Positions 1 through 64,000 of a DNA stretch of 64,000 bases are shown in pieces. The DNA is from Thalassobaculaceae bacterium. GTDB taxonomy: Bacteria; Pseudomonadota; Alphaproteobacteria; Thalassobaculales; Thalassobaculaceae. The stretch spans positions 30,586 to 94,585 of the forward strand of contig JARGOG010000001.1 in the NCBI GenBank assembly GCA_029212785.1, written 5' to 3'. The number at the start of each line of letters is the position of its first letter. Within the stretch, counting starts at the first letter, position 1. The position numbers and the translations under genes are program-made. The notes beneath the pieces were generated by a model, which saw only the letters and a program-made list of their open reading frames with translations, was not told where the DNA came from and searched no databases.

Positions 1-369
1 GGCTTTTTCGTTGCCCCGGGCGACGGCGGTGAGCGCAGCGGCGGTTGCGGTGCGTTCACTGCGCGCGACGACGCGGCGTATGGCGGCTTCCTCCAGGCTG
101 GCGCGCACGAAATAGACGTCGAGCAGATCGTCCTCGCTCAGGTCGATCACGAAGACGCCGCGATGGGGGAGGCTGGTCAGCAACCCCTCCTGGACCAGCC
201 GCTGCATCGCCTCGCGCAGCGGTCCGCGACTCACGCCGAGCGACAGGGCGAGCTCGACCTCGTGCAGTTGCTCGCCCGGTTGAAAGGCGCCGGAGAGGAT
301 GTCGCCGCGGATCCGCTCGGCCACCTGGGTCGAGAGCGTGACCCGCTCGATCGGCTTCGCCACGGCCAT
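1..369 (-). CDS. GntR/FCD-family transcriptional regulator, C-terminus beyond the window
   Basis: The frame is open from an ATG at 369 to the window edge (123 codons), so only the N-terminal half is present. Residues about 10-75 form a GntR winged helix (ILSGAFQPGEQLHEVELA, then SRGPLREAMQRLVQEGLL). The following helices (YFVRASLEEAAIRR) are the start of an FCD/FadR-type ligand domain. It lies 2 bp after the HAD hydrolase gene and is probably co-transcribed with it. An inverted repeat at 1090-1101 in the divergent promoter region is a plausible operator. The ligand is unknown. Confidence 0.9.
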   Translation of the reverse strand, partial: MAVAKPIERVTLSTQVAERIRGDILSGAFQPGEQLHEVELALSLGVSRGPLREAMQRLVQEGLLTSLPHRGVFVIDLSEDDLLDVYFVRASLEEAAIRRVVARSERTATAAALTAVARGNEKA

Positions 370-371
370 GG

Positions 372-1040
372 CTAGAGGCCCAGCAGTCCCGGCAGGCCGC
401 CGATATCCGGTATCGCCTGGTAGCCATAGGCCGGGTTGCCCGGGCCGTGGCCGCGCTCGACGAAGACCCGGCGTGCGATCCGCAGGTCATGGGCCGACAT
501 CAGGTCGTAGCGCAGACTGGAGGAGACGTGCATCACATGCTCAGGCCCGCAGCCGAGCGTGTCGAACATATACTCGAAGGCCTGAAGTCGGGGCTTATAG
601 GCCCGCGCCTGCTCGGCCGTCAGGACCGCGTGGAACGGTGCCCCCAGCCGGTCGACATTGGCCTGGATCTGGCTGTCGGCGGCGTTGGACAGGACCACCA
701 GCGGCAGGACCGTCGCCGCCCTGATCAGGCCGGCGGGAACATCGTCATGCGGTCCCCAACCCGGGATGGCGTCGACGATGGCCTGGGCATCTTCGGGCTT
801 GACCGGGATGCCCCAGAGTTTGCCGGTCCGTTCCAACGCGCGATGCAGCACGTCGGGATACGGTTTCCAGGCGCCCAGCACCTCGTCGAAACGAAGGGCG
901 CTGAAGTCCTCCAGGAACTTTGGCATCGCCGCCGCCTCGACCCGGTCCGAGAGCCGGTCGCGGGTGACGTCGCCGACCCGGAAATTGGTCAGTGTGCCGT
1001 AGCAGTCGAAGGAGATGTAGCGGATATCGGCAAGCGACAT
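372..1040 (-). CDS. HAD-superfamily hydrolase, haloacid dehalogenase type II-like
   Basis: The HAD signature is at the N-terminus (FDCYGTL, with the nucleophilic Asp), motif II is LSNAAD, the motif III Lys lies in ARAYKPRLQAF, and a motif IV-like stretch is SSSLRYDLMSAHDLR. The length of about 222 residues fits type II 2-haloacid dehalogenases and related phosphatases. The internal ATG at 1040 is preferred because the HAD motif normally begins within about 10 residues; an upstream ATG at 1079 would add 13 residues. The gene is followed 2 bp later by a GntR regulator. Dehalogenase activity is only a family guess; such proteins may also be phosphoglycolate-type phosphatases. Confidence 0.85.
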   Translation of the reverse strand: MSLADIRYISFDCYGTLTNFRVGDVTRDRLSDRVEAAAMPKFLEDFSALRFDEVLGAWKPYPDVLHRALERTGKLWGIPVKPEDAQAIVDAIPGWGPHDDVPAGLIRAATVLPLVVLSNAADSQIQANVDRLGAPFHAVLTAEQARAYKPRLQAFEYMFDTLGCGPEHVMHVSSSLRYDLMSAHDLRIARRVFVERGHGPGNPAYGYQAIPDIGGLPGLLGL

Positions 1041-1089
1041 GGCAACCCGTCCAGCAACAGGGGAGCCGACAATCGTCATTCATTGTCAT

Positions 1090-1101
1090 ATTGTCAACAA
1101 T
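1090..1101. promoter_or_regulatory. Putative GntR operator
   Basis: ATTGT-CA-ACAAT is a perfect inverted repeat with a 2-bp spacer, preceded by a further ATTGTCAT half. It sits between the divergent HAD-GntR and serine dehydratase genes. FCD-type GntR regulators typically bind TnGT-N2/3-ACnA palindromes, so the neighbouring GntR is the natural candidate. Binding is inferred. Confidence 0.45.
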
Positions 1102-1222
1102 CATACGAAAATCGCATTCCCGATGGCGAAAACGGGCGGCGAACTGGCGCAAACGTCCAAGTCCGCCGGCCATAGACGGACTATGAAGAAGGGTGCGTGG
1201 CGTCGATCAGAGCGGGGTCGGG

Positions 1223-2620
1223 ATGTTCCTGTCGGTGTTCGACATCTTCAAGATCGGCGTGGGCCCGTCGTCGTCCCATACGATGGGGCCGATGCTGGCG
1301 GCGGTACGGTTTCTCGATACCCTCGGTGCCGGAACGGGAACCAGGCCGTCTGCGCTGCGTGTCACACTGCACGGCTCGCTGGCCTTCACCGGCAAGGGGC
1401 ACGCGACCGACCGGGCGGTGATCCTCGGTCTGCTGGGCTTTCTGCCACAGACACTGGAGCCGGACCGTGCGGACGTCCTGGTCGAGGCGGTGCGGGACAC
1501 GCGCCGGATCCCGGTCCGCGGCCTCGGCGATCTGACCTTCGACCCGGAGACCGACCTCGTCTTCGACTACGGCGACCCGCTCCCCGGACATGCCAACGGC
1601 CTGGTGATCGAGGCTCTTGGATCGGAGGGCGAGGCGATCCTCCGCGAGACCTACTATTCGGTCGGCGGCGGCTTCGTGGTGACGGCGGCCGAGCTCGAGG
1701 CGCAGCAGGCCGGCGCGCCCGACGATTTCGGCCGGGAGAAGGCGGCGCTCGGCTATCCTTTTCCCTTTGGCTCGGCGGCTGAGATGCTGGCGATGGGCGC
1801 GGCGGCGGGGTGCAGCATCGCCGCCATGAAACGGGCTAACGAGACCGTGGCCCTGGGCGACGGGCTCGACGCCGCGCTCGACCGCATCCTCGACGCCATG
1901 GATTGCTGTATCGAGCGCGGACTGTCCCAGGGCGGGATCCTGCCGGGCGGGCTGAAGGTCCGGCGCCGGGCGAAATCCATTTATGAGACGCTGCTGGGCG
2001 AACGCGGCCTGAACCGGGCACAGCCGCACGCGGTGAACGACTGGATGAGCGTTTACGCCATGGCCGTGAACGAGGAAAACGCGGCCGGCGGGCGGGTCGT
2101 CACCTCGCCGACCAACGGGGCCGCGGGGGTGGTGCCGGCGGTGCTGCGTTACTACCGCGACCACTGCTTCGGTGCGACCCGCGAGGGCCAGCGCGACGTC
2201 CTGCTGGTGGCGGCGGCGATCGGCGGGCTGATCAAGCACAACGCCTCGATCTCCGGCGCCGAGGTCGGCTGCCAGGGAGAGGTCGGTTCCGCCGCGGCGA
2301 TGGCGGTGGCAGGCCTGTGCGCCGCCCTCGGCGGCAGCAACGCGCAGGTGGAGAACGCCGCCGAGATCGCCCTGGAGCACCACCTCGGGATGACCTGCGA
2401 TCCGGCCGGCGGGCTGGTCCAGGTGCCGTGCATCGAACGCAACGCGCTCGGCGCGATCAAGGCGGTCTCGTCGGCCAGCCTGGCGCTACGCGGTGACGGT
2501 CAGCACTTCATGCCGCTCGACAACTGCGTGAGGGTAATGCTGGAGACCGGCCGCGACATGAGCCGCAAGTACAAGGAAACCTCCACCGGCGGCATCGCGG
2601 TCAACCTGCCGGAATGCTGA
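1223..2620 (+). CDS. sdaA: L-serine ammonia-lyase (iron-sulfur-dependent, single chain)
   Basis: This enzyme deaminates L-serine to pyruvate and ammonia using a 4Fe-4S cluster. The N-terminus [20 protein letters not shown] matches the SdaA/TdcG start, so the ATG at 1223 is chosen over a GTG at 1193. The conserved Cys-containing blocks [20 protein letters not shown] and [15 protein letters not shown], which supply cluster ligands in this family, are intact. Alpha and beta domains are fused in one chain of 465 residues, the usual proteobacterial form. It is transcribed away from the HAD-GntR pair and converges on metG, with a stem-loop between. Confidence 0.95.
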
Positions 2621-2641
2621 GAACCCACGCTCTGATCGACT

Positions 2642-2669
2642 TCCTGGACGCGTGCAGCGCGATCCAGGA
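2642..2669. terminator. Stem-loop between convergent sdaA and metG
   Basis: TCCTGGA and TCCAGGA arms enclose a second CGCG/CGCG stem, giving about 11 paired bases with one bulge. It lies between the two convergent stop codons. There is no U-tract on either strand, so it may act as a weak bidirectional terminator or a transcript end stabiliser. Confidence 0.4.
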
Positions 2670-2683
2670 CGCCTTCACCAGCC

Positions 2684-4402
2684 TCAGCCGGCCGAGAAGC
2701 GCGCGCGCCAGGTCTCCAGGTCTTCGTCCTCGATCTGGCGGAACAGGATGTCGGGCGGCGTGACCGTCTGACCGGTTGCCAGCGCGTCCAGAAGGGTGTC
2801 GGAGGTCACGTCCGGCCACGCCGGTGTGTCGGATTCGCCCAGCGCCTCCAGGATCCGGGCCGACGAGGCCGGGATCACCGGTGCGGCCACCAGGGCCGAG
2901 ATCCGGGCGAGGTTGAGGGCGAAGCGGACGGCGACGCCGGCGCGCACCGGGTCGGTCTTCATCGCCTTCCACGGTTCGGACGCCTGCATGTATTCGTTGC
3001 CGGCGACCCACAGCGCGCGCATCGCGGCGGCGGCCTTGCGGAAGTTCATGGCCTCCAGCTCGCGGTCGATCTCGGCGATCAACTCCGCCACCTTGGTCCT
3101 GCACTCGGTTTCCAACGCCGTCAGCGCGCCGGCCTCCGGTACCTTTGCGTCGAAGCGGCTGGCGCAGAATTTGGTCACCCGGTTCACGAAGTTGCCGAGC
3201 ACGTTGGCGAGGTCGGCATTGATCGAGCTTTGCAGTCCTTCCAGCGTGAAGCTGAAATCCGAGGATTCCGGCGCGTTCGCCGTCAGATGCCAGCGCCAGA
3301 TGTCGGAGGGCTGAATTTCCAGCGCGTCGTCCAGAAAGATGCCGCGATGCTCCGAGGTCGAGAACTTCGAGCCGTACCAGTTCACCCAGTTCATCGCCTT
3401 GAGCTTATCGACCAGCTTCCACGGCTCGCCGCTGCCGATCAGGGTGACCGGGAAGCTGACCGCGTGGAAGGCGACGTTGTCCTTGCCCATGAACTCGACA
3501 TAGGTGACGTCCTCGGCCCCCTTGTCGCGGCGCCACCATGCTTCCCAGTCGCCGTTGCCTTCGTCCGACCACTGCTTGGTGGCGGCGATATAGGCGATCG
3601 GCGCGTCGAACCAGACGTAGAATACCTTGCTCTCGAATCCGGGGCGCACCTTGCCGTCATAGGCGACCGGCACGCCCCAACTCAGGTCGCGGGTGATGGC
3701 GCGGTCCTGCAGACCCTCGTCCAGCCATTTGAAGGCGATCGAGCGGGCGAGCGGCGGCCAGTCGGTGGCGGCCTCGACCCAGGCGCGGATCCGCTCCTGC
3801 ATCTGCGACTGACGCAGGAACAGGTGACTGGTCTCGCGGATCTCCACATTGGTCGAGCCGCTGATCCGCGAGCGCGGGTTCTTCAGATCGACCGGGTCGA
3901 GCAGGCGGCTGCAACTGTCGCACTGGTCGCCGCGGGCGCGCTCGAAGCCGCAATGAGGGCATTCGCCCTCGACATAGCGGTCGGGCAGAAAGCGGCCGTC
4001 ATCGATCGAATAGACCTGCTTGGAGGAGCGCTCCTCGATCAGGCCGTGCTGCTCCAGGTGATGGGCGAGGAGCTGGGTCAGCTCGTGGTTCTGCGGGCAG
4101 GACGACCGGCCGAAATAGTCGAAGGACAGGTCCAGGCGGTCGTATTGCGATTTCTGGATGTCGTAGAGCTTGGCGCAGTAATCGGCCGGCGACAGGCCGT
4201 CGTCATGGGCGGCGAGTTCCGCCGGCGTGCCGTGCTCGTCGGTCGCGCAGATATACAGTACGTCGTCGCCCTTCATCCGCGCGAACCGCGCATAGACGTC
4301 CGCCGGCAGCATGGAGCCGGCCAGGTTCCCCAGGTGTTTGACCCCATTGATATAGGGCAGGGCGGACGTAATCAGGATTCGGCGGGGAGAGGGGCTCGAC
4401 AT
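2684..4402 (-). CDS. metG: Methionyl-tRNA synthetase
   Basis: Class I synthetase that charges tRNA-Met in the cytoplasm. The HIGH-type signature is HLGN (residues 23-26). A CPHC...CDSC zinc knuckle lies near residues 147-163, and the KMSKS-type loop is KFSTS (about residue 345). It has 572 residues and ends with the helical anticodon domain, without the C-terminal EMAP/Trbp111-like extension seen in E. coli MetG. It converges with sdaA and appears monocistronic here. A clear Shine-Dalgarno sequence is not visible at the ATG, but the start fits the family. Confidence 0.97.
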   Translation of the reverse strand: MSSPSPRRILITSALPYINGVKHLGNLAGSMLPADVYARFARMKGDDVLYICATDEHGTPAELAAHDDGLSPADYCAKLYDIQKSQYDRLDLSFDYFGRSSCPQNHELTQLLAHHLEQHGLIEERSSKQVYSIDDGRFLPDRYVEGECPHCGFERARGDQCDSCSRLLDPVDLKNPRSRISGSTNVEIRETSHLFLRQSQMQERIRAWVEAATDWPPLARSIAFKWLDEGLQDRAITRDLSWGVPVAYDGKVRPGFESKVFYVWFDAPIAYIAATKQWSDEGNGDWEAWWRRDKGAEDVTYVEFMGKDNVAFHAVSFPVTLIGSGEPWKLVDKLKAMNWVNWYGSKFSTSEHRGIFLDDALEIQPSDIWRWHLTANAPESSDFSFTLEGLQSSINADLANVLGNFVNRVTKFCASRFDAKVPEAGALTALETECRTKVAELIAEIDRELEAMNFRKAAAAMRALWVAGNEYMQASEPWKAMKTDPVRAGVAVRFALNLARISALVAAPVIPASSARILEALGESDTPAWPDVTSDTLLDALATGQTVTPPDILFRQIEDEDLETWRARFSAG

Positions 4403-4748
4403 AAACGGGCAGCCATTGCGTTGAGGGTTGAGGAGCCGGATCGCGCCTCGTCGGCGCGCCGGGTCGACCGGCCTTTCGGCGTGCCGCAGCCAGCGGATCC
4501 CAAGGGATTCGATGCCGCGTGGTTCTAGTACGCGCCTGCCTCCTGGAATTCAAGAAGCCCTAGTATGTGAAAATTCGGAACCGTTCCCTTGGTTCCGCGT
4601 TTCTTTGATGCGGAGGGGGTCCGACTACGCGGTCCAGAAAAACTCACAAGCGTCAGCGGAATAGAAGGGCCCTGCTTTCCGTCCTGCTTATGTCGAAACC
4701 AAGTGGCGAGGGGTAAGTCCGGTCGCCAGATTGAATGGAAGAGGTGTG
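4403..4748. other. Intergenic region metG to DUF3185 gene
   Basis: About 346 bases with no convincing gene. It contains an EcfG-type promoter at 4577-4601 reading toward the DUF3185 gene, leaving a leader of roughly 140 bases before the ATG at 4749. The metG promoter must also lie here but I cannot place it. Confidence 0.6.
4577..4601 (+). promoter_or_regulatory. EcfG-type general stress promoter
   Basis: GGAAC, 16 bases, then CGTT: an exact match to the alphaproteobacterial general-stress sigma (EcfG) consensus. It lies 148 bp upstream of the DUF3185 gene on the same strand. The same exact pattern precedes the ECF sigma gene and the hemerythrin gene in this window. The spacer is partly self-complementary to the -35 box (CGGAACC/GGTTCCG), probably by chance. 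Confidence 0.65.
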
Positions 4749-4955
4749 ATGATTTCGACACGTGTTGTTGGTCTTGCCGTTGCCGTGGTCGGTGGCGTGC
4801 TTCTGGCTCTGGGTCTGAGCGCGGCGGATGCCCCGGTCGCCGAGCTGAAGCACACGCTCACGGGGCAGTATTCGGACCGGACGATCCTGCAGATCGTCGG
4901 TGGGGCCGCAGCACTGGTCGTCGGATCGTTGGTGGCAATAAAAGCACGCCGCTGA
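4749..4955 (+). CDS. DUF3185-like small membrane protein
   Basis: A 68-residue protein with two hydrophobic segments (about residues 5-24 and 46-64) joined by a short polar loop. The loop LTGQYSDRTILQIVGGAAALVVG resembles the DUF3185 pattern (…FTG.PTDK.IW…GG…), a family of small inner-membrane proteins of unknown function. The ATG at 4749 is preceded by GGAAGAGGTG, a good ribosome site. The EcfG-type promoter upstream suggests it is stress-induced. Confidence 0.75.
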   Translation: MISTRVVGLAVAVVGGVLLALGLSAADAPVAELKHTLTGQYSDRTILQIVGGAAALVVGSLVAIKARR

Positions 4956-5018
4956 TCCGCGAAACCCATCTCAAATACTTCTTCCTTGTGTACCAGAAAG
5001 AACTGAGGAGAGACCAAA

Positions 5019-5963
5019 ATGCGTAAGACCGTGAAATATGCCGTGCCGATTGCGCTCGCCACTCTGATGGCCGTGGGCGCCGCCGGTGCGAATGCCAATG
5101 ACGGCGTGCTGTTCCCGAATGTCCATGCGATGCGCATGGCGCATCCGGCCGGCGGTTCCTTCAATCAGGAACTGGTCAAGGAGTACAAGGAGATCGCGCT
5201 CTTCGAAGCCGACGAGATGTACGACTGGTTCGACGCCGAGAACCACGCGACCAAGGGCGTGATGGCGGCCAGCGGCAAGACCCCGCTGCCGTACAACCCG
5301 GAGAACTGGGGCATCGAGGATCAGGCCAAGATGGCCGAGCTCAAGGAAGCCCGCACCGATCTGGTGAGCACGCTGGACGCCGGCGGTCGCGACGTCGCGC
5401 CGTCCGAGGCGGCGATCGCTCAGGCGAAGTACGACTGCTGGGTCGAGCAGCAGGAGGAGGGTCACCAGCCGACCCATATCGCCGCCTGCCGCGACTCCTA
5501 CTATGCCGCGATCGCCAACCTGAAGGCCGCCATGGAGCCGAAGGTCGCGACCACGGATGTGACCCAGACCTTTGCCGAGGTCGCCCGTGAAGTCGTCTAT
5601 TTCGACTTCGACAAGGACGGGATCACGCCGGACGCCCAGACCAAGATCGACGCCTTCGTGGCCGAGATGAAGAAGCTGGACGACATCACGCTCTTCATCA
5701 CCGGTCATACCGACAAGTCCGGCTCGAACGCCTACAACAAGGACCTGTCCGCCCGCCGTGCGGCGAATGTCCGGGCCGAGCTTGAGCGCCAGGGCATGAC
5801 CACCGGCGACATCGACGACCTGGAGATCAAGGCCGAGGGCGAGGAGAAGCCGGCCGTCAACACCGCCGACGGCGTGCGCGAGCCGCTGAACCGCCGGGTC
5901 GAGATCATCGCCCAGGGCGCGGTGACCGAGCACTCCACGGTCACGACCGTCACCAAGCAGTAA
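5019..5963 (+). CDS. OmpA-family peptidoglycan-associated protein
   Basis: Residues 1-26 are a Sec signal peptide ending GANA. The middle (about 30-180) is an Asp/Glu-rich helical region of no recognised family. The C-terminus (about 195-300) is an OmpA/Pal-like domain: VVYFDFDKD, then FITGHTDKSGSNAYN, then LSARRAANVRAELERQG, carrying the Asp and Arg that bind meso-diaminopimelate in this family. It probably anchors to peptidoglycan from the periplasm or outer membrane. The start follows CTGAGGAGAGACC. A strong hairpin terminator follows the stop, so it is likely monocistronic. Several Rhodospirillales carry similar proteins with an N-terminal region not related to the OmpA barrel. Confidence 0.88.
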   Translation: MRKTVKYAVPIALATLMAVGAAGANANDGVLFPNVHAMRMAHPAGGSFNQELVKEYKEIALFEADEMYDWFDAENHATKGVMAASGKTPLPYNPENWGIEDQAKMAELKEARTDLVSTLDAGGRDVAPSEAAIAQAKYDCWVEQQEEGHQPTHIAACRDSYYAAIANLKAAMEPKVATTDVTQTFAEVAREVVYFDFDKDGITPDAQTKIDAFVAEMKKLDDITLFITGHTDKSGSNAYNKDLSARRAANVRAELERQGMTTGDIDDLEIKAEGEEKPAVNTADGVREPLNRRVEIIAQGAVTEHSTVTTVTKQ

Positions 5964-5990
5964 GAACGCCGAAACCGGCTTTCGAACGAG

Positions 5991-6018
5991 GACCCCGGCC
6001 GCTCTGGCCGGGGTCTTT
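5991..6018 (+). terminator. Rho-independent terminator after the OmpA-like gene
   Basis: GACCCCGGCC-GCTCT-GGCCGGGGTC is a perfect 10-bp stem with a 5-base loop, followed by TTTGTG. It starts 27 bases after the stop codon. Confidence 0.85.
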
Positions 6019-6142
6019 GTGTATGCGCTTTCCGGCGGATCGTGTCCTTTCTGTGGCACGCTGTGTCATCGCTGTGCATCGCTTGAATCAAACAGTCCGC
6101 CCAAATACATGACCTCCATCGCCACACGAAGGAGCGGTCGAC

Positions 6143-6334
6143 ATGCGCAGAGATAAGATCCTGAATTTTTGGTCCGCCGCTGCTGTCGCGGCCGGGATTC
6201 GCGGAGACCGCTGCAATCTCGCGGGTCGACCGCAGAGATCTCCTCGCGGCCATGCCCTCGGCGCGGATGGCGATGCACGGTCCGCGTTGACCGATGCCAC
6301 CGCCAGCAAGGGCGAGATGGGCGTCGCCCCGTGA
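6143..6334 (+). CDS. Small hypothetical protein
   Basis: A 63-codon frame whose ATG follows a near-ideal AAGGAG at 8-base spacing. Third positions are mostly G or C, as in the neighbouring genes. The product begins MRRDKILNFWSAAAVAAGI and is otherwise Arg/Gly/Ala-rich with no recognised domain. It ends 97 bases before the lipoprotein gene. It could be a real small gene, a leader peptide, or a decayed gene. I do not recognise it. Confidence 0.35.
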   Translation: MRRDKILNFWSAAAVAAGIRGDRCNLAGRPQRSPRGHALGADGDARSALTDATASKGEMGVAP

Positions 6335-6431
6335 TGCGCGCGCGACATACCGCTTCAGATCGCCACCAGATGACTGTGAGTGTCATGCTCAAAGGATTGA
6401 CAGAAACCGGCGCCGGGGCGATTCCTCAGCG

Positions 6432-6932
6432 ATGCGCGTTTTCCTTGCCATCGCCTGTGTCTTGTTGTTGGCCGCCTGTGCCGGGCCGGCCGCTCGTCGG
6501 GCGGCACCGGTCGCAGCGGAGCCTGCGCCGCAGCCCGTGCAGAGCGTGGACGTTGATCCGATCCGACCGCCATTGCCCGAGCCGCGGCCCAAGCCGCCGA
6601 GCCGGCCCCTGGGTGCCGCTGCGGCCGGCCAGTCAGGATCGAAGCCCGCTCAACACAAGGATGTCTCCGGTGTCGACGTCGATGCTCTGGTCGGAGCGGA
6701 TCGACCGAGCCTCGTGGCGATACTGGGTCCGGCCGACGAGGTGCGCGATCAGCCGCCCGGCGAGGTCTGGATCTATCGGGAGGGCGGATGCTCGATCGAG
6801 CTCTATCTCTTCCCGCAGATCTCGGTGTCGCAATACGCCGTCTTGGGCCACAAGTTCCTGCCGTCCTCTCTCGGAGAAGAGGAGCGGACGACATGCTTAA
6901 CGAAGTTAGCTTCGAGGACACGTGCTTCGTAA
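6432..6932 (+). CDS. Putative lipoprotein with SmpA/OmlA-like C-terminal region
   Basis: The ATG at 6432 gives a textbook lipoprotein signal: MRVFLAIACVLLLAACAG, with lipobox LAAC and acylated Cys17. A Pro-rich linker (about residues 20-75) follows, then a compact domain (LVGADRPSLVAILGPADEVRDQ…WIYREGGCSIELYL) resembling SmpA/OmlA-type folds. It should sit on the periplasmic face of the envelope. Its last 40 bases overlap the start of the response-regulator gene, so the two are translationally coupled and it may be a sensor or target of that system. Confidence 0.75.
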   Translation: MRVFLAIACVLLLAACAGPAARRAAPVAAEPAPQPVQSVDVDPIRPPLPEPRPKPPSRPLGAAAAGQSGSKPAQHKDVSGVDVDALVGADRPSLVAILGPADEVRDQPPGEVWIYREGGCSIELYLFPQISVSQYAVLGHKFLPSSLGEEERTTCLTKLASRTRAS

Positions 6933-7687
6933 TGCCTCCTGGTCCTCCCGCCCGCGTTCTGATCGTCGACGACGACGCCCTTCTCCTTGAGACGCTGGCC
7001 ATCAATCTCGATGACAACGGCATCGAGACGGAGACGGCGGAGTCAGGAGAGGCGGCGATGCGCCGGCTGTCGGAGAACGCGAATTTCGACCTGGTGATCC
7101 TGGACTGGAAGATGCCGGGCATGTCCGGTCTCGACACGCTCAAAGCGATGAACGCCGCGGGTCTGGATCTGCCGGCGATCATTCTGACCAGTCTGACGGA
7201 CCAGATCTTTGAGGAGTCGGCTCTGGCGACCGGTGCCGTGGACTTTGTCGACAAGTCCCGCAGCTTCTCGATCGTGCTGCGTCGGGTGCAGATCATCCTT
7301 TCCGGCGTGCGCAGCCGGAGCAGCGCCGACGCTGACGCGGAACCGAGCGAAGCCGAAAAGGGCGACCAGTTGGTCATTGGCGCCCTGACCCTGGACCGCA
7401 AGGCGGGACGGGCCTTCTGGAACGACAAGCAGGTGCCGCTGACCCTGACCGAGTACCAGCTAGTCGACGAGCTGGCCTCGAAGCCGGGGCGCGATATCAA
7501 GTACCGCGACCTGTACAATCTGGTGCATGGCGAGAATTTCTTCGTCGGCACCGGCGGCGACGGCTACCGGGCGAATGTCCGCAGCTTCGTCAAGCGGATC
7601 CGCCAGAAGTTCAAGGACATGGACGGCGCGTTCGAGCAGATCGAGAATTACCCAGGGTTCGGGTACCGCTGGCGCGAGCCGGAATAG
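6893..7687 (+). CDS. OmpR-family response regulator
   Basis: A receiver domain (residues about 21-135) has acidic residues DDD at 26-28, phosphoacceptor D71 (VILDWKMPG), switch T99 and K121. A winged-helix DNA-binding domain (about 165-260) follows, with LTEYQLVDELASKPG and YPGFGYRW. The ATG at 6893 has a good ribosome site (AGAAGAGGAG), giving 264 residues. It overlaps the lipoprotein gene by 40 bp and is followed 7 bp later by its presumed histidine kinase, a single operon. The Asp-rich N-terminal extension before the receiver is slightly long. Confidence 0.93.
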   Translation: MLNEVSFEDTCFVMPPGPPARVLIVDDDALLLETLAINLDDNGIETETAESGEAAMRRLSENANFDLVILDWKMPGMSGLDTLKAMNAAGLDLPAIILTSLTDQIFEESALATGAVDFVDKSRSFSIVLRRVQIILSGVRSRSSADADAEPSEAEKGDQLVIGALTLDRKAGRAFWNDKQVPLTLTEYQLVDELASKPGRDIKYRDLYNLVHGENFFVGTGGDGYRANVRSFVKRIRQKFKDMDGAFEQIENYPGFGYRWREPE

Positions 7688-7694
7688 AGTGCCC

Positions 7695-9212
7695 ATGACC
7701 CAGGGTGCTCCGACATCGGCGCTCTCCCGCTATGCCCGGTCGATCGGCGCCAAGCTGCTGGTCGTGCTCGTCCTGTTCCTGATCGTGCCGGCCGTGCTCT
7801 ACGGCCGGTTCCAGGCGGCGGACGGGGATCGGCGGGCGTTCATGCTGGAAAGCGTCCGCAGCCACGGGTCCGCCATCGCCCAGGCCCTGGCCAACGACCT
7901 TGGCCGTCCGGACGCGGACGTGTTCTCCGAAGTTCCCGAGCGGCTGCAGCTGTTCGAGACCCCCGGCATGCGGCTGCGGCTCCTGTTCAGCCCGGCCGAC
8001 GAGAAAGACGTCTCCGATTTCTTCTATGTGGCGACGGCGCCGGCGTTCAGCATGGAGCAGCTCGAGTTGGAGCGCCGCCTGTTCCGCCAGACCGGACTGT
8101 TGAGCGATGTCTGGTCCTCATGCTCCGGCATGGTCGAACTGAGCCGGGTGACCGCCGCGCCGGAGGTCGGCCGCGAGCTTCTGGTCTCGATTACGCCGAT
8201 CCAGACCGCGCAGGGATGCTGGGCGCTCATCGCCTCCCTGGCCCTAGAGGATCAGGTGGCGGCGTCGCTGATCGAGCCGTACTGGCAGCGCCCGGAGGTG
8301 ATCGCCGCGGTGATCATCTATGTGGCGATGGCCTCCGTTCTCATCGTCGTGCTGCTGGACGTCCGCGGCGCGCTGCGGCGCTTCGAGCGCCATGCGCGCC
8401 GGATTGCCGCCGCCGGCAGCGGCGGGCGCTCGTTCCGCCGCCTCAACCGGGTGCCGGAGCTCGACGGGGTTGCCGGAGAATTCGATGCCATGGTCCAGCG
8501 CCTGCACGACGTGGCGGTCGATATCCGCGCATCGGCGGAGGAGCAGGTGCATGCGCTGAAGACGCCGATCGGCACCATCGCCCAGTCGATCGAGGCTTTA
8601 CGGCGCGCGGTGCCGCCGGACAATGCCCGCGCTCACCGCATGCTCGGGATCATCGACCAGTCGCGCCAGCGCCTGAGCAGCCTGATCGTCGCCGGCCAAC
8701 GCACCACGGAGGCGGCAGCCTTGTTGGCGTCGCCGCCGCGCGACCCGGTGCAGATCGACGAGCTGCTGCGGGGGCTCTGCGGCGATTTCGACGGCCCCTG
8801 CGAGGCTCGGGGCATCCACCTGCACGCCGAGATCATGGCATCGGCGGTGGTGCTCGGCAGCGACGAGATGCTGGAGGCGGTGTTCGAGAACGTGATCGAG
8901 AATGCGGTCGGCTTCTCGCCGAAAGGGGCGACGGTGTCCGTCCATCTGGAACGCGCCGGCCGCAACGTTCGGATCAGCGTGCGCGATTCCGGCCCGGGTG
9001 CGTCCGAGGACGTGCTCGCCAAGCTGTTCGAGAAGGGCTTCACCAGACGTCCGGCCTCCGCCGTGGACGAGGGCGGCGGCGGGCATTTCGGTCTCGGCAT
9101 GTGGATCGTCAGCCGGAATGTGGTGGCGCTGAACGGGTCGGTCTCCGCCCGGAACGCGGATCCATGCGGGCTGGAAGTGACCATTGTCCTGCCGATCGCA
9201 GAAAACGCCTGA
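7695..9212 (+). CDS. Membrane sensor histidine kinase
   Basis: 505 residues. TM1 is about 18-36, a periplasmic sensor region of about 160 residues follows, then TM2 about 201-223 and a HAMP-like linker. The dimerisation box reads EEQVHALKTPIGTIAQSIEA with H286 as likely phosphoacceptor; HALKTP is a less common variant of the H-E-x-[RK]-[TN]-P pattern. The ATPase domain shows the N box (FENVIENAVGFSP), G1 (DSGPG) and G2 (FGLGMWI). It follows the response regulator by 7 bp, so the two form a two-component pair. The stimulus is unknown; the cotranscribed lipoprotein suggests an envelope signal. Confidence 0.92.
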   Translation: MTQGAPTSALSRYARSIGAKLLVVLVLFLIVPAVLYGRFQAADGDRRAFMLESVRSHGSAIAQALANDLGRPDADVFSEVPERLQLFETPGMRLRLLFSPADEKDVSDFFYVATAPAFSMEQLELERRLFRQTGLLSDVWSSCSGMVELSRVTAAPEVGRELLVSITPIQTAQGCWALIASLALEDQVAASLIEPYWQRPEVIAAVIIYVAMASVLIVVLLDVRGALRRFERHARRIAAAGSGGRSFRRLNRVPELDGVAGEFDAMVQRLHDVAVDIRASAEEQVHALKTPIGTIAQSIEALRRAVPPDNARAHRMLGIIDQSRQRLSSLIVAGQRTTEAAALLASPPRDPVQIDELLRGLCGDFDGPCEARGIHLHAEIMASAVVLGSDEMLEAVFENVIENAVGFSPKGATVSVHLERAGRNVRISVRDSGPGASEDVLAKLFEKGFTRRPASAVDEGGGGHFGLGMWIVSRNVVALNGSVSARNADPCGLEVTIVLPIAENA

Positions 9213-9291
9213 GCTTCGGAATAACGGCGCGTGATGCGCGGTCATTATGTCAGCGGTCGAGAAAAAAGGCCGCGTCATTGCCCCGCCTCCC

Positions 9292-9317
9292 GCAGGGTCC
9301 GCTCCGGCGGACCCTGC
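9292..9317. repeat. Perfect hairpin, possible terminator
   Basis: GCAGGGTCCGC-TCCG-GCGGACCCTGC: 11 perfect pairs and a 4-base loop. There is no U-tract after it on the + strand. It may end the two-component operon or be a dispersed extragenic palindrome. Confidence 0.5.
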
Positions 9318-9439
9318 ACCCCTTCGGATGGGTGATCCGGTGCGGCGCCTCGGAGAACGGGTCCGTAGGGTAAATCGCCGTTAACCCACTAATCGCTTTT
9401 GCATCCCCATAGTTTTTTCCCGGTCGCCGGCCATGAGCC

Positions 9440-9464
9440 GGAACCTACGGCGCCCCACGACGTT
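9440..9464 (+). promoter_or_regulatory. EcfG-type general stress promoter
   Basis: GGAAC, 16 bases, CGTT, an exact consensus match, 130 bp upstream of the ECF sigma gene on the same strand. It would place that sigma factor under the general stress response, or reflect autoregulation if the sigma factor recognises the same sequence. Confidence 0.65.
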
Positions 9465-9593
9465 CACAGCTTGGGGTCGGTGCGGCGCATACTTGTCACA
9501 GCTCTGGCCCAGCAACGTCACAGCGGCATCGCTAAGTCTTGTTCTGACGACGGCGAAACAGCCGAACCCTTTTGAGGTTGTGGGAGCAGAGCA

Positions 9594-10106
9594 ATGACCA
9601 TCACTGAGATCCAGGTGAGAGAGCACTACAGCAGCGTCCAGCGCACCGCTCGCCGTCTGGTCGGAAACCGTGCCGACGCGGACGACATCGCCCAGGAAGC
9701 CTTGCTGCGGGCCATCGTGTATGTCCGCGACGGTCGCACGGTGGAGAACTGGCGGGGGTATCTGAACCGCATCGTGCGCAATGTGATCGCCGACGACTAT
9801 GCCCGGCGCAAGCGCCAGGGCCCGGTGGTCGATCTGGACGACGTCCAGGGCAGCCTCGGCGTGTTGCCGAACCAGTACCAGCGCCATCGGGTCCACGAGA
9901 TGCAGGACGCCATCAACGCACTGCCCGAGCAGCAGCACGATGTCGTGCAGATGATCGCGGTCGACGGCATGTCGTATCGCGCCGCCGCCGAACGCCTGGG
10001 CGTCCCGGTCGGTACCGTGATGTCGCGCCTGTATCGCGGTCGCGAAACCCTCAAGGTCCGGCTTGACGAAGCGCCGGCGAATGACAGGGCCGTCGCGGCC
10101 GCCTGA
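9594..10106 (+). CDS. ECF-type RNA polymerase sigma factor
   Basis: 170 residues with region 2 (LVGNRADADDIAQEALLRAI, then WRGYLNRIVRNVIADDYARR) and region 4 (INALPEQQHDVVQMIAVDGM, then AERLGVPVGTVMSRLYRGR). No extra C-terminal domain is present. There is no nepR or anti-sigma gene next to it, so its regulator is not apparent here. The start follows GGGAGCAGAGCA. The upstream promoter matches the EcfG consensus, so it is either part of the general stress regulon or itself an EcfG-like factor. Region 4 resembles EcfG proteins only in the common ECF way, so I leave the subfamily open. Confidence 0.9.
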   Translation: MTITEIQVREHYSSVQRTARRLVGNRADADDIAQEALLRAIVYVRDGRTVENWRGYLNRIVRNVIADDYARRKRQGPVVDLDDVQGSLGVLPNQYQRHRVHEMQDAINALPEQQHDVVQMIAVDGMSYRAAAERLGVPVGTVMSRLYRGRETLKVRLDEAPANDRAVAAA

Positions 10107-10252
10107 TCCGCGCATACCCGTTCAACGGAGCGGCGGGTTCCCCCATCTCCCCCCGCCGTTCCGACTTGGGCCCGCCGGTGCCGCTCCCCACGGCGCCGGC
10201 GGGTGTATCCCGGGTCGAGGATCCGGGCGTATCGCGATCGAAGGAGGGTGCG

Positions 10253-10681
10253 ATGAGAGCCAATTTCATGACCACGATCCTGTGTGCCGCCGTCATGGCG
10301 GGCGCGTCCCAGATCGTCGCCGTCGCGCAGACCACCGCCCGTGCCGAGGATGAGGTGACCGCGCCACCCCGGACCGACGCCCCGGCGGTCGAAGTCCGGC
10401 CGATGCAGAAGCCGACGGTCGACGCGGCGACCTCGGTCCGCAATCAGCGCCTGGTCGGCGCCAAGGTGATCTCGGTCGACGAGAAAGAAGCCGGAGAGGT
10501 TCGCAGGATCATCGAGGACGGCGGCACCCGGAAGGCCGTGATCGAGGTCGGTGGCATCTTTGGCATCGGAGAGATGCGGGTGGCGATTCCGCTGGCCGAC
10601 TTCACGCTCATGCCGGACGGCAAGGCCCGGGTCAGCCTGACCCAGGCCGAGATCAAGGACCTGCCTGAATTCAAGGGCTGA
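10253..10681 (+). CDS. Exported PRC-barrel domain protein
   Basis: 142 residues. An N-terminal signal peptide (MRANFMTTILCAAVMAGASQ…, about 30 residues) is followed by an acidic Pro-rich stretch and a PRC-barrel domain: LVGAKVISVDEKEAGEVRRI, then VGGIFGIGEMRVAIPLADF. The ATG follows GAAGGAGGGTGCG, an excellent ribosome site. It lies 146 bp after the ECF sigma gene on the same strand, before a strong terminator. Exported PRC-barrel proteins of this type are common in Rhizobiales and Rhodospirillales; their role is unclear. Coexpression with the sigma factor is likely. Confidence 0.85.
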   Translation: MRANFMTTILCAAVMAGASQIVAVAQTTARAEDEVTAPPRTDAPAVEVRPMQKPTVDAATSVRNQRLVGAKVISVDEKEAGEVRRIIEDGGTRKAVIEVGGIFGIGEMRVAIPLADFTLMPDGKARVSLTQAEIKDLPEFKG

Positions 10682-10765
10682 GCCCCTCGCTTCGAGTTGG
10701 ACCCAGGCTCGGCGGGGCCGGATGTTCTCATCGCTTCCCGCAGCGCCAATCCGGTCTCGACGGGC

Positions 10766-10801
10766 AACCCCGCGGCTTCGGCCGCGGGGTTTGCTCTTTT
10801 T
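10766..10801 (+). terminator. Rho-independent terminator after the PRC-barrel gene
   Basis: AACCCCGCGGC-TTCG-GCCGCGGGGTT, an 11-bp perfect stem with a stable UUCG loop, followed by TGCTCTTTTT. It also separates this operon from the convergent ABC transporter gene. Confidence 0.93.
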
Positions 10802-10807
10802 AGCTCG

Positions 10808-13800
10808 CTACTGGGCGGCCCAGGCGGAGGCGAGCTGGCGCGAGACCAACTGCGCATAAAGCTCGCCCTTGGCCAACAACACCTCGTGGCTGCCTTCCTC
10901 GATCAGACGGCCCTCTTCCAGCACCACGATCTTGTCGGCGTCGCGGATGGTCGACAGCCGATGGGCGATCACGATGGTGGTCCGGTCCGCCTTCAGTTTG
11001 TCGAGCGCACCGCGCACCGCCTGTTCGTTGACCGCGTCGAGATGCGAGGTCGCCTCGTCCAGGATCAGGATCGGGGCATCCTTGAGGAACGCCCGTGCGA
11101 TCGCCACACGCTGACGCTGGCCGCCGGACAGTGACGTCCCGCGTTCGCCGACCGGCGTGTCGATCCCGTCGGGCAGGGTGGCCACCAGATCTCCCAGCGA
11201 CGCATGGCGAACCGCCGCCGCCAGATCCGCATCGGACGCGTCCGGGCGGGCGACCATGATGTTGGCCTTGAGCGTATCGTTGAACAGATAGGTGTCCTGG
11301 GCGACGAGGGCGATGCGGCCGCGCAGGTCGTCGAGCTCGTATTCCCTGAGGTCGACGCCGTTCATCGTCACCCGGCCCTCGTCGGGATCCCAGAACCGCA
11401 TCAGCAGCTGGGCGGTCGTGGTCTTGCCGGCGCCCGAGGTGCCGACCATGGCAACGGTGGATCCGGCGGGGATCTCGAGGTTGATCTTGTCCAGAGCATA
11501 CCGGTGCTGGCCGGGATAGGCGAAGGACACGCCGTCCAGGGCCATTGACGCGGGGCCCGCCGCCGTCGCCGGCACGCCCGGGCCATCGGTCACCGGCACC
11601 GGCTCGTTCTCCAGCCCGTAATAGCGCCGGGTTGCCCCCAGCGTGTCGGCGAGCTGGCGGCCGATCTGCGCGATCTCCGAAATTGGCAGGAAGGCGGCCA
11701 TGGCCAGCAGCGTGAGCAGCGGCAGCACGCCCGGATCGATCACCCCGTTGGACGCCATCACAGCGCCCGTGACGACGACCGCGAGACCGCCGAGGCCGGT
11801 GAAGATCTCCAGCAGGCTCTGCTGCAGGGTCAGTTCCTCGAAGAACGGCAGGCGCAAGTCGATGTGACGCTGTGTCAGGCGGTCGATGAGCATCCCGCGC
11901 TGCTCTTCCTGCTGGAAGGCGACGATTTCGCCGAGGCCCTGGACCGAGTCGACGGCGACGGCGCCGAGCTCCCCCGCCGCTTCCCGCGCTTCCGAGCCGA
12001 GCTGATCGACCTTGCCCCGCATCAGGAACGGCGCCAGAGCCACCGCCACCAGGAACGGGACGAGGGCGACGGCGACCCACACACTCTGGCTGGCCAGCAC
12101 GGCAACGACGGCCGCCGGCACCAGCACCGCGACGAAAGCCGGCGCGACGGTATGGGCGAAGAAATACTCGATCAGCTCGATATCGTGGGTAGCCAACGAC
12201 ATCAGGTCGCCCGTGCGCCGGCGCACCAGATAGGCCGGGGCCAGGGCGTCGAGCTTGCGGAAAGTGTCGATCCGCATCTCGGCCAATAGTCGGAACGCCA
12301 TGTCGTGGGCGAGCCAGGATTCGAGCCAGTGCAGCACGCCGGACAGCGGGGCGACGATCGCCAGGCCGATCAGCCACTGATCGTAGGAATCGCCGTTCTT
12401 CAGCGCCAGGATCGTCAGCGCGCTGAACACGCCCACGCCGATGAAGGTCAGCACCCGCAGGACACCGAAGACGAAGGTCAGAGTGAGCTTGCCCCACCAC
12501 GGCATGATCGTGCCCATCAGGGTCTTTACCACCTCGTACCAACCGAGGCCTTCGGCCTTGATGATGCCTTCGGTCGGGGCCTGCTTGGCGCCGCCCGGAA
12601 TGGAGGAGAGTGTTTCGGTGGCCGGTCGGGGATCGATGGTGACATCGCCGTCTGCGTGCTGGGATTCGCGGGCCTGCTCGGCCATCAGCCCGGCATAGAC
12701 CCCGCCCTTGGCCATCAGCGCGTCATGCGCACCTTCCTCGACCACCTTGCCGTGGTCGAGCACCAGGATGCGGTCGCAGTCGATCACGCTGGACAGCCGG
12801 TGGGCCAGGACCAGGGTCGTGCGGCCCTTCATCAGCCGGTTCAGCGCGTCCTGGATCACCGCCTCGTTCTCGGCATCGACGGCGCTCAACGCCTCGTCGA
12901 GCACCAGGATCGGGGTGTCGCGGAGCAGGGCGCGGGCGATGGCGACGCGCTGGCGCTGGCCGCCGGAGAGCTTGATCCCCTTCTCGCCGACCACGGTGTC
13001 GTAGCCCTGGGGCAGGGTGGTGATGAAGCCGTGGATGTTGGCGGCCCGGGCGGCGGCGATCATGGACTCCTCGGTCGCTTCGGGATCGCCCATGCGGATG
13101 TTGTCGCCGATGGTGCCGTGGAACAGGAATGTGTCCTGGTTGACCACGCTGATACGCGACCGGATCTGTTCGAAGGACATCTCGCGCAGATCGACGCCAC
13201 CGATCGTCACCCGTCCGGCTTCGGGGTCGAAGAAGCGCAACAGCAGGCGCACGACCGAGGACTTGCCGCAGCCGCTCGGACCGACCAGGCCGATCCGCTC
13301 GCCGGCGGCCACGGTGAAGTCGAGCCCGTCATGAACCACGCGGCGGGCACCGGGATAGCGGAAGCCGACCTGCTCGAAGGCGACGACCGCCTGCAGCGTC
13401 TCCGCCGCCGGATTGCGCGGGCCGTCGACCACCGCCGGCTCACCGTCCAGCAGGTGGTAGACGCCCTTGGCCGCCGACAGGCCGACCATGCCCTGATGCA
13501 GCACGTTGCGCAGCTCGCGCATGGGCCGGAAGATCTCCACGCCCAGCATCATGATGACCAGCAGTTCCGGCAGATCCATGGCGCCGGCCTCGACCCGCCA
13601 GGCGCCGACCGCCAGCGCCAGGGCGGCACCGCAGGCGATGGCGCTGTCGGTGATACCGCGCGACAGCACGTTGGTCGCCAGCACCCACATGGTGCGCTTG
13701 AACAGGTCCCGGGCCTTGTCGGCCAGGGTGTCGGCGCGCTGGGTGCTCTGGCCGAACGCCTTCAGGGTCGGCAGGCCCTGGATCGAGTCGAGGAACTCGG

Positions 13801-14386
13801 CGGCGAAGGCGGCGTAGGCCTTCTGCCGGCTCTGGGAGTTGCGCTCGTCGTGGCTGTGCCAGAGCGCCGGGGCGAACAGCGAGATCAGCGCGAAGACGAG
13901 CAGCACGCCGGCCACCGGCAGATCGAGGAAGGCGGTAAAGGCGAAGATCAGGATCGGGGTCAGCAGCGAGACCAGGCCCTGGGGCATGTACTGGCCGAAA
14001 TAGGTCTCGAGCTGTTCGACGCCATCGACCAGCGTCAGGGTGATGCCGCCGGAGCGCTCACGTCCGACATAGGCCGGGCCGAGCGCGGCGAGCTTGTCGA
14101 ACAGCTTGCGCCGCAGCTTCTTCTGCACGATGGCGGCGGTGCGGTGGGCGACCGTGTTGCGCCAGTGCTCGAACGCGCCACGCAGGACCATCACCGCGGC
14201 GATGGCGACGATCGGCCCCATCAGCTGCTCGACGGTGTCGCCGGCGAAGACCCGGCCGATCAGCCAGCCGAGCAGAGCGAGACGGGCCACGCCGAGGGTC
14301 ACCGCGCCAAGACCAATAAAAACGGCGAAGGCGATCCGCCAGCGCACACCTTCTGTGAAGGCCCAAAGTCGCGTCTCGAAATGCAT
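10808..14386 (-). CDS. Single-chain full-length ABC exporter (TMD-NBD-TMD-NBD)
   Basis: 1192 residues containing two complete exporter halves in one polypeptide. Half 1 has a six-helix membrane domain (about residues 15-300), Walker [10 protein letters not shown] (about 367) and signature LSGGQRQR (about 475). Half 2 has its own membrane domain (about 630-900), Walker [10 protein letters not shown] (about 979) and LSGGQRQR (about 1085). Both Walker B motifs are intact (LVLDEALS and LILDEATS). Most bacterial exporters of this class are half-transporters or CydDC-like pairs. The start has GAGGATCACCCCG upstream. It is divergent from a LysR gene. The substrate is unknown. Confidence 0.92.
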
Positions 14387-14564
14387 CGGGGTGATCCTCG
14401 AAAAGCCGAACGTGAAATCAGTCTAGTTGAGAATGACTCCGAACTAGATGGACGATTACGAAGACCATCTGTACGATTTTGAACGTTGATGCGGTGCAGT
14501 GTGAACGCTGAGTATCGGCGTGGGAGAGCAGACTGGGCGGCGCTTGCCGGGATCGGAGGATGCG

Positions 14565-15497
14565 ATGATCAGCGACTGGGACAATCTGCGGGTGTTTCTG
14601 GCACTCGCCGAGGAAGGCAGCCTGACAGCCGCCGCGCGCAAGCTCAAGGTCAGCCATCCGACCGTGGCCCGGAGGGTCAAGGCGCTGGAGGACGAGCTCG
14701 GCTCCCGGTTGTTCGAGCGACTGCCGGACCGGTTCGTGCCGACCCTGGCGGCGACCCATCTGCTGGACGAGGTCCGCGCGATGGAGCAGGCCGCCCAGGC
14801 GCTGGCCCGGCGCAGTGCGGGGCTCACCAACGCCCATCTCGGCACGGTCAGGATTTCGGTCGACGAGACCATGGCGGAGTTCATCTCGCGACACCTGATG
14901 CGGCTGCGCGAGAACCACCGCTGCATCGAGTTCGAAATCTCGGTCGCTCATATTTCCGCGAACCTGTCGCGCCGCGAAGCCGACCTGCTGATCCGCAACA
15001 CCCTGCCCGACAGCGCCAATCTGGTTGGCCGCAAGCTCGGCCGCTTCGCCTATGCGGCCTATGGCGTGCGGGGATTCGCGGCGGAATGCGACGGCAGTCC
15101 GGCATCGCTGCGCGCGCTTCCCTGGGTCGGGTTCGACGACGATCATGTCTATATGCCGGGCCAGCAATGGCAGGTCGCTCTGCTCGACGGGACGGCACCG
15201 GAGGTGCGGACCAACAACGGCGTGGTGCTGTACCACGCGATTCATGACGGGCATGGGGTCGGCGTACTGCCGTGTTTCCTGGGCGACAAGGATCCCGACC
15301 TTGTCCGCGTGACGCCGATTCTGAGTGATGTGCTGGTCGACGAATGGCTGCTGGTCCACCGGGACATGCGGTCGCTGCCGCGGATCCGAGTGGTGATGGA
15401 CGCCCTGGTCAAGCTGTTCCAGGACACCCGCACCGAATACGAGGGCCGGGGCAATGTACCTGTCCCGGTCAACGATCTGGCGGCGGCCGGCGGCTAA
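14565..15497 (+). CDS. LysR-family transcriptional regulator
   Basis: 310 residues. The N-terminal winged helix is typical (WDNLRVFLALAEEGSLTAAA, then KLKVSHPTVARRVKALEDEL). A periplasmic-binding-like effector domain follows (about 90-295). The ATG at 14565 has GGAGGATGCG upstream. It is transcribed divergently from the fused ABC exporter, the usual arrangement for a LysR protein and its target, and overlaps the racemase gene tail to tail by 4 bp. An inverted repeat AGATGG-N13-CCATCT (14446-14470) in the shared promoter region is a possible binding site. Confidence 0.93.
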   Translation: MISDWDNLRVFLALAEEGSLTAAARKLKVSHPTVARRVKALEDELGSRLFERLPDRFVPTLAATHLLDEVRAMEQAAQALARRSAGLTNAHLGTVRISVDETMAEFISRHLMRLRENHRCIEFEISVAHISANLSRREADLLIRNTLPDSANLVGRKLGRFAYAAYGVRGFAAECDGSPASLRALPWVGFDDDHVYMPGQQWQVALLDGTAPEVRTNNGVVLYHAIHDGHGVGVLPCFLGDKDPDLVRVTPILSDVLVDEWLLVHRDMRSLPRIRVVMDALVKLFQDTRTEYEGRGNVPVPVNDLAAAGG

Positions 15498-16252
15498 GCG
15501 GCAGGCCGGGTATTGTCGACAGCGTGACGCAGGGCCGCATCGGCCAGCAGGCGAGTGGAGTCGAGCGTCGGCAGGGACGAATTGTCGTCGCGCAGCACAA
15601 GCGGCAGCTCGGTACAGCCGAGGATGACGGCATCGCATCCCCGGTCATTCATCCCCGCGATCAGGTCCTGGAGATAGGCGGTGGAACCGGCGACCTGTAT
15701 GCCGTTCACCAGCTCGTCCATGATGATCCGCGCCACGTCATCCTTTTCGGCGTCTTCCGGGCGCAGGAATCCGATACCTCTGGCGGCCAGGGCGTCGGGA
15801 TAGACGGCACTGTCGGTCAGCCAGCGGGTTCCCAGGATCGCCGCCCGCCGCACGCCCCGGCGCTGCGCCTCTTCGGCCACGACCTCCGCGATATGGAGCC
15901 AGGGCAGGGGCGAATGGGGGCGGACATGGTCCATGGCGGCATGGATGGTGTTGTCCGGACAGATCAGGAAATCCGCACCGGCCGCCGCGAGCCTTTCGGC
16001 CGACCGCAGCATGATTGCGCCGACCCCGGCGAGATCGCCGGCCTCCAGCGCCGCCACGTATCGCGCCAGCGAGGCCCCGTGCAGGGCGATCTCCGGATGG
16101 GCGTGCGATCCCAGGATGGCGGGTGCCCGGGAACAGATCGTCCGATAGCACAGGGCCGCTCCCTCCGAGGAGCAGGCGACGATCCCGATGGTCAACGGGG
16201 TGCGATGGCGATCTGCCGTGGCGGTGTGTGCGGCGGGACTGGAACGGGTCAT
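15494..16252 (-). CDS. Aspartate/glutamate-type racemase family protein
   Basis: 252 residues with the two catalytic Cys of the Asp/Glu racemase fold: FLICPDNTIH and VILGCTELPLVL, each in its expected context. A third Cys lies in the N-terminal GIVACSSEGA motif. It is PLP-independent. Family members interconvert D- and L-aspartate or glutamate, and related proteins racemise hydantoins or isomerise maleate; the TNT/TEL motifs favour amino-acid racemase. The ATG at 16252 is preferred over a GTG at 16261. It converges on the LysR gene with overlapping stop codons. It may supply or remove D-amino acids for the carbamoylase and hydantoinase genes elsewhere in the window, but this is inference. Confidence 0.88.
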   Translation of the reverse strand: MTRSSPAAHTATADRHRTPLTIGIVACSSEGAALCYRTICSRAPAILGSHAHPEIALHGASLARYVAALEAGDLAGVGAIMLRSAERLAAAGADFLICPDNTIHAAMDHVRPHSPLPWLHIAEVVAEEAQRRGVRRAAILGTRWLTDSAVYPDALAARGIGFLRPEDAEKDDVARIIMDELVNGIQVAGSTAYLQDLIAGMNDRGCDAVILGCTELPLVLRDDNSSLPTLDSTRLLADAALRHAVDNTRPAA

Positions 16253-16348
16253 GAAGAGCACTCGAACGTCGGGTCGCTCGATTTATAGAACGATCCGCCG
16301 GCCGGACGCACGCGGCCGGATCGCCGCGGCTCTCGTGCGCCGCCCCGG

Positions 16349-16900
16349 TCAGCGCCGGGTATCGACCAGATCGACGGTCAACAGCAGGTGCGAGACCGCG
16401 CCGCCGGCATCGGCCAGCGGCATGACGAGGTGATCGCGAACCGAGAATTCCTTGCGCGGCCCTTCATACGGAATCGGGCTGCGCACGGGAACGCCGCGAT
16501 CCACGGCGGATCTGAGGGTCTGCATGAGCGGCCCGTCGGGCGATACATGGGGCAGGTCGCTGACGCATTGCCCCGTGTGGTTGGCGAAGGACGCGGACCG
16601 CACGGCGTCGCCAATGACGCGGAACCGGAAATCGGCACCAGCGTCGATGACGTCGAGAAAGACGACATGGGTGAGCAGGCGCGGGATATCCGCCGGATCG
16701 AAGTCCTCCCGTCGGGGAGTTGGACGGCCGTTGCGGATGGAGTCCCAATACGCGAGGCCTTGATCGGCCAGGGACGTCCGGGACCAGTCACGGGCGCCGG
16801 CGCCGTGATCTCCCCGGTCATCCGGCCGGTCGGAAGCCGAGCTGGGTCCCCCCGTCGGCCGCGTGTCGGGGTCCTTGGTCTTTTGATATGTTGATTGCAT
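16349..16900 (-). CDS. PAS_5-domain protein
   Basis: 183 residues. Residues about 50-175 match PAS_5: LAYWDSIRNGRPTPRREDFD, DIPRLLTHVVFLDV, FRFRVIGDAV. The N-terminal 40 residues are Pro/Asp/Arg-rich and probably disordered. No output domain is present. Stand-alone PAS_5 proteins are abundant in Rhodospirillales and their function is unknown. The start has AGGTG just upstream. It stands alone between the racemase and the livM gene, 93 bp from the latter. Confidence 0.85.
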   Translation of the reverse strand: MQSTYQKTKDPDTRPTGGPSSASDRPDDRGDHGAGARDWSRTSLADQGLAYWDSIRNGRPTPRREDFDPADIPRLLTHVVFLDVIDAGADFRFRVIGDAVRSASFANHTGQCVSDLPHVSPDGPLMQTLRSAVDRGVPVRSPIPYEGPRKEFSVRDHLVMPLADAGGAVSHLLLTVDLVDTRR

Positions 16901-16993
16901 GGCACCTACTCTCGAGTCGTCCCGAGTGTGGGGCAGGACCTGTTAAATAATGGTGTACTCGGCGCGACCGGATGTGCCTTCTGCCGAGCGGTC

Positions 16994-17956
16994 TCAGAGT
17001 TTGGTGAAGGGCGGTACAGTCGCCAGCAGGCCACGGCTGCGCAGCCGGTCCTGAAGCAGTCCGAAGAAGCCGCGGCGGAAGAACTTCATCACCACGATCA
17101 CCAGGATGGCGAACAGCAGCAGGTGGGCATGCGGGCTGATCTCGCGGAGCACCTCCTGGCCGACCACCAGAAGCACCGCGCCGATCACCGGTCCGGCCAG
17201 GGTGCCGAGGCCGCCGACGATGGTCGCCGCCAGGATCAGGGCCATTTCCGACAGCAGCAGCATCTGCGGCGCGATGACCTGGACGAAGAGATGAGCGAAC
17301 AATCCGCCCGCCAGGCCGGCCAGCAGGCTGGAGACGACAAAGGCGTTGATCTTCCACTTCACGGTGTCGATGCCCATGGCCTGGGCGATGTCCTCATCCT
17401 CGCGGATCGCCTTCAGATACAGCCCGGCCTCGGAATTGACGAACTTGTAGATCGCCACCAGACAGGCCAGCGCCAAGGCCAGCATCACCAGATAGCCGAG
17501 CGCGTGGTTCGGCTCGTCCATCGGGAACAGGTACGGCATCTCCAGGCCGAGGGAGCCGCGGGTGAACTCGTGCTCGATCTGCAGCACCAGGCGCAGGATC
17601 TCCGAGAACCCGATGGTCATCAGGGCCAGATACGGTCCGCGCAGGCGCAGGCACATCCGCGCCAGCACCCAGCCGACGGCGGCGGCGACGATACCGCCGC
17701 AGATCACGCCGACGATCGGCGGAGTGCCGAGATGCAGGCACATCAGTCCGGAGGTATAGGCGCCGACCGCGGCGAAGGCCGCCTGGGCGAAGGACAGCAC
17801 GCCGGCGAAACCAAGCAGAAGGTTCCAGGACGTGGCCAGGATGACGAAGTACAGCGCCGTGGCCGCGACCCGGATCAGGTAGCTGTCGAAGATCAGGGGG
17901 ACGACCAGCGCGAGCGCGAGCGCTACGACGGCGGCCAGTTTCTCAAACCGGGTCAC
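16994..17956 (-). CDS. livM: Branched-chain amino-acid-type ABC transporter permease
   Basis: 320 residues, about 9-10 membrane helices, with the LivM pattern (SWNLLLGFAGVLSFAQAAF, then LRLRGPYLALMTIGFSEILR, then IVGGLGTLAGPVIGA). The GTG start at 17956 overlaps the livH stop as GTGA, with GGAGCGCCGCGC upstream; a longer reading frame extending over livH is rejected. It is the last gene of the five-gene importer operon. Pairs with LivH in the inner membrane. The substrate need not be a branched-chain amino acid; this family also imports amides, urea and aromatic acids. Confidence 0.95.
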   Translation of the reverse strand: MTRFEKLAAVVALALALVVPLIFDSYLIRVAATALYFVILATSWNLLLGFAGVLSFAQAAFAAVGAYTSGLMCLHLGTPPIVGVICGGIVAAAVGWVLARMCLRLRGPYLALMTIGFSEILRLVLQIEHEFTRGSLGLEMPYLFPMDEPNHALGYLVMLALALACLVAIYKFVNSEAGLYLKAIREDEDIAQAMGIDTVKWKINAFVVSSLLAGLAGGLFAHLFVQVIAPQMLLLSEMALILAATIVGGLGTLAGPVIGAVLLVVGQEVLREISPHAHLLLFAILVIVVMKFFRRGFFGLLQDRLRSRGLLATVPPFTKL

Positions 17957-18840
17957 GCGCGGCGCTCCTTCTGACCGAATAATCCATAGGGGCGGATCAG
18001 CAGCACGGCGATCAGCACCAGGAACGAGTAGACGTCCTTGTAGGCGAGCGAGATGTAGACCGAGCCCAGGCTCTCCACGAGCCCGAGGATCAGGGCGGCG
18101 ATCACCGCGCCCGGGATCGAGCCCATGCCGCCCAGCACCAGGATCACGAAGGCCTTCACCACCGGCACGACGCCGACATCGGGGTAGACCAGGAAGATCG
18201 GCGACAGCAGCGCGCCGGCCGCACCGGCGAGCAGGCCGGCCAGGGCGACGGCCGTCATGTTCATGCCGATCGCGTTGATGCCGGAAACGGTGGCGCCGAC
18301 CCGGCTCTGGGCGGTCGCCATCAGGGCGCGGCCAAGCCAGGTGCGGTACATGACCAGCAGGGTGGCGAGGATCAGGACCACGGCCATGGCGGCGGCGAAC
18401 AGCCGGTCGCCGGACAGCCACAGATCGCCGATCACCGGGACCGATCCGGACCAGAACGAATTCGGGGTGTATTCATAGGCACCCGCCGTCGCCAGGGCGC
18501 CGTTCTGCAGGAATAGCGACAGGCCGAAGGTCAGGATGATGGCGTATTCCTCGGGGCGCTCGATCCGGGTCGTGTAGATCGGGCGGAGCAACACACGCTC
18601 CGTGAGCACACCGAACGCCGCCACCGAGGCCATGCTGAGCGGCAGACCGATCAGCGGGTGCAGGCCGAGCGTGACGGTGAACAGATAGAGGGCGTAGCCC
18701 CCGAGCATCAGGAACTCGCCGTGCGCAAAGTTCACGACGCGCATGATGCCGAAGATGATCGTCAGGCCCAAGGCAATCAGGCCGTAGATCAGCCCGAAGA
18801 TAAGGCCGTTGACGATCTGGGACAGGACATAAACGTCCAC
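17953..18840 (-). CDS. livH: Branched-chain amino-acid-type ABC transporter permease
   Basis: 295 residues with the LivH signature (NGLIFGLIYGLIALGLTIIF, then VVNFAHGEFLMLGGY). The GTG at 18840 is chosen because AAGGGAGTG lies at the right spacing; an ATG at 18891 would add 17 residues before the first helix. It forms the membrane channel with LivM. Stop and start of the two genes overlap (GTGA), showing translational coupling. Confidence 0.95.
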   Translation of the reverse strand: MDVYVLSQIVNGLIFGLIYGLIALGLTIIFGIMRVVNFAHGEFLMLGGYALYLFTVTLGLHPLIGLPLSMASVAAFGVLTERVLLRPIYTTRIERPEEYAIILTFGLSLFLQNGALATAGAYEYTPNSFWSGSVPVIGDLWLSGDRLFAAAMAVVLILATLLVMYRTWLGRALMATAQSRVGATVSGINAIGMNMTAVALAGLLAGAAGALLSPIFLVYPDVGVVPVVKAFVILVLGGMGSIPGAVIAALILGLVESLGSVYISLAYKDVYSFLVLIAVLLIRPYGLFGQKERRA

Positions 18841-18906
18841 GGGGACACTCCCTTGGATGCGGCATGGCGGCGGGAACCGCCATGCCGGCAAGTCAGGATG
18901 GGATCG

Positions 18907-20121
18907 TTACTTCGCGATCTTCGCGGTGGCGAAGGCCGGCGGGAACAGGACCGATGCGTCGCCGGCGGCCTGGTCGACCTCGGTGTACTGGAAGATGAAC
19001 GTCGGCACGTCCTTCCACTGCTGGGTCCACACGCCCGGGCCGGTCTCGAACTTCACCGGACCGCGCGAGCCGTCGAATGTCAGGGTCTTCAGCGCCTCGA
19101 CGATCTTCGGGCCGTCGGTGGAACCGGCCGCCTTCATGCCCTCAAGCAGCGCCTGCATGCTGTCGTAGCCCTGCAGCACCACGTAGTTCGGCTCGCGGTC
19201 GAATTCCTTGGTGTAGCGCGCCTTGATCGTCTCGCCGAGCGGGGTCAGCTTGACGCTCGGGCTGAACGGGCAGGAGAGCAGGACGTTCTTGCCGGCATCC
19301 TTGACCGCTTCCCAGAACACCTTGTCGTTCTGCGAGGTGCAGGTGGCGTCCAGGAACAGGGTGTCGGAGGACGGTGCGAAGCCGATCTCGTGCGCCTGCT
19401 TCAGGACCAGGAAACCGCCGGGCTGGGTGACGGCGGAGATGATCATCTCCGGCTTCACCTGGGTCTTGTACTTCAGCAGGACGGGAACGAAGTCCTTGCC
19501 GGTCTTCTCGACGACCTCGTAGGAGAAATCGATGTCGGCGCCGAGCTTGGTGATGGCGCCCTCGATGTTCTTGGCGATGCCGACGCCGTAGTCGGAATCC
19601 TCGACGATCGCGGCAACCTTCTTGATGCCGGCTTCGGCGGCGAGGCCGACCATGTTCTCGGCCAGCTTCGAGGAGTACACGCTGGTGCGGAATACCTCGG
19701 CGTAACCCGCCTCGGTCAGGTTGTCGGACCAGCATGACGCGATGACGAACGGCTTGCCGTGCTGCTTGGCCACCTCGATCTCGGCCGAGCAGACCGAGGA
19801 GTGGTACTCGCCGGCAAGACCGACCACACCCTCGCTGGTGATCAGTTTCTCGGCGGCGGTGGCGCCGACCGGGGGCTTGCCCTGGGTGTCCTCGACGACC
19901 AGCTCGACCATCTTGCCGTCCAGGCCGCCGGCCGCGTTGAAGTCGTCGACCGCCCATTGCAGGCCGAGGACCAGCTCCTTGCCCTGCTGATAGGCGCCGG
20001 GCGAGGAGAGCGGTGCGAGACCGCCGACTTTGATGGTGTCCGCGGCGATTGCCGGGCCGGCGGTCGCGAGCGCTGCCAGGAGCGGCAGGCCAGCGAGAAG
20101 TCTCGTCTTTGTTGACGTCAT
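18907..20121 (-). CDS. Branched-chain amino-acid-type ABC transporter substrate-binding protein
   Basis: 404 residues. A Sec signal peptide (MTSTKTRLLAGLPLLAALAT…AIA) is followed by a Peripla_BP_6 domain (IKVGGLAPLSSPGAYQQGKE, then AVDDFNAAGGLDGK). The ATG at 20121 has AAGGAGG at 7 bases. It sits between livF and livH in the importer operon. The ligand is not predictable; the adjacent IclR-hyuAB genes hint at an amide, hydantoin or pyrimidine-type compound. Confidence 0.94.
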   Translation of the reverse strand: MTSTKTRLLAGLPLLAALATAGPAIAADTIKVGGLAPLSSPGAYQQGKELVLGLQWAVDDFNAAGGLDGKMVELVVEDTQGKPPVGATAAEKLITSEGVVGLAGEYHSSVCSAEIEVAKQHGKPFVIASCWSDNLTEAGYAEVFRTSVYSSKLAENMVGLAAEAGIKKVAAIVEDSDYGVGIAKNIEGAITKLGADIDFSYEVVEKTGKDFVPVLLKYKTQVKPEMIISAVTQPGGFLVLKQAHEIGFAPSSDTLFLDATCTSQNDKVFWEAVKDAGKNVLLSCPFSPSVKLTPLGETIKARYTKEFDREPNYVVLQGYDSMQALLEGMKAAGSTDGPKIVEALKTLTFDGSRGPVKFETGPGVWTQQWKDVPTFIFQYTEVDQAAGDASVLFPPAFATAKIAK

Positions 20122-20158
20122 GTAGAAGCCTCCTTCGTTGCGTCCGGCCACGCGTGTC

Positions 20159-20872
20159 TCAGATCTGAAGCCAGTCCTTGATCAGCGCGTGGAGGTCCCC
20201 TTCAAATGCGTCACGCGCCCCGTCGGCCTTGTTCCTGCCGAGTTCGAGTACGTACACGTGATCACCGATGCGCACCGCCTCGCGGACGTTCTGGTCCACC
20301 AGCAGTACCGTCATGCCCTCGGCCTTGAGCCGTTCGAGCGTGTCGTAAACTTCCTTGGCGACGATCGGCGCGAGGCCGACGGTCGGTTCGTCGAACACCA
20401 GCAGATTGGGCTCGATCATCAGGGCGCGGGCGATTTCCAGGATCTTCTGCTGGCCGCCTGACAGGTCGCCGCCCTTGGTGTTCTTGCGCTCGGCGAGGAT
20501 CGGGAACTGAGCGTAGACCTTGCGCAGCATCTTCCCGATGCGCGCGCCGTCCCGGCGGAACGTCCAGCCGCCCAACTCGATGTTCTGCTCCACCGTCAGG
20601 TGCGGAAAGACCGTGCGCTCCTGCGGCAGATAGGCGATGCCGAGCTCGGCCATGCGGTGCGCCGGTGTGCCGGAGAGTTTGGTGGCGTCGTAGCGCACCT
20701 CTCCCTGGCGGGCCGGCAGCATCCCGCAGATCACCCGTACCAGCGTCGACTTGCCGGAGCCGTTGGGGCCGATGATCGAGGAAATCTGGCCTTTGCGTAC
20801 CTCCAGGCTGACGCTGTGGAGGATATCGACGTCCTCGACATAGCCGGCGACGATGTTCTCGACGACCAGCAT
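20159..20872 (-). CDS. livF: Branched-chain amino-acid-type ABC transporter ATPase
   Basis: 237 residues with Walker A GPNGSGKST, signature LSGGQQKILEIARAL and Walker B LLVFDEPTVGLAP. The short length and QERTVFPHLTVEQN loop are typical of LivF. It follows livG by 3 bp and partners with it on the cytoplasmic side. Confidence 0.95.
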   Translation of the reverse strand: MLVVENIVAGYVEDVDILHSVSLEVRKGQISSIIGPNGSGKSTLVRVICGMLPARQGEVRYDATKLSGTPAHRMAELGIAYLPQERTVFPHLTVEQNIELGGWTFRRDGARIGKMLRKVYAQFPILAERKNTKGGDLSGGQQKILEIARALMIEPNLLVFDEPTVGLAPIVAKEVYDTLERLKAEGMTVLLVDQNVREAVRIGDHVYVLELGRNKADGARDAFEGDLHALIKDWLQI

Positions 20873-20875
20873 GCC

Positions 20876-21607
20876 TCAGCCCCCCAGATACGCGTCGATG
20901 ACGACGGGATCCTCACGGACCTCGGCGGGTGTGCCGTCGGCGATCAGTTTGCCGTTGGCGAGGGCGATGATGCGCTGGGACAGACCCATGATGGTCGGCA
21001 GGTCATGGCTCACCATGATGATGGTGAGGCCGTCCTCGTGCAGCGTGCGGATACGCTCGAGCATGACCTCGATCAGCTTCGGGTGGACGCCGCCGAACGG
21101 CTCGTCGAGCAGCAGCAGGCGCGGGCGCAGCATCAGGGTGCGGGCGAATTGCAGCAGCATGCGCTGGCCGCCGGACATACTGCCGGCGACGGTATCGCGG
21201 AACCGGTCGATGGTCAGCGAGGTGAGCAGTTCCTCGCCGCGGTGGATCAGGTCCTCACGGCTCTCGGCGTCCTCGCGAACCGCGAAACCGGCGGCGAGCA
21301 GGTTCTCCATGCAGGTCATGTGCGGAAAGATGCGCGGCGCCTGGAACATCCGGCCGATGCCGGCGCGCGTCACCTCGTGCATCGACAGGGAGTCGATCCG
21401 CTGGCGCTCGAAGGAGATCTTGCCGTCGCTCAGTGGATAGATCGACCCGACGGCGTTGAGCAGGGTGGTCTTGCCCGAACCGTTGGGGCCGATCAGCCCG
21501 AGCAGCTCGCCGGCAACCATGTTGAAGGACACGGAGTCGAGGGCTCGGTTCCCGCCGAAAGCCAGCGATGCGTCTTCCACCTCGAAAATTGGAGAAGCGG
21601 CCGTCAC
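20876..21607 (-). CDS. livG: Branched-chain amino-acid-type ABC transporter ATPase
   Basis: 243 residues from the GTG at 21607 (GAGGGGGAT upstream); a GTG at 21631 would add 8 residues and lacks a ribosome site. Walker A is GPNGSGKTT, the signature is MSGGQRMLLQFARTL and Walker B LLLLDEPFGGVHP. The signature begins MSGGQ instead of LSGGQ, a minor variant. It is the first gene of the operon livG-livF-SBP-livH-livM, divergent from an IclR regulator. A 9-bp hairpin lies just upstream of its ribosome site. Confidence 0.94.
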   Translation of the reverse strand: MTAASPIFEVEDASLAFGGNRALDSVSFNMVAGELLGLIGPNGSGKTTLLNAVGSIYPLSDGKISFERQRIDSLSMHEVTRAGIGRMFQAPRIFPHMTCMENLLAAGFAVREDAESREDLIHRGEELLTSLTIDRFRDTVAGSMSGGQRMLLQFARTLMLRPRLLLLDEPFGGVHPKLIEVMLERIRTLHEDGLTIIMVSHDLPTIMGLSQRIIALANGKLIADGTPAEVREDPVVIDAYLGG

Positions 21608-21625
21608 GCGATAATCCCCCTCGCT

Positions 21626-21647
21626 CCACACCGCGCATGCGGTGTGG
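21626..21647 (-). promoter_or_regulatory. Stem-loop in the livG leader
   Basis: CCACACCGC-GCAT-GCGGTGTGG: 9 perfect pairs, 4-base loop, ending about 19 bases before the livG GTG. In the mRNA it would abut the ribosome site, so it could modulate translation or protect the 5' end. Confidence 0.4.
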
Positions 21648-21701
21648 GTTGCCTCCCGTCCTCCCTCTGTCCGTGTCGCCCCTGTTCCGGGGTTCGTTTT
21701 G

Positions 21702-21741
21702 CAGTTGCGATATGCGACTGTATTCCGGTTTCCGGAAACCG
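21702..21741. promoter_or_regulatory. Putative IclR operators between livG and iclR
   Basis: Two inverted repeats lie side by side in the divergent promoter region. One is CGGTTTCCGGAAACCG (21726-21741), a perfect 16-bp palindrome. The other is CAGTTGC-GATAT-GCGACTG (21702-21720), with one mismatch per arm. IclR proteins often bind palindromes with TTTCC/GGAAA-like arms, so the adjacent IclR is the likely ligand, controlling itself and the importer. Confidence 0.55.
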
Positions 21742-21795
21742 TAAGGCGGCGAGGTTCGTGCTGTCAATTGCACTTCCGACGCCGCGAGGAGGACA

Positions 21796-22563
21796 GTGGT
21801 GAATGCAAAATCCGACAAACCTCTCAGCCGCTATGCTCGGATCCTGGAAACCGTGGGCGCCGCCAACGGCGGCATCACCCTCAGCAACATCGCCCGTGCC
21901 GCCGGGTTGCAGGTCGGGACGGCGCATCGGCTGGTGAATTCCCTGCGCGACGTCGGCCTGTTGGAACAGGTGGATGGCAGCCGATCCTACGTTCTGGGCC
22001 CCCGGCTGCTGCGGCTTTTGCATGTGGTGGCCTTGCCGAGTGCGGTGGTGGCGATGGCGCGGCCGTTCCTGCGCGAGTTGGTGGCGGAGTTCGGTGAGAC
22101 GGTGTTCATCGCGCGGCTGGCGGGATCGGTGGTCGAGACGGTCACGCTGGAACAGCCGATGGGTGATTTCCGCTCGTATATCCATCCGGGCCGGGAGTGG
22201 CCGATGCACGCGACCGCGACCGGCAAGGCGATCCTGGCGTTCCAGGATGCCGAGTTCATTGACCGGGTTCTGGCGCAGCCAAGGGTCCGTTTCACCGAAA
22301 ACACCTGCGTCGACGAAGCCGCGCTGCGCCGTCAGCTCACCGAGGTGCGCGAGAGCGGTTTTGCCATTTGCGACAATGAGATGGACGTTGGCGCGCTGAG
22401 CTACGCCTGTCCGTTGAAGCTGGACGGGCGGCATGTATTCTACGCCCTCGGCATCGTCGGATTCGCCGACCGCATGCGCCAGGTGCCCGCCGAGACCATG
22501 CGCGGGGCAATCGCCCGCACGGCCGAGCTGATGAGCGCACGCGCGCTGGAAATAGCGGCCTAG
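21796..22563 (+). CDS. IclR-family transcriptional regulator
   Basis: 255 residues. The N-terminal winged helix (RYARILETVGAANGGITLSN, then AGLQVGTAHRLVNSLRDVGL) is followed by the IclR effector domain with MHATATGKAILAF. Two adjacent GTG codons (21796, 21799) follow GAGGAGGACA; either could be used. It lies between the divergent Liv importer operon and hyuA-hyuB (146 bp downstream), and most likely controls both. Confidence 0.94.
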   Translation: MVNAKSDKPLSRYARILETVGAANGGITLSNIARAAGLQVGTAHRLVNSLRDVGLLEQVDGSRSYVLGPRLLRLLHVVALPSAVVAMARPFLRELVAEFGETVFIARLAGSVVETVTLEQPMGDFRSYIHPGREWPMHATATGKAILAFQDAEFIDRVLAQPRVRFTENTCVDEAALRRQLTEVRESGFAICDNEMDVGALSYACPLKLDGRHVFYALGIVGFADRMRQVPAETMRGAIARTAELMSARALEIAA

Positions 22564-22604
22564 ATCAGACGGGATGTTGACCGGCGCGGGTGTCCGAACT
22601 TAGA

Positions 22605-22625
22605 ATTTTGCGATGCAATAATTTA
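22605..22625. promoter_or_regulatory. Shared 21-bp element upstream of hyuA
   Basis: ATTTTGCGATGCA-N2-AATTTA. The same sequence, differing only at the two N positions, occurs at 28943-28963 upstream of the atzG-like/amidase operon. Here it lies about 85 bp before hyuA. The core TTGC-GAT-GCAA is an inverted repeat. It is probably a binding site of a regulator common to both operons. Confidence 0.5.
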
Positions 22626-22709
22626 CGAAAATCGGAAATTTTGCTGATTCGCCCATTGCGCGTCCCGTGCTGAGCGAGGCGGCCGATCTCCGGCGGAGTG
22701 GTGAAGGCG

Positions 22710-24758
22710 ATGGCCCCGATCTGGCGTGTCGGCATCGATATCGGCGGGACGTTCACGGATGTCGTCGCATCGGATTTGGCGGGCGGCGCGGTGCGTGCCG
22801 CCAAGGTTCCGAGCGTACCGGGCGATCCGGTGACCGCCTTGGTCGCGGCCCTGGCCGCGGTCGGCCTGACATGGGACGGCGTCGCCGAGCTGGTGCATGG
22901 CACGACGATGGTGACCAACGCCATTGGGGAGTCGCGGTTTTCGAAAACCGCGCTGGTGGCGACCGAGGGGTTCACCGACACCCTCGATATCGGCCGGATG
23001 TCGCGCGACAACCTCTACCGTCTCGATCTGCTGCCGAAGGCGCCGGCGCTGGTGCCGCCCGCCCTGCGGTTTCCGGTGGCGGAGCGGATGCTGCATGACG
23101 GCAGCGTCGATCTGGCGCTGACCGAGGCGGAGGCCGACCGGATCGCCGACGCGGTGGCGGCGAGCGGGGCGGAGTCGGTCGCGGTCTGCCTGCTGCACGC
23201 CTATCGCAATCCGGCCCACGAGATCCTGCTGGGCGAGCGTCTGGCCCGCCGGGTGCCCCGGGTCGCCCTGTCCCATCGCATCAGTCCGGAGCAGCGCGAA
23301 TACGAGCGCATGAACACGACGGTGCTAAGTGCCGCGGTCATGCGCCGGGTGCAGGATTATCTCGGCAGGATCGGGGAGCGCCGGCCGGAGGGCTCGCGGT
23401 TCCATTTCTTCCATTCGGCCGGCGGCATGGCGGCCATCGGGTCCGTGGCGGATCATCCGCTGATGCTGGCCATGTCCGGCCCCGCCGCCGGGGTTGCCGC
23501 CTCGGCGCGGATCGCCGCCCAGATCCGGGACGAGATCGGCACCGACCGGGCGCTGACCTTCGATATGGGCGGAACCACGACCGATGTCTGCCTGGTGGTC
23601 GATGGGGCCGCCCAGGTCCGTTCCGACCACAGGCTCGGCCGCTACCGCATCCGCCTGCCGATCCTGGCGGTCGAGTCGATCGGCGCCGGCGGCGGGTCCA
23701 TCGCCCGGCTCGACAGCGGCGCGCTTCTGGTCGGCCCGCAAAGCGCCGGCGCCGCCCCGGGGCCCGCCTGCTACGGGCGCGGCGGCGCGGATGCGACGGT
23801 GAGCGACGCGGATCTGATCCTGGGATACCTGGAGCCGGGGCGCCGGCTCGGCAACGCGCTAACCCTCGATCTCACCCGGGCGGAAGCGGCGGTCCAGCCG
23901 ATTGCCGAGGGTGCCGGCGTGTCGGTGGCGGAGGCGGCGCTGGGCATCGCCCGTGTCACCCATGCGAATATGGTCCGGGCCCTGCGCCGGATCACGGTGG
24001 AGCGCGGTGTCGACGGCCGGAGCTGTCCGCTGATCGCTTTCGGCGGGGCCGGTCCGATGCACGCGGTCGAAGTCGCCCGCGCCTACGGTATCCGAACCGT
24101 CGTGGTGCCGGCCCTGTCCAGTGGGTTCTCGGCGCTGGGCTGCGTGTCGGCCAGGATGCGCTACGGTCGCCAGCAGACCGTCGGCATGGCGAGCGACGGC
24201 TGGGATCCCACCGCCGCCTGTGCGGCCCGCGATGCCATCATCGACGAACTCACCACCGAACTGCGCAACGCCGAGGGGACGACGGGCGTGGAATTGACGG
24301 TCGAGGTCGTCGCCTCGCTGCGCTATCGCGGCCAGAGCGATGCCATCGAGATCGCGGATCCCTCGCTGGGCGACGCCGAGAGGCTGGGGACCGCGTTCCG
24401 GGCCCGGCATGATGCGCTCTACGGCTTCAGTACGGACGAACCCTGGGAACTGGCGGCTTTGCGCGTGGCCGTCTCCGGACCGGAGCAGGCGTCGGTCACG
24501 CCCGCCGTCGAGACCCGGGCAGCGCCGGAAGGCACGCGGCGCTGCGTCTTCGAGGAGGGCGGGGTCATCGACACCGTCTGTCTGAACCGCGCGGCTCTCG
24601 CTCCCGGCGACTGGCGCCAAGGCCCGGCGATCATCGAGGACGAGTGGTCGACCATCGTCGTCCCACCACGCGAGCGCTTCCGGGTCGACGGCTTCGGCCA
24701 TGTCCATATCGAGGTGGCCCAGGTCGACGGCGCCCAAGTCGAGGGAGCGTCGGCATGA
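22710..24758 (+). CDS. hyuA: Hydantoinase/oxoprolinase family protein, subunit A
   Basis: 682 residues of the HyuA/HydA type with an actin-like ATPase fold. The N-terminal phosphate loop is GIDIGGTFTDVVA, the central motif FDMGGTTTDVCLV and the C-terminal motif IAFGGAGPMHAVEVARAYG. With HyuB it should hydrolyse a cyclic amide such as a hydantoin, N-methylhydantoin or 5-oxoproline at the cost of ATP; the exact substrate is not predictable. The ATG at 22710 (GTGAAGGCG upstream) is preferred to GTGs at 22698 and 22701. Stop overlaps the hyuB start as ATGA. IclR lies directly upstream. Confidence 0.93.
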   Translation: MAPIWRVGIDIGGTFTDVVASDLAGGAVRAAKVPSVPGDPVTALVAALAAVGLTWDGVAELVHGTTMVTNAIGESRFSKTALVATEGFTDTLDIGRMSRDNLYRLDLLPKAPALVPPALRFPVAERMLHDGSVDLALTEAEADRIADAVAASGAESVAVCLLHAYRNPAHEILLGERLARRVPRVALSHRISPEQREYERMNTTVLSAAVMRRVQDYLGRIGERRPEGSRFHFFHSAGGMAAIGSVADHPLMLAMSGPAAGVAASARIAAQIRDEIGTDRALTFDMGGTTTDVCLVVDGAAQVRSDHRLGRYRIRLPILAVESIGAGGGSIARLDSGALLVGPQSAGAAPGPACYGRGGADATVSDADLILGYLEPGRRLGNALTLDLTRAEAAVQPIAEGAGVSVAEAALGIARVTHANMVRALRRITVERGVDGRSCPLIAFGGAGPMHAVEVARAYGIRTVVVPALSSGFSALGCVSARMRYGRQQTVGMASDGWDPTAACAARDAIIDELTTELRNAEGTTGVELTVEVVASLRYRGQSDAIEIADPSLGDAERLGTAFRARHDALYGFSTDEPWELAALRVAVSGPEQASVTPAVETRAAPEGTRRCVFEEGGVIDTVCLNRAALAPGDWRQGPAIIEDEWSTIVVPPRERFRVDGFGHVHIEVAQVDGAQVEGASA

Positions 24759-26329
24759 GCATCGATCCGTTCACGCTGGAGGTGATCCGCAACGGCCTGT
24801 CCGCCATTGCCGAGGAAATGTCCCTGGTGGTGATGCGCTCGGCCCGCTCGCCGTTGCTGCGCGAGGCGGGGGACCTGTCCTCCGCCCTGACCGACCGGGA
24901 CGGACTGCTGATCGCCCAGGGCCAGGACATCCCGATGCATATGGGTGTCATGAGCTTCACGGTTCAGGAATTCCTGAAGATCGTGCCGCGCGACCGTTTG
25001 AGGCCGGGCGATGTCTGGTTGCTGAACCTGCCGCAGGTCGGCGGCAACCACCTGCCGGACGTGAAGGCGATCCGTCCGGTGTTTTCCGGCGACCGGATCG
25101 TCGCCTTCGCCGTCAGCCTGGCCCATTGGGCCGATGTCGGCGGCGCGGCGCCCGGCAGCTACTACGCCGCCGCCTACGACGCCTGGCAGGAGGGGCTGCG
25201 GATTCCGCCGCTGCGGATCATCACGGCGGAGGGACCGGACGAGGAAAAGCTCGCCATGGTGCTGGCCAATGTGCGCGGGCCCGACGAGCGGCGCGGCGAC
25301 ATCCTGGCCCAGGTGGCCGCCACCCGCGCCGCCGACCGACGGTTCGCCGAGATGTTCGCGCGCTATGGAACCGACGAGGTGGAGCAGGCCTTCGCCGCCC
25401 TGCACGACCGTGCCGAGCGGCAAATGCGGGCCGCGATCGCCGCCCTGCCGGATGGCGTCTATGAGGGCGAGGACTTCATGGATGACGACGGTCACGGTGG
25501 ACCGCCGACGGCCGTGCGCGTGACCCTGAGCATCGCCGGCGAGGAGGCGGTGCTCGACTTCTCCGCCTCCGACGACGCGGTGCCGGGACCGATCAACACC
25601 ACCCGTTTCATCACCGCCGCCTCGGTCTACTACGTGATGAAGGCGATCTGCGGCCCGGAGATCCAGGCCAGTGCCGGCTGCTACCGCCCGCTGAAGATCG
25701 TCACCCGTCCGGGCTCGATCCTCGACGCCCCGGCCGACAAGCCGGTGGTCGGCGGCAATCACGAGACCGCCCAGCGCGTTGCTGACGCGGTGTTCCTGGC
25801 CTTCGCCAAATTCGCCCCGGAGAAGCTCAGTGCCGGCGGGCCGACCACGGCTGGGCTGCTGATCTTCGGCGGCCATCGCGAGGACGGCACCTGGACCACC
25901 TTCTACGAGGTGCATGGCGGCGGCGAGGGCGCGCGCGCCGACCGCGACGGTATGCCGGCGATCCGCGCCCATATGGCCAATGTCATGGGCACGCCGGCCG
26001 AGGTGGTCGAGGCCGAATACCCGATCCGGGTCGAGCGTCAGGAAATCCTGCGTGGCACCGGCGGCAAGGGGAAACATATCGGCGGAGACGGTCTGCGCCG
26101 GGTCTATCGCGCCCGGGTCGACGGGCTGACGCTCACCACCATGTGCGAGCGCATGGTGATTCCGCCCTACGGTCTGGAAGGCGGGGAGGCGGGAGCGCCC
26201 TACCGCCTGACCCTCGCGCGCGCTGACGGGACCGAGGTGGCGCTGCCGGGCAAGACCAACCTGCGCATCGCCAAGGGCGACCGGGTCATCGCCGAGTCCT
26301 CTGGCGGTGGCGGCTACGGGCAGATCTAA
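24755..26329 (+). CDS. hyuB: Hydantoinase/oxoprolinase family protein, subunit B
   Basis: 524 residues of the HyuB family (IDPFTLEVIRNGLSAIAEEM, then DVWLLNLPQVGGNHLPDVKA). The metal and substrate region is recognisable (GGNHETAQRVADAVFLAFAK), and the Gly-rich C-terminus KGDRVIAESSGGGGYG is typical. It forms a complex with HyuA, coupled by an ATGA overlap. Some HyuB features such as the usual DPY…GGTHLPD are altered to LPQVGGNHLPD, so substrate specificity may differ from the second copy at 56810. Confidence 0.92.
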   Translation: MSIDPFTLEVIRNGLSAIAEEMSLVVMRSARSPLLREAGDLSSALTDRDGLLIAQGQDIPMHMGVMSFTVQEFLKIVPRDRLRPGDVWLLNLPQVGGNHLPDVKAIRPVFSGDRIVAFAVSLAHWADVGGAAPGSYYAAAYDAWQEGLRIPPLRIITAEGPDEEKLAMVLANVRGPDERRGDILAQVAATRAADRRFAEMFARYGTDEVEQAFAALHDRAERQMRAAIAALPDGVYEGEDFMDDDGHGGPPTAVRVTLSIAGEEAVLDFSASDDAVPGPINTTRFITAASVYYVMKAICGPEIQASAGCYRPLKIVTRPGSILDAPADKPVVGGNHETAQRVADAVFLAFAKFAPEKLSAGGPTTAGLLIFGGHREDGTWTTFYEVHGGGEGARADRDGMPAIRAHMANVMGTPAEVVEAEYPIRVERQEILRGTGGKGKHIGGDGLRRVYRARVDGLTLTTMCERMVIPPYGLEGGEAGAPYRLTLARADGTEVALPGKTNLRIAKGDRVIAESSGGGGYGQI

Positions 26330-26353
26330 AAGGAGCCGACCTCCTGGCCATGA

Positions 26354-26440
26354 CCCGGACTTGATCCGGGGAATGATCGAGGACCCTGAGACCGGCGTCA
26401 GCAGCACGGTCCTGGATCACCCCTGCGGGGATGCCCAGGA
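26354..26440. repeat. Extragenic palindromes
   Basis: Two hairpins: CCCGGA-CTTGA-TCCGGG at 26354-26370, and a nested one at 26410-26440 with TCCTGG/CCAGGA outside and CCCC-TGC-GGGG inside. The first resembles the CCCGGA(T)CAAGTCCGGG family of extragenic palindromes common in alphaproteobacteria. No second copy is visible in this window. Confidence 0.45.
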
Positions 26441-26527
26441 AGTCGGGTCACGAGGCGGAGGGAAGTGCCTCAAGCCTTGTACCGGTGCCTATGGATGAGA
26501 CCGCGCGTCTCCGCGGACCTGCCGTTT

Positions 26528-26552
26528 GGAACCGTTCGACCCCTACGTCGTT
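26528..26552 (+). promoter_or_regulatory. EcfG-type general stress promoter
   Basis: GGAAC, 16 bases, CGTT: exact consensus, on the same strand and 78 bp before the hemerythrin ATG. It is the third perfect match in this window. Confidence 0.7.
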
Positions 26553-26630
26553 TCCCTCACCAGATCAGGATCATAGGACGTGAACCCGGCGCGACTGCCG
26601 GGTTCGCGGTCATCACCGTGTGAGGAGAGT

Positions 26631-27113
26631 ATGATGGCGACGAAGGCCATGGAGCGCCCTGGGAAGGACGACAAGAAGGCGGATACCATCGTCGAGGTGA
26701 TCGTCGAGGAGCATGCGAAGTTGCGGTCGCTATTCGACCGGCTCGAGGCGATCGTCGAGCAGGACCGTGATGGTCGCCGGTCGCTGTGGGCGGAGACCAG
26801 GAAGGAATTGCTGGCGCATCACGAGGCGGAGGAGGAGAGCCTGTTCGACACGCTCGTCCAGACCTCCAAGGATGCTCGCCACGAAAGCCTGCACGCGATC
26901 TCCGAACATGGCGAGCACAAGAAGTTGATCGAGCAGATGGAGGATCTATCGCCGGATGCCGACGACTGGGAGGAGAAGCTGGCCGAACTACGCCACGACG
27001 TCTTCCACCATCTCGAGGAGGAAGAGGAAGACGTGCTGCCGATCGTGGCGGAGGTGCTGTCCAAGGACGAGGCGCGGACGCTTGCCGCCAAGTACCGTGA
27101 GGTGCACAGCTGA
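26631..27113 (+). CDS. Hemerythrin HHE cation-binding domain protein
   Basis: 160 residues, highly acidic and helical, with the HHE iron-binding pattern: EEHAKLRSLFDRLE, LLAHHEAEEESLF, HAISEHGEHKKL, HDVFHHLEEEEEDVLP. It should bind a di-iron centre and may sense or store oxygen, nitric oxide or iron, or protect from oxidative damage. The ATG at 26631 (and 26634) follows GTGAGGAGAGT. The upstream EcfG-type promoter predicts stress induction. It is monocistronic, followed by hairpins and the convergent amidase. Confidence 0.92.
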   Translation: MMATKAMERPGKDDKKADTIVEVIVEEHAKLRSLFDRLEAIVEQDRDGRRSLWAETRKELLAHHEAEEESLFDTLVQTSKDARHESLHAISEHGEHKKLIEQMEDLSPDADDWEEKLAELRHDVFHHLEEEEEDVLPIVAEVLSKDEARTLAAKYREVHS

Positions 27114-27116
27114 CTT

Positions 27117-27138
27117 GCGCCGCGTTTCCCTGCGGCGC
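27117..27138 (+). terminator. Hairpin after the hemerythrin gene
   Basis: GCGCCGC-GTTTCCCT-GCGGCGC, a 7-bp GC stem starting 3 bases after the stop codon. There is no U-tract. Confidence 0.45.
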
Positions 27139-27150
27139 CCTTGCAGCGGT

Positions 27151-27198
27151 CCTTCGGCCGGTGCCTGCCCGATGCCGGGAGGGAATGCCGGCCGAAGG
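27151..27198. terminator. Long palindrome between convergent hemerythrin and amidase genes
   Basis: CCTTCGGCCGG and CCGGCCGAAGG are perfect 11-bp arms around a 26-base loop that itself contains a small CCCG/CGGG stem. Placed between two convergent stop codons, it probably ends transcription from both sides. Confidence 0.5.
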
Positions 27199-27216
27199 TT
27201 GACCCGGACGCTTGCG

Positions 27217-28635
27217 TCAGGCGGCTTCGGCGACCGACGGGGAGGGCCAGCGGGCGTGCCACTGGGTGGCGGCCTCATAAGCGTGGCCAACCCGGAACAC
27301 CGTGGCCTCGTCGAAATACCCGCCGACGATCTGCATCGACAGGGGCAGCCCGGATTCGCTGAACCCGATCGGAATTGACATCGCCGGGTTGCCGGTGACG
27401 TTGAACGGCATGGTCTGCATCGGCCAGGCCAGCGGGAATCCCTTCTGCGGCGCGTCGATCAGCGGCGCCGGCGACATCGAGGACGGGGCCAGCAGGACAT
27501 CGTACTGCTTGAGTAAAAAATTATTCACCTCCAACGACAGCTCGCGGCGCAGGCGCTGGGCCTGAACCAGATCCGCCGAGGAGATGTAGGCGCCGAGCAT
27601 GATCCGCTCCATGGTCAGGCGGCCGTAGTCGAGCGGTCGGGACTTCAGGTCGGCCTCATGGATCGCATACGCCTCGGCCAGCAAAATCACCCGGCCGCAG
27701 GAATTGTACTGGGTGAAGGGCGAGGCATCCTGGACGTCCTCGACGATGGCACCGAGGCTGCGCAAGGTCTCGGCCGCGTCGTCGATCGCCTTGATGCTCT
27801 CCGGTGCCATGCCCTCGGCATCGGCATAGAACGAGCGTAGCAGGCCGATCTTCATGCCCTTCACACCGGCTTTCAGCGTCGCCCGGAAATCCGGCACCGG
27901 CGCATCGGCGCTGCCCGGATCGACCGGGTCGTAGCCGGCGACCGCCTGCAAGGTGATCGCCGCATCCTCCACCGTCTTCGACAACGGACCGCAATGGTCC
28001 ATCGTGTATGACAGCGGGAAGACGCCGCGCCGGCTGACCCGCCCATAGGTCGGCTTGATGCCGATGACGCCGCAATAGGCGGCCGGACCGCGGATCGAGC
28101 CGCCGGTGTCCGACCCCATGGCGGTGCGCGTCATGCCCATGGCGACGGCGGCACCGGAGCCGCTGGACGAGCCGCCGGGACCGTGGTTGCGGTTCCAGGG
28201 ATTACGCGCCGGCGGGAAGGGCAGATCGAAGGAAGGCCCTCCGAAGGCGAACTCATGGGTCGAGAGCTTGCCGAGCAGCACGCCGCCGGCCTCGACCAGC
28301 TTCTGCGCGCAGATGCTGTCGGTCGCCGGGATCACGTCCTGGCGCAGCTTGGAGTGGCAGGTCGTCCGGATGCCGGCGGTGTCGTAGATGTCCTTGAGCC
28401 CGTAGGGGATGCCGTGCATCGGCCCGCGATCGGTACCGTCGGCCAGTTCCCTGTCCGCCTTGGCCGCGTCGGCCAGGGCCCGGTCGCCGGTGACCGTGAT
28501 GAAGGCGTTGAGCGACGGATCGAGATCGGCGACCCGCGTGAGGCAGTGCTCGGTGATCTTGGCGGAGGTCAGAGACCCGTTGCGCAGTTTATCGCCGAGC
28601 TCGGCGATGGTCAGCGTCTCCAGCGGCTCGGTCAT
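27217..28635 (-). CDS. Amidase-signature hydrolase (AtzE/GatA-like)
   Basis: 472 residues of the amidase-signature family. The Ser-cisSer-Lys triad is intact: Lys in PYGLKDIYDTAG, cis-Ser in GPGGSSSGSGAA and nucleophile Ser in GSDTGGSIRGPAA. It should hydrolyse a small amide or carbamoyl compound. The ATG at 28635 overlaps the stop of the small AtzG-like gene as ATGA, as atzG-atzE and gatC-gatA pairs do; an upstream frame extension is rejected. It is closely related in sequence to the amidase at 37881. The operon lies behind an operator at 28908 shared with three other units of this locus. Confidence 0.93.
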   Translation of the reverse strand: MTEPLETLTIAELGDKLRNGSLTSAKITEHCLTRVADLDPSLNAFITVTGDRALADAAKADRELADGTDRGPMHGIPYGLKDIYDTAGIRTTCHSKLRQDVIPATDSICAQKLVEAGGVLLGKLSTHEFAFGGPSFDLPFPPARNPWNRNHGPGGSSSGSGAAVAMGMTRTAMGSDTGGSIRGPAAYCGVIGIKPTYGRVSRRGVFPLSYTMDHCGPLSKTVEDAAITLQAVAGYDPVDPGSADAPVPDFRATLKAGVKGMKIGLLRSFYADAEGMAPESIKAIDDAAETLRSLGAIVEDVQDASPFTQYNSCGRVILLAEAYAIHEADLKSRPLDYGRLTMERIMLGAYISSADLVQAQRLRRELSLEVNNFLLKQYDVLLAPSSMSPAPLIDAPQKGFPLAWPMQTMPFNVTGNPAMSIPIGFSESGLPLSMQIVGGYFDEATVFRVGHAYEAATQWHARWPSPSVAEAA

Positions 28636-28850
28636 GACGCGGCTCCTCGGGTGATGGTGTCGGGCACGAAGACGCCGGCGGGTTCGGACTCCGCCGTGCG
28701 CTCGCGGCGCAGGTCCGCGGTCATCGCCTGCAGGCCGACGAATCCTTCGAAGATCGTCTCGACCCGGTCGGGCGGGAGGGTGAGGCCGTTCAGGGCGGTG
28801 ATCGCCTCGAAGGCCTGGCGCATGGTTGCGGATCGATCGTCGCTGGACAT
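28632..28850 (-). CDS. AtzG-like (DUF4089-like) small amidase partner
   Basis: 72 residues, mostly helical: LNGLTLPPDRVETIFEGFVG, then LQAMTADLRRE, then the acidic-aromatic end ESEPAGVF. This follows the DUF4089/AtzG pattern (GL-x2-PP-x2-R-x2-V…EPAPVF). AtzG is a GatC-like subunit that stabilises the amidase AtzE. Its stop overlaps the amidase start (ATGA). The ATG at 28850 has AAGGGA at a good distance. The assignment rests on short motifs, size and position. Confidence 0.75.
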   Translation of the reverse strand: MSSDDRSATMRQAFEAITALNGLTLPPDRVETIFEGFVGLQAMTADLRRERTAESEPAGVFVPDTITRGAAS

Positions 28851-28907
28851 CGCGAAATCCCTTGGAAATGGCAGGGTTGGGCGCGGGCGAAAGCCCGTGA
28901 CATTCCG

Positions 28908-28919
28908 AATTGTATCCAA
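28908..28919. promoter_or_regulatory. VanR-like operator, amidase operon
   Basis: AATTGTATCCAA, the reverse complement of the core TTGGATACAATT found at 29251 and 39605. It lies 58 bp upstream of the AtzG-like ATG. Likely bound by the GntR/FCD protein at 40933. Confidence 0.65.
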
Positions 28920-28942
28920 AAATTGCTCTGGCACGTCCGGTC

Positions 28943-28963
28943 ATTTTGCGATGCACAAATTTA
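28943..28963. promoter_or_regulatory. Shared 21-bp element upstream of the amidase operon
   Basis: ATTTTGCGATGCA-N2-AATTTA, 19 of 21 bases identical to the element at 22605-22625 before hyuA. It lies upstream of the VanR-like operator relative to the amidase operon. Confidence 0.5.
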
Positions 28964-29083
28964 TGGCGGCATCTGAATGATCAATATCAATGATTTCAAT
29001 ATGTTGAATATATTTATGTTTGTATGGGTTTCCAGAATCCGAAACTATGGACAGCAATTGCGCAGAAATTGGATTCGGAATGT

Positions 29084-29095
29084 GCACAATTGTGC
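29084..29095. promoter_or_regulatory. Perfect 12-bp palindrome in the divergent promoter region
   Basis: GCACAATTGTGC, self-complementary over its full length, in the AT-rich region between the amidase and importer operons. No regulator can be assigned. Confidence 0.3.
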
Positions 29096-29250
29096 GGTGC
29101 AGCAATATTGAATCAGGCATCTCAGCAAATTCAAGGCGCCGGCATAGCCATGGCGAAATTGGGTCGGAGAGGTCGAAAACACCATCTATATGATTGAATG
29201 CATTGGCGGTTCCATCGCTGTCTTCGATCCAGATTCAGGCGATGTCGATA

Positions 29251-29264
29251 AATTGGATACAATT
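29251..29264. promoter_or_regulatory. VanR-like operator, importer operon
   Basis: AATTGGATACAATT, with AATTG and CAATT arms around GATA. It is identical over 14 bases to the site at 39605. It lies about 190 bp before the substrate-binding protein gene. Confidence 0.65.
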
Positions 29265-29454
29265 ACGCCGAATTCCGGCATGCCGATTGCAAATCTGTGA
29301 AGCAATGTCGCGGGTCGACCGTGTGTTCCGGCTCCTTAGGGAGCGGACGGACGGGACGGCGCTTGAGAACGTTCGGCGATCGCTCAAAGGGGCGAACCGA
29401 CCGGGCGCGAGGTGCTGCGAAGGGCGCGGCGGGTACACGCAAGGAGGCTTCACA

Positions 29455-31041
29455 ATGCGTAATTTCAGGACACTGGCTTCGGCCATCGCCGTGTCTGCCG
29501 GACTGGCAGCGGCGGCGGTTCCGGCCTCGGCCGAGTCCGTACTTCGCGTCGCCATGACGGCTGGCGACATTCCGGTCACGATCGGTCAGCCCGACCAGGG
29601 GTTCGAGGGCTACCGCTTCGTCGGCTACAACCTCTACGACACGCTGACGCTTTGGGATTTGTCCCAGGGCGAAACCGCCGCCGACATCAAGCCGGGTCTG
29701 GCAACCTCTTGGGACATCGATCCCAACGACCACACCCGCTGGATCGTCAAGCTCCGCGAGGGGGTGAAATGGCATGACGGCTGCGATTTCGTGGCCGAGG
29801 ACGTGGCCTGGAACTTCGCCCGCGTCTCCGACGACAAGGCGCCGCAGTTCAACGCCAAGCAGTTCGCCGACATCCGCAACCGGACCGGCATCATCGACAA
29901 GGTCGAGGTGATCGACGACCACACGGTCGCCTTCATCACCAAGCAGCCGGATGCGCTGTTCCCCTACCAGCTTTCCTACTGGTTCATGATCAGCCGCTGC
30001 AAGCTCACCGAGCTTGGCAACGATTATGAGAAATACGCCGTCGATCCGTCCGGCACCGGTCCGTACAAGTTCGCCAGCATGGTGGCCCAGGAGCGCCTGG
30101 AGCTGGTGAAGAACGCCGACTATTGGGACCCGAAGCGCGTGCCCAAGCACGACCGTCTGGTGTTGATCCCGATGCCGGAGGCGACGACCCGCGCGGCCGC
30201 CCTGCTGTCGGGCCAAGTCGACTTTATCGAGGCCCCGTCGCCGGACACCATTCCGCGACTCGAGTCCTCGGGCATGACCATCGTGACGGCCCCGTATCCG
30301 CACAACTGGTCGTACCAGCTCAACTTCGTGGACGGCGCGTTCAAGGACGTGAAGGTCCGGCGCGCCGCGAACTACGCGCTCAATCGTCCGGAATTCAAGG
30401 CGCTTCTCGGCGGCTACATGGTCGAGGGCTATGGCGTTGTTCCGCCGTCGACCCCGTATTACGGCAAGCCGAAATACGTCTACAACTTCGATCCGGAAAA
30501 GGCGACCGCGCTCCTGAAGGAAGCCGGTTGCTACCCGTGCAAGATCACGCTGGCGATCTCCACCTCGGGTTCCGGGCAGATGCAGCCGCTGCCGATGAAT
30601 GAACTGGTGAAGAGCCAGCTCGATGCGGTCGGCTTCGACACCACGCTCGACGTCATGGACTGGAACGCCCTGCTCGATGTCGGCCGTCCGGGCCGTGAGA
30701 AGAACCCGCAGATCGACGGCATCAACATCAGCCGTGCCCTGCAGGATCCGTTCAGCGCCCTGATCCGCCACGTCTACAGCAAGCAGCACGCACCGAAGGG
30801 CTCGAACTGGGGTCACTACACCAACCCCGAGGTCGATGCGGTGATCGACGAGATCTATGCCTCCTTCGATCCGAAGGCCCGCATGGAGAAGCTGACCAAG
30901 CTGCACGAGATGATGGTCGATGACGCGACCATGCTGATGGTCGCCCACGACGTTAATCCGCGTGCCATCGCCCCGAACGTGAAGGGTTTCGTCCAGGCCC
31001 AGAGTTGGTTCCAGGACCTCACCCCGATCGTGGTCGAGTAA
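29455..31041 (+). CDS. Peptide/nickel-type ABC transporter substrate-binding protein
   Basis: 528 residues, SBP_bac_5 family. The signal peptide is MRNFRTLASAIAVSAGLAAA…ASA. Family landmarks are WDIDPNDHTRWIVKLREGVKWHDG, GTGPYKF and VRRAANYALNRPEF. The ATG follows AAGGAGG at 7 bases. First gene of an eight-gene operon running to 37876 (importer, cysteine hydrolase, asparaginase-like enzyme, DMT permease). The ligand is probably the compound that the locus's amide hydrolases attack. Confidence 0.95.
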   Translation: MRNFRTLASAIAVSAGLAAAAVPASAESVLRVAMTAGDIPVTIGQPDQGFEGYRFVGYNLYDTLTLWDLSQGETAADIKPGLATSWDIDPNDHTRWIVKLREGVKWHDGCDFVAEDVAWNFARVSDDKAPQFNAKQFADIRNRTGIIDKVEVIDDHTVAFITKQPDALFPYQLSYWFMISRCKLTELGNDYEKYAVDPSGTGPYKFASMVAQERLELVKNADYWDPKRVPKHDRLVLIPMPEATTRAAALLSGQVDFIEAPSPDTIPRLESSGMTIVTAPYPHNWSYQLNFVDGAFKDVKVRRAANYALNRPEFKALLGGYMVEGYGVVPPSTPYYGKPKYVYNFDPEKATALLKEAGCYPCKITLAISTSGSGQMQPLPMNELVKSQLDAVGFDTTLDVMDWNALLDVGRPGREKNPQIDGINISRALQDPFSALIRHVYSKQHAPKGSNWGHYTNPEVDAVIDEIYASFDPKARMEKLTKLHEMMVDDATMLMVAHDVNPRAIAPNVKGFVQAQSWFQDLTPIVVE

Positions 31042-31132
31042 GCCCCGACCAAATCGGTCCGGCCGGCCCGACCACCCGGGGTCGGCCGGACCTCCCTCGC
31101 CAGAGCCATCTCCGAGCCGAAGGGACCCTTGG

Positions 31133-32089
31133 ATGACCGCCTATATTCTGCGCCGCCTGCTGTATGCGATCCCTATTGCGCTCGGCGTCAGTATCGTCTG
31201 TTTCGCGCTGGTCTACATCGCACCCGGCGACCCCCTGAACTCCCTGCTTCCCGAGGACGCCAGCGCCGAGACCATCGCGATGGTCAAGAAGGCCTACGGC
31301 TTCGACAAGCCGATCCCGGTGCAATATTTCATCTGGCTCGGCAAGGTGTTGACCGGTGATTTTGGTCATTCGATCGCGTCGGGTCGCGCCGTCACCGACG
31401 ATCTCTTCAAGGCGCTCGGCAACACCGTGCTGCTCGCCGCCGGCGCCGTCATGGTCGCCTTTTCCCTGGCGTTCGTCATGGGGCTCGTCGCCGGTTATCA
31501 CTCCGGCGGTCCGGTCGATCGCGTCGTCACCGGCGTCGCCGTGATCGGCGTCAGCATCCCGAACTACTGGCTCGGTATCGTGATGGTGATCATCTTCGCC
31601 GTCGAGCTGAACGTCCTGCCCGCGACCGGCATGGGCCCGCGCGGGTCGGACACGTTCAATTTCTGGGAGTGGAACCACTTCCGGCATCTGCTGATGCCGA
31701 TGGTCACGCTCTCGATGATTCCGATCGGCATCATCACCCGCACCACCCGGGCGGCGGTCGCCGAGATCCTGAACCAGGACTTCGTCGAGACCCTGCGGGC
31801 CAAGGGGCTGAGCGAGCGCGAAATCCTGATCCACGTCGTCAAGAATTCCATGCCCCAGGTGCTGGCGGTCATGGGCCTGCAGTTCGGCTACCTGATGGGC
31901 GGGTCGATCCTGGTCGAGACGATCTTCACCTGGCCGGGCACCGGGTTCCTGCTGAACAAGGCGATCCTCACCCGTGATCTGCCGGTGCTGCAGGGCACGA
32001 TTCTGGTGCTGGCGATGATCTTCGTCGCCACCAATCTGGTCATCGATCTGTTGCAGACGATGGTCGATCCCCGCCTGAAGCGCGGCTGA
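31133..32089 (+). CDS. Dpp/Opp-type ABC transporter permease (DppB-like)
   Basis: 318 residues, six membrane helices, with the DppB N-terminus (YILRRLLYAIPIALGVSIVC) and EAA-type loop (LRAKGLSEREILIHVVKNSM). AAGGGA lies 9 bases before the ATG. It forms the channel with the next gene. Confidence 0.96.
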   Translation: MTAYILRRLLYAIPIALGVSIVCFALVYIAPGDPLNSLLPEDASAETIAMVKKAYGFDKPIPVQYFIWLGKVLTGDFGHSIASGRAVTDDLFKALGNTVLLAAGAVMVAFSLAFVMGLVAGYHSGGPVDRVVTGVAVIGVSIPNYWLGIVMVIIFAVELNVLPATGMGPRGSDTFNFWEWNHFRHLLMPMVTLSMIPIGIITRTTRAAVAEILNQDFVETLRAKGLSEREILIHVVKNSMPQVLAVMGLQFGYLMGGSILVETIFTWPGTGFLLNKAILTRDLPVLQGTILVLAMIFVATNLVIDLLQTMVDPRLKRG

Positions 32090-32107
32090 CGGGGAGGAGG
32101 AGAACCG

Positions 32108-33010
32108 ATGGCAAACATCACCATGTCCCCGTCCGATGCCGGCGCCGTCCAAAGCGCTCCGGCTGTCATGGTCCGCAGCTACTGGCAGAATGTCGGCTAC
32201 CGGCTGCGCTACGACTACCTGACCCTGTTCTTCGGCGCGGTCGTGATCCTGATTCTGCTCTCGGCGATCTTCGCGCCGCTGCTGGCGCCGATGGATCCGT
32301 ATCAGAGCAGCCTGATCAACCGGCTGAAGCCGATCGGCTACAAGGACTTCCATCTCGGCACCGACGAGCTCGGCCGCGATATCCTGTCGCGCATGCTCTA
32401 CGGCGGTCGGATCTCGCTCACCATGGGCATCATGCCGGTGCTGGTCGCCACGATCGTCGGCGGCACGCTCGGCATCGTCGCCGGGTTCCTCGGCGGACGC
32501 ACGAACATGCTGATCATGCGCATGGTCGACGTCTTCTATGCTTTCCCGTCGATCCTGCTGGCGGTGGCGATTTCCGGCGCCATGGGCGGCGGCGTCGTCA
32601 ACGGCATGCTGTCGCTGACCCTGGTTTTCATCCCGCCGCTGTGTCGGGTGGCGGAGACGGCGACCTCCCAGGTCCGCAACCTCGACTTCGTCGAGGCGGC
32701 GCGGGCGACGGGGGCGGGCACCTTCAGCATCATCCGGGTCCATATCCTCGGCAACGTACTGGGGCCGATCCTGGTCTATTCCTCCAGCATGGTCAGCGTC
32801 AGCATCCTGCTGGCGTCGGGCCTGTCCTTCCTCGGCCTCGGGGTCACCCCGCCGGAACCGGATTGGGGGCTGATGCTGAACACCCTGCGTCAGGCGATCT
32901 ACATCAACCCGCTGGTCTGCGCGATCCCGGGAGTGGCGATCCTGATCACCTCGATCTGCTTCAACCTGGTCAGCGACGGCATGCGCGCGGCCATGGACGT
33001 CCGACTGTGA
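32108..33010 (+). CDS. Dpp/Opp-type ABC transporter permease (DppC-like)
   Basis: 300 residues with the OppC-type N-terminal domain, FHLGTDELGRDILSRMLYGG, and the EAA loop (ARATGAGTFSIIRVHILGNV). GGGGAGGAGGAG precedes the ATG. Partner of the DppB-like permease. Confidence 0.96.
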   Translation: MANITMSPSDAGAVQSAPAVMVRSYWQNVGYRLRYDYLTLFFGAVVILILLSAIFAPLLAPMDPYQSSLINRLKPIGYKDFHLGTDELGRDILSRMLYGGRISLTMGIMPVLVATIVGGTLGIVAGFLGGRTNMLIMRMVDVFYAFPSILLAVAISGAMGGGVVNGMLSLTLVFIPPLCRVAETATSQVRNLDFVEAARATGAGTFSIIRVHILGNVLGPILVYSSSMVSVSILLASGLSFLGLGVTPPEPDWGLMLNTLRQAIYINPLVCAIPGVAILITSICFNLVSDGMRAAMDVRL

Positions 33011-33021
33011 GGAGCGAGACG

Positions 33022-34158
33022 ATGACCGCGACCGAGGGTTCCCGTACCGCATCGCCGCTGAGCGCGGTGGACCGCAAGGACATGCGCGACCGCGGCGGCG
33101 ACGCCCAGCCGATGCTGATCGCCCGCGAACTGAAGAAGCACTTCCCGATCACCGGCGGGGTCCTCAATCGGCCGGTCGGCCATGTCCGGGCGGTGGACGG
33201 CGTCAGCTTCACCGTGATGAAGGGCGAGACGCTGGGTGTGGTCGGCGAGTCCGGCTGCGGCAAGTCGACCCTGGCCCGCCTGCTCATGCACCTGATCGTG
33301 CCGGACTCGGGGGAACTGATTTTCGACGGCGACGCGGTCGGCGAAAGCGACGGGCTGTCGGTCCGCGACATGCGTCGGCTGATGCAGATGGTGTTCCAGG
33401 ACAGCTATTCGTCCCTGAACCCGCGCATGCCGATCGAGGATTCGATCTCCTACGGCAAGAAGGTCCACGGCGCGAGCGAGGCCGAGGCCAAGGACGCGGC
33501 GCGCGAGTTGCTGACCAAGGTCGGGCTCGATCCGAACCTGTTCGGGCCGCGCTATCCGCACGAGCTGTCCGGCGGCCAGAAGCAGCGCGTCAACATCGCC
33601 CGCGCCTTGGTGCTGGAGCCACGGGTTGTCATTCTCGACGAGGCGGTCTCGGCGCTCGACAAGTCGGTCGAGGCCCAGGTTCTGAACCTGCTGCGCTACC
33701 TCAAGCAGCACTTCAACCTGACCTATGTGTTCATCTCCCACGACCTGAACGTCGTGCAATATGTCAGCGACCGCGTGCTGGTGATGTATCTCGGCGAGGT
33801 GGTCGAGATCGGGCCGGTCGACGAGATCTACGAGCGTCCCAAACACCCCTATACCCAGGCGCTGCTCGCCTCGCGTCTGTCGATGGACCCGGACGATCGA
33901 ATCGAGGAACCGCCGCTGGTCGGTGATCCGCCGAACCCGATCAACCCGCCGTCCGGCTGCCGCTTCCGCACCCGCTGCAAGTTCGCGGAGAAGATCTGCG
34001 AGGTCGATAATCCGGTGCTTGGCGACTGGGCGACGGCGGACGCGCATGTCACCGCCTGTCATATGTTTGTCCCGCGCTCGGGCCATTCGATGGCGGTCTC
34101 CTCGGCATCGGGCTCCGCACCGGCGCCGTCCGGTACCGCCATGGCCGGCGGCGATTGA
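33022..34158 (+). CDS. Dpp/Opp-type ABC transporter ATPase (DppF-like)
   Basis: 378 residues. A 35-residue polar N-terminal extension precedes the ATPase domain: Walker A GESGCGKST, signature LSGGQKQRVNIARAL, Walker B VVILDEAVSALDKS. The C-terminal oligopeptide ATPase domain has the Cys cluster CRFRTRC…C…C that binds an iron-sulfur cluster in some relatives. The KHFPITGGVLNR start marks the DppF/OppF class. DppF precedes DppD here, the reverse of the usual order. In Walker B the usual DEP is DEA. Confidence 0.94.
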   Translation: MTATEGSRTASPLSAVDRKDMRDRGGDAQPMLIARELKKHFPITGGVLNRPVGHVRAVDGVSFTVMKGETLGVVGESGCGKSTLARLLMHLIVPDSGELIFDGDAVGESDGLSVRDMRRLMQMVFQDSYSSLNPRMPIEDSISYGKKVHGASEAEAKDAARELLTKVGLDPNLFGPRYPHELSGGQKQRVNIARALVLEPRVVILDEAVSALDKSVEAQVLNLLRYLKQHFNLTYVFISHDLNVVQYVSDRVLVMYLGEVVEIGPVDEIYERPKHPYTQALLASRLSMDPDDRIEEPPLVGDPPNPINPPSGCRFRTRCKFAEKICEVDNPVLGDWATADAHVTACHMFVPRSGHSMAVSSASGSAPAPSGTAMAGGD

Positions 34159-34175
34159 ACGGGGAGGGCAGAGCG

Positions 34176-35192
34176 ATGAGCAATTCCGGATCGACCCCGC
34201 TGGTCACCCTGAAGGACCTGAACGTCAAGTTCGTGACCCGCGAGACCACGGTGAACGCGGTCAACAACGTGAACCTGACCCTGGATGCGGGCGAGGTGCT
34301 CTGCATCATCGGCGAGTCCGGGTCGGGCAAGAGCGTGAGCATGCGTGCGCTCATGCGCCTGCTGCCGGAACGCCGCACCCGGATCACCGGCACCATCGAG
34401 GTCGACGGCAGGGACGTGCTGTCCCTCAAGGGCAAGGACCTGTCCGACCTGCGCGGCGGCCTCGTCTCGATGATCTTTCAGGAGCCGATGACCGCACTCG
34501 ACCCGGTATACTCGGTCGGCCACCAGATCGCCGAGACCGTGCGCCGGCACGAGGGTTGCTCCTATGACAAGGGGATGGCGCGGGCGCTTGAGCTGCTGGA
34601 ACTGGTGAAGGTTCCCTCGGCCGAACGGCGCCTGAAGGCGTTCCCGCATGAACTGTCCGGCGGCCTGCGCCAGCGCGCGATGATCGCCATGGCATTGTCC
34701 TGCCGCCCGAAGCTGCTGCTGGCCGACGAGCCGACCACCGCCCTCGACGCCACGGTGCAGATCCAGGTGCTGATCCTGCTGCGCAAGATCCAGGCGGAGA
34801 TGGGCATGGGCGTGATCTTCGTCACCCATGACCTCGGCGTGGCGGCGGAGATCGCCGACCGGGTGGCGGTCATGTATGCCGGCCGCATCGTCGAGACCGG
34901 CACGGTGCGCGAGGTGCTCGGCAACCCCAAACACCCCTACACCAAAGGCATGCTGTCCTCGACCGTGCACGGCAACATGCGCGGCAAGGACATCGAGGCG
35001 ATCCCGGGCAGCCCGCCGGACCTGCGCGCGTTGCCGCCCGGATGCGCCTTCGCGCCCCGCTGCCGCTATGCCGAGGCCGCCTGCACCGCGGCGCTGCCGC
35101 CGGAAGTGGTGTTCGACGCCGGCCGCATGGCCCGTTGCATCAAGGTCACGCCGGAAAGTGCGCGGGAACAGGAACTCGTGCCCGCCGAATAA
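34176..35192 (+). CDS. Dpp/Opp-type ABC transporter ATPase (DppD-like)
   Basis: 338 residues, DppD class: Walker A GESGSGKSV, signature LSGGLRQRAMIAMAL and Walker [13 protein letters not shown]. The C-terminus has the Cys-rich oligopeptide ATPase domain (CAFAPRCRYAEAAC). The signature motif is LSGGL instead of LSGGQ. The ATG at 34176 follows GGGGAGGGCAGAGCG. It pairs with the preceding DppF-like ATPase. Confidence 0.94.
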   Translation: MSNSGSTPLVTLKDLNVKFVTRETTVNAVNNVNLTLDAGEVLCIIGESGSGKSVSMRALMRLLPERRTRITGTIEVDGRDVLSLKGKDLSDLRGGLVSMIFQEPMTALDPVYSVGHQIAETVRRHEGCSYDKGMARALELLELVKVPSAERRLKAFPHELSGGLRQRAMIAMALSCRPKLLLADEPTTALDATVQIQVLILLRKIQAEMGMGVIFVTHDLGVAAEIADRVAVMYAGRIVETGTVREVLGNPKHPYTKGMLSSTVHGNMRGKDIEAIPGSPPDLRALPPGCAFAPRCRYAEAACTAALPPEVVFDAGRMARCIKVTPESAREQELVPAE

Positions 35193-35248
35193 CCTGCACA
35201 CCAGTGACTCCACCCCCGCCAAGAACCGCTCTCGCCAGGGAGGCTGCA

Positions 35249-35962
35249 ATGATGAACAAGACCGACATTTCCCAGCGCGTCGTCGATTTCGTGACGGCGC
35301 GTCTCGGGACACCGCACCCGCACGCCAATCTCGATCCGTCGAAGACCGCGCTGATCGTGATCGATCTGCAGAACGGCTTCATGATGGACGACGTCGCCCA
35401 TGCGCTCTGCGTCCAGGCACGGGACATCGTACCGAACGTGAACCGGCTCGCCGAGGCGGTACGCGAGACCGGCGGGCAGGTCTACTGGATCCAGAACACC
35501 CATGACGCGGACTGCATGGAGACCTGGTCGAACCTGCATGCGATGACCCCGCCGGCCAAGGTCGCCAAGCGGATCGAGTCGATGTCGCCGGGCGGCCTCG
35601 GGCACCAACTCTGGGCCGAACTCGATGTGAAGGACGGCGACCGAAAGGTTCTCAAGAACCGCTACTCGGCCTTTGTCGAGGGCTCGTCCGACCTGCACGA
35701 GATCCTGAAGGCCGAGGGCATCGACACGCTGCTGATCACCGGCACGCTGACGAATGTGTGCTGCGAATCCTCGGCGCGGGACGCGATGATGCTGAACTAC
35801 AACGTGGTCATGGTGACCGACGGCAACGCCGCCATCACCGATATCGAGCACAACTCGGCGCTGACCAATTTCTACCTGACCTTCGGCGACATCTTCAGCA
35901 CCGACGAACTTGTGGAGATCCTGCACAAGAACACAACCGCCGCCACGGTGGCCGCCGAATGA
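35249..35962 (+). CDS. Isochorismatase-fold cysteine hydrolase
   Basis: 237 residues of the cysteine hydrolase family that includes ureidoacrylate, biuret and N-carbamoylsarcosine amidohydrolases. The triad is recognisable: D39 (LIVIDLQNGF), Lys near 136 (KNRYSAF) and C171 (TNVCCESSARDA). The product is probably an amide or ureide hydrolase that releases ammonia or carbamate. The ATG at 35249 follows GGGAGGCTGCA. Its stop overlaps the next gene as ATGA. It stands directly behind the importer genes, so it likely acts on the imported compound or an early product. Confidence 0.92.
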   Translation: MMNKTDISQRVVDFVTARLGTPHPHANLDPSKTALIVIDLQNGFMMDDVAHALCVQARDIVPNVNRLAEAVRETGGQVYWIQNTHDADCMETWSNLHAMTPPAKVAKRIESMSPGGLGHQLWAELDVKDGDRKVLKNRYSAFVEGSSDLHEILKAEGIDTLLITGTLTNVCCESSARDAMMLNYNVVMVTDGNAAITDIEHNSALTNFYLTFGDIFSTDELVEILHKNTTAATVAAE

Positions 35963-36957
35963 GCAAGCCCAAGGTCGCAGTGATCGGCACCGGCGGCACC
36001 ATCGCGTCGATCGGCAAGGGACCCCTCGACATCCTCGACTACGGAGCCAACAACTCCATGCTCGAGGTCGATAAGATCGTCGAGCTGTTCCCCGAAGTGC
36101 ATCTGGTCGCCGACGTGCTGGTGGTGCCGTTCCGCGCCATTCCCAGTCCGTCCATGGGCTTCGCCGAATGGAAGGAACTGGTGCTGAAGATCGACGCGGT
36201 GGCGGCGGCCAATCCGGATCTCGCCGGATTTGTGGTCACCCACGGCACCGCGTCGCTGGAGGAGACCGCCTATGTGCTGCACCTCACGGTCAAGACCGAC
36301 CTGCCGGTGGTGGTGATCGGCTCGCAGCGCCCGTCGAGCGCATTGTCGACCGATGCCGGGTTCAACCTGGTCAACGGCATCCGCACGGCCGCCAGCCCGC
36401 AGGCGAGGGGCATGGGCGTGATGACCCTGCTCAACGACGAGATCCAATGCGCCCGCGAGGTCACCAAGACCTCGACCTATCGGATGCAGACCTTCCGCAG
36501 CCCGGATTTCGGCTGCCTCGGCCATGCCGACGGGGACGCGGTGGCGTTCTACCGCAAGCCGCTGCGCCGCCACGCGCCCGATACCGAGTTCGACATTCGG
36601 GCGATGGAAAGCCTGCCGCGGGTCGACATCGTCTATGCCTATTGTGGCTCCGACGGGACCGCCGCCCGTGCTTTCGTCGAGGCCGGAGCGAAGGGCATCG
36701 TGTCGGCCGGTTTCGCGCCGGGCTTCTGCGGGCCGGGCGACGAGGCGCCGCTGAAGGAGGCGGTGGAGAAGGGGATCGTCGTCGTCCAGTCCTCCCGGGC
36801 CGGCAGCGGGCGCACCTTCAAGAGCACCAAGCTGGCCGAGAACGGCTTTCTGATCGCCGACAACCTCAACCCGCAGAAGGCCCGTATCCTACTGGCCTTC
36901 GCGCTGGCGGTGACGGACGATCCCGTGGAGATCGAACGGATCTTCGCCACCTACTGA
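35959..36957 (+). CDS. Asparaginase/glutaminase-like amidohydrolase
   Basis: 332 residues of the bacterial type asparaginase family. The first catalytic Thr lies in IGTGGTIAS and the second in VTHGTASLEETAY, with GSQRPSSALSTDAGFNLVNG downstream. The family hydrolyses L-asparagine or related amides. The second motif normally reads TDT(ME) and is TASLEET here, a change at the substrate-binding position that suggests a non-asparagine amide. Overlaps the cysteine hydrolase gene by 4 bp. Confidence 0.9.
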   Translation: MSKPKVAVIGTGGTIASIGKGPLDILDYGANNSMLEVDKIVELFPEVHLVADVLVVPFRAIPSPSMGFAEWKELVLKIDAVAAANPDLAGFVVTHGTASLEETAYVLHLTVKTDLPVVVIGSQRPSSALSTDAGFNLVNGIRTAASPQARGMGVMTLLNDEIQCAREVTKTSTYRMQTFRSPDFGCLGHADGDAVAFYRKPLRRHAPDTEFDIRAMESLPRVDIVYAYCGSDGTAARAFVEAGAKGIVSAGFAPGFCGPGDEAPLKEAVEKGIVVVQSSRAGSGRTFKSTKLAENGFLIADNLNPQKARILLAFALAVTDDPVEIERIFATY

Positions 36958-36970
36958 TGGAGTCCCCGGA

Positions 36971-37876
36971 ATGGCGACCGCCGTTCCCCCTGTCCCCTCG
37001 GACAGGGTCGAACCGGATGGCCGGCGCGGCATCCTGCTGATGCTGGTCGGCCTTCTGCTGTTCTCGATCCTGAACGGCGTGGTCAAGGCGCAGACCGAGT
37101 TGTTCCCGGTCGTGCAGATCATGTTCTTCCGCAACTTCTTCGCCATGGCGCCGCTCGCCGTGGTGATCCTGTGGGTCGCGCGGCCGGGGGTGCTGAAGAC
37201 CCGGCTGCCGCACTGGCATCTGCTGCATGCCGTGATCGTGTCCGGCGGCATCGGCCTGATCTTCGCCGGCTACCAGCGGCTGCCGCTGGCGGATGCGACG
37301 GCGATCAACTTCGCCTCGCCGCTGATCATCACCGCGTTGTCGGTCCCGCTGCTGGGGGAGCGGGTCGGCTGGGTGAAATGGGCGGCGGTCGCGGTCGGCT
37401 TCGCCGGGGTGATGTTCATGGTGCAGCCGGGGGGCGACGTGGTTCGCGCCGGCGCCCTGTTCAGCCTGGCCGGCACGGTGCTGACCGCCTGCGGCACGCT
37501 CGCCGCCCGGCATCTCAGCAAGCACGACAGCACCATGACCATCGTCTTCCTGTTCATGGCTCTGTCCTCGGCCATGGTGGCGCCGTTCGTGGTCGCGGTC
37601 TGGGTGACGCCGACGCCGCTGCAGCTCGCCGGGTTGGTGGCCATGGGGCTGGCATCGGGCGGCGCGCAGTACATGACCACCCGGGCGCTCTATCACGCGC
37701 CGGCCGCCACCATCGCGCCGATGAACTACTCGAAGATGATCTGGGCCCTGCTGATCGGCTTCTTCGCCTTCGGCGACTGGCCGGGGCCGGTGGTGCTGGC
37801 GGGCTCGGCATTGGTGCTCGCCAGCACCTGGGTCGTGTATCGCAGCGAAGGACGATCGCGGACGCTCAAGGCTTGA
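36971..37876 (+). CDS. DMT-superfamily (EamA) permease
   Basis: 301 residues, about ten membrane helices, two EamA repeats (GVVKAQTELFPVVQIMFFRN; later SLAGTVLTACGTLAARHLSK, then APMNYSKMIWALLIGFFAFG). It is 13 bp after the asparaginase-like gene and ends 4 bp from the convergent amidase, so it closes the operon. Its function could be export of a product or uptake of a related metabolite. A related permease lies at 39651. Confidence 0.9.
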   Translation: MATAVPPVPSDRVEPDGRRGILLMLVGLLLFSILNGVVKAQTELFPVVQIMFFRNFFAMAPLAVVILWVARPGVLKTRLPHWHLLHAVIVSGGIGLIFAGYQRLPLADATAINFASPLIITALSVPLLGERVGWVKWAAVAVGFAGVMFMVQPGGDVVRAGALFSLAGTVLTACGTLAARHLSKHDSTMTIVFLFMALSSAMVAPFVVAVWVTPTPLQLAGLVAMGLASGGAQYMTTRALYHAPAATIAPMNYSKMIWALLIGFFAFGDWPGPVVLAGSALVLASTWVVYRSEGRSRTLKA

Positions 37877-37880
37877 ACCG

Positions 37881-39302
37881 CTATTCGGCTGCCGTCGCGG
37901 TCTCCCGCACCAGAGCCGGCCGGCGGGACCGCCAGTCGGTGGCGGTCTCGTAGGCGGCGCCGACCTGAAACACCGTGGCCTCGTCGAACGCCTTGCCGAC
38001 GATCTGCATCGACAGCGGCAGGCCGTTGGTGTGGTAGCCGACGCACACGGACATGGCCGGATTGCCGGTGACGTTGAACGGCTGGGTCATCAGGCCGGAC
38101 ATCTTCATCGGATCGTCCGGCACACCGTCGAATCGACCGGCGGTGACGACGGAGCAGGGGGCGATCAGTGCGTCATACCGGCCGAGGACGACGTTGTTCA
38201 CCTCGATCGCCAGCTCGCGGCGCAGGCGCAGCGCTTCCACATAGTCGGAGCCGCGCACGAAGGCGCCGGCCATCAGCCGCTCGCGGGTTGGGCGGCCATA
38301 GAGCTCCGGGCGCTCGATCAGGTCGTGCTCGTGGATCGCATAGCATTCCGGCAGCACGAGCAGGCGGCCGCAGGCCTGGTAAAGGTTGTAGGGTGAGAGC
38401 TGCACGGTTTCGACGCTCGCCCCGCTGGCGCGCAACACGTCGAGGGCGGCGTGGATCGCCTTGACCGCTTCCGGGTCGGCGGTGCCTTCCTCCTCGATCC
38501 AACTCTCGACGAAGCCGATCTTCATGCCGGCGACACCCTTGGAGAGGGACGCGGTGTAGTCGGTTACCGGAACGTCGGCGGAGGCCGGGTCGAGCGGGTC
38601 GTAGCCGGCAATGATGTTCAGAGCGATCGCCGCGTCCTCGACGGTCCAGCTCAGCGGGCCGCAATGGTCCATGGTGTAGGAGAGCGGGAACACGCCGCGC
38701 CGGCTGACCCGCCCGTAGGTCGGTTTCATGCCCACCGTGCCGCACAGCGCCGCCGGGCCACGGATCGATCCACCGGTGTCGGAGCCGAGCGCCATGCGGG
38801 TGATCCCGGCGGCGACGGCAGCACCGGAGCCGGAGGATGAGCCGCCCGGGATATGGTCCAGGTTCCAGGGGTTGCGCGCCGGCGGAAAGAAGGTCTCCTC
38901 GGTCGGCCCGCCGGTGGCGAATTCGATGGTGGCGCATTTGCCGAGCATCACCGCGCCGCCGTCGAGCAGCATCTGCACCGACCGGGCATTGGCGTCAGGC
39001 ACGAACTCGGCGCGGACATGGGACTGGCAGGTCGTCAGCACGCCCTCGGTGTCGTAGATGTCCTTCACGCCGAACGGCACGCCGTGCATCGGGCCGAGGT
39101 CGGTGCCGGCGGCCAGCTCCTTCTCGGCGGCGGCGGCCCGCGCCAGCGCCAGTTCGGCGGTCACCGTATTGAAGCTGTGCAGACGGGCGTTGGTCGCCGA
39201 TATCCGCGCGAGTGCGGCCTCGGTGACGGCGACCGGCGAGACCGAGCCGTCGCGGTAGCCGCGGCCAAGCTCGGCGATGGAGAGCTCCAGCGGATCGCTC
39301 AC
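37881..39302 (-). CDS. Amidase-signature hydrolase (AtzE/GatA-like), second copy
   Basis: 473 residues. The triad is intact: Lys in PFGVKDIYDTEG, cis-Ser in IPGGSSSGSGAA and nucleophile in GSDTGGSIRGPAA. It is clearly paralogous to the amidase at 27217, sharing whole blocks such as PTYGRVSRRGVFPLSYTMDH and PFNVTGNPAMS, but diverges at the C-terminus (RFDGVPDDPMKMSGLM). The GTG start overlaps the AtzG-like stop (GTGA) with AAGGGGGG upstream. Different substrates or sequential steps are likely for the two copies. Confidence 0.93.
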   Translation of the reverse strand: MSDPLELSIAELGRGYRDGSVSPVAVTEAALARISATNARLHSFNTVTAELALARAAAAEKELAAGTDLGPMHGVPFGVKDIYDTEGVLTTCQSHVRAEFVPDANARSVQMLLDGGAVMLGKCATIEFATGGPTEETFFPPARNPWNLDHIPGGSSSGSGAAVAAGITRMALGSDTGGSIRGPAALCGTVGMKPTYGRVSRRGVFPLSYTMDHCGPLSWTVEDAAIALNIIAGYDPLDPASADVPVTDYTASLSKGVAGMKIGFVESWIEEEGTADPEAVKAIHAALDVLRASGASVETVQLSPYNLYQACGRLLVLPECYAIHEHDLIERPELYGRPTRERLMAGAFVRGSDYVEALRLRRELAIEVNNVVLGRYDALIAPCSVVTAGRFDGVPDDPMKMSGLMTQPFNVTGNPAMSVCVGYHTNGLPLSMQIVGKAFDEATVFQVGAAYETATDWRSRRPALVRETATAAE

Positions 39303-39523
39303 AGCGTCCCCCCTTCGCTGTCATCGGCGACCCGGGCGATCGTGGTCAGCGCGTAGGCATTCGACGGCTCGGCCGCCGCCGACCGTCGGGTGCGCACGAT
39401 GTCGGTCCAGGCGGCGACCTGCCTGTAGGCATTGAACATGGTGGTGTCGCGGTCCTGCGGGATGCGCAGGCCGGCACGCTCGATCAGGCCGTCGTACTGA
39501 CGGCGGAGTGCCGCATCGTCCAT
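39299..39523 (-). CDS. AtzG-like (DUF4089-like) small amidase partner, second copy
   Basis: 74 residues: LIERAGLRIPQDRDTTMFNA, then YRQVAAWTDIVRTRR, then AAEPSNAYALTTI. Same size, layout and acidic-aromatic tail as the first copy, but only loosely similar in sequence. It has AGGGAGACATATC before the ATG and its stop overlaps the amidase GTG. Presumed structural partner of that amidase. Confidence 0.7.
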   Translation of the reverse strand: MDDAALRRQYDGLIERAGLRIPQDRDTTMFNAYRQVAAWTDIVRTRRSAAAEPSNAYALTTIARVADDSEGGTL

Positions 39524-39604
39524 GATATGTCTCCCTGAAGGCCGGCGCGGCGCCGTTGCGCGCACGTCGATGATCCCTACGGAAAATACGGTAGACTCGG
39601 CTTG

Positions 39605-39618
39605 AATTGGATACAATT
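39605..39618. promoter_or_regulatory. VanR-like operator, second amidase operon
   Basis: AATTGGATACAATT, identical to 29251-29264, 82 bp upstream of the second AtzG-like gene. A direct repeat CGGAAAATA flanks it on both sides (39580-39588 and 39619-39627), 39 bp apart. Confidence 0.65.
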
Positions 39619-39650
39619 CGGAAAATATACCGAAATTGAGTTCCGTGGCG

Positions 39651-40712
39651 TCAGTTCTCGCCGTCCGCCTTCTGCGTCGCTGCGGCCCGGCGTTCGGCGC
39701 GCACGGTATAGAACGACGTGGCGCAGATCAGGCCGGCACCGACCAGGGTCGTGACGTCCGGCACTTCCAGGAAGATGACGAAGCCGATCAGCGTGGCGAA
39801 GACCAGCCGCGAATAGTCCATCGGCGCCACCGCGGAGGCTTCTCCGGCCCGAAAACCCTGGATATTGCAGAGCTGGCCGACAACCGACAGCAGGCCGATC
39901 GCGAACATGATGCCCCATTGCTCCAGCGTCGGCGTGACCCAGAAATAGACCGCCGGCGGGATCATCAGGATGCCGACCATGATCGCTTGATAGCTCAGGA
40001 TCGTGACCGGGCGGTCGTATTGGGAGACCTTGCGGATGATCACCATCACCGTGGCCGCCGCCGCGGCGCCGGCAACCGCCAGGATCGAGTAGATGTTCAG
40101 ACCCCCGGCATCGGGCTTGACCATCACCAGGACGCCGATGAAACCGAGCAGTACGGCGAACCAGCGCCGAGGTCCCGCAACCTCGTGCAGGAAGATCAGC
40201 GCCAGCACGGCGACGAACAGACTTTTAGCGAAGCTCAGCGCGGTCGCCTCGGCGAGCGGGAGGTGGACGAAGGCGGTGAAGCCGCAGGTCATGGCGATCA
40301 CCGCCATGCACACCCGCGCCAGATGCAGCGGCAAGTGCCGAGTCTTCAGGATGCCGGGATAGCCGGCGATCAGGACTGGGAGGACCGTGACGGTCATGGT
40401 CACCTGGCGGAACAGCAGAATCTGGACCACCGGAATTGTATCACCAATCTCCTTGATCAGCGCCGTCATCATCGTGAAGAAGAAACCGGCGACCACCACC
40501 CAGATCGCACCGCGCGCATTCGGCGGCAAGGCGTCGAACGCCGCTCTGCCCGGCGCGGAGGTGCGGTCGAATCTGGCTCTCAAAACATTGAAAGGATGTA
40601 GAAATCGAGAAGAGAGGCTGGGGTCTAGCGGGGCGTCGACCTGGGGTTCGCTTGACACTTGAGAGTGCTTTCTCGCGGGTGAACCGGCATCCCGGTCAGG
40701 TTCCCTATGCAT
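39651..40712 (-). CDS. DMT-superfamily (EamA) permease, second copy
   Basis: 353 residues with a polar N-terminal tail of about 55 residues before the first helix (GAIWVVVAGFFFTMMTALIK). Two EamA repeats follow, ending SAVAPMDYSRLVFATLIGFV. It resembles the permease at 36971. The ATG at 40712 is chosen because a longer frame would begin at a TTG inside the operator at 40726. It is divergent from the GntR gene and reads toward the second amidase operon. Confidence 0.88.
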   Translation of the reverse strand: MHREPDRDAGSPARKHSQVSSEPQVDAPLDPSLSSRFLHPFNVLRARFDRTSAPGRAAFDALPPNARGAIWVVVAGFFFTMMTALIKEIGDTIPVVQILLFRQVTMTVTVLPVLIAGYPGILKTRHLPLHLARVCMAVIAMTCGFTAFVHLPLAEATALSFAKSLFVAVLALIFLHEVAGPRRWFAVLLGFIGVLVMVKPDAGGLNIYSILAVAGAAAAATVMVIIRKVSQYDRPVTILSYQAIMVGILMIPPAVYFWVTPTLEQWGIMFAIGLLSVVGQLCNIQGFRAGEASAVAPMDYSRLVFATLIGFVIFLEVPDVTTLVGAGLICATSFYTVRAERRAAATQKADGEN

Positions 40713-40725
40713 GCTCCCATCGGCT

Positions 40726-40737
40726 ATTGGATGCAAT
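40726..40737. promoter_or_regulatory. VanR-like operator, DMT/GntR divergent promoter
   Basis: ATTGGATGCAAT: ATTG and CAAT arms around GATG. It differs by one base from the palindrome ATTGGATCCAAT, which I recall as the VanR operator (VanR is also a GntR/FCD protein). It lies just upstream of the DMT permease and before the GntR gene, which fits autoregulation. Confidence 0.6.
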
Positions 40738-40932
40738 ACGCCTTGACGGAAAGAGTGTGAACGCTACCTAACGCGGATCGGAAATGGTATACACCTGCGG
40801 GTCGGCACAATGACCGATACGCGGCGATATCGGGTCGGGCGGAGCAGCGCGCGACCGCGAATGGCGCCGCGGAGAACGCAAGAATGGGGTCGCCGGAGAC
40901 GGACGGCCCTCGGTTTGGGGACGAAGCTGCCA

Positions 40933-41643
40933 ATGGCAACACGCGGACAGTCTGTCGCCCGCATTCTGCGGGACGGCGTGCTTGACGGGACCTACAAGCC
41001 CGGCGCGCGCATGAACGAGGTCGATATCTCCAACACGCTGGGGGTGTCGCGCACGCCGGTGCGCGGTGCGCTCGGGGTGCTGGCGGCCGAGGGGCTGCTC
41101 GACTACGTGCCGAACAGCGGCTACGTGGTGCGACGCTATACCGTGCAGGATGTCGAGGATGTCTATGCTGCGCGCTCGGTGCTCGAGGGGCTGGCGGCGC
41201 GCACGGTGGCGGAGCGCGGCCTGCCCGACCACAGTCGCGGCGTGCTGCACAAGGTGCTGTCGGAAACCCAGGCGCTGTGCGACGTCCAGGATTGGACCGA
41301 CGAGACCCGCGACACCTGGGCGAGTCTGAACGAGGCGTTTCACGAGGCGATCTTCGAGGCGGCGGACAACCGGCATCTGCGCGAACTGATCGCCAAGTCC
41401 CGCTCGATCCCCCAACTGCTGGCGGTGAAGTTCCGCTGGCACGACCTCGACACCCTGGTCGAGTCCTATTCCGACCACCTTGAGATCTTCGAGGCGATCG
41501 CCGACCGTCAGGGCGCCCGGGCCGAATATCTGGCACGCGAGCATGTCTATCGCGCCGGGCGGCGGCTGATCGCCAACTGGCGCCGCTTCGAAACCCCGAG
41601 CCCGGTGAAGCGCCCGGCCCGCCGGGTACCGCACGCGGCCTGA
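40933..41643 (+). CDS. GntR/FCD-family transcriptional regulator
   Basis: 236 residues from the ATG at 40933. A longer start at 40810 would add 41 Arg-rich residues; 40933 gives the usual family length, but the ribosome site is weak for both. The winged helix is ILRDGVLDGTYKPGARMNEV, then GVSRTPVRGALGVLAAEGLL. The FCD domain carries NEAFHEAIFEAADNRHLREL and the metal-type C-terminal SDHLEIFEAIADRQ…REHV. It is the only regulator within the amide-hydrolysis locus and most likely acts on the four VanR-like operators. Confidence 0.9.
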   Translation: MATRGQSVARILRDGVLDGTYKPGARMNEVDISNTLGVSRTPVRGALGVLAAEGLLDYVPNSGYVVRRYTVQDVEDVYAARSVLEGLAARTVAERGLPDHSRGVLHKVLSETQALCDVQDWTDETRDTWASLNEAFHEAIFEAADNRHLRELIAKSRSIPQLLAVKFRWHDLDTLVESYSDHLEIFEAIADRQGARAEYLAREHVYRAGRRLIANWRRFETPSPVKRPARRVPHAA

Positions 41644-41646
41644 CCG

Positions 41647-42132
41647 TCAGGGCGCCTTGGCTGCCTCATAGGCAGCCCGAACTTCCTTGAAGACCGACCG
41701 TTCGGGTTCCGGCGCGCCGAGATGCAGGTGCCGCAACTCCTGCATCAACGCGTCCCACATCTCCGGCCCGCCGGCGACCAGCAGTTTCGCGCGGACCGAA
41801 AGCAGCGGGCTCGGGTCGGTATGGTCGAGGCCCCAGGCGCACATCTGGGCGAGCAGTGGGACGATCTGGATACCCGCCTCGGTCAGGCTGTAGATGCCTT
41901 TCTGTCGGTGGCTCGGATCGGGACTGCGGGTCATCAGACCTGTGGCCACCAGCCGTTTCAGCCGGTCGGCCAGGATATTGGAGGCAATGCCCTCTTCGTT
42001 CCCGGAAAGCAGCTCGCCATAGCTGCGCCGGTTTCCGAACATCACGTCGCGGATCACGATCAGGCTCCAGCGGTCGCCGAGCTGTTCGAGTGTGAGATTG
42101 ATCGGGCATCCGGAACGCCGGTCCTGCGCCAC
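41647..42132 (-). CDS. HxlR-family transcriptional regulator
   Basis: 161 residues, MarR/HxlR-type winged helix: CPINLTLEQLGDRWSLIVIRDV, then ASNILADRLKRLVATGLM. A single Cys near the N-terminus (SGCPI) is where redox-sensing members are oxidised. The GTG at 42132 has AGGGAGAATTAC upstream; a longer frame would start inside its own operator. It is divergent from a glutathione S-transferase gene, with two operators between, which suggests response to electrophiles or oxidants. Confidence 0.9.
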   Translation of the reverse strand: MAQDRRSGCPINLTLEQLGDRWSLIVIRDVMFGNRRSYGELLSGNEEGIASNILADRLKRLVATGLMTRSPDPSHRQKGIYSLTEAGIQIVPLLAQMCAWGLDHTDPSPLLSVRAKLLVAGGPEMWDALMQELRHLHLGAPEPERSVFKEVRAAYEAAKAP

Positions 42133-42154
42133 GTAATTCTCCCTGCATTGACCG

Positions 42155-42208
42155 CTTGCGAAATGCAAGTGGCATCGTTACGGTTTTCCAATTGCAAAAT
42201 ACAAGTGG
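42155..42208. promoter_or_regulatory. Tandem HxlR operators between hxlR-like and GST genes
   Basis: The repeat TTGCRAAATRCAAGTGG occurs at 42156-42172 and 42192-42208, 15 of 17 bases identical, 36 bp apart. The first copy is a perfect inverted repeat CTTGC-GAAAT-GCAAG; the second has one mismatch. They sit between the two divergent starts. Confidence 0.6.
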
Positions 42209-42226
42209 TTCCGGAGAACACAAGCC

Positions 42227-42886
42227 ATGCCGCTCATCGTCTACGGTCACGCTTTCTCGTCCTACACCCAGAAAGTCCTGCTCGCGCTCTACGAGAACGC
42301 GACTCCGTTCGAGTTCCGCGGCGTCGGGCCGGACCATCCGGAAAACTCCGCCGAGTGGCTGCGTCTCTGGCCGATCCGGAAGTTTCCGGTGTTGGTGGAT
42401 GGCGATCGCACGGTCGCGGAGACCAGCATCATCATCGAGCATTTGGGGCTACATCACCCTGGGCCCGTCCGGTTCCTGCCGGAGGACCCGCAGGCAGCGC
42501 TGGAGGTGCGGTTCCTCGATCGCTTCTTCGATCTGCACGTTATGGAGGCGGCCCAGCATGCCGTGAACGGCGCGTTGACCGGCATGGACGACCGGGCGCG
42601 CGACGGCAAGGCGCTGGCGGAGGAAAAGCTGGAGCGCGCCTACGCCTGGTTGGAGACCATGCTGGCGGGGCGTACCTGGGCGGCCGGTGATACGTTCAGT
42701 CTGGCCGACTGCGCCGCGTCGCCCTCGCTGTTTTACGCTGATTGGATACACCGGATTTCCGAGAGCTATCCGGTGCTGCGTGCCTATCGCGCGACGTTGC
42801 TCGCCCGTCCGGCTTATGCCCGGGCGGTGGAGGAGGCGCGGCCCTACCGGAACCTGTTCCCCCTGGGAGCACCGGATCGCGACTGA
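42227..42886 (+). CDS. Glutathione S-transferase family protein
   Basis: 219 residues: N-terminal thioredoxin fold (YGHAFSSYTQKVLLALYENA, with the cis-Pro in RKFPVLVDG and the glutathione site ETSIIIEHL) and an all-helical C-terminal domain (LAGRTWAAGDTFSLADCAAS). It may conjugate or reduce electrophiles. The ATG follows CGGAGAACACAAGCC. It is divergent from the HxlR gene and converges on the carbamoylase, 3 bp apart. Confidence 0.9.
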   Translation: MPLIVYGHAFSSYTQKVLLALYENATPFEFRGVGPDHPENSAEWLRLWPIRKFPVLVDGDRTVAETSIIIEHLGLHHPGPVRFLPEDPQAALEVRFLDRFFDLHVMEAAQHAVNGALTGMDDRARDGKALAEEKLERAYAWLETMLAGRTWAAGDTFSLADCAASPSLFYADWIHRISESYPVLRAYRATLLARPAYARAVEEARPYRNLFPLGAPDRD

Positions 42887-42889
42887 GCC

Positions 42890-43855
42890 TCAGTCGTCGG
42901 GGCGGGCGAGGGCCGGGTCGATCTTCTGTGCCTCTTCCGGCGTGACCGGTCCCTTGGTCCCGGTGACCAGAGCATAGGCGCCGGGCTCGCGGTGGCGCTC
43001 GAAGGCGAACACGCTGTCGCGATAGGATTTGCAGAGATCCAGGTCGCAGGTCGCGATCACCAGTTCATCCCCCTCGGTGACCGCCTGGGCGATGGTCTCG
43101 CCCGTCGGCGCGGCGATCAGGCTGCCGCCCATCTGGGGCACCCCTTCCTCCACGCCGGCCTTGGCGACGCCGACGACGAAGGTGGCGTTCTGGTAGGCGC
43201 CCGACTGCAGGACGATCTCGTTGTGGTGCCAGGACAGGCGGTCATGCTCGGGCGCGGGTGGGTTGTGGATCGGTGTGTTGTAGCCGATCAGTACCATCTC
43301 GGCGCCCTGCAGGCCGAGTACCCGATAAGTCTCGGGCCAGCGCCGGTCGTTGCAGATCGCCATGCCGATGCGCCCGCCGAAGGCGTCGAACACCCTGAAA
43401 CCCAGATTGCCCGGCGCGAAATAGCGCTTCTCCAGGTGTTGGAAGGCGCGCCACGGCTCGTGCTCGCGGTGGCCGGGCAGGTGGATCTTGCGGTACTTGC
43501 CGACGATGGCCCCGGACGTGTCGACCAGGATCGCGGTGTTGAAACGGGTACCGTCGGCGGTGAGTTCGGCATAGCCGATAGAGAAGCCGATCCCGAGATC
43601 GCCGGCCGCCTCGAACAGCGGTCGGGTCTCGGGGCCCGGCATCTGCCGCTCATAGAACCGGTCGAGATCCGCCTCATCCTCGAAATACCAGCGCGGAAAG
43701 AAGGTGGTCAGCGCCAGCTCGGGATAGACGATCAGATCAGCGCCGCGGGCCTTGGCCCGCTGCATCAGCCCGATCAGCCGGGTCACGGTCGCGCTGCGGG
43801 TCGTCTCCAGGGCAATGGGGCCGACTTGGGCGGCGGCAACGGTCACTGGGCGCAT
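42890..43855 (-). CDS. N-carbamoyl-D-amino-acid hydrolase
   Basis: 321 residues, nitrilase superfamily. The Glu-Lys-Cys triad is E46 (VYPELALTTFFPRW), K123 (GKYRKIHLPGH) and C168 (AICNDRRWPE). Long stretches match, as I recall, the Agrobacterium D-carbamoylase (PELALTTFFPRW, MPGP, FQHLEKRYF, GYNTP). It removes the carbamoyl group from N-carbamoyl-D-amino acids, releasing D-amino acid, CO2 and ammonia, the second step of D-hydantoin use. The ATG at 43855 is chosen; a longer frame runs into the next gene. No dihydropyrimidinase-type D-hydantoinase is visible in the window. Confidence 0.9.
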   Translation of the reverse strand: MRPVTVAAAQVGPIALETTRSATVTRLIGLMQRAKARGADLIVYPELALTTFFPRWYFEDEADLDRFYERQMPGPETRPLFEAAGDLGIGFSIGYAELTADGTRFNTAILVDTSGAIVGKYRKIHLPGHREHEPWRAFQHLEKRYFAPGNLGFRVFDAFGGRIGMAICNDRRWPETYRVLGLQGAEMVLIGYNTPIHNPPAPEHDRLSWHHNEIVLQSGAYQNATFVVGVAKAGVEEGVPQMGGSLIAAPTGETIAQAVTEGDELVIATCDLDLCKSYRDSVFAFERHREPGAYALVTGTKGPVTPEEAQKIDPALARPDD

Positions 43856-43949
43856 GGCAGTACATCCCGGAGGCAGGATCAACGACCCGCGATCATCCGA
43901 TGTTGCAGGTGCGAAGGGAAGACATGAACCGGCTCCGGGCAGCCGCGGA

Positions 43950-44798
43950 TCAGTCGTCCCAGCCGTAGAGCCGGCCCGGATTGTCCTGCAGGATCGCCCG
44001 GCGAATGCCGTCATCGGGGAACCAGTCGGCGACGGCGCGGTACAGCCCGGCGGTGTCCAGGTCCTGATACGCCACGACCGCGTCGCTGCGGGTCGTGGCG
44101 CCGGAATGGTTCGGCGTGTGCGGCCAGTCGCTGGCCCAGACCATGCGGTCCGGCGCCATGGCGTGGATCGTCCGCGCAAGCTCGGCCACCCCGTCGCCAT
44201 GTGGCCCGGTGGAGATCCGATAGGATCCCGACAGCTTCACCCAGGCGCCGCCCTCGACCAGCCGGCGCATGTCCTCGATGTGGGATTCCGGGCCGCGCGG
44301 GTCGATCGTGCCGAAATGATCGAGAACCAGCGGCACGCCGAGGCGCGGCTGTACCGCCGCGAGTTCGGCCAGGGTCTGCGGATCGCAGAACACCTGGATG
44401 TGCCAGTCGCTGCCGGAGAGCAGGCGGTCGAATTTCGGCAGGACGTCGGCGATCGGCGCCGCCACGGCGCGAACCGAGCGCAGGTTCACCCGCACACCGC
44501 GCACCCGGCGGGCGTGCAGGGCGGCGAGATCCGCGTCGGTGATGCTGTCCGGATCGATCACGGCGACACCGCGGGCGGCATCGCCGAACCCGTCGAGCGC
44601 GTCCAGCGTGCAGGCATTGTCGGTGGCGTAGGCGCTCGGCTGGATCACCACGACCCGGGCGATTCCGGTGCCGGAAACCGCCTTCCAGTAGTCGTCAATG
44701 CCGGCCGGCGCCACGGTATAGCTGCGGGGTTCGGCGAAGGGGAAGCGGGCCTGATCCCCGAAGATATGCATATGGCAGTCGACCGCGCGGATCGTCAT
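43950..44798 (-). CDS. Amidohydrolase-family metal-dependent hydrolase
   Basis: 282 residues, TIM-barrel amidohydrolase of the Amidohydro_2/LigI-like type. H9 and H11 (DCHMHIFG), the mid-barrel His of LVLDHFGTID and the catalytic Asp of WASDWPHTPN are present. Relatives hydrolyse lactones (2-pyrone-4,6-dicarboxylate) or decarboxylate; few act on amides. It lies 94 bp before the carbamoylase on the same strand and may share its transcript. Confidence 0.87.
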   Translation of the reverse strand: MTIRAVDCHMHIFGDQARFPFAEPRSYTVAPAGIDDYWKAVSGTGIARVVVIQPSAYATDNACTLDALDGFGDAARGVAVIDPDSITDADLAALHARRVRGVRVNLRSVRAVAAPIADVLPKFDRLLSGSDWHIQVFCDPQTLAELAAVQPRLGVPLVLDHFGTIDPRGPESHIEDMRRLVEGGAWVKLSGSYRISTGPHGDGVAELARTIHAMAPDRMVWASDWPHTPNHSGATTRSDAVVAYQDLDTAGLYRAVADWFPDDGIRRAILQDNPGRLYGWDD

Positions 44799-45044
44799 CG
44801 TTTCCCCCTTCGGACCGGTTTTTGTCGGGCGTTGGCCCGTTGTGTCGAGTATCGGTCATCGGCGGGCTGGTTTCCCACCGCAAATCGCCCGGCGGCGCGC
44901 TTTAAGGCGCTGATCGCAGGAGTAAAATTCCGCAATGTGCCCGTCCTCGATCTGGACAAGTCGTTTCAATCCTTCCGATACTGTGGACGCGGCTGGGTGT
45001 GTCGATTTCGCCGGATTGTCGCGCGTTCAGAATAGGAGACAGCG

Positions 45045-45956
45045 ATGTCGTCGACAGCGAAGCCTGACACCCCGGAACTGGAGCCCTGGCAGTGGCCGGA
45101 CGAGCGCTGGCAGGCGATCGTCGACAAGGTCCGCGCCGGCCGCAGCCTGAAGCCGAAGAGTTGGAAGGACGGGGCGAAATGCGCCGTCGCCATCTCGTTC
45201 GACAGCGATCACGAGACCAGCACCCTGCGCTGGGGTCATTCTTCGCCGGGCAAACTCTCCCAGGGCCAGTATGGTGGCCGGGTGGCGATCCCGCGGATCC
45301 GCAAGCTGCTGGCCAAATACGACGTGAAGGCCTCGTTCTTCGTGCCGGCGGTGGTCGCCAAGATCCATCCCGACGAGCAGCGCGGTCTGGTGGACGAAGG
45401 CCATGAGATCGGCATTCACGGCTGGATCCACGAGCTCAACAGCAAGCTTCCGCCGGCCGACGAGCGCGACCTGATGATGCGCGCCGCCGACGCGCTCGAG
45501 AAGATCAGCGGCAAGCGTCCGGTCGGCGTGCGGACAGCGTCCTGGGATTTCTCGGAGCACACGCTGGCGATCGCCCGCGAGATGGAGCTTCTCTACGACA
45601 GCTCCCTGATGGCCGATGACGAGCCCTACGAGTTGCTGGAAGAGGGCGAGGCGACCGGGATTGTCGAGCTGCCGGTCGAGTGGATCCGCGACGATGCCGT
45701 CTATTTCAACATGGACCGGTTCTCGGCGTTGCGGCCCTACACGCCGCCGTCCAGCGTGCTTGAGGTGTTCAAGGCCGAGTTCGACGGCGCCTATGCCGAA
45801 GGTGGGCTGTTCCTGCTGACCATGCACCCGCATATCATCGGCCATCGCTCGCGCATCGCGCTGTTGGACAAGCTGATCGCGTACATGCAGGGCCATGAGG
45901 GCGTCTGGTTCGCCACCCATGCTGAGGTCGCCCAGTACTGCAAGGACAATGCCTGA
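45045..45956 (+). CDS. Polysaccharide deacetylase-family protein (PuuE-like)
   Basis: 303 residues, NodB-like barrel. The motif 1 Asp pair is in AISFDSDHETST (D53, D55), the metal His pattern in EIGIHGWIHELN and a later motif RTASWDFSEHTLAIARE. In this subfamily members act on small amides; PuuE relatives are cofactor-independent allantoinases. Lack of a signal peptide argues for a cytoplasmic, small-molecule substrate, in keeping with the window's ureide theme. It is an alternative to sugar deacetylation, which I consider less likely. ATAGGAGACAGCG precedes the ATG. Confidence 0.85.
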   Translation: MSSTAKPDTPELEPWQWPDERWQAIVDKVRAGRSLKPKSWKDGAKCAVAISFDSDHETSTLRWGHSSPGKLSQGQYGGRVAIPRIRKLLAKYDVKASFFVPAVVAKIHPDEQRGLVDEGHEIGIHGWIHELNSKLPPADERDLMMRAADALEKISGKRPVGVRTASWDFSEHTLAIAREMELLYDSSLMADDEPYELLEEGEATGIVELPVEWIRDDAVYFNMDRFSALRPYTPPSSVLEVFKAEFDGAYAEGGLFLLTMHPHIIGHRSRIALLDKLIAYMQGHEGVWFATHAEVAQYCKDNA

Positions 45957-46080
45957 TCCGTCCCGCACCGGCGTTTCATTACCTGCGGGGTAATCGATCT
46001 GCCGGTGCCGGTCTCTTAGGTTCTGCTCGCCGCGGCTGAGACGGTCGGGATCCTCCCGACGCGCCCGGCGAGGAGGACCC

Positions 46081-46437
46081 ATGACCGACCTGCCCGAGAT
46101 TGCCGGAGACGTCACGTTCATTGTCACGCTGGAGGTGCGGGAGGAGGCGGTCGGACGGTTTCTCGACCTGCTGCACCCGGTGCTCGACGCGATGCGCCAC
46201 GAGCCGGGCTTCGTCAATGCCGTGCTGCACCGCGACCCGGCCGAGGCCAATCGCTTCATGATTTATGAGACCTGGGGCGATCTGGACGACGTTGTTCGGG
46301 TGCAGATGCATCGGGACTATCGACAGGCCTACTGGAGCGCCCTTCCGGACCTGCTGCGCACCGAGCGGGTGATCCAGGTCTGGCAGCCGGTCCGCAGCGA
46401 CTTCGGAAAGCCGATCGAAACGATCGTCGCTCAGTAG
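46081..46437 (+). CDS. Antibiotic biosynthesis monooxygenase (ABM) domain protein
   Basis: 118 residues, a dimeric ferredoxin-like ABM fold: FIVTLEVREEAVGRFLDLLH, then EPGFVNAVLHRD, then RFMIYETWGD. Members are small cofactor-free monooxygenases or quinol-type enzymes. GAGGAGGACCC gives a strong ribosome site. Its last 7 bp overlap the convergent SDR gene. Function within the locus is unclear. Confidence 0.85.
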   Translation: MTDLPEIAGDVTFIVTLEVREEAVGRFLDLLHPVLDAMRHEPGFVNAVLHRDPAEANRFMIYETWGDLDDVVRVQMHRDYRQAYWSALPDLLRTERVIQVWQPVRSDFGKPIETIVAQ

Positions 46438-47195
46438 TTCGGGATGCCGAGGGTGAGACCGCCATCGACGAACAGGATGCTGCCGGTCACGTAGCTCGCC
46501 CGCTGTGACAGCAGGTAGGCGACCAGGTCCACCAGCTCCTCCGGTCGGCCGGCGCGTCCGAGCGGGATGCGCGCGACCTTGGCCGCATGCTCGGCCTGAC
46601 CGGCACCTTCGGCATGCGCCATTACCCGTTCCGTGCCGATCAGGCCGGGGGCCACGGCGTTGACCCGGATGGAGAGCGGGGCGAGTTCGATCGCCAGGTT
46701 ACGGGTGAGCTGGGAGAATCCGGCCTTGGACGCGCCGTAATGGGCGATGCCGGGGCGGGCCAGCGTCGAGGCGCTGGAGCCGATATTGACGATCGAACCG
46801 CCGATGCCGGCATCCGCCATGCGCCGGCCCAGCGCCTGGACCATCAGGAACGGCGCGCGCAGGTTCAGGTTGAGCACCGCGTCCCACTCCGCGACCGCCA
46901 TGTCGAACAGCGGCGTGACCGGATAGATACCGGCCGCGTTCACCAGGCCGGAGATTGGTCCGCAAGCGTCCCAGGCGGCGGCCACCAGACGCTCCGCCGC
47001 CGCCGGGTCGCAGAGGTCGCCGGCGAAGGGATGGAATGGGGGGCCGAGCGCGTCGCAGGCCCGCGCGAGACCGTCGGCATCGACGTCGATCCCGGCGACC
47101 GTCACGCTCGATCCGACGAGATGACGGGCGATGGCGAGGCCGATCCCGGAAGCCGCGCCGGTGACGATGACCGTATCGGGCAGATCGCTGCTCAT
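46431..47195 (-). CDS. Short-chain dehydrogenase/reductase
   Basis: 254 residues. The NAD(P) motif is TGAASGIG, NAG is in LVNAAGIYP, and the catalytic Ser, Tyr and Lys are in NIGSSAS and HYGASKAGF. The ATG at 47195 overlaps the DppF-like gene as ATGA, so it is the last gene of the Dpp operon. A second SDR is the first gene of the same operon. The substrate is probably an alcohol or sugar-type group on the imported compound. Confidence 0.93.
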   Translation of the reverse strand: MSSDLPDTVIVTGAASGIGLAIARHLVGSSVTVAGIDVDADGLARACDALGPPFHPFAGDLCDPAAAERLVAAAWDACGPISGLVNAAGIYPVTPLFDMAVAEWDAVLNLNLRAPFLMVQALGRRMADAGIGGSIVNIGSSASTLARPGIAHYGASKAGFSQLTRNLAIELAPLSIRVNAVAPGLIGTERVMAHAEGAGQAEHAAKVARIPLGRAGRPEELVDLVAYLLSQRASYVTGSILFVDGGLTLGIPNY

Positions 47196-48202
47196 GCGGC
47201 GAAGTGGCAGGCCGCTTCCTGGCCGGGCCAATCGGCGCGCAGTTCCGGCTCGATCTCGGCGCAGCGCGGCTGGACCATCGGGCAGCGATTGCGGAACCGG
47301 CAGCCGCTCGGCAGATTGCCCGGATTCGGCGGCTCGCCCTCCAGCGTGAAGGTGTCGGTGACCCGCGCCCCGCCGATCTCGGGGATCGCCGACAGCAGCG
47401 AGCGGGTATAGGGATGGCGCGGCGTCTCGAACACCGCCTCGATCTCACCGAATTCGACCACCTTGCCGAGATACATCACCGCGATCCGGTTGCAGATCAT
47501 CCGCACGACCGACAGGTCGTGGGAGATGAACAGGTAAGTGAGGTCGAACTGTTTGCGGAGATCCAGCAGCAGGTTGAGGATTGTCGCCTGAACCGAGACG
47601 TCGAGGCCGGAGGTCGGCTCGTCCAGGACGACCAGACTCGGCTGCAGGGTGAGGATGCGCGCGAGGCCGACGCGACGCTGCTGACCGCCGCTGATCTCGT
47701 GCGGGTACAGGTCCAGATGGCCCGCCGGCAGGCCGACCGCCTGCAGGATCGCCCGTACCCGCTCCTCGCGTTCGTCATAGCCGAGGGAACCGTGGTGAAT
47801 CACCAGCGGTTCATGCAGGGAACGGCGGATCTTCCAGCGTGGATCGAGCGAGGCGCCCGGATCCTGGTAGGAGTACTGCAGGTGGCGCCGGGTTTCGCGG
47901 GCGGCGCTCGGCGTCTGGCCGGCGATGTCGTTGCCCTCGAAGATCAGGTCGCCGGAGGTGGGCTGGTGGATGCCCATGATGGTCTTGCCGAGGGTCGACT
48001 TGCCGCAGCCGCTCTCACCGACGATGCCGAGGATCTCGCCCTTGTCGACGGTGAAGGACACGTCGTCCAAGGCGCGCAGCACGCCTTTCTGGAAACCGAA
48101 GGCGTTGCGTACCGCGAAATGCTTGGTCAACTGACGGACGTCGAGGATCGTGCGCTCGTTGACCTGGGTGCGCCGCGGGGCGGAGGGGGCGTCCACGTTC
48201 AT
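47192..48202 (-). CDS. Dpp/Opp-type ABC transporter ATPase (DppF-like)
   Basis: 336 residues: Walker A GESGCGKST, signature ISGGQQRRVGLARIL, Walker B LVVLDEPTSGLD, then the C-terminal Cys motif CRFRNRC. The ATG at 48202 overlaps the previous gene's stop (ATGA). Partner of the DppD-like ATPase. Confidence 0.94.
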   Translation of the reverse strand: MNVDAPSAPRRTQVNERTILDVRQLTKHFAVRNAFGFQKGVLRALDDVSFTVDKGEILGIVGESGCGKSTLGKTIMGIHQPTSGDLIFEGNDIAGQTPSAARETRRHLQYSYQDPGASLDPRWKIRRSLHEPLVIHHGSLGYDEREERVRAILQAVGLPAGHLDLYPHEISGGQQRRVGLARILTLQPSLVVLDEPTSGLDVSVQATILNLLLDLRKQFDLTYLFISHDLSVVRMICNRIAVMYLGKVVEFGEIEAVFETPRHPYTRSLLSAIPEIGGARVTDTFTLEGEPPNPGNLPSGCRFRNRCPMVQPRCAEIEPELRADWPGQEAACHFAA

Positions 48203-49245
48203 GCCAGTGCGTGCCTCTTTTCCTCGGCGACCGGATGGTAGCAGCGAACCGCATGCCCGACGCCGACCGGCGTCACCTCGGGCCGGGTCTGCTGGCAGAC
48301 CTCCGTCGCGTATTCGCAGCGTGGATGGAACCGGCAACCCGGCGGCGGGTTCACCAGCCCGGGAATGTCGCCGGGAATGCCGGAGATGCCGCCGTCTCGG
48401 CTCGGCAGGCTCTTGAGCAGGCGGTTGGTGTAGGGGTGGCTCGGGCGCTTGAAGAAGCCTTCGCTGGAGGCCGCCTCCATTTCCTGACCGGCATACATCA
48501 CGGTGATGCTGTCGCAGATCTCCCAGGCCGTGCCGAGATCGTGGGTGGTGAACAGCACCGAGATGTCATGATCGGTCGCCAGCTTGCGCAGCAGCTTCAG
48601 GATCTGCGCCTGGATCGTCACGTCGAGGGCGGTGGTCGGCTCGTCGGCGATGATCAGCTTCGGCTCGGGCAGCAGTGCCATGGCGATCATCAGGCGCTGG
48701 CGCTGACCGCCACTGACCTCGTGCGGGAACTTCTTCAGCACCGACTCGGGATCCGGAAGCTGGACCAGGCGCAGCAACTTCAACACCCGCTCATAGTCGG
48801 CCTTGCGGCGGCGCGAGCCGTGAAAGCGGGGCAGCCAACCGGACCGGGCGGCGTCGCTGTCATCCAGTTCCGGCGATTTCCACTTCATCAGGTCCATGAT
48901 CTGGGCGCCGATGGTGAAGACCGGGTTGAACGAGCTGAACGGGTCCTGGGGAATGAAGGATATCCGCCGGCCGCGCACATTCGCCGCGAGAATGTTCGGG
49001 TCGACCTTCAGCAAGTCGGTGCCGTCGAACTCGATGGTGCCGGATTCCAGCCGCGCCGAGTTCTTCGGCAGCACGCCGAGGATCGAGCGCGCGAGCGTGG
49101 TCTTGCCGCAGCCGCTCTCGCCGACCAGACCGACGATCTGGCCACGGCCGATGGTCAGATTCACGTTGTCGAGCACCTTGGCCACGCCGCCATCGGTGGC
49201 GAAGCTGACTTTGAGGTCGCGCACCCGCAGCAGGTCATTTGTCAT
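48199..49245 (-). CDS. Dpp/Opp-type ABC transporter ATPase (DppD-like)
   Basis: 348 residues: Walker [10 protein letters not shown], signature [15 protein letters not shown], Walker [13 protein letters not shown], and a C-terminal [14 protein letters not shown]. The start at 49245 overlaps the DppC gene by 11 bp and has GGAGCAGCCGCC upstream. An insertion around residues 120-150 ([20 protein letters not shown]) is unusual for DppD proteins. Confidence 0.93.
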
Positions 49246-50098
49246 GGCGGCTGCTCCGTCGGATGCGGGGATCGAGGATATCGCGCAGACCGTCACCCAG
49301 CAGGTTGAAGCCCATCACCACCAGGAAGATCGCGATGCCGGGCGCGGTGGCGTACCACCAGGCTTCGGGCAGGAACTCCCGGGATTCGGAGATCATCCGG
49401 CCCCATTCCGGCGAGGGCGCCGGGGCGCCGAGGCCGAGGAAGCCGAGCACGGCGGCGGTCAGGATCGTGCCGCCCATGCCGATGGTCGTGCGCACGATGA
49501 TCGAGGACAGGATGTTGGGCAGGATATGCAGGATCATCACCCGGGCCGGCGACGCGCCCAGCGCCACGCTCGCCTCGATGAACACCTCGTTCTGCACCGA
49601 GCGGGTCTCGGCGTAGACCAGCCGTGCCCAGAACGGCCAATAGGTCACCGACAGTGCCAATATGACATTCTCGATGGACGGGCCGAGGGTCTGGGCGATG
49701 GCGATGGCCAGTACAACCTGCGGGACGGCGAGGAAGATGTCGGACACCCGCATCAGCGCGTCGCTGAGCCAGCTGTGATAGTAGCCGGCCAGCAGGCCGA
49801 TCGGGACGCCGATCAGGACGGAGGCGGCGATGGCGATCACCGCGATGGTGATGGTGATCCGGGCGCCGTAGAGGATGCGGCTGTAGATGTCGCTGCCCAT
49901 GCGGTCAGTGCCGAAGAAATGGGCGAAGCCCGGCCCCTGCAGCCGCTCGGAGGGATGGAACTCCAGCACGTCCTCGGGGTGGGTCGACAGGATCGGCGCG
50001 AAGATCGCGGTCAGGATCAGCAGCAGGATGATCAGGGCGCCGATCAGGGCGACGCGGTCCTCGACCAGCTTGCGGAAGATGAAGGACAGGGTTTCCAT
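49235..50098 (-). CDS. Dpp/Opp-type ABC transporter permease (DppC-like)
   Basis: 287 residues, six helices, with HFFGTDRMGSDIYSRILYGA and the EAA loop (SVALGASPARVMILHILPNI). It follows the DppB-like gene by 7 bp and forms the second half of the channel. Confidence 0.95.
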   Translation of the reverse strand: METLSFIFRKLVEDRVALIGALIILLLILTAIFAPILSTHPEDVLEFHPSERLQGPGFAHFFGTDRMGSDIYSRILYGARITITIAVIAIAASVLIGVPIGLLAGYYHSWLSDALMRVSDIFLAVPQVVLAIAIAQTLGPSIENVILALSVTYWPFWARLVYAETRSVQNEVFIEASVALGASPARVMILHILPNILSSIIVRTTIGMGGTILTAAVLGFLGLGAPAPSPEWGRMISESREFLPEAWWYATAPGIAIFLVVMGFNLLGDGLRDILDPRIRRSSRHDK

Positions 50099-50105
50099 CG
50101 GCGAC

Positions 50106-51110
50106 CTACCGGCTCTCGCGGGGATCGATGAAGCCGTGGACCACGTCCACGGTCAGGTTCACGACGATGAAGATCACGCCGGAGACGACGGTGAAGCCCA
50201 TGATCGCGTTGTAGTCGGACTGCAGGATCGATTGCACTGCGTAGTAGCCGAGGCCGGGCCAGTCGAACACCGCCTCCACCACCACCGCGCCGGCGATCAG
50301 GATGCCGAAGATCAGGCCGATCTGGGTGACCGTTCCGATCAGCGCGTTGCGCAGCACGTATTTCCACACGATCACGCGGCGCGGCATGCCCATGGCCTCC
50401 TCGTACATGACGTAGTTCGAGTTGATCGCTTCCAGCACGCCGGCGCGGGTGAAGCGCACGATGGTGGCGAGCGCCGGGAAGGCAAGCGTCATCACCGGCA
50501 GGATCATGTGCGAGAGGACGTCCCAGAAGGTCTCGGGATCGCCCATCAGGATCGAGTCGATCAGGAAGAACCCGGTCACCACGTCCGGCCCCCAGCCGGC
50601 GACACGGCCCTGCAGCGGGGTCCAACCGAGTTCCATGGCGAACAGCAGTTGAAACAGGATGGCGAGCCAGAAGCTGGCGATGGCGAGGCCGGAGACGGTG
50701 ATGATGCGGAGCACGTGGTCCAGCATCGAGTTGCGCTCAAGCGCCGAGATCACACCGAGCGGGATGCCGAACAGAGCCGAGACGAAGACCGCGACGAAGG
50801 TGAGTTCCAGCGTCGCCGGTAGTCGGCTGGACAGGTCTTCGGAAATCGGGCGGAGCGTATAGAGACTGACGCCGAAATCGCCCTGCAGCACGGCGACGAT
50901 GTAGCGCCAGAGCTGGATGTGCATCGGCTGGTCGAGGCCGAGCTGGCGGCGGAGCGCTTCGATCTGCTCGGCGGTGGCGTTGTCGCCGGCGACGAAGGCG
51001 ACCGGATCGGCCGGAATGATATGGCTGATGACAAAGGTGATGACGATCAGCCCGAGAACCGTCGGCACGAACCAGAAAAGGCGATTGAGAATGAGAACGA
51101 GAAGTTTCAC
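50106..51110 (-). CDS. Dpp/Opp-type ABC transporter permease (DppB-like)
   Basis: 334 residues from a GTG at 51110, whose product VKLLVLILNRLFWFVPTVLG matches the usual DppB start. An ATG at 51137 would add 9 residues; neither has a strong ribosome site. Family landmarks include LRRQLGLDQP and the C-terminal EAVFDWPGLGYYAV. It lies 119 bp after the binding protein gene. Confidence 0.94.
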   Translation of the reverse strand: MKLLVLILNRLFWFVPTVLGLIVITFVISHIIPADPVAFVAGDNATAEQIEALRRQLGLDQPMHIQLWRYIVAVLQGDFGVSLYTLRPISEDLSSRLPATLELTFVAVFVSALFGIPLGVISALERNSMLDHVLRIITVSGLAIASFWLAILFQLLFAMELGWTPLQGRVAGWGPDVVTGFFLIDSILMGDPETFWDVLSHMILPVMTLAFPALATIVRFTRAGVLEAINSNYVMYEEAMGMPRRVIVWKYVLRNALIGTVTQIGLIFGILIAGAVVVEAVFDWPGLGYYAVQSILQSDYNAIMGFTVVSGVIFIVVNLTVDVVHGFIDPRESR

Positions 51111-51229
51111 CGGCGTATCCGTAAACCCTGGAGGCATGACGGTCCGGTCGGACGCCGGCGGAACCCGAAGGTCCGTCCGGCGCCCGACCCGTGGTCGGTA
51201 TCAGAGCCGACGCGAGGTCGGCCCGTGGC

Positions 51230-52828
51230 CTACTTGAAGTGGACCCAGCGCATCTCCTGACCGTTACCGATCGGGCAGAAGCGGAAGCCGGTGGCCGTCT
51301 TGTTGATCGGCCCGAACCACTTGGTGTTGTAGATGAACACGCCGGCGGCATCGTTGGCGACCATGGTCGCGGCCTTGGCGTAGTTCGCCTCGCGGACCGC
51401 CTGGTCGGTGGTCGTCTGCGCCTCGTGCAGAAGCGTGTCGACCTCCGGGTTCTGGTACCAGCTGTTGTTGCGGGTGCCGATCTTCGCACCGTCATACATC
51501 TCGCCCACCCAGTTGTTCGGGTCGGCGTAGTAGGTGCTCTTCCACAGGAACAGCATGTCGTACATCTGCTGCTCGTCGCGCATCTTGCCGGAAACCACTG
51601 GCCACGGCTCGGAGACGATCTCGCTCTCGACGCCGATCTTGGTCAGGCCGTTCTGCATGAGGGCGGCCGCCTGTTCGGTCTGGCCGTAGCCGGCCAGCGC
51701 GCCGATGGTGATCTTGCGCGGCGGCTCCTTCATCTTGCCGAGGTACTCCTTCGCCTTCTCAAGGTCGTAGGTGTAGCCCTCGAGATCCTTCGGCGCGCCC
51801 CAGATGTTGTTCGGCAGCGGGCCCGGATTGCGGGCGACGGACCCGCTCAGGATATCGTTGATGAAGCCGTCATAGTCGAACGAATAGGCCAGCGCCTTAC
51901 GGAAGTTGATGTCGTTCATCGGCGACCGGCCATTGTGGATGGCGGCGTAGAAGATGCGCATCGATTCCGCTTCGAGGACGTCCACGTTGTCCGACTTGCG
52001 CAGGCGGATGATCTGATCCTGCGGCATGTAGCCGTCGGAACCGTGGAAGTCGCCCTTCATCAGGCCGAGCACGCGGCTGTTGATCTCCACCACGGTGCGG
52101 AACTCGATGGCGTCGAGATACTTGTCGCCCCAACCCATGAAGTGGTCGGCGAAACGGTCCGCCTGGAAGCCCTTGGCCGGATCGAAACGCTTCAGCTCGA
52201 AGGAGCCAGAGCCGGCGTCGTTGGATGACAACCAGGCCGAGCCCCAGTCGCCGTCGGTTTCATGCTCCTTCACCAGGTCGGCATTGACCACGTGGATCTC
52301 CGGCACGGTGGCCATGAAGATCGCCGATGGGGCGCTCAGGTTGAATTCGACCGTGTACTTGTCGATCGCCTTGGTCGAACCCGCTGCGATGTTGTCCTGG
52401 AACAGCGCCGACGCGCCCTTCTTCAGCGCCAGGATGCGTTCGATCGAGTAGACGACATCGGCCGCCTCGATCTCGGAGCCGTCGTGGAACTTCGCCCCTT
52501 CGCGCAGCTTGAAGGTGTACTTCTTGCCGTCGTCGGAAATCTCGTAGCTCTCGGCGAGCCACAGGTTCAGCACCGGCGGGTTATCTTCCCAGCGCATCAG
52601 TCCGTCATACAGATTGATGCGGTAGGCGACGCGGCCAACATCGAAGACCGCGTGGGGATCCATGGTGTCGTAGGCACTCGAATTGGCGAAGACGAACGTG
52701 TTTTTCGCCTGCGCATCGACCGGCAGTGCGGCACTGGCGATGCCGAGCGCTATGCCGGTCAGGCCGACTGCCGCCGCCCGTCTCAGCTTATGCAGGACGG
52801 TCGTCGGGCCGTATCTCATGTGGGTCAT
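51230..52828 (-). CDS. Peptide/nickel-type ABC transporter substrate-binding protein
   Basis: 532 residues, SBP_bac_5 family: a signal peptide of about 40 residues (RRAAAVGLTGIALGIASAAL…AQA), then NTFVFANSSAYDTMDPHAVF and AESYEISDDGKKYTFKLREG. The ATG at 52828 follows AGGAGG at about 8 bases and is preferred over a GTG at 52837. Second gene of the SDR-SBP-B-C-D-F-SDR operon. Only distantly similar to the binding protein at 29455. Confidence 0.94.
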   Translation of the reverse strand: MTHMRYGPTTVLHKLRRAAAVGLTGIALGIASAALPVDAQAKNTFVFANSSAYDTMDPHAVFDVGRVAYRINLYDGLMRWEDNPPVLNLWLAESYEISDDGKKYTFKLREGAKFHDGSEIEAADVVYSIERILALKKGASALFQDNIAAGSTKAIDKYTVEFNLSAPSAIFMATVPEIHVVNADLVKEHETDGDWGSAWLSSNDAGSGSFELKRFDPAKGFQADRFADHFMGWGDKYLDAIEFRTVVEINSRVLGLMKGDFHGSDGYMPQDQIIRLRKSDNVDVLEAESMRIFYAAIHNGRSPMNDINFRKALAYSFDYDGFINDILSGSVARNPGPLPNNIWGAPKDLEGYTYDLEKAKEYLGKMKEPPRKITIGALAGYGQTEQAAALMQNGLTKIGVESEIVSEPWPVVSGKMRDEQQMYDMLFLWKSTYYADPNNWVGEMYDGAKIGTRNNSWYQNPEVDTLLHEAQTTTDQAVREANYAKAATMVANDAAGVFIYNTKWFGPINKTATGFRFCPIGNGQEMRWVHFK

Positions 52829-53075
52829 GACAATCACCTCCTCTGTCCAAGGTCACGCCCCTGTTGCCCGGTTATCCGGGTCAGCGGCGCTATGATCCGG
52901 CACACCTGACTTGGGCGCCGTGTCGGGATGCGGTGCCCTGGCCCTCGCAAGGACCGGGGTTCCCGCGAAGAGTGGGGGTCCCGAAAAGTCTCGCTCCGAT
53001 CGTTGCACCCGCGCAATACGACAACCGGCGGCCGGTCGGTCGGCCGCGCGTCTCCGGAAGTGGCGGATCGGGTGC

Positions 53076-53831
53076 TCAGAGCTTCCATTGGAATCCATCG
53101 ATGATGAAGTCCTGACCGGTGATGAACATTGGCTCCGAGGTGGCCAGGAACTTGACGAGCTGCGCGATATCCTGCGGCGTGCCGCAGCGGTTCAGCACGA
53201 TGCCGGTGACCAGCTCGGCCTCCCGCGCCTTGATCACGGCGTTCGGCGTTTCGGTCTTGATCAGCCCGGGGCAGATGGCGTTGACCATGATCTGCGGCCC
53301 CAGCTCTTTGGCGAGCGAGCGGGTGAGGCCCAGGATGCCGGCCTTGGCGGCGGCATAGGAGAACTTGCTGACGGCACTGGTGACGCCGCCGGAATGGGCG
53401 TTGATCGAGGACATGTTGATGATCCGGCCGGCGCCCTGCGCCTGCATCGCCGGGACGACCGCGCGGCAGTAGTTGAAGCAGCTCTTCAGGTTGATATCGA
53501 TCGTGCGATCGAACTCCTCCTCGGAGATCTCCAGCAGCCCTTTCGGGTTCGCCTTGCCGGCATTGTTGAACAGGACGTCGATGCGTCCCCATTGCCCGAC
53601 AATGTCGGCGGCAATTTGTTGTGCAGGTGCGAAATCGGCGACGTCCGCCGTGAAGGTGAGGCAGCGGCGACCGAGCGCCTCGATCTCCCCCTTGGTGCGC
53701 GCGAGCTCGTCCTCGAGCAGGTCGATGAGAGCGACGTCTAGACCGGTACGCGCCAATTCAAGCGCGCAGCCTCTGCCAATACCTTTGGCGCCTCCGGTGA
53801 CGATTGCCACCCGTGCTTCTGGATTGCTCAC
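53076..53831 (-). CDS. Short-chain dehydrogenase/reductase
   Basis: 251 residues. The cofactor motif is TGGAKGIG, then NNAG in VLFNNAGKANP, then catalytic Ser in NMSSINAHSG and Tyr/Lys in SYAAAKAGI. Likely first gene of the Dpp-type importer operon, divergent from IclR. The 247-bp gap to the binding protein gene may hold a second promoter. Confidence 0.92.
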   Translation of the reverse strand: MSNPEARVAIVTGGAKGIGRGCALELARTGLDVALIDLLEDELARTKGEIEALGRRCLTFTADVADFAPAQQIAADIVGQWGRIDVLFNNAGKANPKGLLEISEEEFDRTIDINLKSCFNYCRAVVPAMQAQGAGRIINMSSINAHSGGVTSAVSKFSYAAAKAGILGLTRSLAKELGPQIMVNAICPGLIKTETPNAVIKAREAELVTGIVLNRCGTPQDIAQLVKFLATSEPMFITGQDFIIDGFQWKL

Positions 53832-53877
53832 GACTTTCAGAACCCCCGAATTCCACGGCTTTGCGCCTTATGTTGAA

Positions 53878-53907
53878 TGTTGACGGCGCGCGGAAGGCGG
53901 GTCAACA
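53878..53907. promoter_or_regulatory. Inverted repeat in the SDR/IclR divergent promoter
   Basis: TGTTGAC, 16 bases, GTCAACA: perfect 7-bp arms. Either an operator for the adjacent IclR or a -35-like coincidence. It lies 47 bp upstream of the SDR ATG. Confidence 0.35.
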
Positions 53908-53912
53908 ATTCA

Positions 53913-53945
53913 TTCACACTTCTGAAGCGCGTTCACATATATGAA
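53913..53945. promoter_or_regulatory. Tandem IclR operators overlapping the iclR start codon
   Basis: Two copies of TTCAC-N5-TGAA (TTCACACTTCTGAA at 53913-53926 and TTCACATATATGAA at 53932-53945), 19 bp apart, each an inverted repeat. The second covers the ATG at 53941. The spacing of about two helical turns would put bound dimers on one face of the DNA. Confidence 0.55.
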
Positions 53946-54741
53946 TAGTATCGTCAAATCTGCGGAGCGGGTGCTCGACATCCTCGAGGTGTTCGCGCTG
54001 TGGCGCGAGCCGCTGGCGCTCCGCGATATCGCCGGGCAGCTCGGCATTCCGAAGAGCAGCGCACTTATGTTGCTCCGCACACTGGAGGGCCGGGGATATC
54101 TCGTTCGCAACGGCGAGCGCTATGTCCTCGACCCGGTCTGGCAGAGCGATGCGGAGGGCGGCGGCTGCTTCATCGGCGGCCATACCATGCGGCTGATCCG
54201 CATTGCCGAACCGGTCATGCGCGACCTTGTCGACCGCCTGGAGGAGACCGTCGTGCTCGGCGTTCCGGCCCTGGACGGCGATGTGCGCGTGGTCGCCAAC
54301 CGGCTGTCGCCGTTGGCCGTGCGTTACGACCGGAGCCGAATCTCTGTAATTCCCGCCTATTGCACCGCACTTGGACAGGCCATGCTGGCGTTTCAGGATC
54401 CGGAAACGATCGACGCCTATATCGCGGGCTGCCCCTTCGAGCCCCTGACCGACCGCACGATCACCAGTCCGGACGCCTTCCGCACCCGGCTGGCCGAGAT
54501 CCGCCAGCGCGGATGGGCGCTCAACCAGGAGGAACGGTTCCTCGGGGCGGTAGGTCTGGCGAGTCCGATCCTGGGCCAGGGCGGAACGGTCCTGGGCGCA
54601 CTCAACATCGGCACGGTGCCGGTGCGCTACCGCCGCCGCCGCACGACGCTGGAGGCCGCATTGCAGCAGGCGGTTGCGACGGTGGCCGAGCAACTGGATA
54701 CGGGCATCCCGCAGCGCGCCGGCGCCGCGGTTCATCAATAG
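53941..54741 (+). CDS. IclR-family transcriptional regulator
   Basis: 266 residues. Winged helix SAERVLDILEVFALWREPLA, then LGIPKSSALMLLRTLEGRGY; effector domain with YCTALGQAMLAFQDPE. No Shine-Dalgarno sequence is visible before the ATG, which itself lies in a putative operator, so the gene may be weakly or leaderlessly translated and tightly autoregulated. It is divergent from the SDR-Dpp operon and 19 bp before hyuA, repeating the IclR-hyuA-hyuB order at 21796. Confidence 0.92.
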   Translation: MNSIVKSAERVLDILEVFALWREPLALRDIAGQLGIPKSSALMLLRTLEGRGYLVRNGERYVLDPVWQSDAEGGGCFIGGHTMRLIRIAEPVMRDLVDRLEETVVLGVPALDGDVRVVANRLSPLAVRYDRSRISVIPAYCTALGQAMLAFQDPETIDAYIAGCPFEPLTDRTITSPDAFRTRLAEIRQRGWALNQEERFLGAVGLASPILGQGGTVLGALNIGTVPVRYRRRRTTLEAALQQAVATVAEQLDTGIPQRAGAAVHQ

Positions 54742-54760
54742 GTCTGAAGAGGAAGACGGC

Positions 54761-56806
54761 ATGGGCTATCGCGTCGGCGTCGATATCGGCGGAACATTCA
54801 CCGACTTCTGCGCCTTCGATGAGGCCAGCGGCGCACTGCACACCTTGAAGGTGCTGTCGACGCCGCAGAAGCCGGGCGAGGAGGTGATCGCCGGGATCAG
54901 TGGCTTGAATGAGCGTTACGGCATCAGGCCCGAGGACGTCACCTATTTCACCCATGGCACCACGGTCGGTGTGAACACGGTGATCCAGCGCCGGGGCATC
55001 ACGCTTTGCCTGTTCACCACCCGCGGCTTCGAGGACGTGCTCGAGGTAGCGCGGCTGAAGATGCCGGATCCCTACGACCTGTTCTCCGGCCGTCCGGAAC
55101 CGCTGGTTACCCGTGACCGGGTGTTCTCGATCGATGAGCGGATGCTGTTCGACGGCTCCGTGGACGAGCCGCTGGACGAGGCAAGTGTCGAGGCGGCGAT
55201 CGAAGGCGTGCGCTCGGTCGGCGGCGAGGGCGTCGTGGTGGCATTGCTGCACGCCTATCGTAATCCGGCCCATGAGCAGCGGGTCGCTGCGATGATCAAG
55301 GCGAAGGCGCCGGACCTGACCGTCACCTGCGCCAGCGAGGTCTGGCCGGTGATCCGCGAGTATGAGCGCACGGTGACCGCCGTGGTCGCCGGCTATGTCC
55401 AGGGCCGGGTCGCCCATTATCTGGGCTCGCTGCAGGAGGCACTCGCCTCCGCCGGCGTGCCGGCCGAACCGATGATCACCAAGTCGAATGGCGGGGTGAT
55501 GACGGCGGAGATCGGCAAGCAGGAATGCGCGCAGATGCTGTTGTCCGGCACCGCGTCGGGCGTGATCGGGGCGGCCAGCGTCGCCGCCGAGACCGGTTCC
55601 AAGGCGGCGATGAGTCTGGATATCGGCGGCACCAGCGCCGATGTGGCGATCATCCGCGACGGCACGCCGCAATACGGCATCGGCGAGGTGATCGGCGAGT
55701 TCCCGATCTACATCCCGACCGTGTCGGTCACCTCGATCGGCGAGGGCGGCGGGTCCATCGCCTGGGTCGATCCGCATGGCGTCCTCAAGGTCGGTCCGGA
55801 GAGTGCGGGATCCAGCCCCGGCCCGGCCTGCTATGACCGCGGCGGCGACCGCCCGGCGATTACCGACGCCTTTGTCGTGTGCGGCTTTCTCGGTCAGTCG
55901 GCGCTCGGCTACAGCGCGGTGTCGATGCGGACCGACCTGTCGCGGAAGGCCATGGCCACGGTCGCCGACAAGATCGGCATGGGCCTGGAGGAGACGGCGG
56001 AATCGGTCATCCGGGTCGCGGTTTCGGGCATGTATCTCGAGGTCTCCAAGCTGGTGTCGCGCCATGGCATCGACCCGCGCGAATTGTCGCTGATCGCTTT
56101 CGGCGGCGCCGGACCGATGATGGCCTGCTACCTCGCCCGCGAGCTCGGCATGCGCGAGGTCGTCGTGCCGCGTGTGCCGGGCGTGCTCAGTGCCTTCGGC
56201 GGCCTGATCGCCGACATCAAGAACGACTTCATCCGCACCGTGTATCTCGACCTCGGGGCTGGCGAGGCGCTCGACGAGATGCGCGCCGTCTATGGCGAAC
56301 TGCGTGAGGCGGCGATGGCGTGGATCCGCGAGGAGCACGGCTATGATGGCGCCGTGACGCTGCTGCATTCCGCCGACATGCGCTATCGCGGCCAGTCCTA
56401 CGAGATCGAGACGCCGCTGGAGGCCGACTGGATCGACGACGGGGATGCGGACGCGATGGCCGGCGCCTTCCACGCCGCGCACGAGCGGATCTACGAGCAT
56501 GCCGACGCCGATGCGCCGGTGCAGATCATCAACCTGCGTCTGGTCGTGGTCGGCACCCCGCCGAAGCCGAAATTCGCACCGGTCGAATCCTCCGACGCCA
56601 CGCCGGAGCCGGTCGCCTCGGTGCCGGTCTATTACGACGGCGGCACCCATACCGCCTCGGTCTATGCCCGGGGCGACCTCAAGGCGGGGCAGACGTTCGA
56701 GGGGCCGGCGATCGTGACCCAGGACGATTGCACCACCTGTGTGCTCGGCGGCTTCACCGCGACGGTGGACGCGAGCGGCAACCTGATCCTGAGCCGGGAG
56801 GGCTGA
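54761..56806 (+). CDS. hyuA: Hydantoinase/oxoprolinase family protein, subunit A, second copy
   Basis: 681 residues: GVDIGGTFTDFCAFD at the N-terminus, HGTTVGVNTVIQRRG, central SLDIGGTSADVAIIRD and LIAFGGAGPMMACYLARELG. It is clearly a paralog of the protein at 22710 but in a different subgroup. With the next gene it should form an ATP-dependent cyclic-amide hydrolase. The ATG follows GAAGAGGAAGACGGC. Confidence 0.93.
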   Translation: MGYRVGVDIGGTFTDFCAFDEASGALHTLKVLSTPQKPGEEVIAGISGLNERYGIRPEDVTYFTHGTTVGVNTVIQRRGITLCLFTTRGFEDVLEVARLKMPDPYDLFSGRPEPLVTRDRVFSIDERMLFDGSVDEPLDEASVEAAIEGVRSVGGEGVVVALLHAYRNPAHEQRVAAMIKAKAPDLTVTCASEVWPVIREYERTVTAVVAGYVQGRVAHYLGSLQEALASAGVPAEPMITKSNGGVMTAEIGKQECAQMLLSGTASGVIGAASVAAETGSKAAMSLDIGGTSADVAIIRDGTPQYGIGEVIGEFPIYIPTVSVTSIGEGGGSIAWVDPHGVLKVGPESAGSSPGPACYDRGGDRPAITDAFVVCGFLGQSALGYSAVSMRTDLSRKAMATVADKIGMGLEETAESVIRVAVSGMYLEVSKLVSRHGIDPRELSLIAFGGAGPMMACYLARELGMREVVVPRVPGVLSAFGGLIADIKNDFIRTVYLDLGAGEALDEMRAVYGELREAAMAWIREEHGYDGAVTLLHSADMRYRGQSYEIETPLEADWIDDGDADAMAGAFHAAHERIYEHADADAPVQIINLRLVVVGTPPKPKFAPVESSDATPEPVASVPVYYDGGTHTASVYARGDLKAGQTFEGPAIVTQDDCTTCVLGGFTATVDASGNLILSREG

Positions 56807-56809
56807 GCC

Positions 56810-58813
56810 ATGGCGATCGACAAGGTCACGCTGGAGATTCTGAAGAACCACTGCCGGGCCGCCGCCGAGAGCATGGCTTTCACCCTTTACCGCACGGCGC
56901 ACTCGACCTTCGTGAAGGAAACGGAGGATTTCACCACCGGCCTGACCACGCCGGAGGGCGAGACCTTCGCGACGCCGGTCGAGTTGGGCGCAACATGGTT
57001 CGTCGGCCTGAACTACGGCACCGTCATCCGGATGATCGACCATTACGACGAGGGCGACATCTGCATGACGAACGACCCGTATAGCGGTCACGTCTGCACC
57101 CACTCGCCGGACATGCATATCTGGAAGCCGGTGTTCCACGAGGGCGAGATCGTCTGCTTCGTGGTCGGCCATATCCACAACACCGATGTCGGCGGTGCCG
57201 TTCCGGCCAGCATCTCGCGTACGTTGTCCGAAGTGCATCAGGAAGGCATCCGCATTCCGCCGGCCAAGGTCGTGAAGAAGGGCGCGTTCAACCACGAACT
57301 CATCGACGTGATGCTCGCCAACGTGCGCATGCCGGAGCAGAACTGGGGCGATCTGAAGGCGCAGATCGCGGCGATGAACACCGGCGAGCGCCGGGTCCAC
57401 GAAATGATCGCCAAGTTCGGCGTCGAGACCTTCAAGGCGGGCATCGCCGGGCTGCTGGACTATGCCGAGAGCCAGGCCCGTTCGATCATGGCGACCCTGC
57501 CGGATGGCGACTACTTCTTCGACGACTACCTCGACGAGGACGCGGCCGGCGGCTATCCCTGCCGCATCGCGCTGACCCTGAAGATCCGCGGCGAGACCTG
57601 CGTGCTGGACTTCACCGGCAGCGATCCGCAGATCGAATCCTCGGTGAACATGCCGACCGGCGGACAGCCGCGCCACGCCCTGCTGATGGTCGGCTTCGTC
57701 TATATTCTCTACTCGCTCGACCCGACCCTGTTCCTGAACTCGGGCGTGTGCCGGGTGGCGGACTCGATCCTGCCCAAAGGCACCATCGTCAATCCGGAGT
57801 TCCCGGCGGCGGTCGGCCTGCGCACGCTCTCGGTTCAGCGCCTGCAGGGCGTGATCTTCGGCGCCTTCGTGCAGGCGGCCCCGGACCGCCTGCCGTCCAG
57901 CCCGGCCTCGGGCGGGCCGATCATGAACGTGAACACCATCGACAACCGCACCGGCCGACGCGTGATGGCGGCGATCGGCGCGATCTCCGGCGGCGCCGGC
58001 GGCAGTCCCCGCGGCGACGGCACGGAAGGGTCGGGCGCCAACGCGTCGTTCCTGAAGAACACGCCGGTGGAGATCAACGAGGCCGAGGTGCCGTTCAAGA
58101 TCCTGCGCTACGGGCTGACCCAGGATTCCGGCGGGGCCGGCAAGTATCGCGGCGGCAACGCGCTGGAGATGATCTTCCAGGCGCATGCCCCGAACACCAG
58201 GGTGACGGCGCGCAACCGCGACCGTTCGCGCTTCTCCTCCTGGGGGGTGCTTGGCGGCCGCGCGGGCAGCCATTCCCGTTTCATCCTGAATCCCGGAACC
58301 AACCACGAGGTCGATCTCGGCAACGTCGATATCCTGAGCATCGGTCCGGGAGACGTGGTGCATATCGGTTCCGGCGGCTCCGGCGGCTGGGGCGATCCTT
58401 TGGAACGCGATCCGGCGGCGGTGCTGTGGGATGTCCAACGCGGCTTCGTCTCGCGGGCGGGGGCCGAGAAGAGCTATGGCGTGGTCCTCAAGGACGGTGC
58501 GGTGGATGCGGACGCCACCGCCCGGCTGCGGACCGACCTGGCCGGCGAGCGTCCGGCGCAGGAAGGCTTCTTCGATTACGGCGTGAACCGGGAGGTCTAT
58601 GAGAAGACTTGGACGCGGGCGAGCTACGACGCGCTGACCGAGTTGCTGGCGACCACGCCGGTGCATTGGCGCTTCTTCGTGAAGCACCGGGTGTTCGAGG
58701 CGATCGACCAGATCAGCCCAGACCAGATCGTGGGCGACGGTTCGGACGTTCGGGCGGCATTCGCGCAGGTGGTGGAGGCCTTCCCGCAGCTTCGCGCCGC
58801 GATGGCGGCCTGA
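56810..58813 (+). CDS. hyuB: Hydantoinase/oxoprolinase family protein, subunit B, second copy
   Basis: 667 residues, about 140 longer than the HyuB at 24755 because of a C-terminal extension (from about residue 530: GWGDPLERDPAAVLWDVQRG onward). Landmarks: ICMTNDPYSGHVCTHSPDMH, GGQPRHALLMVG, GSGGSGGWGDPLERDP. It follows hyuA by 3 bp. The extension resembles that of acetone-carboxylase/HyuB-like beta subunits. Confidence 0.92.
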   Translation: MAIDKVTLEILKNHCRAAAESMAFTLYRTAHSTFVKETEDFTTGLTTPEGETFATPVELGATWFVGLNYGTVIRMIDHYDEGDICMTNDPYSGHVCTHSPDMHIWKPVFHEGEIVCFVVGHIHNTDVGGAVPASISRTLSEVHQEGIRIPPAKVVKKGAFNHELIDVMLANVRMPEQNWGDLKAQIAAMNTGERRVHEMIAKFGVETFKAGIAGLLDYAESQARSIMATLPDGDYFFDDYLDEDAAGGYPCRIALTLKIRGETCVLDFTGSDPQIESSVNMPTGGQPRHALLMVGFVYILYSLDPTLFLNSGVCRVADSILPKGTIVNPEFPAAVGLRTLSVQRLQGVIFGAFVQAAPDRLPSSPASGGPIMNVNTIDNRTGRRVMAAIGAISGGAGGSPRGDGTEGSGANASFLKNTPVEINEAEVPFKILRYGLTQDSGGAGKYRGGNALEMIFQAHAPNTRVTARNRDRSRFSSWGVLGGRAGSHSRFILNPGTNHEVDLGNVDILSIGPGDVVHIGSGGSGGWGDPLERDPAAVLWDVQRGFVSRAGAEKSYGVVLKDGAVDADATARLRTDLAGERPAQEGFFDYGVNREVYEKTWTRASYDALTELLATTPVHWRFFVKHRVFEAIDQISPDQIVGDGSDVRAAFAQVVEAFPQLRAAMAA

Positions 58814-58821
58814 GGCCGGCC

Positions 58822-59598
58822 ATGGAGATCGGCTTCGAGGGAAAGACCGTCATTGTCACCGGTGCCGTGCGCGGCATCGGTCAGGGGATCGCCCATGCCT
58901 TCGCGGCCCGGGGGGCGACGGTCCACGCCTGGGATATTCTGGCCGACGGGCTGGAGGAGACCCGGACCTCGGCGGCGCCGGCTCGCGGCGGGTTGATCGT
59001 GCCGCGCATCGTCGACGTTACCGACTTCGCGGCGGTGCAGGCGGCGGTCGCGGCGGCGGAGGCGGGCAGTGCCAGCGGTGCCGTCGATATCGCGGTCCAT
59101 GTCGCCGGCGGCGTGAAGGGCCAATCCAAGCGACCGATCGAGGAGGTCAGTCTTGAGGACTGGCGGGGAATTCAGGCGGTCAACCTGGACGGCGCCTTCC
59201 ACCTCGCCAAGGCGGCGGCGTCGGGCATGAAGCGGGTCGAGACCGGCCGCATCGTCGTCATCTCCAGCGGGGCGGCGTTCAATGTCAGCCTCACCGGCAT
59301 CCACAGCTACGGTACGGCGAAGAGTGCGCAGGTCGGCTTCGTGCGCCAGCTCTCGGCGGAGCTCGGGCCGTTCGGGATCACGGTGAACTCCGTGGCGCCG
59401 GGCTTCATGCCGACCAGTCCCGACTATGTCCGCCAGTGGGAGTCCTACGGGCCGGAGGGACAGGAGGCGCTGGTCAACCGCATCGCCATGCGCCGCATCG
59501 GCCGGCCGGCGGATATTGCCCATGCGGTGATGTTCTTCGCTTCCGACTATGCCGAGTGGGTGACCGGCCAGACGCTGCGGGTGAGCGGCGGGATGTGA
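58822..59598 (+). CDS. Short-chain dehydrogenase/reductase
   Basis: 258 residues: TGAVRGIG cofactor motif, HVAGG in place of the usual NNAG, catalytic Ser in VISSGAAFN, and Tyr/Lys in HSYGTAKSAQ. The altered NAG motif and the Q after AKS are unusual. It is 8 bp after hyuB and belongs to the IclR-hyuA-hyuB-SDR operon. Confidence 0.9.
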   Translation: MEIGFEGKTVIVTGAVRGIGQGIAHAFAARGATVHAWDILADGLEETRTSAAPARGGLIVPRIVDVTDFAAVQAAVAAAEAGSASGAVDIAVHVAGGVKGQSKRPIEEVSLEDWRGIQAVNLDGAFHLAKAAASGMKRVETGRIVVISSGAAFNVSLTGIHSYGTAKSAQVGFVRQLSAELGPFGITVNSVAPGFMPTSPDYVRQWESYGPEGQEALVNRIAMRRIGRPADIAHAVMFFASDYAEWVTGQTLRVSGGM

Positions 59599-59695
59599 GG
59601 GCCGCCGCCGGGATCCCGCGCTGCGTCGGGCGTGCTAGGGTGAGCGTCCCTCCCGGGCCGCCTTTCACCGCCGTTTCCTTTGCCGGATCCCGCCG

Positions 59696-60289
59696 ATGCT
59701 GACCTTCGCCGCAGCCCTGTTCTTTCTGATCATCACGCCGGGGATCGGGGTGCTGACCACGGCGGGGATCGGTGCCGGTTTCGGCGCCGGGCCGGGCATA
59801 CGGTTTCTGGTCGGCCTGAACATCGGCACCAACCTGGCATCGCTGCTGGTTGTCACCGGCATCGCCGCGATCGTGTTGGCCGATCCGATCGTCGGACCGG
59901 TGCTGCTCTACGCCTCGCTGGCCTACCTGCTGTATCTGGCGTTCCGGATCGGCTGGGCCGGGTCCCGCGTCGCCTTCATCGAGCGCAAGACCGCGCCGGG
60001 CGTGCTCGGTGGCATCGGCCTGCAGCTGATCAATCCGAAATCCTATGCGGTCAATACCACCCTGTTCTCCGGCTTCCATTTCATGCCGGAGGACCCGGTG
60101 CTGGAGATTGTGATCAAGTTCGCCATCATCAACCTGCTCTGGGTGCCGGTGCATCTGGCCTGGCTGTGGGCGGGGCTGTCGCTGAAGCGGATGGATCTCT
60201 CGGCGCGGACACAATCGGTCATCAACAAGCTGATGGCGCTGTCGATGGTCGTTGTTGTGGTTCTGGCGGCGATTCCGGCGGATTGGTGA
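59696..60289 (+). CDS. LysE/RhtB-family amino-acid exporter
   Basis: 197 residues, six membrane helices, with the LysE-type motif FLIITPGIGVLTTAGIGAGF and INPKSYAVNTTLFSGF. It probably exports an amino acid or small amine, which would relieve product build-up from the adjacent hydrolases. It lies 97 bp after the SDR and before a terminator. Confidence 0.85.
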   Translation: MLTFAAALFFLIITPGIGVLTTAGIGAGFGAGPGIRFLVGLNIGTNLASLLVVTGIAAIVLADPIVGPVLLYASLAYLLYLAFRIGWAGSRVAFIERKTAPGVLGGIGLQLINPKSYAVNTTLFSGFHFMPEDPVLEIVIKFAIINLLWVPVHLAWLWAGLSLKRMDLSARTQSVINKLMALSMVVVVVLAAIPADW

Positions 60290-60356
60290 TTCGCGCCGTC
60301 CGGCAGCTGGCCGACTTGGCACCCGCATATTGGGCAGCGCGCCAAGCCTCGGATTC

Positions 60357-60377
60357 AAAGCGCTAATTGCGCTTTTT
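60357..60377 (+). terminator. Rho-independent terminator after the LysE-type gene
   Basis: AAAGCGC-TAATT-GCGCTTTTT: a 7-bp stem with a five-U tail, 67 bp after the LysE-type gene and 60 bp before the chemoreceptor gene. Confidence 0.7.
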
Positions 60378-60436
60378 CCGCCAGTAGTCAGAATAGGGGC
60401 AGAATGGGCCTGACCGGTCGATCGGGGGAATGACGG

Positions 60437-62155
60437 ATGCTGAGCAATATCTCCACAAAGCTGATTGCGCTTGTGGTGTTCATGACGGTGGCACTGTTCG
60501 CCTTCGCCGGATACACGATCCTGTCGCTGTCGCAGGTGTCCCGGCAGGTCGATCAGATCGCCTCGACCGAAACACCGATAGCCCAGAGCGCCTACAGGGT
60601 CGTTGAGGCTCAGCTTCAGCAGGAACTGGCGCTGCATGTGGCGATCGCCGTATCCGGTCAGGGGCGAGGCGATCTCGGCGAGGGGTACATCACGAAGTTC
60701 GAGACCTCCTCCAAAGAGGTCGATGCCGAACTCGCGAAGATCGACGCGGTGATCGACTCCGCCATGGAAACATCGGCGCAACGCGTTGCCCTGTACCAGG
60801 ATCTGAAGGAAAATCTGCGGGAGATCCGCCAACTGCGCGACCAGGTCGCTGGGACCGCCAACCGCGTGATCACTCAGTACCGCGCCCTGGTGAAGGCTGC
60901 CGGTGCGCGAATTCCCCGCCTGTCGACGCTTGGCGCTAAGATGGAGGAGATCGAGAAGACCCAGATACGCCTGATGACCTCGATCGACAATCTGGTGCAC
61001 AAGGTCAACAAGATGACCGCCGACTCGGTCAGCAGCATCCAGGCTTCCGAGCATGAGGTGATTCGGCATCTGATCATTGCCGCGATCATTATCGGCGCCT
61101 TGTCGCTGCTTATCGGTATTTCCCTGGCGCTGCGGATCCGCAGCCGTCTCTTCAACGCGGTCTCGACGGTCGACCGCTTTGCCACGGGCGACATGACCGT
61201 GGCGATCAGCCAGGGCAAGTCGAAGGACGAGATTGGCCGGGTGCTGGGCGCGATGTCGCACATGCAGGAAAATCTGATCGGCATCCTCGGGACGATCCGC
61301 GTCGTCGGCAACGGTATCACCACCGGCAGCAACGAGCTGCGCCAGACCGCGCGGCAGGTGTCGGATGGCGTGAACGACCAGGCGTCCAGCATTCAGGAGA
61401 CGTCGGCGGCGATGGAGCAGATGACCGCCGGCATCCGCCAGAATGCCAAGAACGCCGAGGAGACCGAAAAGGTGTCGGAGCGGATGTCGACCGAGGCCGG
61501 GCGTTGCGCCGACGCGATGACCCAGACCGCTTCGGCGATGAAGGATATCTCCGACAAGATCCTGGTCGTGGAGGAAATCACCCGCAAGATCGAGCTGCTG
61601 GCGCTGAACGCCTCGGTCGAGGCGGCCCGCGCCGGCGAGCACGGCCGCGGCTTCGCCGTCGTCGCCTCCGAGGTGTCGCGCCTCGCGGAGATCTCGAAGC
61701 AGGCGGCAAGCGAGATTCAGGACGCCTCGGCGGACGGTCGCGCGGCGGCGGAGAACACCAATCGCCTGCTCGGCGAACTGCTGCCGGAGATCACCAGGGT
61801 CAAGGATCTTGTCCAGGGGATCAGCGCCGCCAGCGACGAACAGTCCGTGGGCGCGGACGAGATCAACGTCGCGATCCATCGCCTGAACACCGTGGTTCAG
61901 CAGAACGCCGCCGCCGCCCAGCAGATGGCCGCGACCTCGGCCTCGATCGCCGGACAGGGCTCCGAACTTCAGAAGTCCATGGCGCAGTTCAAACTCGAAT
62001 CCTCCAGATCCAGGCCCGACGACGACGGACCGGCGGAGCGCAAGCCGTCCAAACCATCCAAATCGTCCAAGGCGGCGGCGAAGGAAGAGGTCGATCCGGA
62101 TGACGAGCCGGAACTGGACGAGGCCATCACCTCGGGCAATTTCGGTAAGTACTGA
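60437..62155 (+). CDS. Methyl-accepting chemotaxis protein
   Basis: 572 residues. TM1 about 9-30, an all-helical periplasmic domain of about 175 residues, TM2 about 210-231, HAMP (about 232-285) and a signalling domain whose hairpin tip is ITRKIELLALNASVEAARAG (about 381-400). A charged Lys/Ser/Pro linker ends in a C-terminal NFGKY, which fits the x-[HFYW]-x2-[HFYW] pattern of CheR-tethering pentapeptides. The next gene is cheR, 10 bp downstream. The ligand is unknown. Confidence 0.94.
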   Translation: MLSNISTKLIALVVFMTVALFAFAGYTILSLSQVSRQVDQIASTETPIAQSAYRVVEAQLQQELALHVAIAVSGQGRGDLGEGYITKFETSSKEVDAELAKIDAVIDSAMETSAQRVALYQDLKENLREIRQLRDQVAGTANRVITQYRALVKAAGARIPRLSTLGAKMEEIEKTQIRLMTSIDNLVHKVNKMTADSVSSIQASEHEVIRHLIIAAIIIGALSLLIGISLALRIRSRLFNAVSTVDRFATGDMTVAISQGKSKDEIGRVLGAMSHMQENLIGILGTIRVVGNGITTGSNELRQTARQVSDGVNDQASSIQETSAAMEQMTAGIRQNAKNAEETEKVSERMSTEAGRCADAMTQTASAMKDISDKILVVEEITRKIELLALNASVEAARAGEHGRGFAVVASEVSRLAEISKQAASEIQDASADGRAAAENTNRLLGELLPEITRVKDLVQGISAASDEQSVGADEINVAIHRLNTVVQQNAAAAQQMAATSASIAGQGSELQKSMAQFKLESSRSRPDDDGPAERKPSKPSKSSKAAAKEEVDPDDEPELDEAITSGNFGKY

Positions 62156-62165
62156 GGCGGCGGGA

Positions 62166-62981
62166 GTGGAGCTGCAAAGCTTCCGCCGGCTCGCGCATTC
62201 GCGGTTTGGCATCGTTCTGCCCGACAATGCAGAGAGCTTTCTGCAGTCGCGGCTGCGTGGCCTCATGGAGCGGGCGGGTTATCGGGATCTGGAGAGGCTG
62301 CTACAGGCGGCGGAGACCGATGAGGGCGGCGATCTGTTCATCGACATCGTCGAGCAGCTCTCCACGAATCACAGTTATTTCTACCGGGAACCGGCCCATT
62401 TCGAGTTCCTGTCCTCGGTCGCCCTGCCGGAGATCGACGAACGACTGCGCCGTCAGCGCTCGCGCGATATCCGGATCTGGAGCGCCGCCGCGGCGGCGGG
62501 CGAGGAGGCGTATTCGATCGCGATGGCGATGCGGACCTTCTTCGGCGCGCACTACAAGGATCTCGATGCCGGCGTTCTGGCCACCGATATCGCCAAGCGG
62601 TCGCTGCATCGCGGAGCGGAGGGCGTCTACCGCACGGAGAGCTTCCGTCACATCCCGCAGCACTGGCGCGACAGCTATGTGGAGCCGGCGGGCGAAGACA
62701 GCTATCGTGTGGTCAAGCTGGTCCGCGATGACGTGATGTTCCGCTGGCTCAATCTGATCGGGCCGTTGAGTGCTCTGCGCGGTGGCTTTCACGTGATTTT
62801 CTGCCGAAACGTGATGATTTACTTCGACGGTCCGACGCGCGAGCGACTGGTGCAGTCGCTTGCCCGTCTTCTCGCACCGGGCGGCTACCTGTTCATCGGT
62901 CATACCGACGATGCCGAGTTTGCCCGCAAGTATCTCGACCAGCAGCGTCCGGCGATCTTCCGCAAGAGGGCTGAGAAATGA
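62166..62981 (+). CDS. cheR: Chemoreceptor glutamate methyltransferase
   Basis: 271 residues. An N-terminal helical domain (RRLAHSRFGIVLPDNAESFL) is followed by the SAM-binding domain: IRIWSAAAAAGEEAYSIAMA, then ATDIAKRSLHRG, then HVIFCRNVMIYFD. The motif WSAAAAAGEE replaces the usual WSAACSTGEEP but is still functional in form. The GTG at 62166 is preferred to an ATG at 62100 that would overlap the chemoreceptor gene. It methylates chemoreceptors in adaptation. Its stop overlaps the cheB ATG. Confidence 0.92.
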   Translation: MELQSFRRLAHSRFGIVLPDNAESFLQSRLRGLMERAGYRDLERLLQAAETDEGGDLFIDIVEQLSTNHSYFYREPAHFEFLSSVALPEIDERLRRQRSRDIRIWSAAAAAGEEAYSIAMAMRTFFGAHYKDLDAGVLATDIAKRSLHRGAEGVYRTESFRHIPQHWRDSYVEPAGEDSYRVVKLVRDDVMFRWLNLIGPLSALRGGFHVIFCRNVMIYFDGPTRERLVQSLARLLAPGGYLFIGHTDDAEFARKYLDQQRPAIFRKRAEK

Positions 62982-64000
62982 CCGCCCTGCGCGTCCTGGT
63001 GGTGGCGGCGGACCCGCTTCTGCGCAAGGCGGTTTCGGAGTCCCTCAGCGACCTGAGGACCTTGGGAGAGGTCATCACGGTAACGCCGACCCGGGCCACA
63101 GCGGACAAGCTGGCGGGCACCGATGCGGTGGTCATCGCCGGGACCAACGGTGATTCCGGCACGCTGAAGCCCGCGGTCGTGGCGGCGATCAGCGCCGGCC
63201 GCCCGGTGGTGTTCATCGCTGTCGGGGCCGGAGATGGCGGTGCCCCGGCCCTGGTCGCTCTCGGCGGCGCCGGCGCCTTCTCCATCGAAGTTCCCGACCT
63301 CGACATTCGCGCCCAATTGGCGACCGCGGCACCGCGGGTCGCGGCGGCGTTGCGCCGGGCGGAAGCGGCGCGAACACCGGGCGAGGCCGGACCCGCAACG
63401 GCTCCGGCCGCGGTCCGGTCACCGGTCGCTCCGCGCCCGGTTGCTCCCGGGTCACCGTATCTCGGGGTGGTGATCTGCATCGGCGCCTCGACCGGAGGCA
63501 CGGATGCGTTGCTGGCGATCCTGTCGAAGACGCCGCGCACCAGCCCTCCCATCGTCATCGTCCAGCACATGCCTGAGGCCTATGTCGGCGACTTCGCCGC
63601 CAGGCTCGACCGGTCGTCGCCCTTGGACGTCTCGCTCGCCCAGGACGATCTGCCGCTGCGCATGGGGCTGGCGGTGGTGGCGCCGGGCGGCCGCCAGCTC
63701 CGGCTGCGCAAGGACGCCATGGGGATCTGGACGCGGTCGGGCGAGGCCGAACGGTTCGGCGGCCACTGTCCGGCGGTCGACGTGCTGATGAACTCGGCGG
63801 CGGAGCAGCTCGGTAAGCGGGCCATCGGCGTGGTGTTGACCGGCATGGGCCGCGACGGCGCCGACGGTCTGCTGGCGATGCGCGAGGCCGGCGCCCGGAC
63901 CGTCGCCCAGGACGAGGCGACCTCAATCGTCTACGGCATGCCCAAGGCCGCGTTCGAGAATGGCGGCGCCGACAGCGTCATCGCCCTGCCGAAGGCGGCG
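62978..64000 (+). CDS. cheB: Chemoreceptor methylesterase with degenerate receiver domain, C-terminus beyond the window
   Basis: The frame is open from the ATG at 62978 to the window end (341 codons). The catalytic domain is intact: nucleophile Ser in GASTGGTDALLA, His in IVQHMPEAYVGDFAARL and Asp in TGMGRDGADGL. The N-terminal domain has receiver length, but the acidic pocket reads VVAADP, the position of the phosphoacceptor reads VVIAGTNGDSGT and the switch Lys is not found. An Ala/Pro-rich linker joins the two. It is coupled to cheR by an ATGA overlap. Activity control by CheA phosphorylation is unlikely. Confidence 0.88.
   Translation, partial: MTALRVLVVAADPLLRKAVSESLSDLRTLGEVITVTPTRATADKLAGTDAVVIAGTNGDSGTLKPAVVAAISAGRPVVFIAVGAGDGGAPALVALGGAGAFSIEVPDLDIRAQLATAAPRVAAALRRAEAARTPGEAGPATAPAAVRSPVAPRPVAPGSPYLGVVICIGASTGGTDALLAILSKTPRTSPPIVIVQHMPEAYVGDFAARLDRSSPLDVSLAQDDLPLRMGLAVVAPGGRQLRLRKDAMGIWTRSGEAERFGGHCPAVDVLMNSAAEQLGKRAIGVVLTGMGRDGADGLLAMREAGARTVAQDEATSIVYGMPKAAFENGGADSVIALPKAA

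Follow-up and report, generated by a model that had tools for sequence, protein, structure and literature searches.

The window analysed here is a stretch of 64,000 nucleotides and forms part of the 4.92-Mb genome of a marine bacterium, in 154 contigs (G000). It carries an ECF sigma gene directly behind the genes of a predicted lipoprotein, a response regulator and a sensor kinase, together with the following features.

4577–4601, + strand: second predicted EcfG-type promoter, ahead of a 68-aa ORF and an OmpA-family gene, with counterparts at the same position in G002 and G003
6051–6079, + strand: repeats CTGTGGCACG CTGTGTCATCG CTGTGCAT ahead of the regulator operon (tandem-match score)
6432–6932, + strand: predicted lipoprotein, encoded first in the regulator operon (lipobox LAAC, by eye)
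6932–7687, + strand: OmpR/PhoB-type response regulator (Response_reg, Trans_reg_C)
7695–9212, + strand: membrane sensor histidine kinase (HATPase_c; scanned from 7701, two codons past the ATG)
9292–9317, + strand: hairpin after the kinase gene, a possible operon end (fold z-score, conservation)
9440–9464, + strand: P1, EcfG-type promoter GGAAC-N16-CGTT (exact match, conservation)
9493–9524, no strand assigned: conserved element with a pair of CTGTGAC/GTCACAG boxes at 22-bp spacing, a putative response-regulator site (conservation, box-pair tests)
9532–9540, + strand: CTAAGTCTT, possible −10 of a second promoter (conservation, look-alikes)
9594–10106, + strand: ECF sigma factor of 170 aa (Pfam regions 2 and 4, tree)
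10253–10681, + strand: exported PRC-barrel protein (Pfam PRC)

The gene order OmpA–lipoprotein–regulator–kinase–sigma–ABC–LysR is conserved in three further Thalassobaculum genomes (G002, G003 and G004). The 68-aa ORF ahead of OmpA has no match in G004; a Pfam search with its product (ORF at 4751) gave no match either, and the name DUF3185, first considered for it, was dropped for that reason. The sigma factor has no match in G001 and G005, which are also listed in the genus. These are one-contig assemblies of 1.5 Mb with 99% completeness, and both are without the sigma factor and the regulator.

Family and neighbours of the sigma factor

The product of the 9594 gene matches Sigma70_r2 and Sigma70_r4_2 above the Pfam cut-offs, and it passes the general sigma70-ECF model of NCBIfam. 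Among the 25 NCBIfam rows listed, no specific family lies above its cut-off (PRK12511, 94.1 versus 185), and we assigned no ECF group number. Among solved structures, SigH and SigE chains are the closest to it; 5uxx, which we take to be an ECF15 (EcfG) sigma factor, is only seventh of 20. In a tree of 26 rows, from which one empty row had been removed beforehand and in which several outer rows are long-branched, six sigma rows and six EcfG rows form two separate groups, the EcfG label resting on similarity to 5uxx and on linkage to PhyR. Fork supports are 100/98 and 98/95, and each set stays together in every one of 200 bootstrap trees (100%). By its sequence, the sigma factor at 9594 is thus placed in a small clade outside the EcfG group. 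The sequence-only reading had proposed a family classification of the sigma factor and had offered an autoregulated EcfG paralog as one outcome; the classification returned no EcfG membership, and we abandoned the paralog on the separate tree groups, the SigH and SigE relatives and a better EcfG candidate on another contig, C148, where PhyR is also encoded.

That reading had also described a sigma gene without a nepR or anti-sigma neighbour, and this description holds. No anti-sigma gene lies beside it, the gaps being too small for one of the usual size in the four aligned genus members, and neither nepR nor phyR was found adjoining it. The gene that follows was correctly described as encoding an exported PRC-barrel protein, with a PRC match barely above the cut-off (22.9 versus 21.2 bits) and an N-terminus that resembles a signal peptide by eye. 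Matches to this gene occur in G002 and G003 and not in G004, and its promoter region has no clear element in common with that of the sigma gene. The PRC-barrel protein was considered as an anti-sigma factor and is unlikely to be one; it looks exported, and its match is absent from G004, where the sigma factor persists.

Gene neighbours were listed for eight wider sigma loci. The gene directly 3′ of the sigma gene weakly matches an anti-sigma model in L106, L107 and L110 (21.9–34.4 bits, cut-off 100); L110 also passes zf-HC2, which L138 narrowly misses. In L108, the gene that follows looks similar but has no match, no such gene stands at that place in L109, and by eye no anti-sigma-like gene follows in L104 (G026) and L105 (G007). 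That the clade lost an ancestral anti-sigma factor is a guess.

The EcfG-type promoter and the general stress regulators

P1 has the sequence GGAACCTACGGCGCCCCACGACGTT, with 16 bases between GGAAC and CGTT, and lies about 130 bp ahead of the sigma-gene ATG. The exact match to a general-stress promoter claimed for this position is therefore confirmed, its elements being kept in G000, G002 and G003. Across the whole window, the pattern with spacers of 15–18 occurs four times against 1.63 expected, and nine of 100 shuffles reach four. This count is unremarkable; the place and the conservation of P1 are remarkable. In the alignment of G000, G002 and G003, all six −35 columns and all four −10 columns are invariant, and only five of 15 spacer columns are. 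A functionless chance match would agree with a window count about equal to that in some shuffles, but it is very improbable given a position that is kept while the spacer has diverged in three genomes, and that is broken in G004, in which EcfG and PhyR were not detected (E ≤ 1e-15 and E ≤ 1e-10, respectively; both are found in the other three genomes). We count the loss of P1, EcfG and PhyR in G004, an assembly rated 97% complete, as one event.

At the genome scale, GGAAC-N16/17-CGTT occurs 96 times in G000 versus 41 for the pattern read backwards. The stricter GGAACC-N15/16-CGTT exceeds its reversed control in the other Thalassobaculum genomes (49 versus 7 in G002, 53 versus 8 in G003 and 21 versus 11 in G004) and in two genomes of a sister genus (26 versus 8 in G018 and 31 versus 8 in G026), and shows no excess in G007 of that genus (40 versus 39). 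We consider it likely that P1 is an EcfG-dependent promoter. The further matches in the window differ in character. Besides the one at 4577, a match at 26528–26552 lies ahead of a hemerythrin-domain gene; similar sites stand on that side of the sigma gene in G002 and G003 too. The match at 15683 is probably due to chance, because it has a 15-base spacer and lies within a predicted gene of the opposite strand.

The search for nepR and phyR that the sequence-only reading had suggested led to contig C148. A sigma factor encoded there has 5uxx as its best match and is thus a better EcfG candidate than the 9594 product, and PhyR lies about 6.4 kb from it (PRK09191, 143.5 bits, cut-off 240). Searching the genome with the Pfam NepR model returned nothing, and the only NepR-like match is weak (19.6 bits, cut-off 100) and also on C148. 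It belongs to a 91-aa product (L019:2524–2799) with an EcfG-type promoter match just upstream, and this product is possibly the divergent NepR of the genome. Adjoining PhyR, on the − strand (L019:13080–15788), is a phytochrome (PAS_2, GAF, PHY) that also carries an HWE kinase and a receiver domain, which suggests that the general stress response receives a light signal. Another PhyR-like match, with 33% identity, occurs in G003 (C1:488498–489208) and G002 (C17:32535–33146), with GGAACC...CGTT less than 200 bp away in both. The proposal that the 9594 product acts as a secondary sigma factor in a cascade gains support, as the EcfG-type promoter is kept where EcfG and PhyR are found and broken where they are not.

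The conserved box pair and its distribution

The element at 9493–9524 and the linked two-component system were overlooked in the earlier reading. Over four genomes, 30 of its 32 columns are invariant, compared with nine of 110 in 9330–9439 and 164 of 381 overall. Within it, two CACAG/CTGTG boxes stand at a distance of 22 bp and flank a weaker repeat. Downstream, eight of nine columns are invariant at 9533–9541, one base to the right of CTAAGTCTT, and by eye G007 and G026 each show a look-alike of CTAAGTCTT at an equal distance; a scan of 9150–10300 found no standard sigma-70 promoter. A −10 follows pho boxes, and CTAAGTCTT, placed likewise after the pair, is possibly the −10 of a second promoter.

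The box was written as YTGTGWYA after these promoters had been seen, so the counts that follow measure consistency and are not a blind test. A pair at 22 bp with up to two mismatches gave 12 matches in nine sequences (189 kb); every one lies at a sigma promoter or at the regulator-operon promoter of the window, and three of the 12 overlap in one G004 stretch. Shuffles of four of the sequences, 15 each, gave none or one, and other spacings from 15 to 32 gave 0–4 matches in the same nine sequences. Among 19 further loci (242 kb), there were three pair matches; that in L020 is the regulator-operon site of the window again, and those in L205 and L210 look like background. Near four more distant regulator homologs (L205–L208), the pair was not found except for the one match in L205, which has two mismatches. 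In a clustering test, YTGTGWYA gave nothing notable in the window or in G002–G004, and the unit TTGWCACAG was in excess only in G007 (nine matches, shuffles up to five) and not in G018, G026 or the window context. Genome-wide, the tandem 11-bp pattern shows no clear excess (23 versus 38 in G000, 42 versus 39 in G002, 51 versus 39 in G003 and 22 versus 33 in G004). At L209:13792, CTGTGTCAAATGACACAATGG forms two opposed boxes about 250 bp ahead of the G003 EcfG gene; the corresponding place in G000 and G002 has no YTGTGWYA match.

Related boxes also precede the regulator operon. Its lipoprotein has no Pfam or NCBIfam match, and its regulator scores 89.3 bits with the CseB model (cut-off 350), which places it outside the CseB family. 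The hairpin at 9292–9317 has a fold z-score of −3.25 (for 9268–9335) and 21 of 26 invariant columns; it has no T run, a terminator scan found nothing, and it may terminate the operon. In 17-kb contexts, the best tandem match outside the sigma promoter lies ahead of the regulator operon in G000 (score 21), G002 (21) and G003 (20), compared with 24 at the sigma site and at most 20 in 30 shuffles of the window context; the G003 score, taken alone, is within chance. The repeats in G002 and G003 fail the test for the 22-bp pair, and only single boxes pass; the upstream region in G004 has no tandem or box match. Outside the genus, scores near regulator homologs are 17–20, the highest about 530 bp ahead of the G049 regulator (L156), and the top of 100 shuffles is 19. 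The sharing of the box pair between the sigma and regulator promoters is observed by sequence and bears on putative regulator binding; the neighbouring regulator would bind at 9493–9524 and drive the sigma gene.

In the sister genus, G007, G018 and G026 encode the orthologous regulator (55–57% identity) and kinase, followed by an EcfG-like sigma factor. The region with the sigma gene and a short ORF behind it is L202 7697–8694 in G026, L203 7160–8160 in G018 and L204 8407–9428 in G007. PhyR was not found in these genomes, apart from a single match in G007 that covers the receiver only and has a stop codon. The kinase–sigma gap carries CTGTGTCAT-type boxes and the 22-bp pair. YTGTGWYA matches just three times in 16 kb in G018 and in G026, each time within this gap, a cluster that none of 100 shuffles has; in G007, two of the three matches lie there (six of 100 shuffles). 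The short ORF behind the EcfG-like sigma gene has GGAACC...CGTT upstream in all three genomes; its G007 product has a weak anti-sigmaE match (20.7 bits, cut-off 225). The 22-bp pair, with two mismatches, also precedes a sister-genus sigma gene that is unlinked to the regulator.

This last site is explained equally well by the main rival to regulator binding, autoregulation by the sigma factor. Here, 9493–9524 would be the sigma factor's own promoter (−35 TGTCACA and −10 CGTC, 15 bases apart), and EcfG would prime the loop. The spacing is kept in the four Thalassobaculum genomes, TGACACA and GTC recur at the kept spacing ahead of the unlinked sister-genus sigma gene in G007 and G026, and TGTCAC-N15-18-CGTC outnumbers its reversed control in each genome (33 versus 10 in G000, 27 versus 13 in G002, 30 versus 12 in G003 and 37 versus 10 in G004). 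The element is also near the ECF41 signature TGTCACA-n16-CGTC as given in the accessible part of PMC3426412. However, the bases between the two halves are conserved in the genus as well, unlike the P1 spacer; CTGTGTCA-type boxes, again 22 bp apart, lie ahead of another sigma gene, an EcfG-like one beside the regulator; and the 170-aa sigma factor has no ECF41-type extension. On balance, autoregulation appears unlikely.

Alternatively, a different regulator of the OmpR type, for instance a homolog of CenR, ChvI or PhoB, could bind the box pair. The position of the −10, about one turn past direct repeats, resembles the arrangement at pho boxes. The TCAC core is also present in the Sinorhizobium meliloti CenR sites (AGTCAC...GTGACT) in the available portion of PMC9561847. 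The same source describes those sites as close inverted repeats and not as a direct pair at 22 bp, and the boxes go with the regulator–kinase operon in two genera. We consider binding by such a regulator improbable, and the neighbouring regulator remains our preferred binder.

Proposed control of the sigma gene and related systems

Sigma activity is probably governed by the amount of protein made, and transcription would be its main control because there is no adjacent anti-sigma gene. EcfG would start transcription at P1 during the PhyR-controlled general stress response, and an EcfG-driven P1 would thus make the 9594 product a second-tier sigma factor in a cascade. The lipoprotein, kinase and OmpR-type regulator would act through the boxes at 9493–9524, most likely by activating, rather than repressing, a second promoter with its predicted −10 near 9532–9540. 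With its predicted start upstream, the P1 transcript would have a leader that spans the box pair. The regulator may also control itself, as suggested by the related boxes ahead of its own operon. We estimate the probability of this joint model, with EcfG through P1 and the neighbouring regulator through the box pair both feeding the sigma gene, at about 0.48.

The EcfG arm of the joint model has described counterparts. In Caulobacter crescentus, SigT controls sigU, with a SigT motif ahead of sigU, and in Sphingomonas melonis, EcfG1 controls ecfG2; the second sigma factors do not bind NepR, and mild amplification has been proposed for SigU (PMC3073932, PMC4814048, each in its available part). 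The likeness is EcfG-type control over a second ECF sigma gene, and the 9594 gene has the EcfG-type promoter expected of a SigU-like cascade target. However, SigU and EcfG2 are EcfG paralogs, whereas the 9594 product stands outside the EcfG group and its gene has a second conserved control element.

The regulator arm resembles that of Streptomyces coelicolor SigE, an ECF sigma factor without an anti-sigma factor under the CseBC two-component system and the lipoprotein CseA, as described in the accessible part of PMC8999054. Here too, there is no adjacent anti-sigma gene, and a lipoprotein (lipobox by eye) and a two-component system are linked to the sigma gene, the arrangement of SigE/CseABC-type control. 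The two differ in that the regulator is not CseB by the model and in that the regulator genes precede the sigma gene; furthermore, the same part of that source describes no counterpart of the EcfG input for SigE/CseABC. The ECF41 sigma factors also lack an anti-sigma factor, and the element ahead of the 9594 gene is one base off their promoter signature (15 versus 16 bases; PMC3426412, in part). Their fused C-terminal domain is absent from the 9594 product, in which Pfam regions 2 and 4 alone are above the cut-off.

Among the papers searched, mostly non-subscription, none on this locus was found, and the accessible text of PMC12016528 contains nothing on this system. In the same kind of literature, EcfG, PhyR and OmpR appear together only for Brucella envelope stress. 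Dual wiring by a general stress regulator and a sensor pair appears uncommon, but not unheard of.

A wider reading, which we hold only tentatively, is that the lipoprotein, regulator and kinase form a portable module that drives ECF sigma genes through the 22-bp pair. The module would act on an EcfG-like sigma factor in the sister genomes in which PhyR was not found and would have been re-aimed in Thalassobaculum at a non-EcfG sigma factor fed by EcfG. If so, the sister genomes would be able to reach EcfG-type promoters without passing through the PhyR–NepR partner switch. The comparison points to alphaproteobacteria with an EcfG-like sigma factor beside an OmpR-type system in which no PhyR is found. 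The short list of sites is directly testable in T. litoreum DSM 18839, which is in culture. If the joint model is true, an ECF sigma factor without an anti-sigma partner could be controlled by transcription alone, and signals from general stress and from a specific sensor would meet in one short promoter region.
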